Shown: positions 1 to 38,529 of the stretch, piece by piece | How the letters are laid out: each line of letters opens with the position of its first letter | Numbering within the stretch: position 1 is the stretch's first letter | Source: Geobacteraceae bacterium | GTDB lineage: Bacteria; Desulfobacterota; Desulfuromonadia; Geobacterales; Geobacteraceae | Direction: 5' to 3' | DNA length: 38,529 nt | Assembly (NCBI GenBank): GCA_024281055.1 | Contig: JAMXLF010000044.1 | Location: 1-38,529, forward strand | Made by a program: the position numbers and the translations under genes | The notes under the pieces: model-generated | Seen by the model: the letters and a program-made list of their open reading frames with translations, nothing else | The model's database searches: none | What the model was told of the DNA's origin: nothing

Positions 1-2
1 TC

Positions 3-734
3 CAGCAGAAAGTGCGTAATGTTTTCAACCTGAACATGGCGGTCATCAAGAAGCGCGAAGCCCTTCCCGCTACAACGAGAATTACGGCAGAGATTGCAGC
101 CAAGAGGAAAAAGAAACCGTCCGGCGCTCCCGTCAAGAAGGGAACGGGGATAGAGGTGGTGGCCATCGGTTCCTCCACGGGCGGACCGCCGGCCCTGCAA
201 AGGATTTTTTCCTCGTATACCGAAGTTATGCCCTTTTCCGTTGTGGTTTCCCAGCATATGCCCGCTGGTTTCACCAAGGCCTTTGCCGAGCGCCTCAACC
301 GGTCATCGGCTTTCGAGATCAAAGAGGCTGCGGACGGGGATCGGGTGGAGCCGGGTAAGGTTCTTATCGCTCCCGGTGGCCGTAACCTGGTGTTCCAGAC
401 CGTGAACGGCAATGTTGTCGCGCGGGTGGTGGAACCTTTGTCACAGGACAGGTATATCCCGTCCGTGGATGCGATGTTCGCTTCCCTGGCGCCGATTTAC
501 GGTGCCAAGCTGCTCGCAGTCGTGCTGACCGGGATGGGGAATGACGGCAGCCGCGGGGTCAGGATGGTGAAATCAGCCGGCGGCCAGATCCTGGCTGAGG
601 CGGAAGAGTCCGCTGTCGTTTTCGGCATGCCCCGCGAAGCCATCAATACCGGCTTGGTGGATAAGGTAGCCCCCTTGGACCGGATGGCCAGGGAAATCGT
701 TCTACGGTGCGGGATAGTGCCGAACTTTGAGTGA
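3..734 (+). CDS. cheB: Protein-glutamate methylesterase CheB (5' end outside window)
   Basis: This is the C-terminal methylesterase domain of CheB, the cytoplasmic enzyme that removes methyl groups from chemoreceptor glutamates (and deamidates glutamines) to adapt the chemotaxis response. The catalytic serine lies in GSSTGG, the histidine in SQHMP and the aspartate in GMGNDG, in the family order. The reading frame is open to the window edge with no stop, and what lies before the domain looks like the linker after a receiver domain, so the gene almost certainly begins upstream; the GTG at 12 is not taken as the start. It is followed by a GAF protein and a CheY-like regulator, which suggests the end of a chemotaxis operon. 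Domain assignment is firm; the presence of the receiver domain is inferred. Confidence 0.93.
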
Positions 735-788
735 TATCCGCTATAACTTCGTAATCGTTTGCCCGAACTAACAAAACAGGGGTGGATC

Positions 789-1613
789 ATGTCGACTGAA
801 GAAGAAAAAGGCATCCACGGCAAGGCTGAGGAATTTCTCCAGATATTTAAAAAGGGGGCGGAGTTTACCCAGGAGCTCATGAAAGAGAACGAGCGGCTTC
901 GCTACCGGCTTCTCGAACTCGATGAATCACAGCGTTCGGCGTGTGAGGCGGTTGCAGACACTGACGAGACCCGCCGGCTCCTTGGACGTATCGACGATCT
1001 TGAGCGGGAGAAGCAGGAAATTCTCGGACGCATCAGGCAAGTAGAGGAGGAAAACCAGGATTTTGCCACCCGTTATGTGGAAATCGAACAGGAAAACAAC
1101 AACCTGGCAAATCTCTACATTGCCAGTTACCAGCTCCATTCCACCCTCGACTTCAAGGAGGTCCTCCAGATCATCACCGAGATTCTCATCAATCTGATCG
1201 GTGGTGAGGAGTTTGCCATCATGCTCCTCGATGATAAGACCAACGAGCTTCAGGCGGTTGCCACCGAAGGCATTGCCCGTGAAACGATCCCATCGGTGAA
1301 GTTCGGCATGGGGATCATCGGCGATGTGGCCCGGACGGGAGAGAACTACTTTGTTGATGATGTCGGCACGTACGTCCCCGACCTGGAAAAGCCGATGGTC
1401 TGCATCCCGCTCAAGATCAAGGAGCACGTCATCGGCGTGATTGTGGTTTATAAACTGCTCCTGCAGAAGACCCAGTTTGCCGATGTCGATTACGAACTTT
1501 TCACGCTTCTGGCGGGACACGCTGCCACGGCTGTCTTCAGCTCTCGGCTTTATTCCGAATCCGAGCGCAAGCTCTCGACCATCCAGGGGTTCATTGATCT
1601 CCTTACCAAGTAG
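789..1613 (+). CDS. Coiled-coil GAF-domain sensor protein
   Basis: The 274-residue product has a long charged, heptad-like helical segment (about residues 15-105, rich in E, R, L) followed by a GAF domain that begins near the STLDFKEVLQ segment and runs almost to the C-terminus. GAF domains bind small ligands or cofactors, or mediate dimerisation. No output domain (kinase, HD, GGDEF) is visible, so it may be an accessory sensor for the chemotaxis cluster in which it sits. I chose the ATG at 789, preceded by a GGGGTGG purine run, rather than a TTG ten codons upstream. It lies 54 bp after cheB and 30 bp before the response regulator, consistent with co-transcription. The ligand cannot be told from sequence. 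Confidence 0.85.
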   Translation: MSTEEEKGIHGKAEEFLQIFKKGAEFTQELMKENERLRYRLLELDESQRSACEAVADTDETRRLLGRIDDLEREKQEILGRIRQVEEENQDFATRYVEIEQENNNLANLYIASYQLHSTLDFKEVLQIITEILINLIGGEEFAIMLLDDKTNELQAVATEGIARETIPSVKFGMGIIGDVARTGENYFVDDVGTYVPDLEKPMVCIPLKIKEHVIGVIVVYKLLLQKTQFADVDYELFTLLAGHAATAVFSSRLYSESERKLSTIQGFIDLLTK

Positions 1614-1643
1614 TGGTCATTCAATCTGCGGAGGATATTGCCA

Positions 1644-2021
1644 ATGTCAGAATATAATGTCTTGATAGTCGAGGATTCACCCACCATGCGGCAACTCATT
1701 TCCTTTGCCCTGAAGAGATTGCGAGGGATACGGATAGTCGAGGCCAACGATGGTGTCGACGGGTTGAAGAAGCTTTCAGCGGAGAGATTCGACCTGATCT
1801 TTACCGACATCAATATGCCGATCATGGACGGTTTGAAGCTGGTGAGCCTGGTGCGCAACGATGCCAATTACAAAACGACGCCGATCGTGGTTATTACCAC
1901 CGAAGGGGCGCAGGAAGACCGGGAACGGGCGTTGGCCCTGGGGGCGAACGATTACATTACCAAGCCGATTCAGCCGAACAGGATCCTGGATGTAGCCAAG
2001 ACACTTTTGAGAATTGCCTGA
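1644..2021 (+). CDS. Single-domain response regulator (CheY-like)
   Basis: A 125-residue stand-alone receiver domain. All phosphorylation residues are present: acidic pair E10/D11, phospho-acceptor D55 in the TDINMP strand, T85 in VVITTE and K107 in ITKP. There is no output domain, so it acts by protein contact, as CheY does on the flagellar switch or a motility system, or as a phosphate shuttle. The ATG at 1644 has a GGAGG at 1630-1634 and lies 30 bp after the GAF gene, so it is the last gene of the chemotaxis cluster visible here. Which histidine kinase feeds it is not in the window. Confidence 0.92.
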   Translation: MSEYNVLIVEDSPTMRQLISFALKRLRGIRIVEANDGVDGLKKLSAERFDLIFTDINMPIMDGLKLVSLVRNDANYKTTPIVVITTEGAQEDRERALALGANDYITKPIQPNRILDVAKTLLRIA

Positions 2022-2146
2022 TTCTCTGCGTTGAGTCTGCCTTTGACCCCATAGTGCAGACAGTGGCAGGAACATGACGAAACCCGCGTGGTGGAAGCGG
2101 TGTGAGGCGACCGCCCGAAAGAAAAGATAAAGAGAAATGAAAGACC

Positions 2147-2172
2147 GCGGGGCGACCGGAAGGTCGTCCCGC
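2147..2172. repeat. REP-type palindrome upstream of leuS
   Basis: Two 11-base arms (2147-2157 and 2162-2172) pair with a single G-T wobble around a GGAA tetraloop. The core resembles the palindromes between guaB and guaA at 15741 and 15785. There is no T-run after it, so it is not an obvious intrinsic terminator. It sits 24 bp before the leuS start and could influence the leuS transcript. Confidence 0.7.
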
Positions 2173-2195
2173 TTAATTGTCCGGAGGTACGAACC

Positions 2196-4670
2196 GTGTC
2201 AGAAAAGTATGCCCCGAAGAGTGTCGAGGAAAAATGGCAAGAGCGCTGGGAAGCCAGCAAGATATACAAGGTTACGGAAGATAGTTCCCGAAAAAAATAC
2301 TACTTGCTTGAAATGTTCCCCTATCCGTCGGGGCGCATCCATATGGGGCATGTCCGCAATTATTCCATCGGCGACGTGATTGCGCGTTTCAAAAGAATGA
2401 AGGGGTTCAATGTCCTTCACCCGATGGGGTGGGACGCGTTCGGCATGCCCGCGGAAAACGCCGCGATTCAGCACAAGAGTCATCCCGCCCGGTGGACCTA
2501 CGAGAACATCGACTACATGCGCAAGCAGTTGAAGAAGATGGGACTTTCCTACGACTGGGACCGGGAGCTGGCCACCTGCGACGTGGAATACTACAAATGG
2601 GAGCAGCTGATCTTTCTCCAGATGTACAAGAAGGGGCTTGCCTACCGGAAGACCTCGTTTGTCAACTGGTGTCCCACCTGCGAGACGGTACTGGCCAACG
2701 AGCAGGTGGAAGACGGCTGCTGCTGGCGATGCGACAACGAAGTGCAGCAGAAAGAGCTGGAGCAGTGGTTCTTTCGTATCACCGACTACGCCGAAGAGCT
2801 CCTCGACTATACCGGGAAACTGCCTGGTTGGCCGGAGCGGGTCCTTACCATGCAGCGCAACTGGATAGGGAGGAGCACCGGGTGCGAAATCGATTTCCCC
2901 CTGGAAGGGCACCTGGCAAAGATCAAGGTCTTCACCACCCGGCAGGACACCCTGTTTGGGGCAACCTTCATGTCTCTCGCACCGGAACACCCCATGGCTC
3001 TGGAACTGACCACGCCCGAGAATCGGGAACGGGTGCAAGCCTTTATCGACAAGGTGCAGAAGACCGACCGGGTGAAGCGGGCCGCGGAAGACTTCGAAAA
3101 AGAGGGGGTCTTCACCGGCTCGTACTGCATCAATCCGGTTACCAACCGACGCATGCCCATCTACCTGGCCAATTTTGTCCTTACTGACTACGGCACCGGG
3201 GCGGTCATGGCCGTGCCGACCCACGACCAGCGCGACTTTGAGTTTGCCGGGAAATACGGACTCCCTCTCCAGGTGGTCATTCAGCCTGAAGAGAAACAGC
3301 TTGACCCGGAAACCATGGTCGCCGCCTTTACCGATGAAGGGGTCATGGTGAATTCCGGCCGCTTCGACGGGATAAGGAGCGGCGAGGCAAAGGAAAGGAT
3401 CGCCGATTATCTGGAGGCCGAGGGGATCGGCAAGAAGACAGTCAACTACCGCCTCCGGGACTGGGGGATTTCCAGGCAGCGGTACTGGGGAAATCCGATT
3501 CCCATTATATACTGCGATTTGTGCGGGGTCGTGCCGGTGCCGGAAAAGGACCTTCCGGTAGTTCTTCCCATGGATGTCGAGTTCACCGGCGAAGGTGGGA
3601 GCCCCCTTGCCAGGATACCGGAATTTGCCACAACCACCTGTCCTCAGTGTGGCGAGGCGGCCCGCCGGGAGACTGACACCATGGATACCTTCGTGGAATC
3701 GTCTTGGTATTTTCTGCGCTACTGCTGTCCGGACTTTGTTGCCGGGCCGCTCGATAAGGCGAGGGTTGGATACTGGATGTCGGTGGACCAGTACATCGGC
3801 GGGATCGAGCACGCGGTGCTCCATCTCCTCTACGCCCGGTTCTTCACCAAGGTGTTGCGCGACCTGGGCTATGTAGATGTCGATGAGCCGTTCGTCAATC
3901 TCCTTACTCAGGGAATGGTGATCAAGGATGGGGCGAAAATGAGCAAGTCCAAGGGAAACGTGGTCGATCCCGATGCGCTCATTGGAAAATACGGAGCTGA
4001 TACCGCCCGGCTCTTTTCTCTCTTCGCTGCCCCGCCGGAGAAGGACCTGGATTGGAGCGACCAGGGCGTGGAAGGGAGCTTCCGGTTCCTGAACCGGGTT
4101 TGGAAGCTTGTTCATGACCTTCTCACCTTTGTGCGGCAAGCTGGCCTTGTAGCTCCGATTTCACTCTCCCCTGCCAGCAGGGATCTCCGCCGCGTTGTGC
4201 ACAAAACCATCAAAAAGGTGACTGAGGATATCGAGGAGAGATTCCATTTCAATACCGCCATTGCCGCGGTAATGGAACTGGTCAATGCCATCCAGGCCTT
4301 CGAACCGAAGAATGATCCGCTTAATGCTCCCGTGCTGCGGGAGGCGCTGGAAAGCGTCGTTCTGCTGCTGGCACCCTTCGTCCCCCACGTGTCCTCCGAG
4401 CTCTGGGAAATCCTCGGCCACGAAGGAGGGGTGGAGAAGGCCGGGTGGCCGGGGTTTGACCCCGCCGCTGTTGTCGACGAGGAGCTTCTTGTCGTCGTGC
4501 AGGTAAACGGTAAGCTGCGGGGAAAGATTACCGTCCCGGCCTCTGCTGCCGAGGCAACGGTGCGGGAAGCGGCCTTCGTCGATTCGCGGGTCAAGCCGTT
4601 TGTCGAGGGCAAAGAGGTGAAGAAGGTCATCGTCGTCCCCGGCAAGCTAGTCAACATCGTGGTGGCGTAA
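2196..4670 (+). CDS. leuS: Leucyl-tRNA synthetase
   Basis: Class I aminoacyl-tRNA synthetase that charges tRNA-Leu in the cytoplasm. At 824 residues it has the normal bacterial length. The ATP-binding HIGH signature appears as HMGH (residues 49-52) and the KMSKS loop is intact at 581-585. The central part has the editing (CP1) domain, with a T-rich stretch and a GTGAVMAVP motif, and Cys pairs in CPTC/CWRC and CDLC/CPQC look like the zinc-binding insertions. The GTG start at 2196 is supported by CCGGAGGT at 2181-2188. It is the first gene of a leuS-lptE-holA group, with lptE starting 3 bp after its stop. Confidence 0.97.
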
Positions 4671-4673
4671 GCT

Positions 4674-5294
4674 GTGGGACGGTTTTTCGATGGGCGATAT
4701 CCGGGTTCCGGACCGTTATGGGGACTTTCTCTGGTTTTCATTACCGCGTTCTGCACACTTGCCGGTGGTTGTGGCTATGGTCATGTCGGGTACGGTGAAG
4801 GGGGGGGGGCCTCTGGGGGCAAAACAGTCGGCATCACCCTTTTCGCCAACAAAAGCTACCGGACGAATCTCGAAGCGACTCTCACGGCGAGTCTTGTGGA
4901 CGAATTTGCCAGACGCAGCGGGGGAAGGGTCATCGCCGACTCCGGTGCGGAGCTTCTCCTCTCAGGAACGATTGACTCCTATAGCGAGGTCCCGGTTTCC
5001 TATACCGCTTCTGACGTGATCAAGGAATACAAGGCCTCCATGACGGTAAAAGTCACTCTCCGTGACAAAGTAAGCCAGAAAGTGCTCTGGAAGGGTGATG
5101 TTACCGAAACGCAGACGTTTCCTTCGTTTGCCGATTCAAGCCCGTTGCTAACGAATGTTCCGCTGCGGGAAAACATCGGTAACTTTCAGCAAAATACTGT
5201 CGCCTTGCTACAAAATACGGAAGATGCTGCTGTAAAGGAAATGTGCCGCAAGCTGGCGCAACGGATTTACCAGAAGATCAGCGAGGATTTTTAG
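4674..5294 (+). CDS. lptE: LPS-assembly lipoprotein LptE
   Basis: Outer-membrane lipoprotein that plugs LptD and helps insert lipopolysaccharide into the outer leaflet. The 206-residue product has a hydrophobic signal (about residues 14-32) and a lipobox-like LAGGC with the lipidated cysteine at 33. It is followed by a Gly-rich stretch and the LptE-type region with an ANKSYRTNLE segment. The box has Ala rather than Leu at -3, a mild deviation. The only plausible start is the GTG at 4674, 3 bp after leuS and without a clear Shine-Dalgarno, which suggests translational coupling. The order leuS-lptE-holA matches the arrangement known from many Gram-negative bacteria and supports the call. Confidence 0.85.
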   Translation: MGRFFDGRYPGSGPLWGLSLVFITAFCTLAGGCGYGHVGYGEGGGASGGKTVGITLFANKSYRTNLEATLTASLVDEFARRSGGRVIADSGAELLLSGTIDSYSEVPVSYTASDVIKEYKASMTVKVTLRDKVSQKVLWKGDVTETQTFPSFADSSPLLTNVPLRENIGNFQQNTVALLQNTEDAAVKEMCRKLAQRIYQKISEDF

Positions 5295-5326
5295 GAGCGG
5301 GACATATCTCCCGAGGCTGGTGAGGA

Positions 5327-6328
5327 ATGAAACCGGAGGAATTCGACAAAGCACTTCAAAGAGGGGACATCCGTCCCCTTTACTATCTCTACGGCGAAGA
5401 ACAGTACCTCGTCGACCGCGGGGTCCGTCGTCTTCTGGAACTGGTCGTGGCGCCGGATACCCGCGATTTCAACTTTACTGTCTTTTATGGTAACGAGTGC
5501 AAAGTCGAGGAAATCGTCGAGGCTGCGCAGACATTCCCTATGTTCGCCGATCGCCGGGTGGTTCTGGTGAAAAAGGGCAGTGATCTACCTGCGGCGGCCC
5601 TGGAGGTGTTGATTGGATATGTGGCAGCGCCGTCTCCGTCAACCTGCCTCATTTTCCAGGCTGAAAAGGCGGACCTGCGTAAAAAATTCTTCACCGAGTT
5701 CAAGAAAAGCGGAGAACTGGTCGAGTTCAAGCGTCCCTACGAGAATCAACTCGGTAGTTTCATTGCGGAGGAGGCCGCCGGTCGCGGTAAGAAAGTGGAG
5801 CCTGCGGCAGCTGCCCTCCTTTCGTATCTGGTGGGAACCAATTTGCAGGAGCTGGCTTCCCAGTTGGAAAAGGTCACGACGTTTGTCGGGGAGCGAAGCA
5901 CGATCAGGATAGACGACATCCGTGAAATCGTGTCCGATACCAAGGTGGACAGTGTCTTTGAGCTGGCCAACGCCCTCGGGGAACGCGACTTGGGCAGATG
6001 TCTGCGTTGCCTCCATACCATCCTGAGGGATGGCGAGGCGCCTCTCATGGTTTTGGCCGTGCTGACGCGGCATTTCCGCCAGCTATGGCTTGTTCGGGAA
6101 CTCCTCGACAAAAAGGAGACACCCCAGGAAATCGGCCGTCGGACGGGGATTCATCCCTATTTTCTCAAGGCAATGGTGGGACAGGCCAGGAAATACCGGC
6201 TTGCCGAGTTTCGGCAGGTTTTCGAGCGGCTTTTTGCCACTGATCTGGCCCTCAAGTCGGGAGGCGGCAAACCCGCTCTGCTGATGGAGTGTCTGGTCAT
6301 GGCGATCTGTGACGGAAAGTTTCAGTGA
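5327..6328 (+). CDS. holA: DNA polymerase III subunit delta
   Basis: Delta subunit of the clamp loader, which opens the beta sliding clamp. The 333-residue protein has the family features: an N-terminal segment with PLYYLYGEEQYLVDR, an AAA+-like fold without a functional Walker A, and the C-terminal helical collar region with the ARKY segment. Length and layout are normal. The ATG at 5327 follows a GGTGAGG purine run and lies 32 bp after lptE. It ends close to a shared hairpin terminator and converges on rpsT. Confidence 0.93.
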   Translation: MKPEEFDKALQRGDIRPLYYLYGEEQYLVDRGVRRLLELVVAPDTRDFNFTVFYGNECKVEEIVEAAQTFPMFADRRVVLVKKGSDLPAAALEVLIGYVAAPSPSTCLIFQAEKADLRKKFFTEFKKSGELVEFKRPYENQLGSFIAEEAAGRGKKVEPAAAALLSYLVGTNLQELASQLEKVTTFVGERSTIRIDDIREIVSDTKVDSVFELANALGERDLGRCLRCLHTILRDGEAPLMVLAVLTRHFRQLWLVRELLDKKETPQEIGRRTGIHPYFLKAMVGQARKYRLAEFRQVFERLFATDLALKSGGGKPALLMECLVMAICDGKFQ

Positions 6329-6385
6329 ACCGCCGTAATTGAATTGCCGGGTATGTGGCTGACCTGGAGTCGGTCCTCGTTGCAC

Positions 6386-6419
6386 AAAAAAAAGGGGCTC
6401 CATGAAGGAGCCCCTTTTT
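6386..6419. terminator. Bidirectional terminator between holA and rpsT
   Basis: An 8-bp perfect stem (6394-6401 with 6407-6414) and 5-base loop is flanked by an A-run on the left and a T-run on the right, so it can act on both strands. It sits between the converging genes holA and rpsT. Confidence 0.9.
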
Positions 6420-6444
6420 GGCTTTATCGAATGCTTCCGTTAGT

Positions 6445-6708
6445 TTATCCGAGAGTGTTTACCAGTTTGGTCAGCCGAGATACGTTGCGGGAAGCGTTGG
6501 AACGATGAATAACACCCTTTGATGCCGCGGAGTCGATGACCGGGATCGCTGCTTCCAAGGCCTTCTGAGCGGTAGCCGTATCTTTGGTTGCCACAGCTTC
6601 GCGAACATTCTTGATAAAGGTCCGCAGCGTGGAGCGGACATGTTTGTTGCGGGCGGTTTTCTTTTCGTTCTGCTTGATTCTCTTCAGGGCCGACTTGTGG
6701 TTTGCCAA
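6445..6708 (-). CDS. rpsT: 30S ribosomal protein S20
   Basis: Small ribosomal subunit protein that binds 16S rRNA early in assembly. The 87-residue product starts with the family's M-A-N-H-K-S-A order and continues with the basic helical KRIKQNEKK region. The start is the unusual TTG at 6706-6708: it puts the ANHKSA sequence directly after the initiator and has GGAGG just upstream. Extending to an upstream ATG (6780) would add a non-S20 hydrophobic tail and is rejected. A weak start codon is also typical of S20 genes, where it permits autoregulation. It is transcribed towards holA with a shared terminator. Confidence 0.96.
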
Positions 6709-6965
6709 ACTGCACCTCCAGATAACGGTAAAGGTCAATATTCTTAGGAAATTTGTTTTCGAAAGTATTTTATATAGCACCCATGGTAAGTGCTGTCAAG
6801 AAAAAAATCCGGAGTTAAGCAAAGATGCAATCACCGTAATGCGTTGAATGAAAGGGGAATAGCGTATTTTTTGCCACTGTTACCGGATTCTCTTATAGTC
6901 AAAATTTCTGAGATTCTGGATAGCCGGCAGGTGAAAATTCAGTGAAGTCCCGCTCGGTTGGTCAC

Positions 6966-6993
6966 AAAAAAAGGGAACCGGAATCCGGTCCCC
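6966..6993 (-). terminator. Terminator of the octaheme cytochrome gene
   Basis: A 9-bp stem (6973-6981 with 6985-6993, one wobble pair) with a 3-base loop is followed, on the minus strand, by a run of seven T (A-run 6966-6972 on the plus strand). It lies 28 bp past the cytochrome stop codon. Confidence 0.88.
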
Positions 6994-7020
6994 ATGATTG
7001 CATTGAAAGGAGGACCCTGC

Positions 7021-8400
7021 TTACCACTCTTCCTTCTCTTTCTGCTTCTTCACAAAGTCTGTAAAAAAGATGGACGGGTTAGTCAGCTTGATAACTTCTT
7101 TGTCCGTATAGCCGAGCGCCTTGAAGTTCAGTACGCCGTTCGGCGCGTGGCAGTTCTCGCAGGAGAATGCCTTTGTCTTGGTGACCAGGTGACTGCTGGC
7201 AAAGTAGATCGTCTGCCAGCCGGCAACCGGCTCGTACTTCTTGATGCCGAGGGTTTTTGCGGCCGATGCCACGCCGGCGAGGGTGTTTCCGGTCGCCATC
7301 GGCTGGGCGAAATCCATGGAGAGGAGTTGACCGTTCACTTTGTTATAGAAGGCTTTGGCCTGATATATCTTGAACGGATAGATTTTGCTTTTCTTGTCCT
7401 TCCTGCTCCCCTTCGGGCCGATGAAGTGGGGGGTGTTGGCAACGGTTCCGTTGAACCAGGCGTAGGCAGGGGTCGTTTCGTTGGCTTCTTTTTTCAGAGT
7501 TGTCGGCTCATAGAAACCGTCGGCCATTTTGGTCCAGGTGGTGAAGTCCTTGGAAAATGCGCCGCCGGTCCTCGGGATATGACAGGTCTGGCAGGCGATC
7601 CGGGCCGTATGGTTGTTGATGTAGGCATCTTTATGCGGTTTGTTGCCGTGGCAGTCCGCACAGGCTAGCCGGCTGCCGTCGCTGGCCCAGTTGTTGGGGT
7701 CGAAGCCGGTCGGGATTTTATGATCCTTGGTCTTGTGGCAGTCGACGCAGACCATTCCCTTGGCGGCGTGCACGTCGTTTTCCTTGGTGAAGACAAATCC
7801 CCGCTTGATGTAAGCCCCACCACCGGCGGTTTCGTGACAGGTCATGCAGTTTTTCACAGAGGGCTTGCCAACGGCAAGGGCAGCCTTGACGCTCCGGTCC
7901 TGCCCCATGATGACCTGCCCCTTTTCGTTTTTCATCGGTTTGCGCTTGCTGTAGTCGTAGTCGGAGGAGTGGCAGACGAGGCAGTCGATGGATGACTCCG
8001 CCGCGGGACCACTGCTGCCGACGCCATGCAGTTGATCGCCGGGGTCACCGGGGTGGCAGGTGTTGCAGCCGGTCAGCTTGGTCTTCCCCTTCTCATTGGG
8101 CGGCGTCTCTTTCAGGTTGTTGACGATGTCGTTGCCGTTACAGAACGTGTAGATGCGGTTCTTCATCCCGTATTCCTGCTTCGGGTCGATGTTTTCCACA
8201 TTGGCTACCTTGGAGGCATGCTTCCAGTGCACGGTGTCGAGAAACTTCTTCGCGGTGTCGGGGTGACACTCTTCGCAGGTGGATGGCCCCTGGTAGCCAT
8301 TCTTTTCAATGTACTCCTTGCCGGGGTGGTCCTTGGCCATTGCCGGGTTCACCAGGAAAGCGGATGCGAGTAACGGGAGAAAAATGACAGCCTTTTTCAT
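7021..8400 (-). CDS. Secreted octaheme c-type cytochrome
   Basis: The 459-residue protein has a Sec signal peptide (cleavage probably after AMA, residue 22) and eight CXXCH haem motifs beginning at C42, C112, C140, C185, C218, C247, C270 and C414. It is therefore a periplasmic or surface multihaem electron carrier or reductase. The long haem-free stretch between haems 7 and 8 (about residues 275-413) and the number eight recall the octahaem tetrathionate-reductase/hydroxylamine-oxidoreductase class, but no CXXCK haem motif is seen and I do not assign a substrate. The ATG is preceded by GAGGT. It ends a minus-strand group with a porin and a small exported protein, which suggests a shared role in extracellular or envelope electron transfer. 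Confidence 0.88.
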   Translation of the reverse strand: MKKAVIFLPLLASAFLVNPAMAKDHPGKEYIEKNGYQGPSTCEECHPDTAKKFLDTVHWKHASKVANVENIDPKQEYGMKNRIYTFCNGNDIVNNLKETPPNEKGKTKLTGCNTCHPGDPGDQLHGVGSSGPAAESSIDCLVCHSSDYDYSKRKPMKNEKGQVIMGQDRSVKAALAVGKPSVKNCMTCHETAGGGAYIKRGFVFTKENDVHAAKGMVCVDCHKTKDHKIPTGFDPNNWASDGSRLACADCHGNKPHKDAYINNHTARIACQTCHIPRTGGAFSKDFTTWTKMADGFYEPTTLKKEANETTPAYAWFNGTVANTPHFIGPKGSRKDKKSKIYPFKIYQAKAFYNKVNGQLLSMDFAQPMATGNTLAGVASAAKTLGIKKYEPVAGWQTIYFASSHLVTKTKAFSCENCHAPNGVLNFKALGYTDKEVIKLTNPSIFFTDFVKKQKEKEEW

Positions 8401-8548
8401 GAAGGTACCTCGCTAAAATTATTGTGTGCGCAACGATATGCTACTTATATTAAAATAATATATATGAATAAAATATAAATTATGGCAAAATAAAATTGCA
8501 GCGAAAGGAAGCACTGCAATTTACATCAAAATTAAACGGGAAGGCGGG

Positions 8549-8875
8549 TCAGCAGCCGGCAGTCTTGCGGAAGTAGGTGCTAATGTTCTTGCCGTCTCTG
8601 ATTTCGTACTTGCAGCGGATTTCGTCTCCCTCGACGATACGATGATCTTTGAACTTGTCGAGGGTTAGCTCGTCATTGACGATAAGGGTGATCGACTGCT
8701 CGGTTTTGTTGTCCTTCAGGGTCACCGTGGCGGTCTTCGCGTCCTTGCCGGCGATGTCGATCTTTGTGATGACTCCGACCATCTTGATTTCGTCCGCGCT
8801 GGCTATCGAGCTGAGTGAAACGACTGCCAGTGCAACGATTACCACCAGTCCTACCACCGATACCCGTTTCTTCAT
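8549..8875 (-). CDS. Small exported protein of unknown function
   Basis: A 108-residue protein with a clear signal peptide (KKR, then a hydrophobic core to about residue 27, ending SIASA). The mature part is short, beta-rich and charged, with segments such as VGVITKIDI and EGDEIRCKY that suggest a small beta-barrel (OB-like) fold. Two cysteines (in IRCKY and the C-terminal TAGC) could form a disulphide. It lies between the porin and the octaheme cytochrome genes on the same strand, so a periplasmic helper role for that pair is possible. I do not recognise a family with certainty. Confidence 0.75.
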   Translation of the reverse strand: MKKRVSVVGLVVIVALAVVSLSSIASADEIKMVGVITKIDIAGKDAKTATVTLKDNKTEQSITLIVNDELTLDKFKDHRIVEGDEIRCKYEIRDGKNISTYFRKTAGC

Positions 8876-8941
8876 CTTTCGTCTCCTTTTGTTTTCAGTA
8901 CGTTCACTGCTTGCAGGCTTTCATCTGTGTTCAAGAGGTAT

Positions 8942-8958
8942 GGGGGGGCAGCCCCCCC
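8942..8958. repeat. G7-C7 hairpin between porin and small exported gene
   Basis: Seven G (8942-8948) and seven C (8952-8958) pair around a CAG loop. It lies in the 127-bp gap between the porin stop and the small-protein start. No T-run follows on the minus strand, so it may stabilise or process the mRNA rather than terminate it. Confidence 0.55.
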
Positions 8959-9002
8959 TTGATAAAGAACCATAATAATATAAAAATATCTATATTACAA
9001 TA

Positions 9003-10544
9003 CTAGAAATGCACCTCAAAGGTGGCATAGATATCCTGCGCCTTCTTCATCGGCGCGGTCATCTGCGCTTGCAGTCCCCCGAAGGGGCCGGTTGGGTCGA
9101 GCTGGCTGATCTTGACGGGACCGCCTACCCAGCTGTTACTGCCGGTATAAACGAAGTCGTAGTACTGATAACCAACCTTGAAGAACGTCTTGCTGATGTA
9201 TTTAGAAATCGGCTTGAGCGGCAACTCCTGGATGATGTACCCCTCGTAGACGCTCCCGCGTGTGCCGACCTTGCTGGTCCACATGTCGTCTGCCGCCGGG
9301 GCGAACGTTATCCAGTCGCGGGAGCCGTAGTTGTACTCGACGCCGATCTTGGTTCCGGTTTTCGTGAAGTCGTAACGTGCACCGACAAAGGCGGCCCAGC
9401 CGACCTTGCCTTTCTTGCCGAGGTCGGGGCGGGTCGGATCCAAGGTGTAGAGGAGGCCCCACGGGCTTCGGCCGAAGGCGACGTTGTTGTTGGGATGTGT
9501 GGAGCTCAGGCCGCCGTCGACAAACCAGTTGAGTTCGCCGGGGCCGACGTTTTTCACCTTGCCGAGGAAATCGAGCCCGTACCAGTCGATGTCGCCGAGA
9601 TTGGTGCTCGGGGCGAGGCCGGCGAAGGGGCCAGTCAGCATGATCGGGGCGTCGAAGATGTTCATCCCCCGGTTATACTGCAACTCCACGCGCAGGGCGT
9701 CGGTGTCGTAGGGGACCACATTCACGCCGACCATATCGGTGTTGCGCAGGCCGTTCCCCTGGGTGGAGGTGATGTCGTTCTGGAAGCCGCGGCCGTAACA
9801 GAGCTTCATGTATGCACCCGGCAGGGCGTCGATATCCGGAGCCCAGCCGAGGGTCATCCCGTCAAAGGCATAGTCGACCAGGAGTGACGGCACGCCGGCA
9901 TTCCCCGGCTTTTCGTTGTCCTGACGCAGATGGGAGGGGACTCCGCCGGTAGACGGACGCCGGCCGATGGATAACCAGATGGGCTGGCCGCCTATATTGT
10001 TCCAGGTGGCGTAGACCCGGTCTACTGCGAGTTTGTTGTCGCTCGGGACATGACCGATGGTGCCGTCGAAAACGCCGGCGCGGTCAAAGGAGAAGGCAAC
10101 GGGGGTGCCGTTCGGAAGAGTGCCCTGTAGTGCCCGGTCGTCCTCGGCGCCGGCAATCTTGTACATGAGGAGCCGGGCCGTGACCGTCACGTCCTCGGTG
10201 GCTTTGGCCTTCAGGTTCAGTCCGAAGCGGTTGGAGTAAAGGGAGTCGTTCTTGACGTCGAAAGCTGGAATGAGGGCCGGGGGCGCGGCAAACGAGGCCT
10301 GCAGGTACGTGGGCACCCCGCCGCGCAGGGAGTCAAAACGAAAGCGATAATCGCCGCCGATTTCGAGCCAGCGGCCGAGCGACTTGTCTTCGGTTCTCTT
10401 TACCTGTTGTTTCAACTCATCGATTTCCTTGGACAGATCGTCCACCTTCTTCTGCAAGTCCTGGTCTGCCGCCAGTGCAGAGAGCGGCAGAAGGAGTGCC
10501 CCGGCGAGAATGCCGCCGGCAATGGCTTTTACCGATTTCTTCAT
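9003..10544 (-). CDS. Outer-membrane beta-barrel porin (DUF3373-like)
   Basis: The 513-residue protein has a signal peptide (residues 1-25, ending ALA). A short coiled coil follows (about 27-52, with DLQKKVDDLSKEID), then a long alternating region rich in Y, W, F and G, ending in TFEVHF with the terminal phenylalanine typical of barrels inserted by BamA. It resembles the large porins that Geobacter places beside multihaem cytochromes. The start at 10544 is chosen because GGAGG lies 5 bases upstream and the signal peptide begins there; the 36-codon upstream extension lacks a signal. It is first in the group with the small exported protein and the octaheme cytochrome. A role as a conduit partner or as a solute porin cannot be separated by sequence. 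Confidence 0.82.
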   Translation of the reverse strand: MKKSVKAIAGGILAGALLLPLSALAADQDLQKKVDDLSKEIDELKQQVKRTEDKSLGRWLEIGGDYRFRFDSLRGGVPTYLQASFAAPPALIPAFDVKNDSLYSNRFGLNLKAKATEDVTVTARLLMYKIAGAEDDRALQGTLPNGTPVAFSFDRAGVFDGTIGHVPSDNKLAVDRVYATWNNIGGQPIWLSIGRRPSTGGVPSHLRQDNEKPGNAGVPSLLVDYAFDGMTLGWAPDIDALPGAYMKLCYGRGFQNDITSTQGNGLRNTDMVGVNVVPYDTDALRVELQYNRGMNIFDAPIMLTGPFAGLAPSTNLGDIDWYGLDFLGKVKNVGPGELNWFVDGGLSSTHPNNNVAFGRSPWGLLYTLDPTRPDLGKKGKVGWAAFVGARYDFTKTGTKIGVEYNYGSRDWITFAPAADDMWTSKVGTRGSVYEGYIIQELPLKPISKYISKTFFKVGYQYYDFVYTGSNSWVGGPVKISQLDPTGPFGGLQAQMTAPMKKAQDIYATFEVHF

Positions 10545-10664
10545 ACTACCTCCGTCGTGAATGGCATCTGTAAGTTTTTCTTGTGTCTTGCATGGAGCTA
10601 AACTGGAATCCCGCTCTTTTTGTATCGTAACTTGTCGTCCACCTCCTTTCATTTGTAAAATGTT

Positions 10665-10692
10665 ATATATAATAAATAAATATATTATATAT
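10665..10692. promoter_or_regulatory. AT-only palindrome upstream of the porin gene
   Basis: Two perfect 10-base arms (10665-10674 and 10683-10692) are separated by 8 bases, all A/T, about 120 bp upstream of the porin start. This could hold promoter elements and a dimeric regulator site. A similar A/T-only tract precedes the cytochrome gene (8441-8475). Confidence 0.45.
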
Positions 10693-10836
10693 TTGTGTTA
10701 TGCAATAGTCAGACCGTTATGGCCTGAATCGCCCTGAATTTGATAACTAGTTGATTGCGTGCGGCTTGTTCAGGCGTGTTCTGGTGAGGGTAGATCAGTC
10801 GGGCAGCGTTAGTTGGCCATTTGACGTCGCGTAATA

Positions 10837-10888
10837 ACGCAATACCGGCCGGGGCGAAACCTGTTGACTTTCGCCTCCCTTATTGCGT
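10837..10888 (+). promoter_or_regulatory. Nested hairpin in the miaB leader
   Basis: Outer arms 10837-10844 and 10881-10888 pair over 8 bp. Inside, 10853-10859 and 10869-10875 pair over 7 bp with a 9-base loop. The fold would end 15 bases before the ATG of miaB and cover the upstream TTG at 10883. It may be a regulatory leader or a processing site. No known riboswitch class was recognised. Confidence 0.5.
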
Positions 10889-10903
10889 AAAATTCTTTCT
10901 GCC

Positions 10904-12241
10904 ATGTTGCACACTCCTCCCTCTGCGCGAGAAAAATACCTCTATCTCGAAACCTTCGGCTGCCAGATGAACGTCAGCGATTCGGAAAAAATCGTCGACC
11001 TGCTGAAGGAGATCGGTTACCGTCTCACCCAGGATTCGTCACAGGCCGACCTCATCATTCTCAATACCTGCAGCATCAGATCGAAGGCGGAGCACAAGGT
11101 CTACAGTCAGCTTGGCAGGTACAGGGAGCTGAAAAGCCTCAACGGTGACCTGATTCTTGGTGTCGGCGGTTGTGTGGCCCAGCAGGAGGGGGAACGGTTG
11201 TTGAAAAAGGTCCCCTACCTCGACATCGTGTTCGGCACCCATAATCTCCATCTCCTTCCGGAAATGGTGCGGGCTGCTGAAACGGGAGAGCGCTCGGCCG
11301 AGGTGGCATTTATCGACGGCGAGATAAGGCTCGATCTTTTCCCCGCCGTCGATGCGGGGGCGGAGGTGTCTCGATTCGTGACCGTTATGCAGGGGTGCGA
11401 CAATTTCTGTGCATACTGCATCGTGCCCCATGTTCGCGGCCGCGAGATCAGCAGGCGTTCCGCCGACATACTTTCCGAAATCAGGGGAATGGCGAAACGG
11501 GGAACAAGGGAAGTCACCCTGTTGGGACAGAACGTGAACTCATACGGGTTGAAGAGTTCCGGGGAACTCGATTTCGCTGCTCTGTTGCGCGAAGTTGCCA
11601 GGATTGACGGTATTGAGCGGATCCGCTTTACTACCTCCCATCCCCGGGATATCTCGCCCGGTCTCATTGCCTGTTTTGCCGATCTGCCCAAATTGTGCAG
11701 CCATATCCATCTTCCGGCCCAGTCGGGGAGCGACCGGATTCTCTCCCTCATGAACAGGGGGTATACCCGAGGGGATTACCTTGCCAAGGTCGCTTCATTG
11801 AAGGAGGCCCGGCCAGGCATCCAGATTACCGGCGACATGATCGTCGGCTTTCCCGGGGAGAACGAGGACGATTTCGCGCAGACCCTGCAACTTATGGAAG
11901 AGGTGGACTACGCCGATCTTTTTTCCTTCATCTACTCTGCGCGCCCGGGCACCCGGGCTGCGGAGTTTGACGACGAACTCGGCCGCCGGGAAAAGCAGGA
12001 GCGTCTCGCCATGCTGCAAAGCCAGCAACGGGAAAGGACCCAGAAGAGAGGTCGCAGTTTCGTTGGTACTTGCCAGCAGGTGCTGGTTGAGGGCAACAGC
12101 AAGCGGGGCGGCCAGCTCACCGGCAGGACATCCGGGAACCGCGTAGTGAATTTCCCCGGCGACTGCACCCTGGTTGGCCGTGTCGTGGGTGTCAGGATTG
12201 CCCGGGCCTATCCGAATTCACTGCTGGGGGAATTAATCTGA
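10904..12241 (+). CDS. miaB: tRNA-2-methylthio-N6-dimethylallyladenosine synthase
   Basis: Radical-SAM methylthiotransferase that adds the 2-methylthio group to i6A37 of tRNAs reading UNN codons. With the ATG at 10904 it has 445 residues. The N-terminal domain carries the three cysteines of the auxiliary [4Fe-4S] cluster (C20 in TFGCQMN, C56 in NTCSIR, C90 in GGCVAQ). The radical-SAM CxxxCxxC is C165/C169/C172 in GCDNFCAYC, and a TRAM-like domain ends the protein. A TTG at 10883 is an alternative start but falls inside a leader hairpin; neither has a good Shine-Dalgarno. It is transcribed separately from the upstream divergent porin. Confidence 0.95.
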   Translation: MLHTPPSAREKYLYLETFGCQMNVSDSEKIVDLLKEIGYRLTQDSSQADLIILNTCSIRSKAEHKVYSQLGRYRELKSLNGDLILGVGGCVAQQEGERLLKKVPYLDIVFGTHNLHLLPEMVRAAETGERSAEVAFIDGEIRLDLFPAVDAGAEVSRFVTVMQGCDNFCAYCIVPHVRGREISRRSADILSEIRGMAKRGTREVTLLGQNVNSYGLKSSGELDFAALLREVARIDGIERIRFTTSHPRDISPGLIACFADLPKLCSHIHLPAQSGSDRILSLMNRGYTRGDYLAKVASLKEARPGIQITGDMIVGFPGENEDDFAQTLQLMEEVDYADLFSFIYSARPGTRAAEFDDELGRREKQERLAMLQSQQRERTQKRGRSFVGTCQQVLVEGNSKRGGQLTGRTSGNRVVNFPGDCTLVGRVVGVRIARAYPNSLLGELI

Positions 12242-12251
12242 ATCGGTGATT

Positions 12252-12302
12252 GGGACCGCCCGGTAAATGGCGTTTGCCGGTCCCAGGTCCCCAGTCCCCG
12301 GT
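12252..12302. repeat. Hairpin and CCCCAGTCCCCGGT motif after miaB
   Basis: GGGACCG at 12252-12258 pairs with CGGTCCC at 12278-12284. It is followed by the 14-base motif CCCCAGTCCCCGGT (12289-12302), which recurs exactly at 14075-14088 in the gap before guaB. There is no T-run. This is an intergenic repeat of unknown role. Confidence 0.5.
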
Positions 12303-12327
12303 CCCTGACTATTTGAGAGAGGTAACC

Positions 12328-12828
12328 ATGTATCATGAAATGACGGTCTTCGGTCTTGCCCTGGATACCCTGTCCCAGCGGCCGGTTGTCATCCTCAAGG
12401 ATGCCGAGGAAAAAACCACCGTGCCGATCTGGATCAGCAACATGGAAGTTGTTGCCCTCGCTGCGGAAATGATCAGCCGGGACATAGCCTCCCAGAGCGG
12501 TCGGGGTGATCTGTTGACCGAGCTGATGAAAGAGATGGGGATGACGGTCGCGATGATCGCCGTTGACGACCTGAACGACGGAATCTTCACGACCACGATC
12601 CGTTTTGTCCATGGTGAGGAAGAGGTTAAAGTGCCGGTGCGGCCAGGCGAGGCGCTCATCACCGCCCTCAAATACAAGCTGCCGGTGATGGTTGCCGCCG
12701 ATGTGGTGACGCGGGCATCTTGCCTTGAGCTTAAAGATGAGACTGTCGTTCGGGAGAACGACGCGCGCCGGTTTGCCGATTTCCTGGAGAATCTCGATCC
12801 TGAGGAGATGGGAAAGTACCCCATGTAA
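12328..12828 (+). CDS. Bifunctional nuclease family protein (DUF151)
   Basis: The 166-residue protein matches the bifunctional nuclease (BFN, DUF151) fold. It has an N-terminal strand with MTVFGLALD, the conserved VVILKDAEEKTTVPIWI stretch, then EMISRDIA and RPGEALITAL segments, and an ELKDE-type acidic C-terminus. Family members have been reported to cut DNA and RNA, but the bacterial role is poorly known. ATG 12328 is preceded by GAGAGGTAACC; the upstream in-frame extension is not protein-like. It lies 86 bp after miaB and may share its transcript; a strong terminator follows. Confidence 0.85.
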   Translation: MYHEMTVFGLALDTLSQRPVVILKDAEEKTTVPIWISNMEVVALAAEMISRDIASQSGRGDLLTELMKEMGMTVAMIAVDDLNDGIFTTTIRFVHGEEEVKVPVRPGEALITALKYKLPVMVAADVVTRASCLELKDETVVRENDARRFADFLENLDPEEMGKYPM

Positions 12829-12842
12829 CCGGAGATGCCGAC

Positions 12843-12879
12843 CAAAGGGCGCAAGGGAAACCTCGTGCCCTTTGTTTTT
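12843..12879 (+). terminator. Terminator after the bifunctional nuclease gene
   Basis: The outer 8-bp stem (12843-12850 with 12867-12874) is extended by a partly paired inner stem around GAAA, and is followed by TTTTT. Confidence 0.85.
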
Positions 12880-12929
12880 GGGACAGGAGTTGTGGTAAGT
12901 CTGTCTTTGTACATGAAAGGAAGGAAGCT

Positions 12930-14000
12930 ATGCGTAAGGAATCTTATGAATTTCTGAGGGAACTGGTAGCTGCGCCCAGCCCTTCGGGTTATGAACAGCC
13001 GGCCCAGCGTGTATTTCGCTCTTACATCGCTTCCTTTGCCCAGGTGAGTCAGGATGTGCTCGGTAATGTCTCCGGTTTTATCGAAGGGACCGCCAGGGAG
13101 CGGATGAGGGTGATGCTCGTGGGACATTCGGACGAGATCGGCTTCCAGGTGCGCTATATCGACGACAACGGCTTCATCTTCTTTGCCGCCATCGGTGGGG
13201 TGGACCCCCATCTGACGCCGGGACAGCGTGTACATGTCCATGGCGTAAAAGGAGTCGTCCCGGGGGTGATCGGCAAGCGGCCGATCCACCTCATGGAGGC
13301 CAAGGAGCGGGAAACGGTAGTAAAGCTGGAAAACCAGTACATCGATATCGGTGCTGCGAACAAGAAGGAGGCGGCGGCACTCGTCAGGGTTGGCGATGCT
13401 GTCACATTCGCCGTAGGCCTAGAAAGGCTTGCCGGCGATCGGGTTACCTCGCGCGGCTTTGATGACAAGGCTGGGAGTTTTGTGGTCGCCGAGGTGCTTC
13501 GGCGTGTTGCCGCTGGTGCGAAAAAATTGCCGGTCGATCTCTACGGTGTCTCGTCGGTCCAGGAAGAGGTTGGGCTCAGGGGCGGAACCACGAGCAGCTA
13601 TTCGATCAATCCCGATGTGGGAATCTGCGTGGAGGTGGATTTCTGTACCGACCAGCCGGACGTGGAGCGCAAGCACAACGGCGATGTGGCGCTGGGCCGT
13701 GGTCCGATTCTTCCCCGGGGTGCCAATATCAACCCGGCACTGTTCGACTTGCTGGCCGATACCGCGGCCCGGGAAAAGATTCCGGTGCAGTTCACCGGTA
13801 TACCGCGGGCAAGTGGTACTGATGCCAACGTCATGCAGATTTCCCGTGGCGGGGTGGCCACGGCGCTGGTCAAGATCCCGCTCCGTTACATGCACACACC
13901 GGTCGAAGTCCTCTCCCTCGCCGACCTGGACAACGCCGTCAAGCTCATTACGGCAGCCCTCTACCGAATCCGGGATAAGAAGGTGTTCATTCCGGAGTAA
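12930..14000 (+). CDS. M42 family aminopeptidase
   Basis: Cytoplasmic dinuclear-metal aminopeptidase or endoglucanase-like hydrolase of peptidase family M42 (TET-type). The 356-residue protein shows the metal ligand motifs in order: GHSDEIG (H66, D68), FDDKAG (D178/D179), QEEVG (E212 and E213, general base and ligand), VEVDF (D237) and MHTPVE near the C-terminus. The ATG at 12930 follows AAGGAAGG. It stands alone between a terminator and the guaB promoter region. The substrate peptide preference is unknown. Confidence 0.93.
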   Translation: MRKESYEFLRELVAAPSPSGYEQPAQRVFRSYIASFAQVSQDVLGNVSGFIEGTARERMRVMLVGHSDEIGFQVRYIDDNGFIFFAAIGGVDPHLTPGQRVHVHGVKGVVPGVIGKRPIHLMEAKERETVVKLENQYIDIGAANKKEAAALVRVGDAVTFAVGLERLAGDRVTSRGFDDKAGSFVVAEVLRRVAAGAKKLPVDLYGVSSVQEEVGLRGGTTSSYSINPDVGICVEVDFCTDQPDVERKHNGDVALGRGPILPRGANINPALFDLLADTAAREKIPVQFTGIPRASGTDANVMQISRGGVATALVKIPLRYMHTPVEVLSLADLDNAVKLITAALYRIRDKKVFIPE

Positions 14001-14074
14001 ACGAACACGTGCCGGCAGCATAAAATCAGGGACTTGCACTGAATAGCCAGGAGTTTGGAAAAGCTTTTGCTAGC

Positions 14075-14088
14075 CCCCAGTCCCCGGT
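14075..14088. repeat. Second copy of the CCCCAGTCCCCGGT motif
   Basis: Exact copy of the 14-base motif at 12289-12302. It lies in the 267-bp gap between the aminopeptidase and guaB genes. The rest of this gap holds an AT-rich stretch (14098-14170) that may contain the guaB promoter, but no clear promoter was fixed. Confidence 0.5.
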
Positions 14089-14198
14089 TCTCGACTTTAG
14101 TCCTTTTAACTTGACTTGGTTGGCTGCCTGTACTAACCTTAACGGTTAATATTCTGCGGAAACATTGAGTTTCGGCGGTTGCTTTTACCCCGTTGTAA

Positions 14199-15737
<1,539 letters not shown>

Positions 15738-15740
15738 TAG

Positions 15741-15760
15741 GGGCGACCGGCTGGTCGCCC
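15741..15760. repeat. REP-type palindrome, copy 1 (guaB-guaA gap)
   Basis: Eight-base arms GGGCGACC and GGTCGCCC enclose GGCT. The 20-base unit is the exact reverse complement of the unit at 15785-15804. The pair can form two hairpins or one long one. Confidence 0.8.
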
Positions 15761-15784
15761 TGTTGTGTCAAAATACGGACGAAC

Positions 15785-15804
15785 GGGCGACCAGCCGGTC
15801 GCCC
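15785..15804. repeat. REP-type palindrome, copy 2 (guaB-guaA gap)
   Basis: Exact reverse complement of 15741-15760, with loop AGCC. Head-to-head placement of two units 24 bases apart is the arrangement of bacterial interspersed REP pairs. Confidence 0.8.
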
Positions 15805-15828
15805 CTCCATTTTTTGTTGAGGAAAAAG

Positions 15829-17379
15829 ATGACCACCGATATTCATAGTGAAAAGATCCTCGTTCTCGACTTCGGTTCCCAGGTTACGCAGCTCATCGCC
15901 CGGCGGGTGCGCGAGGAGAGCGTTTACTGCGAGATTCATCCCTATAACATGCCCTTCGAGAAGATCAAGGAATTCTCGCCGAAAGGGATCATCCTCTCCG
16001 GAGGTCCCTCCAGCGTTTACGACAAGGATGCCCCCTATTCCGACGCCCGCGTCTTCGAGCTTGGGGTGCCTGTCTTCGGTATCTGCTACGGCATGCAGCT
16101 CATGACCCAGCAGCTCGGCGGCCGGGTGGAGCGGTCAACCAAACGGGAGTTCGGCCGGGCTGTGATGGAGATCAGCGACGTGACGGATCTCTTTGCCGGC
16201 CTTGACGGCAAAGCCGAGGTGTGGATGTCCCACGGCGACCGGATCGAGGAGATGCCTGTCGGCTTCCAGGCCATCGCCACTACTCCCCATTGCCCGGCGG
16301 CCGCCATGAAAGACGGCAAGCGCCGCTTCTACGGGGTCCAGTTCCATCCGGAAGTGGTCCATACACCCCAGGGTGACGAGATGCTCGGCAACTTCCTCTT
16401 CGCCATCTGCGGCGTCAAGCCGCTCTGGACCATGGCCAACTTCATCGAGACCGAAGTAGCGGCGATCCGGGCCAAGGTGGGAAACGGCCGGGTCATCTGC
16501 GCGCTCTCCGGCGGGGTCGACTCCTCGGTGGTGGCGGTCCTCATCCACAAGGCGATCGGCGACCAGCTCCAGTGCATTTTCGTCAACAACGGCCTGCTGC
16601 GCAAGGGGGAGCCCGAGCGTGTGGTGAACCTCTTTCGCACCCACTTCCACATCAACCTCGACTACATCGACGCCTCGGAGCGCTTCCTGACGAAGCTCAC
16701 CGGGGTGACCGACCCTGAACAGAAACGGAAGATCATCGGCAACGAGTTCATCTACCTTTTCGAAGAAGAGGCGGGGAAACTCGGCCGGGTGGATTATCTC
16801 GCCCAAGGGACCCTCTATCCCGACGTGATCGAGTCGGTCTCCACCAAGGGGCCGTCGGCAGTGATCAAGAGCCATCACAACGTTGGTGGGCTGCCGGAGA
16901 AGATGAACCTGAAACTCCTCGAGCCGGTCAGGGAGCTCTTCAAGGACGAGGTTCGCCTCCTCGGCAAGGAACTGGGGATGCCGGACGAGGTTATCCACCG
17001 TCAGCCGTTCCCCGGCCCGGGTCTCGCCATCCGCTGCATCGGCGAGGTGAGCGCCGAGAAGCTGGAGATCCTCCGCGAGGCGGACGCCATCGTTCTCGAC
17101 GAGATCCGCAAGGCGGGGCTGTACCGCGAGATATGGCAGTCATTCGCGGTGATTCTCCCGGTACGTACCGTCGGAGTCATGGGGGATGCCCGTACGTACG
17201 ACTACACGGTGGCTTTGCGCGCGGTCAACTCCGTCGACGGCATGACCGCCGACTGGGTGAAGCTTCCCTACGAGGTGCTCGGCACCATTTCGTCGCGCAT
17301 CATCAACGAGGTGCGGGGGGTAAACAGGGTGGTCTATGATATCAGCCAAAAACCACCGGCAACCATCGAGTGGGAATAA
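15829..17379 (+). CDS. guaA: GMP synthase (glutamine-hydrolysing)
   Basis: Converts XMP to GMP using ATP and the amide nitrogen of glutamine. The 516-residue protein has an N-terminal class I amidotransferase domain (nucleophile in FGICYGMQ, His and Glu in QFHPEV), an ATP-pyrophosphatase domain with the P-loop SGGVDSS, and the C-terminal dimerisation domain ending KPPATIEWE. The ATG at 15829 follows TTGAGGA; the upstream frame runs through the palindromic repeat and is rejected as coding. It is downstream of guaB in the same direction. Confidence 0.97.
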
Positions 17380-17419
17380 GACGGACGCGAATTTCCGGAA
17401 CCTGGCGGTGTTGGGCTGC

Positions 17420-17467
17420 CGGTCCTCGTTGTGCGGCGTAGCGCTGCTACGCCTCCGCCGGGACCGT
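17420..17467. repeat. Large imperfect palindrome between guaA and gph
   Basis: GGCGTAGC (17435-17442) and GCTACGCC (17446-17453) form a perfect 8-bp stem with a 3-base loop. Further out, CGGTCC (17420-17425) pairs with GGACCG (17460-17465). The left arm CGGTCCTCGTTG recurs at 6371-6382 after holA. There is no T-run. It is probably a palindromic intergenic repeat, and it lies in a 188-bp gap with no gene. Confidence 0.55.
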
Positions 17468-17567
17468 TGCCCGCCTTGCCAGAACCCGAAACTCCGCGCC
17501 CGTCAGAACAAATATAAACTCTGGCTTCCCAACGACCGTTCCCCCCATAGGGCTAGGTTCCTCATTC

Positions 17568-18239
17568 ATGCCGATTTCTCTCATCATCTTCGATCTGGAC
17601 GGGACGCTGACCGATTCCCTCGACGACCTGACGGACGCCACCAACCGGATGCTCGAACATTTTGCGCGACCTGTCCTGACGACCGGTGCGGTGCGCAAGC
17701 TGGTGGGGCAGGGGGCGCGGCGGCTCGTGGAGCGGGCGCTTCCCGATGCTTCCGATGCGGATGTCGAGGCTGGGTTGGCGCTGTTCCTCGACTATAACGA
17801 GCGCCATATCGCCGACAAGACCAGGCTCTACCCGGGGGTGACCGAAACGCTGGATGTCCTGCGGGGGCAGGGGAAGCGCCTGGCGGTCGTCTCCAACAAG
17901 AACGTGGCTCTCTGTCGCAGGCTCCTTGCCGTGCTAGGGGTCGAGGAATACTTCGGCGCGGTGCTTGGGGCGGATTCGCTCCCCTTTCGCAAGCCGTCCC
18001 CCGAACCGCTGCTCTACCTGGTCCGGGAGTTCGGTGTTCTGACCGACGAGACAGCCATGGTAGGCGACAGCATCAACGACATCGCTGCCGGTAAGAATGC
18101 GGGCATGGTTACCATCGGCTGCTGGTACGGTTATGGGGAACCGGCGGAACTTGCCGACGCCGATTACCGGATCGATGACTTCGCGGATCTTCTCCGTTTG
18201 CCCCTGTTCAAACCGGCGCTTAACGTGGAAGAAGTATAG
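17568..18239 (+). CDS. gph: HAD-family phosphoglycolate phosphatase-like hydrolase
   Basis: The 223-residue HAD hydrolase has motif I FDLDGTLTDS (nucleophile D9, acid D11), a helical cap after it, motif II in VVSNK, a lysine in FRKPSPEP and motif IV GDSINDIAAGK. This fits phosphoglycolate phosphatase, which removes 2-phosphoglycolate, but related HAD enzymes (pyrophosphatase PpaX, sugar phosphatases) look alike, so the exact substrate is less sure than the family. The ATG is at 17568. It has its own terminator directly downstream. Confidence 0.85.
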   Translation: MPISLIIFDLDGTLTDSLDDLTDATNRMLEHFARPVLTTGAVRKLVGQGARRLVERALPDASDADVEAGLALFLDYNERHIADKTRLYPGVTETLDVLRGQGKRLAVVSNKNVALCRRLLAVLGVEEYFGAVLGADSLPFRKPSPEPLLYLVREFGVLTDETAMVGDSINDIAAGKNAGMVTIGCWYGYGEPAELADADYRIDDFADLLRLPLFKPALNVEEV

Positions 18240-18289
18240 TTGCAAATATAACAGGCAACGCCCGATCATATGAATCCTTGTGTGTCATG

Positions 18290-18312
18290 AGCCCGCTTCT
18301 GCGGGCTTTTTG
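18290..18312 (+). terminator. Terminator after gph
   Basis: GCCCGC and GCGGGC pair over 6 bp around TTCT and are followed by TTTTT. It lies 51 bp past the gph stop codon and requires the next gene to start after it. Confidence 0.88.
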
Positions 18313-18349
18313 TTGCCTGCGTTGCGGGATGGTAGTAAGCTTACCCATT

Positions 18350-19672
18350 ATGGAATCGCTCGTGCAGAAAGTCACAGCTGATGAAAACATCCGGAAGATA
18401 GGCTCGTTGGCGGCAGAGCTTCACATAAAGGCATATCTTGTCGGAGGTGGCATCCGGGACATCCTTCTCGGCAGAGAAGCGAAGGACCTGGACTTTGCCC
18501 TGGATGCCGGGTTCGAGGAGCTTCCCCGTCGGTTCGCGCAGGAGATCGGGGGCAGTTTCTTCTGGCTCGACGAAGAGCGCCGCCAGGCCCGGGTGGTGCA
18601 AAAGGGTGGGGAGTTGGGCATCATCTTCGATTTTGCGCCTCTTCGCGGTGCGACCATCATCGAAGATCTGCTTGCGAGGGATTTCACCATCAACGCCATC
18701 GCGATTCCCATCGGATCAGTCACTACCGAGATCATCGATCCCCTGGACGGAAGGGGCGACCTCGCAAACCGACTCATTCGGGCATGCACGGAACGCACCT
18801 TTACCGACGACCCGCTGCGCCTTCTGCGGGCCTTTCGTTTCGCGGCATCCCTCGGGTTTGCCATCGAGGACTCGACGCGCAGGTGGATGGGGGGAAAGGA
18901 AAACCTTCTGGAGAGGGTTGCTGTGGAGCGGATCAGGGACGAGATCATGCAGACACTCGCAGTCCCGGTGAGTGCTCCGTCTCTGGCCGGTCTGCATCAG
19001 GAAGGACTGCTTCCCGTTGTTCTTTCCTTTCCGGACGAAAAGGGGTCTGAAGAGTTCAACCGGCGGCTGGTGGCCCTCGCTGCTTTCGAGCGCCTTTACG
19101 GCGGGCTGGAAATTCTCTTCGATGGCGATGCAGAGTGGGTGCGGACAGCCCTAGCCGTGGAGGTGGAGGGAGGGATCAGTCTTCTTGCTCTCGCCAAGCT
19201 GGCCGCCTTTCTCGGGCGGGACGATGGTGCGGAAACTGTGCCGGCCTTGACCAAAAATCTTCGGCTCGGCCGGAGGGCCACCCGGGTTTTGGGCCTCCTG
19301 CTTCCCCGGTTGTTCCCTGTCCTCGGGATCATCGAACAGAAACCCACCGGACGCGCCATGTACCGGTTTTTCCGGGACCGGGAGCCAGCGGGGCTTGCCG
19401 TTCTCCTCCTCGCCCTGGCACGGGATGATCTGCCGCTACCCTTCTGTCGCGACCTTTTGCGCTACCTGCGCGACGAGTACGATCCGGTGGCCAAAGAGTT
19501 TCTCCTCTCAGGCGACGAGGTGATGGAACTCCTCGGTATCGGGCAGGGGCCGGAGGTCGGCATGGTGCGGGAGCTTCTCCGTGTAGCTGAAAGCACCGGC
19601 ACCGTTTCCACGCGGGAAGAGGCGCGGAGCTTCATCAAAAACCAGTTGACAAAACCTGGGAGGATAGGCTAA
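18350..19672 (+). CDS. Class II tRNA nucleotidyltransferase / poly(A) polymerase family
   Basis: The 440-residue protein has the class II nucleotidyltransferase signature: the LVGGGIRD glycine loop, the metal-binding D46-x-D48 in KDLDFAL, RDFTINAIA, the DPLRLLRAFRFA motif, and a C-terminal helical domain. It therefore adds C and/or A to tRNA 3' ends or polyadenylates RNA. Geobacter sulfurreducens is known to have separate CC-adding, A-adding and poly(A) enzymes in this family, so I do not assign one symbol. ATG 18350 is taken as the start; ATG 18329 is an alternative, and both lack a clear Shine-Dalgarno. It is the last chromosomal-type gene before the tRNA. Confidence 0.88.
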   Translation: MESLVQKVTADENIRKIGSLAAELHIKAYLVGGGIRDILLGREAKDLDFALDAGFEELPRRFAQEIGGSFFWLDEERRQARVVQKGGELGIIFDFAPLRGATIIEDLLARDFTINAIAIPIGSVTTEIIDPLDGRGDLANRLIRACTERTFTDDPLRLLRAFRFAASLGFAIEDSTRRWMGGKENLLERVAVERIRDEIMQTLAVPVSAPSLAGLHQEGLLPVVLSFPDEKGSEEFNRRLVALAAFERLYGGLEILFDGDAEWVRTALAVEVEGGISLLALAKLAAFLGRDDGAETVPALTKNLRLGRRATRVLGLLLPRLFPVLGIIEQKPTGRAMYRFFRDREPAGLAVLLLALARDDLPLPFCRDLLRYLRDEYDPVAKEFLLSGDEVMELLGIGQGPEVGMVRELLRVAESTGTVSTREEARSFIKNQLTKPGRIG

Positions 19673-19689
19673 ATATATAGCTTCGTTGA

Positions 19690-19764
<75 letters not shown>

Positions 19765-19773
19765 GTAAAAACA

Positions 19774-19808
19774 AGGGGTTAGCCAGTGTTTGGTTAACCC
19801 CTATTTTG
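19774..19808 (+). terminator. Terminator after tRNA-Gly
   Basis: A 12-bp stem (19774-19785 with 19791-19802, one G-T pair) and 5-base loop is followed by ATTTTGTT. It lies 9 bases after the tRNA CCA. Confidence 0.8.
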
Positions 19809-19885
19809 TTGCTTATCAGTTTTTGTCTCCGCTTTTGTTTCCGTTTGGCGGAAAACCTAATCGATCATTGAACATGATAAAAAGG

Positions 19886-19913
19886 TTGCATATTGTAGTC
19901 TATCTGATAAAAT
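19886..19913 (+). promoter_or_regulatory. Sigma-70-type promoter for the first island gene
   Basis: A -35 box TTGCAT (19886-19891) and a -10 box TAAAAT (19908-19913) are separated by 16 bases, 35 bp upstream of the next start codon. A TGATAAAA repeat occurs at about 19875 and 19906. Confidence 0.45.
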
Positions 19914-19947
19914 AGTGATTGGCTGTAATGCTCGAGAGGAGGCATCC

Positions 19948-20934
19948 ATGTCGGACGAGTCCAGTGCTTATATTAGAGAGGAACTTGAGGCAATCCGCGC
20001 AGGGGAATCTCGCCGCTGGTGGCAAATAGGCTGCCTGCTTGACCAGGTGGAGGATACTAGATATTGGATGGAAGATGGAAGATCCTTTACGCACTGGATG
20101 CATAAACATGCTGCAGAATTTCCTGTGAAATGGACATCGCTATGGCGCTATATGAGTTCAGCAAGGTACTATAAGGCAATCAGCAGGGAAATACAGGAGA
20201 AGGGTATAAAAGGTATCAACTGCCCAAAATTCGAAGTCCTGCCAAAGAACGTTGGCCCAGAAGCTCTCGAATATTTATCCAAGATTTCCCGCGTTGCCCC
20301 GGACGACATTTTCTATCCCCTTGCAAACAATTTCTTGTCTGGAAAGGTTACCCGCGAAGAACTCCGAGAAGTTTGGGAAACGTTTCGCCCTGCCCTCGCC
20401 GGCAGGACTGCGAGAGGGCGCGGAGGTGCCCCGAAAATTGATGCGAAGAATTCCGACCAGAGTCGCATGGTGATGGAGGCGTGGGTCGCAACGATCCTGA
20501 AGAACGATACACAATGGCTCCGTTTTCCCGAGCAGCCCAATCCCCCCTTTATGAAGGAAGTGTTTCCTAGAGTCTGCGTGAGGGATTCAACGCGTCTTAT
20601 CCTTCGTCAAGACATAGAGATAGACGTCGTCATCGTCGCTCGAGAGAAACGCAATAGCCCAATAGAGTACCATGGCGTTGTTGTCACGGATTCTTTTGGA
20701 TCGGATGTCATCAACCGGCTCCGCGTGTATTCAGTGCTCTGCGACTGCACATGGGTGGTGGTGTCGGATGGTAGCGGCGTTTTCAAGCACTTTACCAAGG
20801 ACCAACTTGGCAGAGCAGGCATAATGGTCACGGATGGAGAATGCATCATGGTCGAGAAGCCTGCCGTTTACTCCACGGCGTGGTTCCGGGAATTATTGGC
20901 TATGAACCTGTTCGAGCAGTCGTTGCCGAAGTAG
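19948..20934 (+). CDS. Island protein of unknown function (328 aa)
   Basis: I do not recognise this family. The ATG at 19948 follows a strong GAGAGGAGG. The N-terminal half is helical and charged, with a W-rich patch (RRWWQIGCLL, FTHWMHKH) that resembles N-terminal regions of some plasmid or phage proteins. A Gly/Arg-rich hinge (RTARGRGGAP) follows at about residue 160. The C-terminal half is alpha/beta with strands such as IEIDVVIVAREK and YHGVVVTDSF, compatible with but not proving a nuclease-like fold. It is the first gene inside the island and is followed by the AlpA-like gene. No membrane segment or signal peptide is seen. Confidence 0.7.
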   Translation: MSDESSAYIREELEAIRAGESRRWWQIGCLLDQVEDTRYWMEDGRSFTHWMHKHAAEFPVKWTSLWRYMSSARYYKAISREIQEKGIKGINCPKFEVLPKNVGPEALEYLSKISRVAPDDIFYPLANNFLSGKVTREELREVWETFRPALAGRTARGRGGAPKIDAKNSDQSRMVMEAWVATILKNDTQWLRFPEQPNPPFMKEVFPRVCVRDSTRLILRQDIEIDVVIVAREKRNSPIEYHGVVVTDSFGSDVINRLRVYSVLCDCTWVVVSDGSGVFKHFTKDQLGRAGIMVTDGECIMVEKPAVYSTAWFRELLAMNLFEQSLPK

Positions 20935-20952
20935 AGAAAAAAATTTGGGGGC

Positions 20953-20981
20953 TTGTATTCTCTCCGAGGGTATAATATAAT
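20953..20981 (+). promoter_or_regulatory. Promoter upstream of the AlpA-like gene
   Basis: A -35 box TTGTAT (20953-20958) and a consensus -10 box TATAAT (20976-20981) are spaced by 17 bases. A second overlapping TATAAT lies at 20971-20976. It leaves an untranslated leader of about 100 bases before the ATG at 21090. Confidence 0.6.
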
Positions 20982-21089
20982 GATTCTGGTTGCACACGAA
21001 ACCGGCCGATTGAACGGCAGAGAATTTCGGGCGAATGGCTGAAGGAGATTCGGCCTTGCCTGGAACGACCACAGTCAGCAGGAGGAATA

Positions 21090-21314
21090 ATGTCCCAAGC
21101 CGCAAGCCCCGCAGAACAGCAGGATAGATTTGTCCGGAGTAAGGAACTCCGGGCAATAACCGGGTTGTCAGCCACGACCCTGTGGAGGTTGGAGCGAGCG
21201 AAGAAACTGCCTCCGAGGCGCAGAGTGTCTGAGGACTCCAGAACCGTGGTTTGGAGTCTGAACGAGATAACCGAGTGGATGCAGTCGAGACCACGTGTCG
21301 ATGCCGACGAATAG
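21090..21314 (+). CDS. AlpA-family helix-turn-helix regulator / excisionase-like protein
   Basis: A 74-residue MerR-like winged helix protein. It has FVRSKELRAITGLS, then TTLWRLERAKKLPPRR, and a C-terminal EITEWMQSR helix, the layout of AlpA-type phage regulators and recombination directionality factors. In mobile elements such proteins control the integrase or assist excision. The ATG at 21090 is preceded by AGGAGGAATA. It has its own promoter and a strong terminator, so it is a single-gene unit. Whether it acts on the integrase encoded 4 kb downstream is inferred. Confidence 0.85.
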   Translation: MSQAASPAEQQDRFVRSKELRAITGLSATTLWRLERAKKLPPRRRVSEDSRTVVWSLNEITEWMQSRPRVDADE

Positions 21315-21329
21315 GCGCGGGCAAGGGAA

Positions 21330-21355
21330 GGGGCGGCAAGAGCCGCCCCGTTTTT
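21330..21355 (+). terminator. Terminator after the AlpA-like gene
   Basis: GGGGCGGC and GCCGCCCC pair over 8 bp around AAGA, followed by GTTTTT. Confidence 0.92.
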
Positions 21356-21425
21356 GACGCTTTGGCCATAGTGGCTGAATGTGGCGCTAAGTCGCAGGTC
21401 GCTGGCAAAGGGCAAAGCACTGCGT

Positions 21426-21476
21426 GGTAAGTGGTAATGGTAATTGGTAACGTTACCATTACCATTACCACTTACC
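21426..21476. promoter_or_regulatory. 51-bp near-perfect palindrome, probable KfrA-like operator
   Basis: Arms 21426-21451 and 21452-21476 are reverse complements apart from one extra T in the left arm. They are built from repeats of GGTAA and GGTAATGG. It ends 14 bases before the start codon of the kfrA-like gene, overlapping where its promoter should be. KfrA proteins are known to bind their own operator, so autoregulation is the simplest reading. Confidence 0.75.
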
Positions 21477-21490
21477 AGGGAGGGGAGAAT

Positions 21491-22486
21491 ATGGCCAACG
21501 AAGAGCAGGAAGTGGTTATCGACAAGGCTGCTGTGGCAGCGGCGGTGCAGGCACTCGGGGAGGCGGGAGAGTACCCGTCAGTGCCCAAAATACGGGCCAA
21601 GCTCGAGGAGATGTTCGGACGTCCCGGCAATCAGAACCGAGTGCATGAACTGCAGAAACAAGTATTTGCCGACCGGGCTGCGGCCCAGTCCGACTTTGAG
21701 GCGCCGGCGGCAATCGAGCCGCTCCCGGAAGAGTATGGCGCACCAATGCGTGAGGCTAACGAAGTCTTTGCCAACCTTATGGGAGCGCTTGGTAACAAGT
21801 TGGCGCAAGGGCTCTCCACACTTAGGGCTGAGCTCACTCGCAGTGCCGCGGTCCAGATTGCCGAGGCTAAGGCCCAGAGCCAACGGCTTGTCGATAACGC
21901 GGACATCGAGCTCCGGGAGAACTTTGCGGAGGCCGCTCGCCTCGAGCATGCGCTAGAAGAGAAGGACGAAAGGGTCGCCGCGCTGACGGCAGAATTAAGC
22001 TCTACCCGGGAAAAGCTTGCAGCTACCAGCGAGAAGGCTAATCAGGCGACTGCCGACCGTGATGCGACGAAGGTGGAGCTGGCCTCTGTACGGGAAAAGG
22101 CCGACGCGGCCGCAAGGGAGCGAGGCGAGCTACTGGCAGAAAAGGCGAAAGTGGTTGAGCAACTCAGGGTCGCCCAAGAACGTGCGGATAGACTCGCCCA
22201 GGAGAACGAGCAATTGGCGGTAAAAAGCGCTGTCCTCGCGACAGAACTCGATACCGCCAGAATCGAGCTGGCTGCCGAGAAAGCCCGATCCGAAAAGCTT
22301 GCGGGCGACAGGGATGACGCAAAGCGTGAGGCTGCCCGCGAGCGAGAGAAAGCTGAGCAGGCGACGGTAGATGCAAGCGACTTGAAGGCACAGGTGGCCA
22401 GGCTTGAGGTTGAGCAAGCGGCCGCCCGGAGGAATCCAAGACCTGCCGATCGGAGGGGAGGTGCCGATAAGCCAGCACCGGTATAG
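21491..22486 (+). CDS. KfrA-like coiled-coil DNA-binding protein
   Basis: The 331-residue protein has an N-terminal KfrA-type DNA-binding domain (about residues 8-65, with AVQALGEAGEYPSVPKIRAK and the GRPGNQNRVHEL segment). A very long alanine- and glutamate-rich coiled coil follows (about 90-310), and the tail is basic and proline-rich. KfrA is a plasmid protein that autorepresses and can support segregation by forming filament-like structures. Here it suggests plasmid-type maintenance functions in an integrated element. The ATG at 21491 follows GGAGGGGAG, and a palindrome just upstream is the probable operator. The coiled-coil repeats could also be read as an SMC-like filament, but no ATPase motifs exist. 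Confidence 0.85.
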   Translation: MANEEQEVVIDKAAVAAAVQALGEAGEYPSVPKIRAKLEEMFGRPGNQNRVHELQKQVFADRAAAQSDFEAPAAIEPLPEEYGAPMREANEVFANLMGALGNKLAQGLSTLRAELTRSAAVQIAEAKAQSQRLVDNADIELRENFAEAARLEHALEEKDERVAALTAELSSTREKLAATSEKANQATADRDATKVELASVREKADAAARERGELLAEKAKVVEQLRVAQERADRLAQENEQLAVKSAVLATELDTARIELAAEKARSEKLAGDRDDAKREAAREREKAEQATVDASDLKAQVARLEVEQAAARRNPRPADRRGGADKPAPV

Positions 22487-22748
22487 ATGGTGCATTGAGC
22501 GATAGGGGGGGCTTAGAAACCGCTCAAGATCGTTCTGCTTTGCTGCCTGGGTGACAAGGTAAGCCGGAAGCTTATGCAGACGGTCGTACTGCGACACCGA
22601 GCAGTTCGATACTGCCACAAGATTGCGGTAACGGCGGGAGGACGACACTACTGCAATTGCGACGATGACCATGAATCGCGGCGGAGACCACCTGTCGCGG
22701 CTAAAAGGCCAGTGATGGCCAACCATACTGCTAACGAGGAGGATAATC

Positions 22749-23441
22749 ATGAACCAGATGACACCAGCAGAGGACTCAGCGATACTGATCGGCATGAGCA
22801 ATCACGCGAAACAGATCATCGGCATGGATTCTGATCAAGGGAGTCTTGTCGAACGAATCAATACCATCTGCCAGCGCTACGGCATGATTATAACTCGTGA
22901 TTGTCCGGCGCTCTCGGTTGCGGAATGGATGGTAATTTGCGAAGCCCTCATGGAGCCCAAACTGATCGATTTGCATGATTGGGAGAACGTTCAGACCTTC
23001 TGGGTTGAGTTCTGTGACGTAGACAGTTTGGGCGGACTTGGCAATGAGCGGGGAATTGATGTCTTTGCCCTTGCAGCCCGACTGAAACTAATGCCCTATG
23101 CCGAGATATGCGCTGTTCTTGAGGTAGCTTCCCGTTTTTGGGCGGACAAAAGCGGCCGGGCTTGGTCCTCCGACAAAGAGATGTTAGAGGACCTTGGGGC
23201 GAAGATTGGCTATCCGCAGGAGTATTGGCCTCGGTACAGAAATAACGAGATGCAGATGAAAAGGCCAAAAAGAATCCACGGATGCCAGAGCACAAATCAT
23301 ATGGAATGCCGTGGCGAACTTTGGACTTGCGAAGGATGCGGGAAAACTGTCTGCTATAACGAAGGAAACGCTGACAATTACCCAGAACTGTGCGATGACT
23401 GCTGGTACAAGAAAACACATAATGAACCTCTCTCTGACTAA
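22749..23441 (+). CDS. Island protein with C-terminal zinc ribbon
   Basis: A 230-residue protein of unknown family. The ATG at 22749 follows GAGGAGG. The N-terminal 165 residues are mostly helical with several tryptophans. The C-terminus has a zinc-ribbon-like set C194-x2-C197 and C215-x2-C218, with further cysteines at 179, 187 and 202, so a metal-binding nucleic-acid or protein contact module is likely. It follows the kfrA-like gene after a 262-bp gap in which I see no gene. A hairpin lies about 100 bp downstream. Confidence 0.7.
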   Translation: MNQMTPAEDSAILIGMSNHAKQIIGMDSDQGSLVERINTICQRYGMIITRDCPALSVAEWMVICEALMEPKLIDLHDWENVQTFWVEFCDVDSLGGLGNERGIDVFALAARLKLMPYAEICAVLEVASRFWADKSGRAWSSDKEMLEDLGAKIGYPQEYWPRYRNNEMQMKRPKRIHGCQSTNHMECRGELWTCEGCGKTVCYNEGNADNYPELCDDCWYKKTHNEPLSD

Positions 23442-25472
23442 TGCGGCTTACACAGAGATAGCGCATTCTGAGGGGGGCGAGGAAGCTCAAACGTTTTCTG
23501 CCATTCAGCATTCGGACGTTGGCGCCGCATCATGGTTGAAGAGGAGCCCGCTCTTTGTATAGATCGCTTAGAGCGGGCCTTATACAGTAACAGACTGACT
23601 GGACACCCATTGATCGCAGGTTTGACTCAGCACGAAGTTAAATAAGTGTTGACCATTCAAGCCGCAGCAGCACGCGGCCCCCGCGAGACAAGCACCCCCG
23701 AACAGGCCCGGGAACTGCGCCCGAGGAATCCTGGGACGGAGCCACCCCACCACAATGCGTGATGCCGGATTCGACCGAGGTTGAACGGCGCGACCAACGG
23801 TAATATTCCAGCCTCACTACCCATGCAAACACCCACCGCGGTGTACCCAATCAATCCGAGAATCGTGAGTCCCAGGACACCCGTTGTGCCGGTCGTGCTC
23901 CAATTTGCATGTGGGGGACACCGTTTGCCGGCCCGGGGCACAAGGTGACGCCGAACGCCAGCCAAAGCTGCTGCCAGCTCCGATGCAAGCCGGGGACCTG
24001 GCGCTCTTACCCTAGGATGAAAAAGTCTTTATGCAGTGGTACGAAGCGCAATACGGGTTCTGACGAATCGGCAGGATCAAGCGATGGCAGGACGCGTTCG
24101 GCACCTGCTGTAATAGCAGGTTATACTGCTACCATAGGCCGGTCATACCATTATGACAGGGAGGCGACAGGGGTATCACAGGAGTGTCACCGCGCCGGCA
24201 CGAATAAATGTATCTTCGCCTGTCCTGAATTTATTGTTGACAGCCAAACTGCCCGTGCTATGGTCGACGCATCCACTGCCACCCTGGCAGCCCCGCAAGT
24301 AAGAGCACAGCCAAGCAGGAGCGACCGAGGAACTGCGCCTCAGGTAACAAGGCAACCGGCTAGACCGCATGCCAACAGCTACTGCGCCTGTCCCACGAAC
24401 AAACCCACCGTAAGCGCACCCTTGAGTCGAAGCGTCATGTACACCGCCACGTGAACGTTTTTTCTCAAGGCCATTGCGCCCCCGTTTAAGGCTCATCGCA
24501 GCCTCCAAACCCATCTCGAAACTGCTGACACCCGTTGCTCTGCTGGTTGATGTTGACCCCGCCGGGGCCATCGACAACGCAGACCGGGATAACATGCACA
24601 CGAAACCAAGCCAGCTCCCCAGCCATCCGACGACAGCCTTCCGACCCTGATGGGGGACGACTGACTGCAGGATCGCATGGCGGGCACAGTTCGGCGACAC
24701 GCTCAGCGTGATGATGTTGTGACGGTCTGGCGTTGGTGCCGACCGAATCGACCAGAGAAAGGAGCTACCATGAATGAGAAGGCAGGGTAATCCGAAGGCC
24801 CGGTGCGTCTCTTTGAGCGAGCGTTAAGCGAGCGTTGATTGCTGATGCGACCGCCGCCGCACTTGACCGAAACCACCGTAGACTCCACCTCACTTGATGC
24901 CACCTTTTTCTTTCGTCGCATCGAGCAATCACAAAGAGACGCACCTCGCCAGCCTGCCACCAGAGCCGTTTTGCATGATGGTTTTCGGATATGGCCACCT
25001 TAAAGGGGCTGCCTGAAAGGTGCGTAGCAACAGCATCGACCGGCGCATTCGGCGCCGAAATCACATACCGCGTTTGCGGGACAGATCAACCACCCGGGCC
25101 CCCCGGGGCCATCGTCCGGACCAGCGGAACTGCGCCGCTGATCGTCCGACGACACACACCCATAAGCTGTGTGAGAGCAGGAAGAAGGCCGCAGAGCTAG
25201 CCACTCTGTGCAAAAAGACCACCGACAGTAGTGCCGGCTTCATCCCCGGCATGAGGGCACGCGCATATATGAGCGCGAGGATTCAGTTCCGCTGCCCGTG
25301 CGTCCAACGGCCCACGACTTGCGACAGCAAGCCGCGCCAGCCAATGGAGAGTCTCGTCAGAGATCCGTGGTTCGTCACTTAACTTTTCCCCGTGTCGCCC
25401 CTCAGCCGCACTCCGGTGCCACTGAGGGACGGCACTGCCTGTCCGACTCTGCTCATATCATGGAGGTACATC
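23442..25472. other. About 2 kb without a convincing gene
   Basis: Only short, overlapping frames without ribosome-binding sites are found here on either strand. Visible items are a 9-bp hairpin (23546-23554 with 23570-23578), a palindrome GTCATA-CCAT-TATGAC (24142-24157), a promoter-like TTGACA with TATGGT 16 bases on (24236-24263), an aborted six-codon frame with a good ribosome-binding site (ATG 24770), and a direct repeat of GCGAGCGTT near 24816-24836. This is either decayed coding DNA or carries a non-coding RNA or cis-acting site of the element. Confidence 0.5.
23546..23578 (+). terminator. Hairpin after the zinc-ribbon gene
   Basis: GCCCGCTCT and AGAGCGGGC form a perfect 9-bp stem with a 15-base loop. 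Only a weak CTTAT follows, so termination is uncertain. Confidence 0.4.
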
Positions 25473-26537
25473 ATGGGACGACTGGTTGAAGTCCTCGGCA
25501 AACCCCGGAAGCTATCAGCCAATGCCAAGCGCCTCGTAGCGCAAATGGCAGAAGCCATCAGAACCAAAGGCGGTGCCCGGAAGAAGGGGGCATCGCAAGA
25601 GAAAGCCCACGCGGCCCGCAACGCCCTCGCGGTCTCTCTCGCCATGCAAGGGATCAAGAACATGTACGAACAGGGGAAATGCGTCGTGAAACAGCACCAC
25701 ATCATCGCGTTCCTCGAGGGCGAAAAGCTGCACAAGGTGCCGTCCACGATCCAGTCCTACCTGACATACATCCGGTCCCTGCAGACCTCGATAGGCAGGG
25801 AGTGGGTGACCGGGCACAACAAAGTTTATGCCCGAGTCGTCGACCACAAGAGGGAGGTGACCGAGTATTCCGCGACGCGCACCGAAGCTGACCGCAAACA
25901 GCCGAAGCGGATCGACCAGGCCCAATTCGCCGCCGCTGTAGAAATAATTCGGGGCAAATGCCCTTCAACGTTCCACGCTGTTCGCCTAGATAGGTTTGTT
26001 GGTATGCGACCTGCTGAGGCAAGGATGTGGCGCGGCGAAGAATTATTTCAAAGGGATGGCAAATACTACCTGGAGGATCTCAACGGCAAGGCGCGGGAGG
26101 TCTCGGTTAAGCAACTGGAGCGCCGCTATACTTCGGCAATCTCGCGCCACCTGATGCAAACGGTGAACAAGGAACAAGACGGCATGCGGTTTGTCGTCGT
26201 ATACGACGGGGCCAAGAACAACAACCCACGCCTGTGCAAGGTCTTCCTGCAGAGCCAGAGAGACGCATTGGACGGGGCCAAGCGATATATGCGTGAGACC
26301 GGGCGGCAATCGCTGTACGACCCGGAGAAGTACAAGACGAAGGAGCAGGTGCAGAGCCGCTTTGGCAACGTCGCCAGAGCCGCCGGAATGACGCAGGAGA
26401 ACAACTGCAACCCCCACCTGGGGAGGCACGAGCTGGCTTGGGAGCTCTACAACAAGCACGGCTGGAGCTTCGAGAGAATCACCCTCTACCTTGGCCACTA
26501 CTCGGCGGACAAGGTTCTGCATTACGTCAAGCTTTAG
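25473..26537 (+). CDS. Tyrosine recombinase (integrase)
   Basis: The 354-residue site-specific recombinase of the phage-integrase type cuts and rejoins DNA at att sites through a 3'-phosphotyrosine. Catalytic residues are visible: R179 in GMRPAEA, H315-x-x-R318 in HLGRHE, H342 in LGHYS and the nucleophile Y351 in LHYVKL. The N-terminal half has a SAM-like core-binding region (around KQHHIIAFLEGEK and STIQSYLTYIRSL). The ATG at 25473 follows ATGGAGGT; the frame upstream to 25392 lacks conserved features. It lies 5.7 kb from the tRNA rather than adjacent to it, so the element either has an internal integrase or is a composite. An efficient terminator follows. Confidence 0.92.
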   Translation: MGRLVEVLGKPRKLSANAKRLVAQMAEAIRTKGGARKKGASQEKAHAARNALAVSLAMQGIKNMYEQGKCVVKQHHIIAFLEGEKLHKVPSTIQSYLTYIRSLQTSIGREWVTGHNKVYARVVDHKREVTEYSATRTEADRKQPKRIDQAQFAAAVEIIRGKCPSTFHAVRLDRFVGMRPAEARMWRGEELFQRDGKYYLEDLNGKAREVSVKQLERRYTSAISRHLMQTVNKEQDGMRFVVVYDGAKNNNPRLCKVFLQSQRDALDGAKRYMRETGRQSLYDPEKYKTKEQVQSRFGNVARAAGMTQENNCNPHLGRHELAWELYNKHGWSFERITLYLGHYSADKVLHYVKL

Positions 26538-26561
26538 TGATCTGCCGCACACTAACGGCAA

Positions 26562-26587
26562 AGAGGCCTCGTTTGAGGCCTTTTTTT
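26562..26587 (+). terminator. Terminator after the integrase gene
   Basis: AGGCCTC and GAGGCCT pair over 7 bp around GTTT and are followed by a T-run. Confidence 0.92.
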
Positions 26588-26689
26588 GTTGACAGGAGAA
26601 ATGATGGCGCGATGGTGGCGCCGTCCAAACCGTTTCCTGCGCCTCGCGCACCCGCCACAAGGCGAAAATACCAACCACGGAGGAATCCC

Positions 26690-27079
26690 ATGGCACAAAA
26701 GTTTTCCGAAATCGAGTCGATGGAGGACCTGGCCTAGATTGACTTCGTTCTTGCCCAGAATGAAGATGAAGCTGTCTTCACCATCGAGGACGGGATCAAA
26801 CAGCTGAATGCATGCTGCGCCAACAAGCAGTTTGCTGGTGCGCTTCAGCACGCCATTGACATTGGGCGAGCTGCCAACTGGCTGAAAGTCATCTTGCCGG
26901 AGCGCGAGGCGCTCATTCGCGAGAGGGGCAAGCGACGGTGTGTAATCAAAATCGCCGACTATCGGTCGCCGATGGCGCAGGTCGTAACTCAGGCCGAACT
27001 CAGCAAAAAGCTTGCTGCGGGCGAGTTGAAGCCCGGGACTGTACTGCACATCACCGACGCGGATGACATTCCGTTCTGA
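26690..27079 (+). pseudogene. Small gene with an in-frame amber codon
   Basis: From an ATG at 26690 with GGAGGA upstream, 15 codons (MAQKFSEIESMEDLA) lead to TAG at 26735-26737. The same frame then stays open for another 113 codons with well-formed, protein-like sequence (IDFVLAQNEDEAVF, LPEREALIRERGKRR, TQAELSKKLAAGE) to a TGA at 27077-27079. No ATG or GTG start with a Shine-Dalgarno follows the TAG closely. A single C-to-T change at a CAG codon would explain it. It may be a pseudogene, a suppressed amber, or a sequencing error. The protein family is not recognised. A bidirectional hairpin terminator follows at once. Confidence 0.7.
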
Positions 27080-27084
27080 TGCGG

Positions 27085-27111
27085 AAAGCCCCTCTGCTGA
27101 GGGGCTTTTTC
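27085..27111. terminator. Terminator after the amber-interrupted gene
   Basis: AGCCCCTC (27087-27094) and GAGGGGCT (27099-27106) pair over 8 bp around TGCT, with a T-run to 27110 and AA before it. It may also serve the minus-strand gene ending at 27139. Confidence 0.88.
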
Positions 27112-27138
27112 GCGTTCGAGGCACCGCATTCAGGGTGG

Positions 27139-27429
27139 CTAATTGTGATATGGCAGCTTGCTCCCCTGCAAAGCCACGAGGTGCATGTAATGCTCCGCAC
27201 GATCCTGAAGTGCACCGGCGAACTCCCTGAAAAGGGCTTGGAGAACGAGAAGGCGCTCTTCTGCGCCGATAGGCGAAAGCTCTCCGTGTCCCATAATATC
27301 CCGCAACTCGGCTATGATTCGATGACCGAAAGAGTTGGTAAGTCGACTGCTCTCGCGTAACCGCTCGCCGAGTTCCAGCACTCTCGGGTTGAGCTTGCCT
27401 GGCTTGGCGGTTGTTCTTGTCTTGCGCAT
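27139..27429 (-). CDS. Small island protein of unknown function (96 aa)
   Basis: A 96-residue basic, helical protein with an N-terminal RKTRTTAKPGK patch and a Leu-rich middle (LELGERLRE, ERLLVLQALFREFAGAL). The ATG at 27429 has AGGAGG five bases upstream, which is the main reason to accept it. There are no membrane segments or known motif. It is the last of a row of small minus-strand genes in the element. Confidence 0.6.
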   Translation of the reverse strand: MRKTRTTAKPGKLNPRVLELGERLRESSRLTNSFGHRIIAELRDIMGHGELSPIGAEERLLVLQALFREFAGALQDRAEHYMHLVALQGSKLPYHN

Positions 27430-27564
27430 AAGGCCTCCTGCATTCTTTCATGAGATGTAGTTGGCTGGCATGTGTCGTTTCCCGATGCATATTCTCACCG
27501 AAACGGCCCATGGCCATAACTGGACCAGCCCGTTTTTTCCGGAGCAGCTATATCAGGTGGCGCA

Positions 27565-27602
27565 AGAAAAAGCCCCTGCAGCGGGGGTGTCCTGCAGGGG
27601 CT
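27565..27602 (-). terminator. Terminator of the 120-aa gene
   Basis: AGCCCCTGCA (27571-27580) pairs perfectly with TGCAGGGGCT (27593-27602). On the minus strand a T-rich run (A-run 27565-27570) follows. It lies 20 bp after the stop of the gene ending at 27623. Confidence 0.85.
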
Positions 27603-27622
27603 ATGGAGGGAGAAACCGCCGG

Positions 27623-27985
27623 CTAGTGGCAGGTAGGTAGGGGAGGCATTAACCCCTGCTCCGCCATTATCGCCCATACCTGCATGGTGCACGCATAAAT
27701 ATATCCTTGCGTCGCTGCAACCACATCCTCTTGGCAGGTATTCAGTGCGTGGGTTAGGCGTACTCCGGCGTGGATGAGCATGTCGTCATAGCTCATCATC
27801 TTGGTCTCAGGATCATCGGGGATGTCGATGAACGGTGCCAGCTGGTAGGTCCAGTCGATTTGCTCGAGGATCCTGTCGCAGTTCATACAACGTACGACTC
27901 GATAGGTGTGCATTTCGTCTGCCCGCAGATTCGATTCCAGCTGGATGCAAGTTCTCCTGTCTCTACACTTGCAGGACTTAGCCAT
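27623..27985 (-). CDS. Small Cys-rich island protein (120 aa)
   Basis: The 120-residue product has cysteines in CKCRDRRTC and CMNCDR, a layout that suggests a zinc-binding N-terminal knuckle. An acidic middle (FIDIPDDPETKMMSYDD) and a helical C-terminus with AATQGYIYACTMQVWAIMAE follow. The start ATG at 27985 has GGAGG at optimal distance and a clear terminator follows. I do not recognise a family. The neighbours are other small orphan genes on the same strand. Confidence 0.65.
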   Translation of the reverse strand: MAKSCKCRDRRTCIQLESNLRADEMHTYRVVRCMNCDRILEQIDWTYQLAPFIDIPDDPETKMMSYDDMLIHAGVRLTHALNTCQEDVVAATQGYIYACTMQVWAIMAEQGLMPPLPTCH

Positions 27986-28020
27986 TGATTCCTCCGGTGC
28001 TGTTCGGTTGTGGTGGAAGA

Positions 28021-28046
28021 GGGGAGGGCGGCCGACCGCCCTCTCC
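28021..28046 (-). terminator. Hairpin between two small minus-strand genes
   Basis: AGGGCGG (28025-28031) pairs with CCGCCCT (28036-28042) around CCGA, 11 bp past the stop of the 66-aa gene. No strong T-run follows on the minus strand (CCCCTCTTCC), so it is a weak terminator at best. Confidence 0.4.
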
Positions 28047-28052
28047 AGTGTT

Positions 28053-28253
28053 TCAGGCGCTTGCCTGACAAGTCATCGCCTTGGCGAACAGGATGCCGCT
28101 GAGGAACATGAGCACCTCGCGGGCCGAATTGCAGCAGAGCATCTCATCGCCGTCGACCGTGGACACCCGCCACGCGAGATGGTCGCAGCCGACCACGACC
28201 CCAACGCCATTCCGCTCGAGCTGGCCAACCATTTGCCTGATGTCATCGTGCAT
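28053..28253 (-). CDS. Small island protein of unknown function (66 aa)
   Basis: A 66-residue protein starting MHDDIRQMVGQLERNG. The true start is the ATG at 28253, with AAGGAGG upstream; the longer frame to 28418 runs into the promoter region of the divergent gene and is rejected. It has a VGVVVGCDHLAWRVS segment and a Cys pair LCCNSARE, but no recognised domain. It is divergent from the ribbon-helix-helix gene and may be controlled with it. Confidence 0.6.
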   Translation of the reverse strand: MHDDIRQMVGQLERNGVGVVVGCDHLAWRVSTVDGDEMLCCNSAREVLMFLSGILFAKAMTCQASA

Positions 28254-28275
28254 TGTGACCTCCTTGATGTTATTG

Positions 28276-28304
28276 TTGACCTCGACTACATTTGAAGCTA
28301 TTAT
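28276..28304 (+). promoter_or_regulatory. Promoter for the ribbon-helix-helix gene
   Basis: A -35 box TTGACC (28276-28281) and a -10 box TATTAT (28299-28304) have the ideal 17-base spacing, 55 bp upstream of the ATG at 28360. An AT-rich stretch with TATGT and ACATA half-sites follows before the gene and may be an operator. Confidence 0.6.
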
Positions 28305-28359
28305 AACATGAAAATGGTTTATGTAATACAATAATAATAAAAAACATACGGAGTAAAGG

Positions 28360-28605
28360 ATGAGACCGAAGAAGGAAGAGGAACAGCGCAAGGGGATCGT
28401 CGTGCAGGTCAGGGTCACCGAGGCGGAAGGTGAGCAGTTCCGCCTCCAGGCGATGGCGCGGAAGATGGCGATGAGCTCGTATCTTCGATACTTGCTCCTG
28501 GAAGATGCAGACAGGCTGTCGATGGAGGGGAAGCTGCAGGAAAATCAGGAGGGCCAATGGGAGATCTTCGTCATGGGCAAGTGGCAGCGGCCGGAGACGA
28601 AATGA
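28360..28605 (+). CDS. Ribbon-helix-helix DNA-binding protein
   Basis: An 81-residue protein with a basic N-terminal arm (MRPKKEEEQRKG), a beta-strand VVQVRVTEAE and two helices (GEQFRLQAMARKM, SSYLRYLLLED). This is the ribbon-helix-helix fold of CopG/MobC-type regulators and relaxosome accessory proteins. The ATG at 28360 follows CGGAGTAAAGG. It could repress its own and the divergent promoter, or belong to a mobilisation system; no relaxase is in the window, so repressor is the simpler reading. Confidence 0.72.
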   Translation: MRPKKEEEQRKGIVVQVRVTEAEGEQFRLQAMARKMAMSSYLRYLLLEDADRLSMEGKLQENQEGQWEIFVMGKWQRPETK

Positions 28606-28733
28606 AGGGGTGGCGGCCTAGGCGCGCCAATTTGCAGCCACGCGCCGATAAACTGTCGCGGTGCAGCCACACCACAGGAATGTGGCTACCATACCTTCTG
28701 TGCCCCTGGATGGCAGCGTGATGCTGCCCTGAA

Positions 28734-28766
28734 AGCGCAACCCCCCTGCGTAAAATGCCAGGGGGG
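28734..28766 (-). terminator. Hairpin after the 275-aa gene
   Basis: CCCCCCTG (28741-28748) pairs with CAGGGGGG (28759-28766), 30 bp past the stop at 28796. A TTGCGCTTTC stretch follows on the minus strand. A closely related element at 30386-30422 follows the paralogous pseudogene, so gene and terminator were duplicated together. Confidence 0.6.
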
Positions 28767-28795
28767 CGCAGATGGATATAAAGAGTGGGAAATGA

Positions 28796-29623
28796 CTAGG
28801 GGTGGCTCTGGGGGGAGTTGGCGGGTTTTGTGTCCGGCATCGTCTTGGGGCAGCTGCAATCGCCAGGGACGGAGGCTGAGACTGCCGCCAGAAGCACCTG
28901 GGCAGCACCTGGATAATGCATGACTTCGCGGAGGATCTGGTCGACAGGTTTCCGACTCGCGGGGTAAATTACGACGGGGTAGACAAAGCCATCTTTGCGA
29001 GTAATCTCGACGACCCCGATCCCAAACAGGTCGGACAATCGCCCGAGCTCGCCACAAAAGGCGTCCTTGCTGATGCGTCCGACGATTAAGTACCGTTCGT
29101 GCGCGCAGTTGGTCCGGCACCAGGCGTCGCGAAACGTCTCATGGAGATTTTCGACGGTGATTTCTGTCGCAACAACGCCGGCGACAACTGAGTGAGGTGG
29201 AACTTCGACTCCTTGCGCTGAACGGAATAGGTCCGGCGGCCGGATGCCCATAATGTCGGGCAAGCACTTGTCGCTGTCCTCAATTATGCCGTGGGGCAGA
29301 TACGTGCGGACCTGATAGCGGTTGAGGAAGAGCACGCCTTGCGACGTGAGAGAAGCAAAGGAGAGGTCGCCAGTCGGCGCCCCGGAGGGCAGATTCGCCC
29401 AGGTGTAGCGCAGAGAACTGCTCGAAGCCTTCCGGCACCAGCCCTGCTCATTCCGCGCGACGTCGGCAGCGGAGAGGATAGCACGGATGGCATTCAGGGT
29501 ATCTATCTCCGCCTTCAAGAATTTTCCCCCTCCTGGGAACAATATGATGCGCTGAAGGAGTTCCTCGGGAGTTGCGCTGCCTGCTGCCTGCAGATGGTCC
29601 TGGATAATGACTGCGAGTGTCAT
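28796..29623 (-). CDS. Island protein of unknown function, intact member of a paralogous pair
   Basis: A 275-residue soluble protein with a good Shine-Dalgarno (GGGAGG) before ATG 29623. The N-terminus (MTLAVIIQDHLQAAGSATPEELLQRI) is helical. The centre has alpha/beta character, with GVLFLNRYQVRTYLPHG, then EITVENLHETFRDAWCRTNCAHERYLIVGRISKD and a LFGIGVVEI strand. The NCAHERYLIVG segment looks like the core of a sensor or nuclease-like fold, but I cannot name a family. A degraded paralogue lies at 30447-31283, sharing the LPHxxVAxVVxxE, CAHERYxxV and GIGV motifs. The duplicated pair brackets a 67-aa gene. Confidence 0.7.
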   Translation of the reverse strand: MTLAVIIQDHLQAAGSATPEELLQRIILFPGGGKFLKAEIDTLNAIRAILSAADVARNEQGWCRKASSSSLRYTWANLPSGAPTGDLSFASLTSQGVLFLNRYQVRTYLPHGIIEDSDKCLPDIMGIRPPDLFRSAQGVEVPPHSVVAGVVATEITVENLHETFRDAWCRTNCAHERYLIVGRISKDAFCGELGRLSDLFGIGVVEITRKDGFVYPVVIYPASRKPVDQILREVMHYPGAAQVLLAAVSASVPGDCSCPKTMPDTKPANSPQSHP

Positions 29624-29843
29624 GATTGCCTCCCATGTTGAGTTGAGACAGGTTGGATTTTCCCGCGCCCTGTCCGGTTAGTGTTCGACCTATCGGTCGG
29701 CTAGTCTCTACCCCTCCTCCTTTGGTATCCTGCCTTCCAGTGACGCCGCCTCCTTTCTGTGTTTCGCCTGTTTGTCAGACAGGTCTCCTCGGACGGGCTA
29801 CAAGAGTATTGTAAATCCAGCAGCCCTTGCCATTGTACCCGAA

Positions 29844-30047
29844 CTAGAACATGGCGTAGACTACGAGCCCAAGCCCATTGTTATCGACGCAGACCACGGA
29901 AACGGTTTCGAGTTCGTCGAAATTGCCGACGTAAACCGCCGGGCAACATCGTCCGTACATGTATTTCCCAGAGTACCCGTAGTCGATGTCCAGCCCGCAT
30001 TGTTCGGCATCGTGAATGAAAATCCTTTGATTGGTTGAAAGAGCCAT
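29844..30047 (-). CDS. Small island protein of unknown function (67 aa)
   Basis: A 67-residue acidic protein, MALSTNQRIFIHDAEQCG to VVYAMF, with a strong AGCGGAGG upstream of ATG 30047. It contains three cysteines (EQCGLD, GRCCPA) and a regular beta-like C-terminal half. The much longer frame to 30374 has no supporting start and is rejected. It sits between the intact and the broken member of a paralogous pair. The 396 bp upstream (30048-30443) hold no convincing gene apart from the terminator at 30386-30422. Confidence 0.6.
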   Translation of the reverse strand: MALSTNQRIFIHDAEQCGLDIDYGYSGKYMYGRCCPAVYVGNFDELETVSVVCVDNNGLGLVVYAMF

Positions 30048-30385
30048 GGTGAACCTCCGCTTGATGGAATTTGCGCCGCAGCGCTGTTGCGATCCGATTA
30101 AGCACAATCTGTTCCACGCCTGTCTTGGAGGCGGGTTAAATGTGACAAGAAGAACAAAATCTTCGACTTTTATGCTGAAGCAGGTTTCCGGGTGGCACTT
30201 TTCTGGAGGAGGGCAAGAATCCGGCCAAGCACAGCCAGCGGCAGTCAGCATGGAACTGGGCGTGTAGCTGCGTTTTCTGGCTATTGGTGATGGGTAAGAT
30301 CCGACGTAATGCCGCGTGGCGAGCGGTGCGTGCTGTGGGTGGAAGGAGCCTTGAGCATGGGTGGGCAGGGACAATGCTTCCCTGA

Positions 30386-30422
30386 AAAAGCAACCCCCTC
30401 CGGCAATGAAAGTCAGAGGGGG
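30386..30422 (-). terminator. Hairpin after the broken paralogue
   Basis: CCCCCTC (30394-30400) pairs with GAGGGGG (30416-30422). On the minus strand TTGCTTTTTC follows. It is related in sequence and position to the hairpin at 28734-28766. Confidence 0.6.
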
Positions 30423-30446
30423 CGACAGTGGGTATACGGGGCAGCT

Positions 30447-31283
30447 TTAGTGGGCTTTAGGGGGACTTTGGTGAATGAACCTGGAGAAGAACTCGCCGTA
30501 AATCGAGGCGTAGCTGGTGGTCAGAAACTCGTGCAGAGCGGGGTTGAGCCGTGTGAGGACGCTGAGGGCCTGCAGATCGGGGTTCGGCTCTGGCCTCATG
30601 TCCGGATAAGCTCTGGGGAAATCTACGATTCACTCCCTGCAGATATGGATTACCCCGATCCCTAACGTCTGGGACATGGAAATGATCTTGCTCATCTCGT
30701 TGATGTCGCTGCTGACGCGCCAGACAGCTACGTATCTCTCGTGAGCGCACCGGGTCCGCGTGGCGGCATCCATCATCACCGTATGGAGGTTTGCGGCGTT
30801 CAGTTCTTCTGTCACCACGCAGGCAACGAACCGATGCGGCAAAACGCCAAGCGTGCATGCCAGATGGAAATCGTCATTTACCAGGCGCGGCATCCTGATG
30901 CCGAAAAATCCGGCAAGTATCTGTCGATGCCGTTATCCCTCGTCGTGCCGAGGAACACGTGCTTCCGGGTCCCATAGTGGTTGAAAAAGGTTACGAGGAG
31001 CGGCGTAACAGCCGCTAGAGAGAAGTCGGATGTTACTGTCCTTGACGTGCGTTCCGCCAAGGCGTAGCGGTAAGGGGGGCCCGAAACCCGCACGCACCAG
31101 CCCCGCCCGTCATTCAGCTCAATATCGTTTGCCGAAAAGAATTGAGCTGATGGCCTTCAGGGGATCTTGCTCCGCTCTCAAGATTTTTGCCCCCTCCGGC
31201 TCCCATTCGATACTCTCCAGGACTTCCTGAGGTGTTCTGCCTTCCCATCCCAACATCCACTGCACAAAGCTCGTGAGTGCCAT
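30447..31283 (-). pseudogene. Degraded paralogue of the 275-aa gene
   Basis: Starting at an ATG (31281-31283) with AAGGAGG upstream, the frame gives MALTSFVQWMLGWEGRTPQE and runs to a TGA after FGKRY. Homology resumes in another frame (GRGWCVRVSGPPYRYAL to DRYLPDFSASG, about 30878-31100). It shifts again to LPHRFVACVVTEE, RCAHERYVAVW and GIGVIHICRE, hits a TGA at 30630-30632, and stays open beyond it to TAA at 30447. Two frameshifts and one stop against the intact copy at 28796-29623 show decay. The IS5-family element is inserted 33 bp upstream of its start codon, which probably removed its promoter. Confidence 0.78.
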
Positions 31284-31316
31284 GACTACCTCCTTTGATT
31301 GAGTTGGCTTCCATAT

Positions 31317-32658
31317 CAGGTCTTTGAAAAACTCTTACTATTTACAGCCACTTTGACACAGTTTTGTGTTATTATGCCGCTCATAACTATTTGATATTTT
31401 TGGAGAATGAGTATGCGCGGTTTTGAGCAACCATCAGATTCCTTGTTCGTTTATCTATCGCCGGAGTCTTTCGTGCCCAAGGATCATCCGCTTCGGCCTA
31501 TCCGGCAGATGGTTGATGCGGCATTGGAGAACCTTTCGCCGGTATTCAGCCAGATGTACTCCCACACCGGCCGGCCTTCGATCCCACCGGAGAGGCTGCT
31601 CAAAGCCATGCTGCTTCAGGTGTTATACTCGATCCCCAGCAACGTCAAGTTGGTGGAGCAGATTCACTTCAGCATCCTGTTTCGCTGGTTCCTCGGGCTG
31701 GGGCTCGACGAGCCGGTTTGGGACAATTCCAGCTTTACCACGAATCAGGAGCGCCTTATCGAAACCGACGTTGCTGCCCGGTTCCTCGCGGAAGTGCTTG
31801 AGCAGGCCAAGCGAAACAAGCTGCTCTCGAAGGATCACTTCAGCGTTGACGGCACGTTAATCCAGGCTTGGGCCTCTCTCAAGAGCTTCAAACCCAGAGA
31901 CGACGATCAAGAGCCACCTTCCGGCAAAAATCCGGGCCGTGATTTCAAGGGAGAGAAACTCTCCAACGAAACTCACTCATCAACCACCGATCCTGAGGCC
32001 ATGCTTTACCGTAAGAGCCTCAACCAGGAACCGCGACTGTCCTTTGCCGCGCATCTGCTAACCGAGAATCTCCATGGGCTGGTCGTGATGAGCAGTGTCA
32101 CACAAGCCGATGGCTTTGCCGAGCGCGAAACCGCCAAGGCAATGATCGGGAAGATCGCTCCCCGCAAGCGTCGGATCACAGTCGCGGCTGACAAGAACTA
32201 CGACACGTTTGGATTCGCCAAAGCCATGCGTGAGTTGAACGTAACGCCTCATGTCACGCAGAACACCACCAAGAAAGGCCGACGTTCATCTATCGATGGC
32301 CGCACCACTCGGCACAGCAGCTACGCAGCAAGTCAGAAATTCCGCAAGCGCATCGAAGAGGTCTTCGGTTGGCTCAAGACTGTTGGTCTGTTCCGCAAGA
32401 CTCGTTACCGAGGAGTCAAAAAGATCGACTGGCACTTCACCTTGGCAGTAACAGCCTACAACCTGGTCCGAATGCGAAACTTAGGGATTTGTGCCACATG
32501 AAGCATGGAAATGCGTTCAAGAGGCAACGACAAAGCCAATTAACCGGCAAAAACGAGTTTCAAAGAGCATAAAATTAGCTAATTAAACAAATGACTTGCC
32601 CGATTTTGCCCTAACGAGGGGACTTAGCTGCTTAATCGGAGAGTTTTTCAAGACCCTG
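31317..32658 (+). mobile_element. Complete IS5-family insertion sequence
   Basis: A 1342-bp element bounded by imperfect terminal inverted repeats: 31317-31337 and 32638-32658 match at 16 of the first 19 positions (CAGGTCTTTGAAAAACTCT against CAGGGTCTTGAAAAACTCT). A 4-bp direct repeat ATAT flanks it (31313-31316 and 32659-32662), as expected for target duplication by this group. It carries one intact transposase gene, so it may still be active. Confidence 0.88.
31413..32501 (+). CDS. IS5-family DDE transposase
   Basis: A 362-residue DDE transposase. It has the N-terminal family domain (FEQPSDSLFVYLSPESFVP, PERLLKAMLLQVLY), D146 in SVDGTLI, a second aspartate at 260 in AADKNYD, and E315 in the R-x3-E-x6-K signature (RKRIEEVFGWLK). 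The ATG at 31413 is preferred over the one at 31407 because the GGAG at 31402-31405 is properly spaced only to the former. There is no frameshift, so this is a single-frame transposase. Confidence 0.92.
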   Translation: MRGFEQPSDSLFVYLSPESFVPKDHPLRPIRQMVDAALENLSPVFSQMYSHTGRPSIPPERLLKAMLLQVLYSIPSNVKLVEQIHFSILFRWFLGLGLDEPVWDNSSFTTNQERLIETDVAARFLAEVLEQAKRNKLLSKDHFSVDGTLIQAWASLKSFKPRDDDQEPPSGKNPGRDFKGEKLSNETHSSTTDPEAMLYRKSLNQEPRLSFAAHLLTENLHGLVVMSSVTQADGFAERETAKAMIGKIAPRKRRITVAADKNYDTFGFAKAMRELNVTPHVTQNTTKKGRRSSIDGRTTRHSSYAASQKFRKRIEEVFGWLKTVGLFRKTRYRGVKKIDWHFTLAVTAYNLVRMRNLGICAT

Positions 32659-33065
32659 ATATAGCGAGGACTATGCCATGACCTTGGCCTTTGATTGGTA
32701 GAGACTGGTAGGGGAATAGGCCACGCGGGTGACCCGCCCGAATGATCGACGTCCTTCCCCGTGATCGTGTGCAAGGCGCTGGGAGTTGGGGGGCACCCGT
32801 GGGTCCGATCGCGCGCCGCAGTTGCCCGATCAATCTCTTCTGCGGATCAGTGCGCGGCCGTTTTTCTGACATAGTGTCAAAAATCCGGTCACGTCGCATA
32901 CGCCCATTGGTGGTAGAGCCCTCCCTTAGGGATGCTCCTACTATAGCTCCTCTGGTGCTCGGTCATTTCCTCGTCTCGGTAGCCTCTATGTCTGCCAAGA
33001 TAAACCAGCCCCTTCATGGTCTATTCTGGTCTCCTTTATTAGCTTCTGGGCAACGGCAAGAAATT

Positions 33066-33127
33066 AAGCTGGGATCGTCGACGCCATTTTTTGTGTCTCT
33101 TGATAGTCGGTGGGCCGATCCCAGCTT
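33066..33127. repeat. Perfect 12-bp inverted repeat upstream of the defence operon
   Basis: AAGCTGGGATCG (33066-33077) and CGATCCCAGCTT (33116-33127) are exact reverse complements separated by 38 bases. It could be the stem of a structured RNA or a remnant of a small mobile element. Confidence 0.6.
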
Positions 33128-33293
33128 CTGCACAATAATTGGGATTGACCATCAAGACGGCGTACAGTCCCATCATTTCCATTACGATTGCAGCGGGCTT
33201 TCCAAATTCGCCTAAATCCTAGCAAGATTGCCGATGCATTAGTCAGGGGGGCAAGCCGACATTTTATTGTGGTGTATTAATTAAGCCAACCCC

Positions 33294-33324
33294 TTGACAA
33301 TTGGCATCACGATGCACATATTGT
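33294..33324 (+). promoter_or_regulatory. Probable promoter of the Thoeris operon
   Basis: A consensus -35 TTGACA (33294-33299) is followed by TATTGT (33319-33324) with a rather long 19-base spacing. It lies in AT-rich DNA 185 bp upstream of the thsA start. A promoter closer to the gene is possible. Confidence 0.35.
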
Positions 33325-33342
33325 TGTCACCAATAAATCAGA

Positions 33343-33459
33343 CCACAAAATGTGGCATTTCTGCTGAACCTCTATTTTAATCTTTCCCTCTCTCAGTCGA
33401 AATCCCATGTATAAGATTATGACTTATTATGTCGCATGTCTGTGGTATTAATGCCACAG
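33343..33459. promoter_or_regulatory. Repeated TGTGGYATT motifs and two palindromes before thsA
   Basis: CCACA-AAA-TGTGG (33343-33355) continues into TGTGGCATT (33351-33359). A 20-bp near-perfect palindrome, CTGTGGTATT with AATGCCACAG (33440-33459), ends 49 bp before the thsA ATG. The same half-site thus occurs three times, as expected for an operator of a dimeric regulator. Confidence 0.45.
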
Positions 33460-33508
33460 CATCGGCGTCCAGTTGCGCACTTATTTCTTCAAGGGAGGGA
33501 AACACCAC

Positions 33509-34948
33509 ATGGTCCGCCAAATCGAGGCATTCATCAGGAACTTTTCCAAGGAGGTAAAGGAAAACAATGCGGCAATATTTGCCGGCGCGGGGCTTTCAGT
33601 TGGGGCAGGATTCGTTGACTGGAAAAGCCTTCTGAGACCCATCACCGAAGAGCTGGGCCTGGACGTCGATAAGGAGGATAACCTTGTGTCGATTGCCCAG
33701 TACCACTGCAACGAAAAGCTCCAGAATCGGAACCGGCTGAACCAACTGCTGATTAACGAATTCAGCCGGGATGCTGAGTTAACGGAAAACCACAAGATAC
33801 TGGCGCGGCTGCCCATCACTACCTACTGGACCACCAATTACGACAAGCTCATCGAGAAAGCCCTCGAGATGGCGCATAAGGTGCCAGATGTAAAGTACAC
33901 CATTAACCAGCTTGCGACCACCAAACCGAAACGCGACGTCATCGTCTACAAAATGCACGGTGATGTTGACCATCCTGACCAGGCAGTTCTCACCAAGGAC
34001 GACTACGAGTCATATCACATAAAGTTTGCCCCGTTCATTACCGCACTGAGTGGCGACCTCGTATCAAAAACGTTCCTCTTCCTCGGGTTCAGTTTCACGG
34101 ACCCGAACATCGATTACATCCTGAGTCGCATTAGGGCTACCTATACCAACCACCAGAGAGAGCACTACTGTATTATGAAAGCAATCTCCAAGCTGGACAA
34201 GGAGAGCGATGCGCAATTTGAATACAGGCGGCGGAAACAATCGCTCTTCATCGGCGATTTGAAGAGGTTCAACATTACCACGCTGCTGGTTGACGGATAC
34301 GAGCAGATTACCGAGATTTTGACGCGGATAGAGCATATCTACAAATTGAAAACCGTCTTCATATCCGGCAGCGCCCATGAGTACGGCGTCATGGGTAAGG
34401 ACAAGGCGGAACAGTTCATCCACGAACTGAGCAAGAAGTTAATCAGCAGGGAATATAAAATCGTATCCGGTTTTGGCCTCGGGGTCGGTGGCGCCGTAAT
34501 TAACGGGGCTTTGGAGGAAATTTATACCCGCGGTAAGAAGTCTACTGATGAGCAGTTGATACTTCGACCATTTCCACAAAACCAGACCGGAGCAATTCCG
34601 CAGAAGGTCCTATGGGATGATTACCGCAAAGACATGATTCCACTGGCCGGCATTGCCATTTTCCTCTTCGGCAATAAAATGCAGGATGGTGCGGTGGTTC
34701 CGGCCAACGGTGCAGAGAGGGAGTTCGAGATTGCCGTTGAAAACGGTTTGAGGGTTGTCCCCGTCGGGGCGACGGGGTACATAGCGGAAAAGCTCTGGAA
34801 GGAGGTTTACGATAATCTGGACAAGTATTATCCCGGCTATTCGTCGGAGTTCGAGGAGAATTTCAAGGAAATAGGGGACTCATCGTTGGAACCGGACGCC
34901 CTGTTGGAGTCGATAGTTAAATTGCTCGACAAAATTATCAGGAGGTAG
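33509..34948 (+). CDS. thsA: ThsA: SIR2-SLOG NADase effector of a Thoeris system
   Basis: The 479-residue protein has an N-terminal SIR2-like domain (about 1-275) with FAGAGLSVGAG, N110 in TTNYDKL and H150 in KMHGD. These correspond closely to the N112 and H152 that are essential for NAD+ cleavage in Bacillus cereus ThsA. The C-terminal SLOG domain (about 283-445) has VFISGSAHEYG, the GFGLGVGGA glycine loop, LRPFP and AEREFEIAVENG, and in Thoeris it binds the cyclic ADP-ribose isomer made by ThsB. The length (476 in B. cereus) agrees. ATG 33509 is chosen because GGGAGGGA lies 8 bases upstream; a TTG at 33473 is rejected. Its stop overlaps the ribosome-binding site of thsB1. There are no membrane segments, so it is probably cytoplasmic. 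Confidence 0.93.
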   Translation: MVRQIEAFIRNFSKEVKENNAAIFAGAGLSVGAGFVDWKSLLRPITEELGLDVDKEDNLVSIAQYHCNEKLQNRNRLNQLLINEFSRDAELTENHKILARLPITTYWTTNYDKLIEKALEMAHKVPDVKYTINQLATTKPKRDVIVYKMHGDVDHPDQAVLTKDDYESYHIKFAPFITALSGDLVSKTFLFLGFSFTDPNIDYILSRIRATYTNHQREHYCIMKAISKLDKESDAQFEYRRRKQSLFIGDLKRFNITTLLVDGYEQITEILTRIEHIYKLKTVFISGSAHEYGVMGKDKAEQFIHELSKKLISREYKIVSGFGLGVGGAVINGALEEIYTRGKKSTDEQLILRPFPQNQTGAIPQKVLWDDYRKDMIPLAGIAIFLFGNKMQDGAVVPANGAEREFEIAVENGLRVVPVGATGYIAEKLWKEVYDNLDKYYPGYSSEFEENFKEIGDSSLEPDALLESIVKLLDKIIRR

Positions 34949-34950
34949 TC

Positions 34951-35397
34951 ATGGCACGGAGAGTATTCTTCAGTTTTCATTACCAGCGCGACATTTGGAG
35001 AGTTAACCAGATTCGGAACATTCCGGAAATCACGGGATGTGCGGCAGCCGGCTTTCAGGACGCATCCTTGTGGGAAGAGGCGAAGAAGAAAGGCGACGCC
35101 GAAATCAAGAAGATGATTGACAAAGCCCTCGAAAACACGTCTGTCACCGTCGTTTTCATCGGTAATAAAACCGCGGGCAGAAAATATATCAATTACGAAA
35201 TCGAGCAATCAATCGCCCGGGGCAATGGTATCGTCGGCATCCAGATACACCATCTGAAGAACAAGGATAGCGAAACCGATGATGCTGGCGCAACGCCGGC
35301 AAAACTGTCAAATGGCGGCTACAAGGTCTACAAGTACGTGGATTCTGAAAAACTGGCTGCAAGGATAGAGGAAGCCGCCAAAGCAGCGGGGAAATAG
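34951..35397 (+). CDS. thsB1: ThsB1: TIR-like (DUF1863) Thoeris sensor/signal synthase
   Basis: The 148-residue TIR-like domain begins ARRVFFSFHYQRDIWR, the DUF1863 opening with a flavodoxin-like first strand. Next come VFIGNKTAGRKYINYEI, where E83 is the probable catalytic glutamate, and GIVGIQIHHLKN. In Thoeris, ThsB recognises infection and makes an ADP-ribose-derived cyclic signal from NAD+ that activates ThsA. ATG 34951 has AGGAGG upstream and starts 2 bp after thsA. It is short compared with the usual 180-200 residues and ends soon after the last helix (EEAAKAAGK), with no tail. Confidence 0.9.
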   Translation: MARRVFFSFHYQRDIWRVNQIRNIPEITGCAAAGFQDASLWEEAKKKGDAEIKKMIDKALENTSVTVVFIGNKTAGRKYINYEIEQSIARGNGIVGIQIHHLKNKDSETDDAGATPAKLSNGGYKVYKYVDSEKLAARIEEAAKAAGK

Positions 35398-35437
35398 ATG
35401 CGCAGTCTGGTTCTTTCCAACAAAAGGAGATTTTGAG

Positions 35438-36028
35438 ATGCCAAAGAGACAAGTGTTCTACAGCTTCCATTTCGACAACGATGTGATGCGGGTGCAGCAG
35501 GTCAGAAACATGGGTGCGTTGGAAGGAAACGAGCCTGTTTCGGCCAACGACTGGGAAGAGGTCAAGAAAAAAGGGGACGCATCAATTAAGAAATGGATTG
35601 AGGACAACATGTCCTATCGGTCCTGCGTTGTTGTCCTTGTCGGGGAAGAAACGGCAAACCGGAAATGGTGCAAATACGAGATTGAAAAGGCCTGGAAAGA
35701 CGGCAAGGGGCTCGTTGGTATATACATCCACAACCTGAACTGCCCGAACAATGGTAAATCCAAGAAAGGCCAGAACCCCTTCGAGCAATTCGAAATCGAA
35801 GATGGCTCCAAAATGTCGACCGTTGTTAAGTGTCACAACCCGGACAGTTCTGACGCGTATAACGACATCAAGGAAAACATCGAAACCTGGATAGAAGATG
35901 CCATTACGGCAAGAAAGAGTGGAGGGGGAGAAAACGCTGCCTGCCTCGTCAATCTGATTTCCGAGAAGAGCGATCCTGGCGCTGTCGAAAAGCGCGGCGG
36001 AGGTCGCTACGGCCAGCGCTTTGCTTGA
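35438..36028 (+). CDS. thsB2: ThsB2: second TIR-like Thoeris protein with a Gly-rich C-terminal tail
   Basis: A 196-residue paralogue of ThsB1: PKRQVFYSFHFDNDVMR, VVVLVGEETANRKWCKYEI (probable catalytic E81), GLVGIYIHNLN. An AAAGGAG precedes ATG 35438, 40 bp after thsB1. Multiple ThsB copies with one ThsA are known and may sense different phages. The folded domain should end near WIEDAITARK (residue 160). A flexible tail follows, with SGGGEN, EKRGGGRYGQ and a final Phe-Ala. Such a tail, absent from ThsB1, recalls the C-termini of type II CBASS nucleotidyltransferases that are activated by Cap2. The last 8 bases overlap the next gene. Confidence 0.9.
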   Translation: MPKRQVFYSFHFDNDVMRVQQVRNMGALEGNEPVSANDWEEVKKKGDASIKKWIEDNMSYRSCVVVLVGEETANRKWCKYEIEKAWKDGKGLVGIYIHNLNCPNNGKSKKGQNPFEQFEIEDGSKMSTVVKCHNPDSSDAYNDIKENIETWIEDAITARKSGGGENAACLVNLISEKSDPGAVEKRGGGRYGQRFA

Positions 36029-37814
36029 AGCTCACCACATACGAGGGATTGAGAGACTGGCGGCGCTCGTCTCTCAATTCCCTCGCTGGCGGTGCCTGAC
36101 AGAAAAGGAGCTGAAAGCATATCCGTTAAGTTTCGTCAGGGGCTGGGAATTACCAGGCCTTTGTCATGACCCGGCGCGGCATCTGCGCCTGATGGTTGAT
36201 GCGGACTTCCCTTTCTCGCCGCCGCGGGTCGCGATCTTTCCTTCTCCGCCTGTGCTCACCTGGCCAAATCTCGAAGAAGCTGGCATCCTGTGTGTATTCC
36301 AGGAGAGCGCCGCCACATCGACGGAAAAGGTAGATTCTGTTGCGCTGGAACTGCTCAAAGATGCTCAGTTCCTCATCAATGAATGTACTGCCGGTAACGG
36401 GCGTGAGCGCTTCGAGGATGAGTTCGTCAGCTACTGGGACCGATGGCCTCGCAAAACCAAGCGCTTTATTTCTCTTTGTGACGCAGCTGGGCCGACGCGC
36501 TGGGTGTATGCCTGCAGCCAGAATGCGTTCACCATTGTTGCCGAAACCGAAGAGGCTATTAAGTCCTGGTTATCGAACTGTTACGGCAAGAAGTTAAGTC
36601 CTACAGCCGAAAAGATTCCTTTTATACTTCTGGACAGGCCGCTGCATCCTGAAGAGTACCCGAAATTCGTCGCCAACCTTTTCTGTGTAATCCACGAGAA
36701 CGCAGATGCGAACAGAATCGTCCAGGAATACCTCTTTTCCGGCGCTTCCAGTCGAATGAAAGTTATGTTGGGTTTCCCTGGCCGTAACGGTTTTGCTTTT
36801 GCCGGGCTGGTGCTTCCGCCACATGATAGTTCCGCTATCCATAAGCGTCCTCCGCGGACGCCGATGGAAAAGCTGGGAGTCGGGTTCCGCAATGGCAAGA
36901 TGCGGCCGGACATACTCTTGCAGCGATATTGTCTCGTTCCCTTGAAGGGAGCCATGGTTCAACGTTGTGACCCATTGTGGGTCCATGGTCGTGGCCATAA
37001 CCCGGACACAGGTACCCTTATGCAAAAGACGGTTGTCATGATAGGCACAGGTTCTCTCGGGAGCGGTGTTGTCGAGCTTCTGGCGAAGATGGGGACCGGA
37101 AAGGTTATCCTCGTCGACCCCGAGAATCTACAGCCTGAAAACGCCAGTCGCCATTCTCTGGGCGTCAGCCCCGTACCCGTGGCGAAAGTCATTGAAATGG
37201 CAAAGAGTCTCCGGCAAAGGTTTCCGCATCTGGAATTCGTTCCTCATGTGATGGGCTGGAATCGCCTTTACAACAGGACACCGCAGGTCCTTACGGCCGC
37301 CGATTTAATCATCTCCACGGTCGGTAGTTGGACTGCGGAAGGCCCGCTCAACGTCATTGCAAAGGGGGCGCCCGGCTTTCCACCAGTTCTGTTCGGTTGG
37401 CTTGAGGAACATGCATCGGCCGGCCATGCCATCGCCATCTTCGGAGGCCGCGGGTGTCTGCATTGCATGATAAACCATCGCGGTCAGGTCAAAAGCCCGG
37501 TAACGAAATGGCCTGAAGAAGGGACATTACTGCAAATTCCGATGTGCGGTGGGCTGTTTCAGCCTTATGGCGCCATTGAGCTTTCCCATGTTCAGGCGCT
37601 TGTGGCGGACCTTGCTGCCGATATCCTTCTGGATCGGATAGCAAGGACAGCGCATCGCGTCTGGATTGGCCAGCATAAGCTTCTTGCCCCCGGCGGGGGG
37701 CAGTGGAACCGGGACTGGACCGACTTGCACGGGGACCCCGGCGATGGCGGGAGAATGATGGAAGTGCCGTTTCGTCATGACCCGGCATGCCCTGTTTGCA
37801 AGGAGCTCAAGTGA
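36021..37814 (+). CDS. E2-E1 fusion protein, Cap2-like ubiquitin-type conjugation enzyme
   Basis: The 597-residue protein joins two eukaryote-like activities. Residues 1-135 are an E2/UBC domain with FPFSPPRVAIFP, WPNLEEAGILC and the active cysteine C91. Residues 335-560 are an adenylating E1/ThiF domain with GTGSLGS (342-348), VILVDPENL and a probable catalytic C509 in MCGG. CxxC pairs at 479/482 and 590/593 look like the structural zinc site. In type II CBASS, Cap2 of this layout joins the C-terminus of the signal synthase to other molecules. Here the neighbours are ThsA/ThsB, with no CD-NTase. The start is unusual: TTG at 36021, 8 bases inside thsB2, with GGAGG at 35999-36003; a CTG at 35976 is an alternative. 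It is coupled to the next gene by a GTGA overlap. Confidence 0.9.
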   Translation: MLEAHHIRGIERLAALVSQFPRWRCLTEKELKAYPLSFVRGWELPGLCHDPARHLRLMVDADFPFSPPRVAIFPSPPVLTWPNLEEAGILCVFQESAATSTEKVDSVALELLKDAQFLINECTAGNGRERFEDEFVSYWDRWPRKTKRFISLCDAAGPTRWVYACSQNAFTIVAETEEAIKSWLSNCYGKKLSPTAEKIPFILLDRPLHPEEYPKFVANLFCVIHENADANRIVQEYLFSGASSRMKVMLGFPGRNGFAFAGLVLPPHDSSAIHKRPPRTPMEKLGVGFRNGKMRPDILLQRYCLVPLKGAMVQRCDPLWVHGRGHNPDTGTLMQKTVVMIGTGSLGSGVVELLAKMGTGKVILVDPENLQPENASRHSLGVSPVPVAKVIEMAKSLRQRFPHLEFVPHVMGWNRLYNRTPQVLTAADLIISTVGSWTAEGPLNVIAKGAPGFPPVLFGWLEEHASAGHAIAIFGGRGCLHCMINHRGQVKSPVTKWPEEGTLLQIPMCGGLFQPYGAIELSHVQALVADLAADILLDRIARTAHRVWIGQHKLLAPGGGQWNRDWTDLHGDPGDGGRMMEVPFRHDPACPVCKELK

Positions 37815-38284
37815 CGCTTACCTATCGAATGGAACCAGGGGGGCCGGCGATTGTTCTGACAGAAGCGGTCGTCGAAACGATGCTGAGGCACCGCCAAGTT
37901 GGGCCAAAAGACAAGGAGGCAGGCGGGCAACTCTTCGCTCGCTTTGAAGGCAAAGATACTATTATTGTCGAAGCAACTGAGCCGAAGATCTCTGACAATA
38001 GGAAGAGATATTGGTTCGAGCCGAACAAGTGGTTGCAGAGACAAGAAATCAAGGCCAAGCACAAGTGCGGTGAGCATTTTGTTGGAGACTGGCATACCCA
38101 TCCACAGCCCATTCCATCACCATCTTCGGATGACCTTCACAGCATCGCAGAATGTTACCGTGAATCACGACATGAACTCAAAGCATTTCTGATGGTAATA
38201 GTCGGGACGACAGAACCGCCAGAAGGTATCCTTGTTTGCATGGTGGATAAGCAAGGGGTGAAACCTCTGATATATTATCCATGA
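37811..38284 (+). CDS. JAB/JAMM metallopeptidase, Cap3-like deconjugase
   Basis: The 157-residue protein has the complete JAMM zinc motif: E36 in KEAGGQLF, H95-x-H97 in DWHTHP, then S105 and D108 in SPSSDD. Enzymes of this type cut isopeptide or peptide bonds after ubiquitin-like C-termini; Cap3 reverses Cap2 conjugation in type II CBASS. I chose GTG 37811 over ATG 37787. It overlaps the stop of the E2-E1 gene as GTGA and has AAGGAG at 37800-37805, while the ATG would lie inside the upstream gene without a site. It is the last gene of the operon, with a terminator about 90 bp later. There are no transmembrane segments. Confidence 0.9.
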   Translation: MTLTYRMEPGGPAIVLTEAVVETMLRHRQVGPKDKEAGGQLFARFEGKDTIIVEATEPKISDNRKRYWFEPNKWLQRQEIKAKHKCGEHFVGDWHTHPQPIPSPSSDDLHSIAECYRESRHELKAFLMVIVGTTEPPEGILVCMVDKQGVKPLIYYP

Positions 38285-38347
38285 TTATTGGGCTCAATCG
38301 CTTCAAATAATGTCGCAAGAATCCCAACACTTATAAGGCCCCCGTCT

Positions 38348-38391
38348 GTCAAGGGCAAAAATAAGCCCTGACGATTTTGAATCGTTTTTTT
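38348..38391 (+). terminator. Terminator of the Thoeris-conjugation operon
   Basis: A hairpin (GTCA...GGGC with GCCC-TGAC, 38348-38372) is followed by a second 5-bp stem (38372-38376 with 38380-38384) directly before a run of seven T (38385-38391). It lies about 65-105 bp after the JAB stop. Confidence 0.5.
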
Positions 38392-38502
38392 GAATGAATC
38401 GAATCAGCAGCTTCCCTGTTCTGACTTCATTTCGAAACTATCAGAGTCAGGCTCTTTCCAGATTGGGAAAGGTCCTGCACCAAACACCTATCGAGGTTCA
38501 CA

Positions 38503-38528
38503 CCGCTGCGAGTACTGCATTGCAGCGG
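38503..38528. repeat. Inverted repeat at the window end
   Basis: CCGCTGC (38503-38509) and GCAGCGG (38522-38528) pair across 12 bases. The feature is cut by the window end, so its size and nature are unknown. The remaining DNA from 38392 holds no gene. Confidence 0.4.
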
Positions 38529-38529
38529 C

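What the first reader, a model, noticed from the sequence alone, without database searches (positions are those of the whole stretch)
35918..36028. ThsB2 has a Gly-rich tail ending in Phe-Ala, a candidate conjugation substrate
Seen: after the TIR-like fold, residues 161-196 are low-complexity with SGGG, RGGG and a C-terminal RFA, whereas ThsB1 ends right after its last helix. Known: in type II CBASS, Cap2 activates the C-terminal small residue of a flexible CD-NTase tail. Inferred: ThsB2's C-terminal alanine is adenylated, passed to C509 and C91 and attached to a target, and the JAB enzyme reverses it. Alternatively the JAB enzyme trims the tail at a GGG site to expose glycine.
Basis: partly seen in the sequence, partly recalled or inferred. 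Interest (0 to 1): 0.78.

Follow-up and report, generated by a model that had tools for sequence, protein, structure and literature searches.

The report
Thoeris TIR protein wearing CBASS tail
A bacterial antiviral TIR protein carries, fused to its end, the short tail by which a different defence enzyme is normally attached to other proteins by a ubiquitin-like machine encoded next door, so one immune system appears to have borrowed another's tag-and-attach mechanism.

Summary
The tail is real and is not generic low complexity. ThsB2 residues 1-160 form a complete ThsB; residues 165-196 are homologous to the C-terminal tail of the CBASS CD-NTase that normally sits directly upstream of this E1-E2 gene (Cap2). 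In the closest Cap2 relative (61% identical) the CD-NTase ends NAACLANLVSSKSDPGAVDKKGGGRWGQGSA; ThsB2 ends NAACLVNLISEKSDPGAVEKRGGGRYGQRFA (0 of 2000 shuffles reach the score). DNA identity rises abruptly at the E165 codon, and the nearest ThsB found stops at the residue matching K160. Of 16 Cap2 loci examined, 14 have a CD-NTase upstream, one an MBL-like protein, this one a ThsB. None of 26 other ThsB-like ORFs compared carries the tail. Three searches of the host genome found no CD-NTase beyond this tail. So Thoeris (ThsA-ThsB1-ThsB2) seems to have replaced effector and CD-NTase body of a type II CBASS operon, keeping the CD-NTase tail on ThsB2, plus Cap2 and Cap3. Most likely Cap2 conjugates ThsB2 through A196 (or G192 after Cap3 trimming), priming TIR signalling. 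Tail homology is near certain; conjugation is inferred. Rivals: recent passive fusion scar; assembly chimera. One instance is known; my literature searches listed no description of it.

The parts
33473..34948 (+). ThsA, SIR2 + STALD/SLOG effector (an in-frame ATG lies at 33509-33511 region, MVRQIEAF, a possible true start)
   Evidence: PF18185 272 bits, PF13289 110 bits; PADLOC ThsA PDLC00407 702 bits
34951..35397 (+). ThsB1, TIR-like, no tail
   Evidence: PF08937 90 bits; PDLC00431 aligned over residues 1-148
35438..35917 (+). ThsB2 TIR-like domain, residues 1-160, a complete ThsB
   Evidence: PF08937 95 bits; PDLC00433 261 bits, residues 3-160; nearest homolog found, L061 (78% identical), ends at the residue matching K160
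35918..35929 (+). Junction linker SGGG, residues 161-164
   Evidence: DNA identity to L004 rises from 1-4 of 15 before the E165 codon to 9-13 of 15 after it
35930..36028 (+). Transplanted CD-NTase C-terminal tail, residues 165-196 plus stop; internal GGGRYG, terminal QRFA
   Evidence: 21 of 28 residues identical to the L004 CD-NTase tail, 16 of 28 to L070; found by the L004 CD-NTase in the own genome at E=1.2e-8
36021..37814 (+). Cap2-like E2-E1 (C91 and C509 invariant); frame open from 35958 but no ATG or GTG codon before TTG 36021
   Evidence: PADLOC E1-E2 PDLC00836 572 bits; PF14461 and PF00899; 61% identical to L004 Cap2
37787..38284 (+). Cap3-like JAB peptidase; GTG 37811 is a likely start, two residues before the point matching Met1 of the L004 protein
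   Evidence: PF14464; PADLOC JAB PDLC00891 184 bits; NCBIfam CBASS Cap3 model 67 bits, below its cutoff of 200; alignment to L004 from residue 11; E44 and HTHPQPIPSPSSDD read in the sequence

Best explanation
A hybrid immune operon. A type I Thoeris module (ThsA, ThsB1, ThsB2) stands where a type II CBASS operon has its effector and CD-NTase, and the CD-NTase's C-terminal tail is kept in frame at the end of ThsB2, in front of Cap2 and Cap3 (shown by sequence; that it arose by replacement is inferred). Inferred: the E1 domain of Cap2 adenylates the last small residue of ThsB2 (A196, or G192 after Cap3 removes QRFA), passes ThsB2 through C509 and C91, and attaches it to lysines of other proteins; Cap3 removes it. 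As conjugation of the CD-NTase raises cGAMP output in CBASS, conjugation of ThsB2 would prime its TIR domain to make the ADP-ribose signal that opens ThsA's NADase, while tailless ThsB1 stays outside this control.
For: Tail homology. Sharp breakpoint at the end of a full ThsB and the start of the tail. Cap2 and Cap3 models matched and both Cap2 cysteines kept. No CD-NTase found in the genome beyond the tail: only the tail with the L004 protein, nothing with PF21654 or PDLC00783 (neither had a positive control). Substitutions between window and L004 tails fall mostly on third positions of the tail frame, 4/5/15 over 32 codons. The window tail is no further from outgroup L070 (16 of 28 identical) than L004's tail is (14 of 28). 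Jenson et al. 2023 (PMC10097602, passages): Cap2 uses the CD-NTase C-terminal Gly, Ala also works in part; the C-terminal residue of 1,583 CD-NTases from Cap2/Cap3 operons is highly conserved as G or A; Cap3 cuts after the CD-NTase C-terminus in a fusion.
Against: No biochemistry. A single instance, so selection on the tail after the fusion cannot be measured apart from selection before it. Cap2 may also need contacts with the CD-NTase body. Neither G192 nor A196 is proven as the reacting end; L004 shares a four-residue extension of unknown meaning. A Gly to Ala change lowered conjugation in E. coli CBASS.
Confidence: 0.66

Rival explanations
1. Passive recombination scar. Thoeris recombined into the CD-NTase gene near its 3' end; the tail remains because translation into Cap2 is coupled through the stop/start overlap there, and the fusion is too young for the tail to have decayed.
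For: ThsB2 stop and Cap2 TTG start overlap by 8 bases; Cap2 and Cap3 are kept next to it; only one instance found.
Against: ThsB has no stop at its usual end and the tail is joined in frame at the ends of both domains, which coupling alone does not need. In 35958-36028 the changes against L004 are 3/4/10 by tail codon position; by my arithmetic they crowd on Cap2 codon position 2, so the DNA was not kept for a Cap2 N-terminus. GGAGGT in the window is GGCGGT in L004, while GGGR is kept as protein. None of this dates the fusion, so a young scar is not excluded.
Confidence: 0.22
2. Assembly or binning chimera: reads of a Thoeris locus and of a CBASS locus were joined.
For: The genome is an assembly of 103 contigs with a contamination estimate of 3.42; contig C44 ends 245 bases after the JAB stop.
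Against: In-frame joint at the ends of both domains; the junction region occurs once in the assembly and no orphaned CD-NTase body was found in it; operon spacing is tight throughout.
Confidence: 0.06
3. The tail is a true Cap2 recognition element but works only as a docking site, so that Cap2 or Cap3 regulates ThsB2 without covalent conjugation, or conjugates another protein.
For: The four residues after GGGRYG move the end away from the common site.
Against: Both Cap2 cysteines are kept, the JAB motif is present in the sequence, and the terminal residue still obeys the G/A rule.
Confidence: 0.06

Closest known systems
Type II CBASS (CD-NTase, effector, Cap2 E1-E2, Cap3 JAB)
   Same: Cap2 and Cap3 of the same family; substrate gene directly upstream and overlapping Cap2; substrate tail homologous; terminal G/A
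   Different: No CD-NTase catalytic body and no CapV found; the tail sits on a ThsB TIR protein; effector is ThsA
Type I Thoeris (ThsA SIR2-SLOG with one or more ThsB; type name recalled)
   Same: ThsA and two ThsB in one operon, PADLOC models matched
   Different: ThsB2 has a 36-residue C-terminal addition and is followed by Cap2 and Cap3; none of the 26 other ThsB-like ORFs compared has the addition
[quoted passage not shown]
   Same: A non-CD-NTase protein sits in the substrate place before Cap2/Cap3; in L042 it too ends in a small residue (AYA)
   Different: Substrate is MBL-like (PADLOC only; no Pfam match); its tail is not clearly homologous (score 29, 6 of 2000 shuffles reach it)
Bil and Bub bacterial ubiquitin-like pathways
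   Same: E1, E2 and JAB enzymes in defence operons
   Different: Named in PMC13373217 (passages); that they use separate ubiquitin-like proteins is recalled; no such protein was seen among the five operon genes here

Membership tests
Type II CBASS | CD-NTase catalytic domain | tested here: not met
   L004 CD-NTase finds only the ThsB2 tail in the whole genome; PF21654 and PDLC00783 find nothing (no positive control in those two)
Type II CBASS | Cap2 E2-E1 with both cysteines | tested here: met
   PDLC00836 572 bits; C91 and C509 invariant in 10 sequences
Type II CBASS | Cap3 JAB peptidase | tested here: met
   PDLC00891 184 bits; but below the NCBIfam Cap3 equivalog cutoff, 67 of 200 bits
Type II CBASS | Substrate C-terminus G or A | tested here: met
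   ThsB2 ends in Ala; tail homologous to CD-NTase tails
Type I Thoeris | ThsA with SIR2 and STALD/SLOG domains | tested here: met
Type I Thoeris | ThsB TIR-like protein(s) | tested here: met
   two ThsB, PF08937 90 and 95 bits
Type I Thoeris | TIR-made cyclic ADP-ribose signal activates ThsA | not testable with these tools
   established knowledge of Thoeris, recalled
Ubiquitin-like conjugation | Covalent attachment of ThsB2 to targets by Cap2 | not testable with these tools
   needs biochemistry
Ubiquitin-like conjugation | beta-grasp modifier protein | not tested
   no search made for one; none named among the five operon genes; CD-NTases lack it too (PMC10097602)

The most novel reading that the evidence does not exclude
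A natural domain swap shows that the Cap2 substrate tail is a portable tag: fused to a Thoeris TIR protein, it makes the TIR itself a ubiquitin-like modifier that Cap2 attaches to phage or host proteins and Cap3 removes, giving conjugation-primed TIR signalling and a Thoeris-CBASS hybrid class of immune system.
Probability: 0.6. Interest if true: 0.88.

Novelty: new variant of a known kind. Interest (0 to 1): 0.82.

Why it matters
It is a natural experiment on an open question in CBASS: whether Cap2 chooses its substrate by the tail alone, and whether conjugation activates the enzyme attached to it whatever that enzyme is. If a TIR protein with a borrowed tail is conjugated, the tail is portable and conjugation is a general priming device for signalling enzymes. 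It would also be a Thoeris system under ubiquitin-like control, which none of the papers listed in my searches describes by title or abstract, and it would show that immune operons exchange parts with cuts placed between domains.

Tried and rejected
Out-of-frame artefact: my first idea was that the tail is ThsB2 reading on into the Cap2 N-terminus after a frameshift. Rejected: the tail frame itself is homologous to CD-NTase tails, and the changes against L004 fit the tail frame.

Searches for a second fusion. ThsB2 in 395 genomes of the phylum: 10 match, the other 9 end at or before ThsB2 residue 162. ThsB2 in 277 genomes of the class: 8 match; besides the own genome, 6 match only the TIR part and one (G622, the L004 genome) only the tail. 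Plasmids: 76 records match, none of the 40 listed goes past residue 164 (36 rows not seen). Phages: no match for ThsB2; Cap2 was not searched there. Viral contigs: 4 loci; three ThsBs end without the tail, the fourth (L046) is cut by the contig end. The tail alone against plasmids: one chance-level match, so a 40-residue query is too weak there. Cap2 in the class: 3 of 277 (own, L004's genome, L070's genome); in the classes of G253 and G304 1 of 148 and 1 of 85, both already known; viral contigs 0 with the protein and 2 with an alignment, both behind CD-NTases. ThsA in 11 genomes: nothing, uninformative.

Not compared: the ThsB matches held only as short loci or first seen later (L046, L057-L060 apart from what re-fetched, L089-L094, L096).

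Structures: the Cap2 model (two sequences, mean pLDDT 31.2) is useless and the ThsB2 model is weak; no fold search was run. The GC content of the modules differs a little but dates nothing.

Full report
What is there. The operon at 33473-38284 reads ThsA, ThsB1, ThsB2, an E2-E1 fusion and a JAB peptidase. Neighbours lie 2 bases apart, 40 apart, and overlap by 8 and 28 bases as the ORFs are listed, or by 4 for the last pair if the JAB starts at GTG 37811, near the point that matches Met1 of the L004 protein. Models: ThsA STALD 272 bits and SIR2 110 bits; two ThsB_TIR matches; ThiF, Prok-E2_B and Prok-JAB. PADLOC names them ThsA (702 bits), ThsB (190 and 261 bits), E1-E2 (572 bits) and JAB (184 bits).

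The tail is a CD-NTase tail. A scan of GTDB genome contigs with the E2-E1 protein found one relative, L004, a Deltaproteobacteria metagenome-assembled genome, 61% identical. Its upstream gene is a DncV-like CD-NTase (PF21654 77 bits; PADLOC cyclase PDLC00783 454 bits), and the end of this CD-NTase is 79% identical to ThsB2 166-193. L004 looks like an ordinary type II CBASS, with a patatin gene (PF01734) on the opposite strand just upstream, CD-NTase, Cap2 and Cap3. A second relative in the same class, L070 (Cap2 53% identical), has patatin, CD-NTase, Cap2 and Cap3, and its CD-NTase ends ENSAFLSSLIATKSEPVAVQKNGGGRFA. I scored the ThsB2 tail against 10 of the 15 upstream-protein tails: L004 125, L070 81, L049 60, L037 56, L048 50, L038 45 and L047 43, none reached in 2000 shuffles each; L035 32 (69 of 2000), L041 32 (3 of 2000) and the MBL-like L042 29 (6 of 2000). 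So the link is strong to the nearest CD-NTases and weak or absent to the most distant ones. With the L004 CD-NTase as query, the only match in the whole own genome is the ThsB2 tail, E=1.2e-8, 71% over 31 residues; the models PF21654 and PDLC00783 match nothing there, though neither rang in its control genomes. With ThsB2 as query, the L004 genome is hit only at the CD-NTase tail, residues 164-194, E=5.2e-9.

The joint. The nearest ThsB found (L061, 78% identical, genome G164) ends with its stop directly after the residue matching K160. Against L004, window DNA identity is 3, 2, 1 and 4 of 15 in the four blocks before the E165 codon and 11, 10, 13, 12, 9 and 10 of 15 after it; against L070, 6, 5, 4, 3, then 11, 8, 8, 9, 9, 5. 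Between K160 and E165 lie twelve bases for SGGG. So a complete ThsB without its stop is joined in frame to a CD-NTase tail.

Neighbourhood survey. I examined the gene upstream of the Cap2 relative in 16 loci: the window, L004, eight plasmid loci (of 219 plasmid records that match, 40 listed), L047-L049 from the phylum search, L070, and L097 and L098 from viral contigs. Fourteen are CD-NTases: seven by the plasmid records' annotation and L004, L070, L047, L048, L049, L097 and L098 by PADLOC. One (L042, Aeromonas) is MBL-like by PADLOC, without a Pfam match, and one is ThsB2. CD-NTase last residues: G or A in 13 of 14; the exception, L038, ends RYAGSALP and has no JAB annotated next to it. L035, L036, L039 and L040 are near copies and not independent. 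The common end is GG(G/S)R, then an aromatic residue or His, then G or A; L041 (DGDERYA) and L098 (SSSSSA) depart from it. L004 and the window carry four more residues after it, QGSA and QRFA.

Among 27 ThsB-like ORFs in 23 loci that I chose (L043 and L044 carry the same Thoeris genes), the tail motif is present in one, the window ThsB2, which is also in the only locus with the E2-E1 within the stretch held. In the phylum sample the other 9 of 10 matching genomes stop by residue 162. Thus the tail goes with Cap2, but with one case this is association without replication.

Selection. Between window and L004 the 32 tail codons, stop included, differ 4, 5 and 15 times at positions 1, 2 and 3; the Cap2 body differs at rates 0.287, 0.193 and 0.650. 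In 35958-36028, where the Cap2 frame is also open, changes are 3, 4 and 10 by tail position; by my arithmetic tail position 3 is Cap2 position 2, so the shared DNA was constrained as tail protein and not as Cap2 protein. If Cap2 starts at TTG 36021 only 8 bases overlap anyway. Residues identical of 28: window-L004 21, window-L070 16, L004-L070 14: the tail on ThsB2 shows no sign of drifting faster than that of a CD-NTase still in place. These small counts pool the time before and after the fusion and cannot date it.

How it likely works. Jenson et al. 2023 (PMC10097602, abstract and passages) showed that Cap2 forms a thioester with the C-terminal Gly of the CD-NTase and conjugates it to lysines, that Ala lowers but does not abolish conjugation and increases the thioester, that conjugation raises cGAMP, that a C-terminal G or A is conserved only in operons with Cap2 and Cap3, and that Cap3 cuts after the CD-NTase C-terminus in a tandem fusion. 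A commentary (PMC10449767, part 1 of 2) names E. coli Cap2 C91 as the E2 site and Cap3 E38. By homology the window Cap2 would use C509 and C91 on ThsB2. The end used is open: A196 directly (RFA fits the rule), or G192 after Cap3 removes QRFA. The step from conjugation to TIR activation is inference from CBASS and recalled Thoeris biology (the TIR signal opens ThsA).

Known or new. [quoted passage not shown] Searches for Thoeris with Cap2, ubiquitin-like enzymes, JAB or gene fusions listed no paper that by its title and the start of its abstract describes a Thoeris-Cap2 operon or a ThsB with a CD-NTase tail. Apart from PMC10097602, PMC13373217, PMC10952713 (passages) and PMC10449767 I saw the listings only; most subscription papers and all bioRxiv preprints are outside the library. 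I file it as a hybrid: Thoeris by effector and TIR, type II CBASS by Cap2, Cap3 and substrate tail, and not as a member of CBASS, because no CD-NTase body was found.

Limits. One instance, in an assembly of 103 contigs whose contig ends 245 bases after the JAB stop. The junction region occurs once in the assembly and no CD-NTase body was found elsewhere in it, which speaks against a chimera but does not replace reads.

Noticed in passing
L061:667-1601 and L062:5256-6213: A ThsB (78% and 64% identical to ThsB2) is followed at once by a protein of about 150 aa with hydrophobic stretches, alike by eye in both loci, with no ThsA in the stretch held and no Pfam match above cutoff: a candidate TIR plus membrane-effector pair.
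   Followed up: partly
L042:2758-6164: Aeromonas salmonicida plasmid: an MBL-like protein (annotated CobQ) overlaps a Cap2 relative followed by a JAB gene, and ends in AYA, like a Cap2 substrate.
   Followed up: partly
L038:2946-5812: CD-NTase ending RYAGSALP, not G or A, before a Cap2 relative with no JAB annotated next to it; a variant or a degenerate system.
   Followed up: no
L004:5994-6005 and window 36014-36025: L004 CD-NTase and ThsB2 share a four-residue extension (QGSA, QRFA) past the usual GGGR-aromatic-G end, as if a precursor that needs trimming.
   Followed up: partly
L077:3462-8468: Enterobacter hormaechei plasmid with a ThsB near a gene annotated CBASS cGAMP-activated phospholipase and several genes annotated as TIR proteins.
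   Followed up: no
window 28796-29623 and 30630-30893, minus strand: Two proteins without Pfam matches share a stretch around CAHERY, apparently related remnants near a DUF772/DDE transposase gene (31407-32501) in a mobile-looking region before the operon.
   Followed up: no
window 35958-36028: The Cap2 frame has no ATG or GTG codon between 35958 and TTG 36021, which overlaps the ThsB2 stop; this suggests a TTG start with translational coupling.
   Followed up: partly
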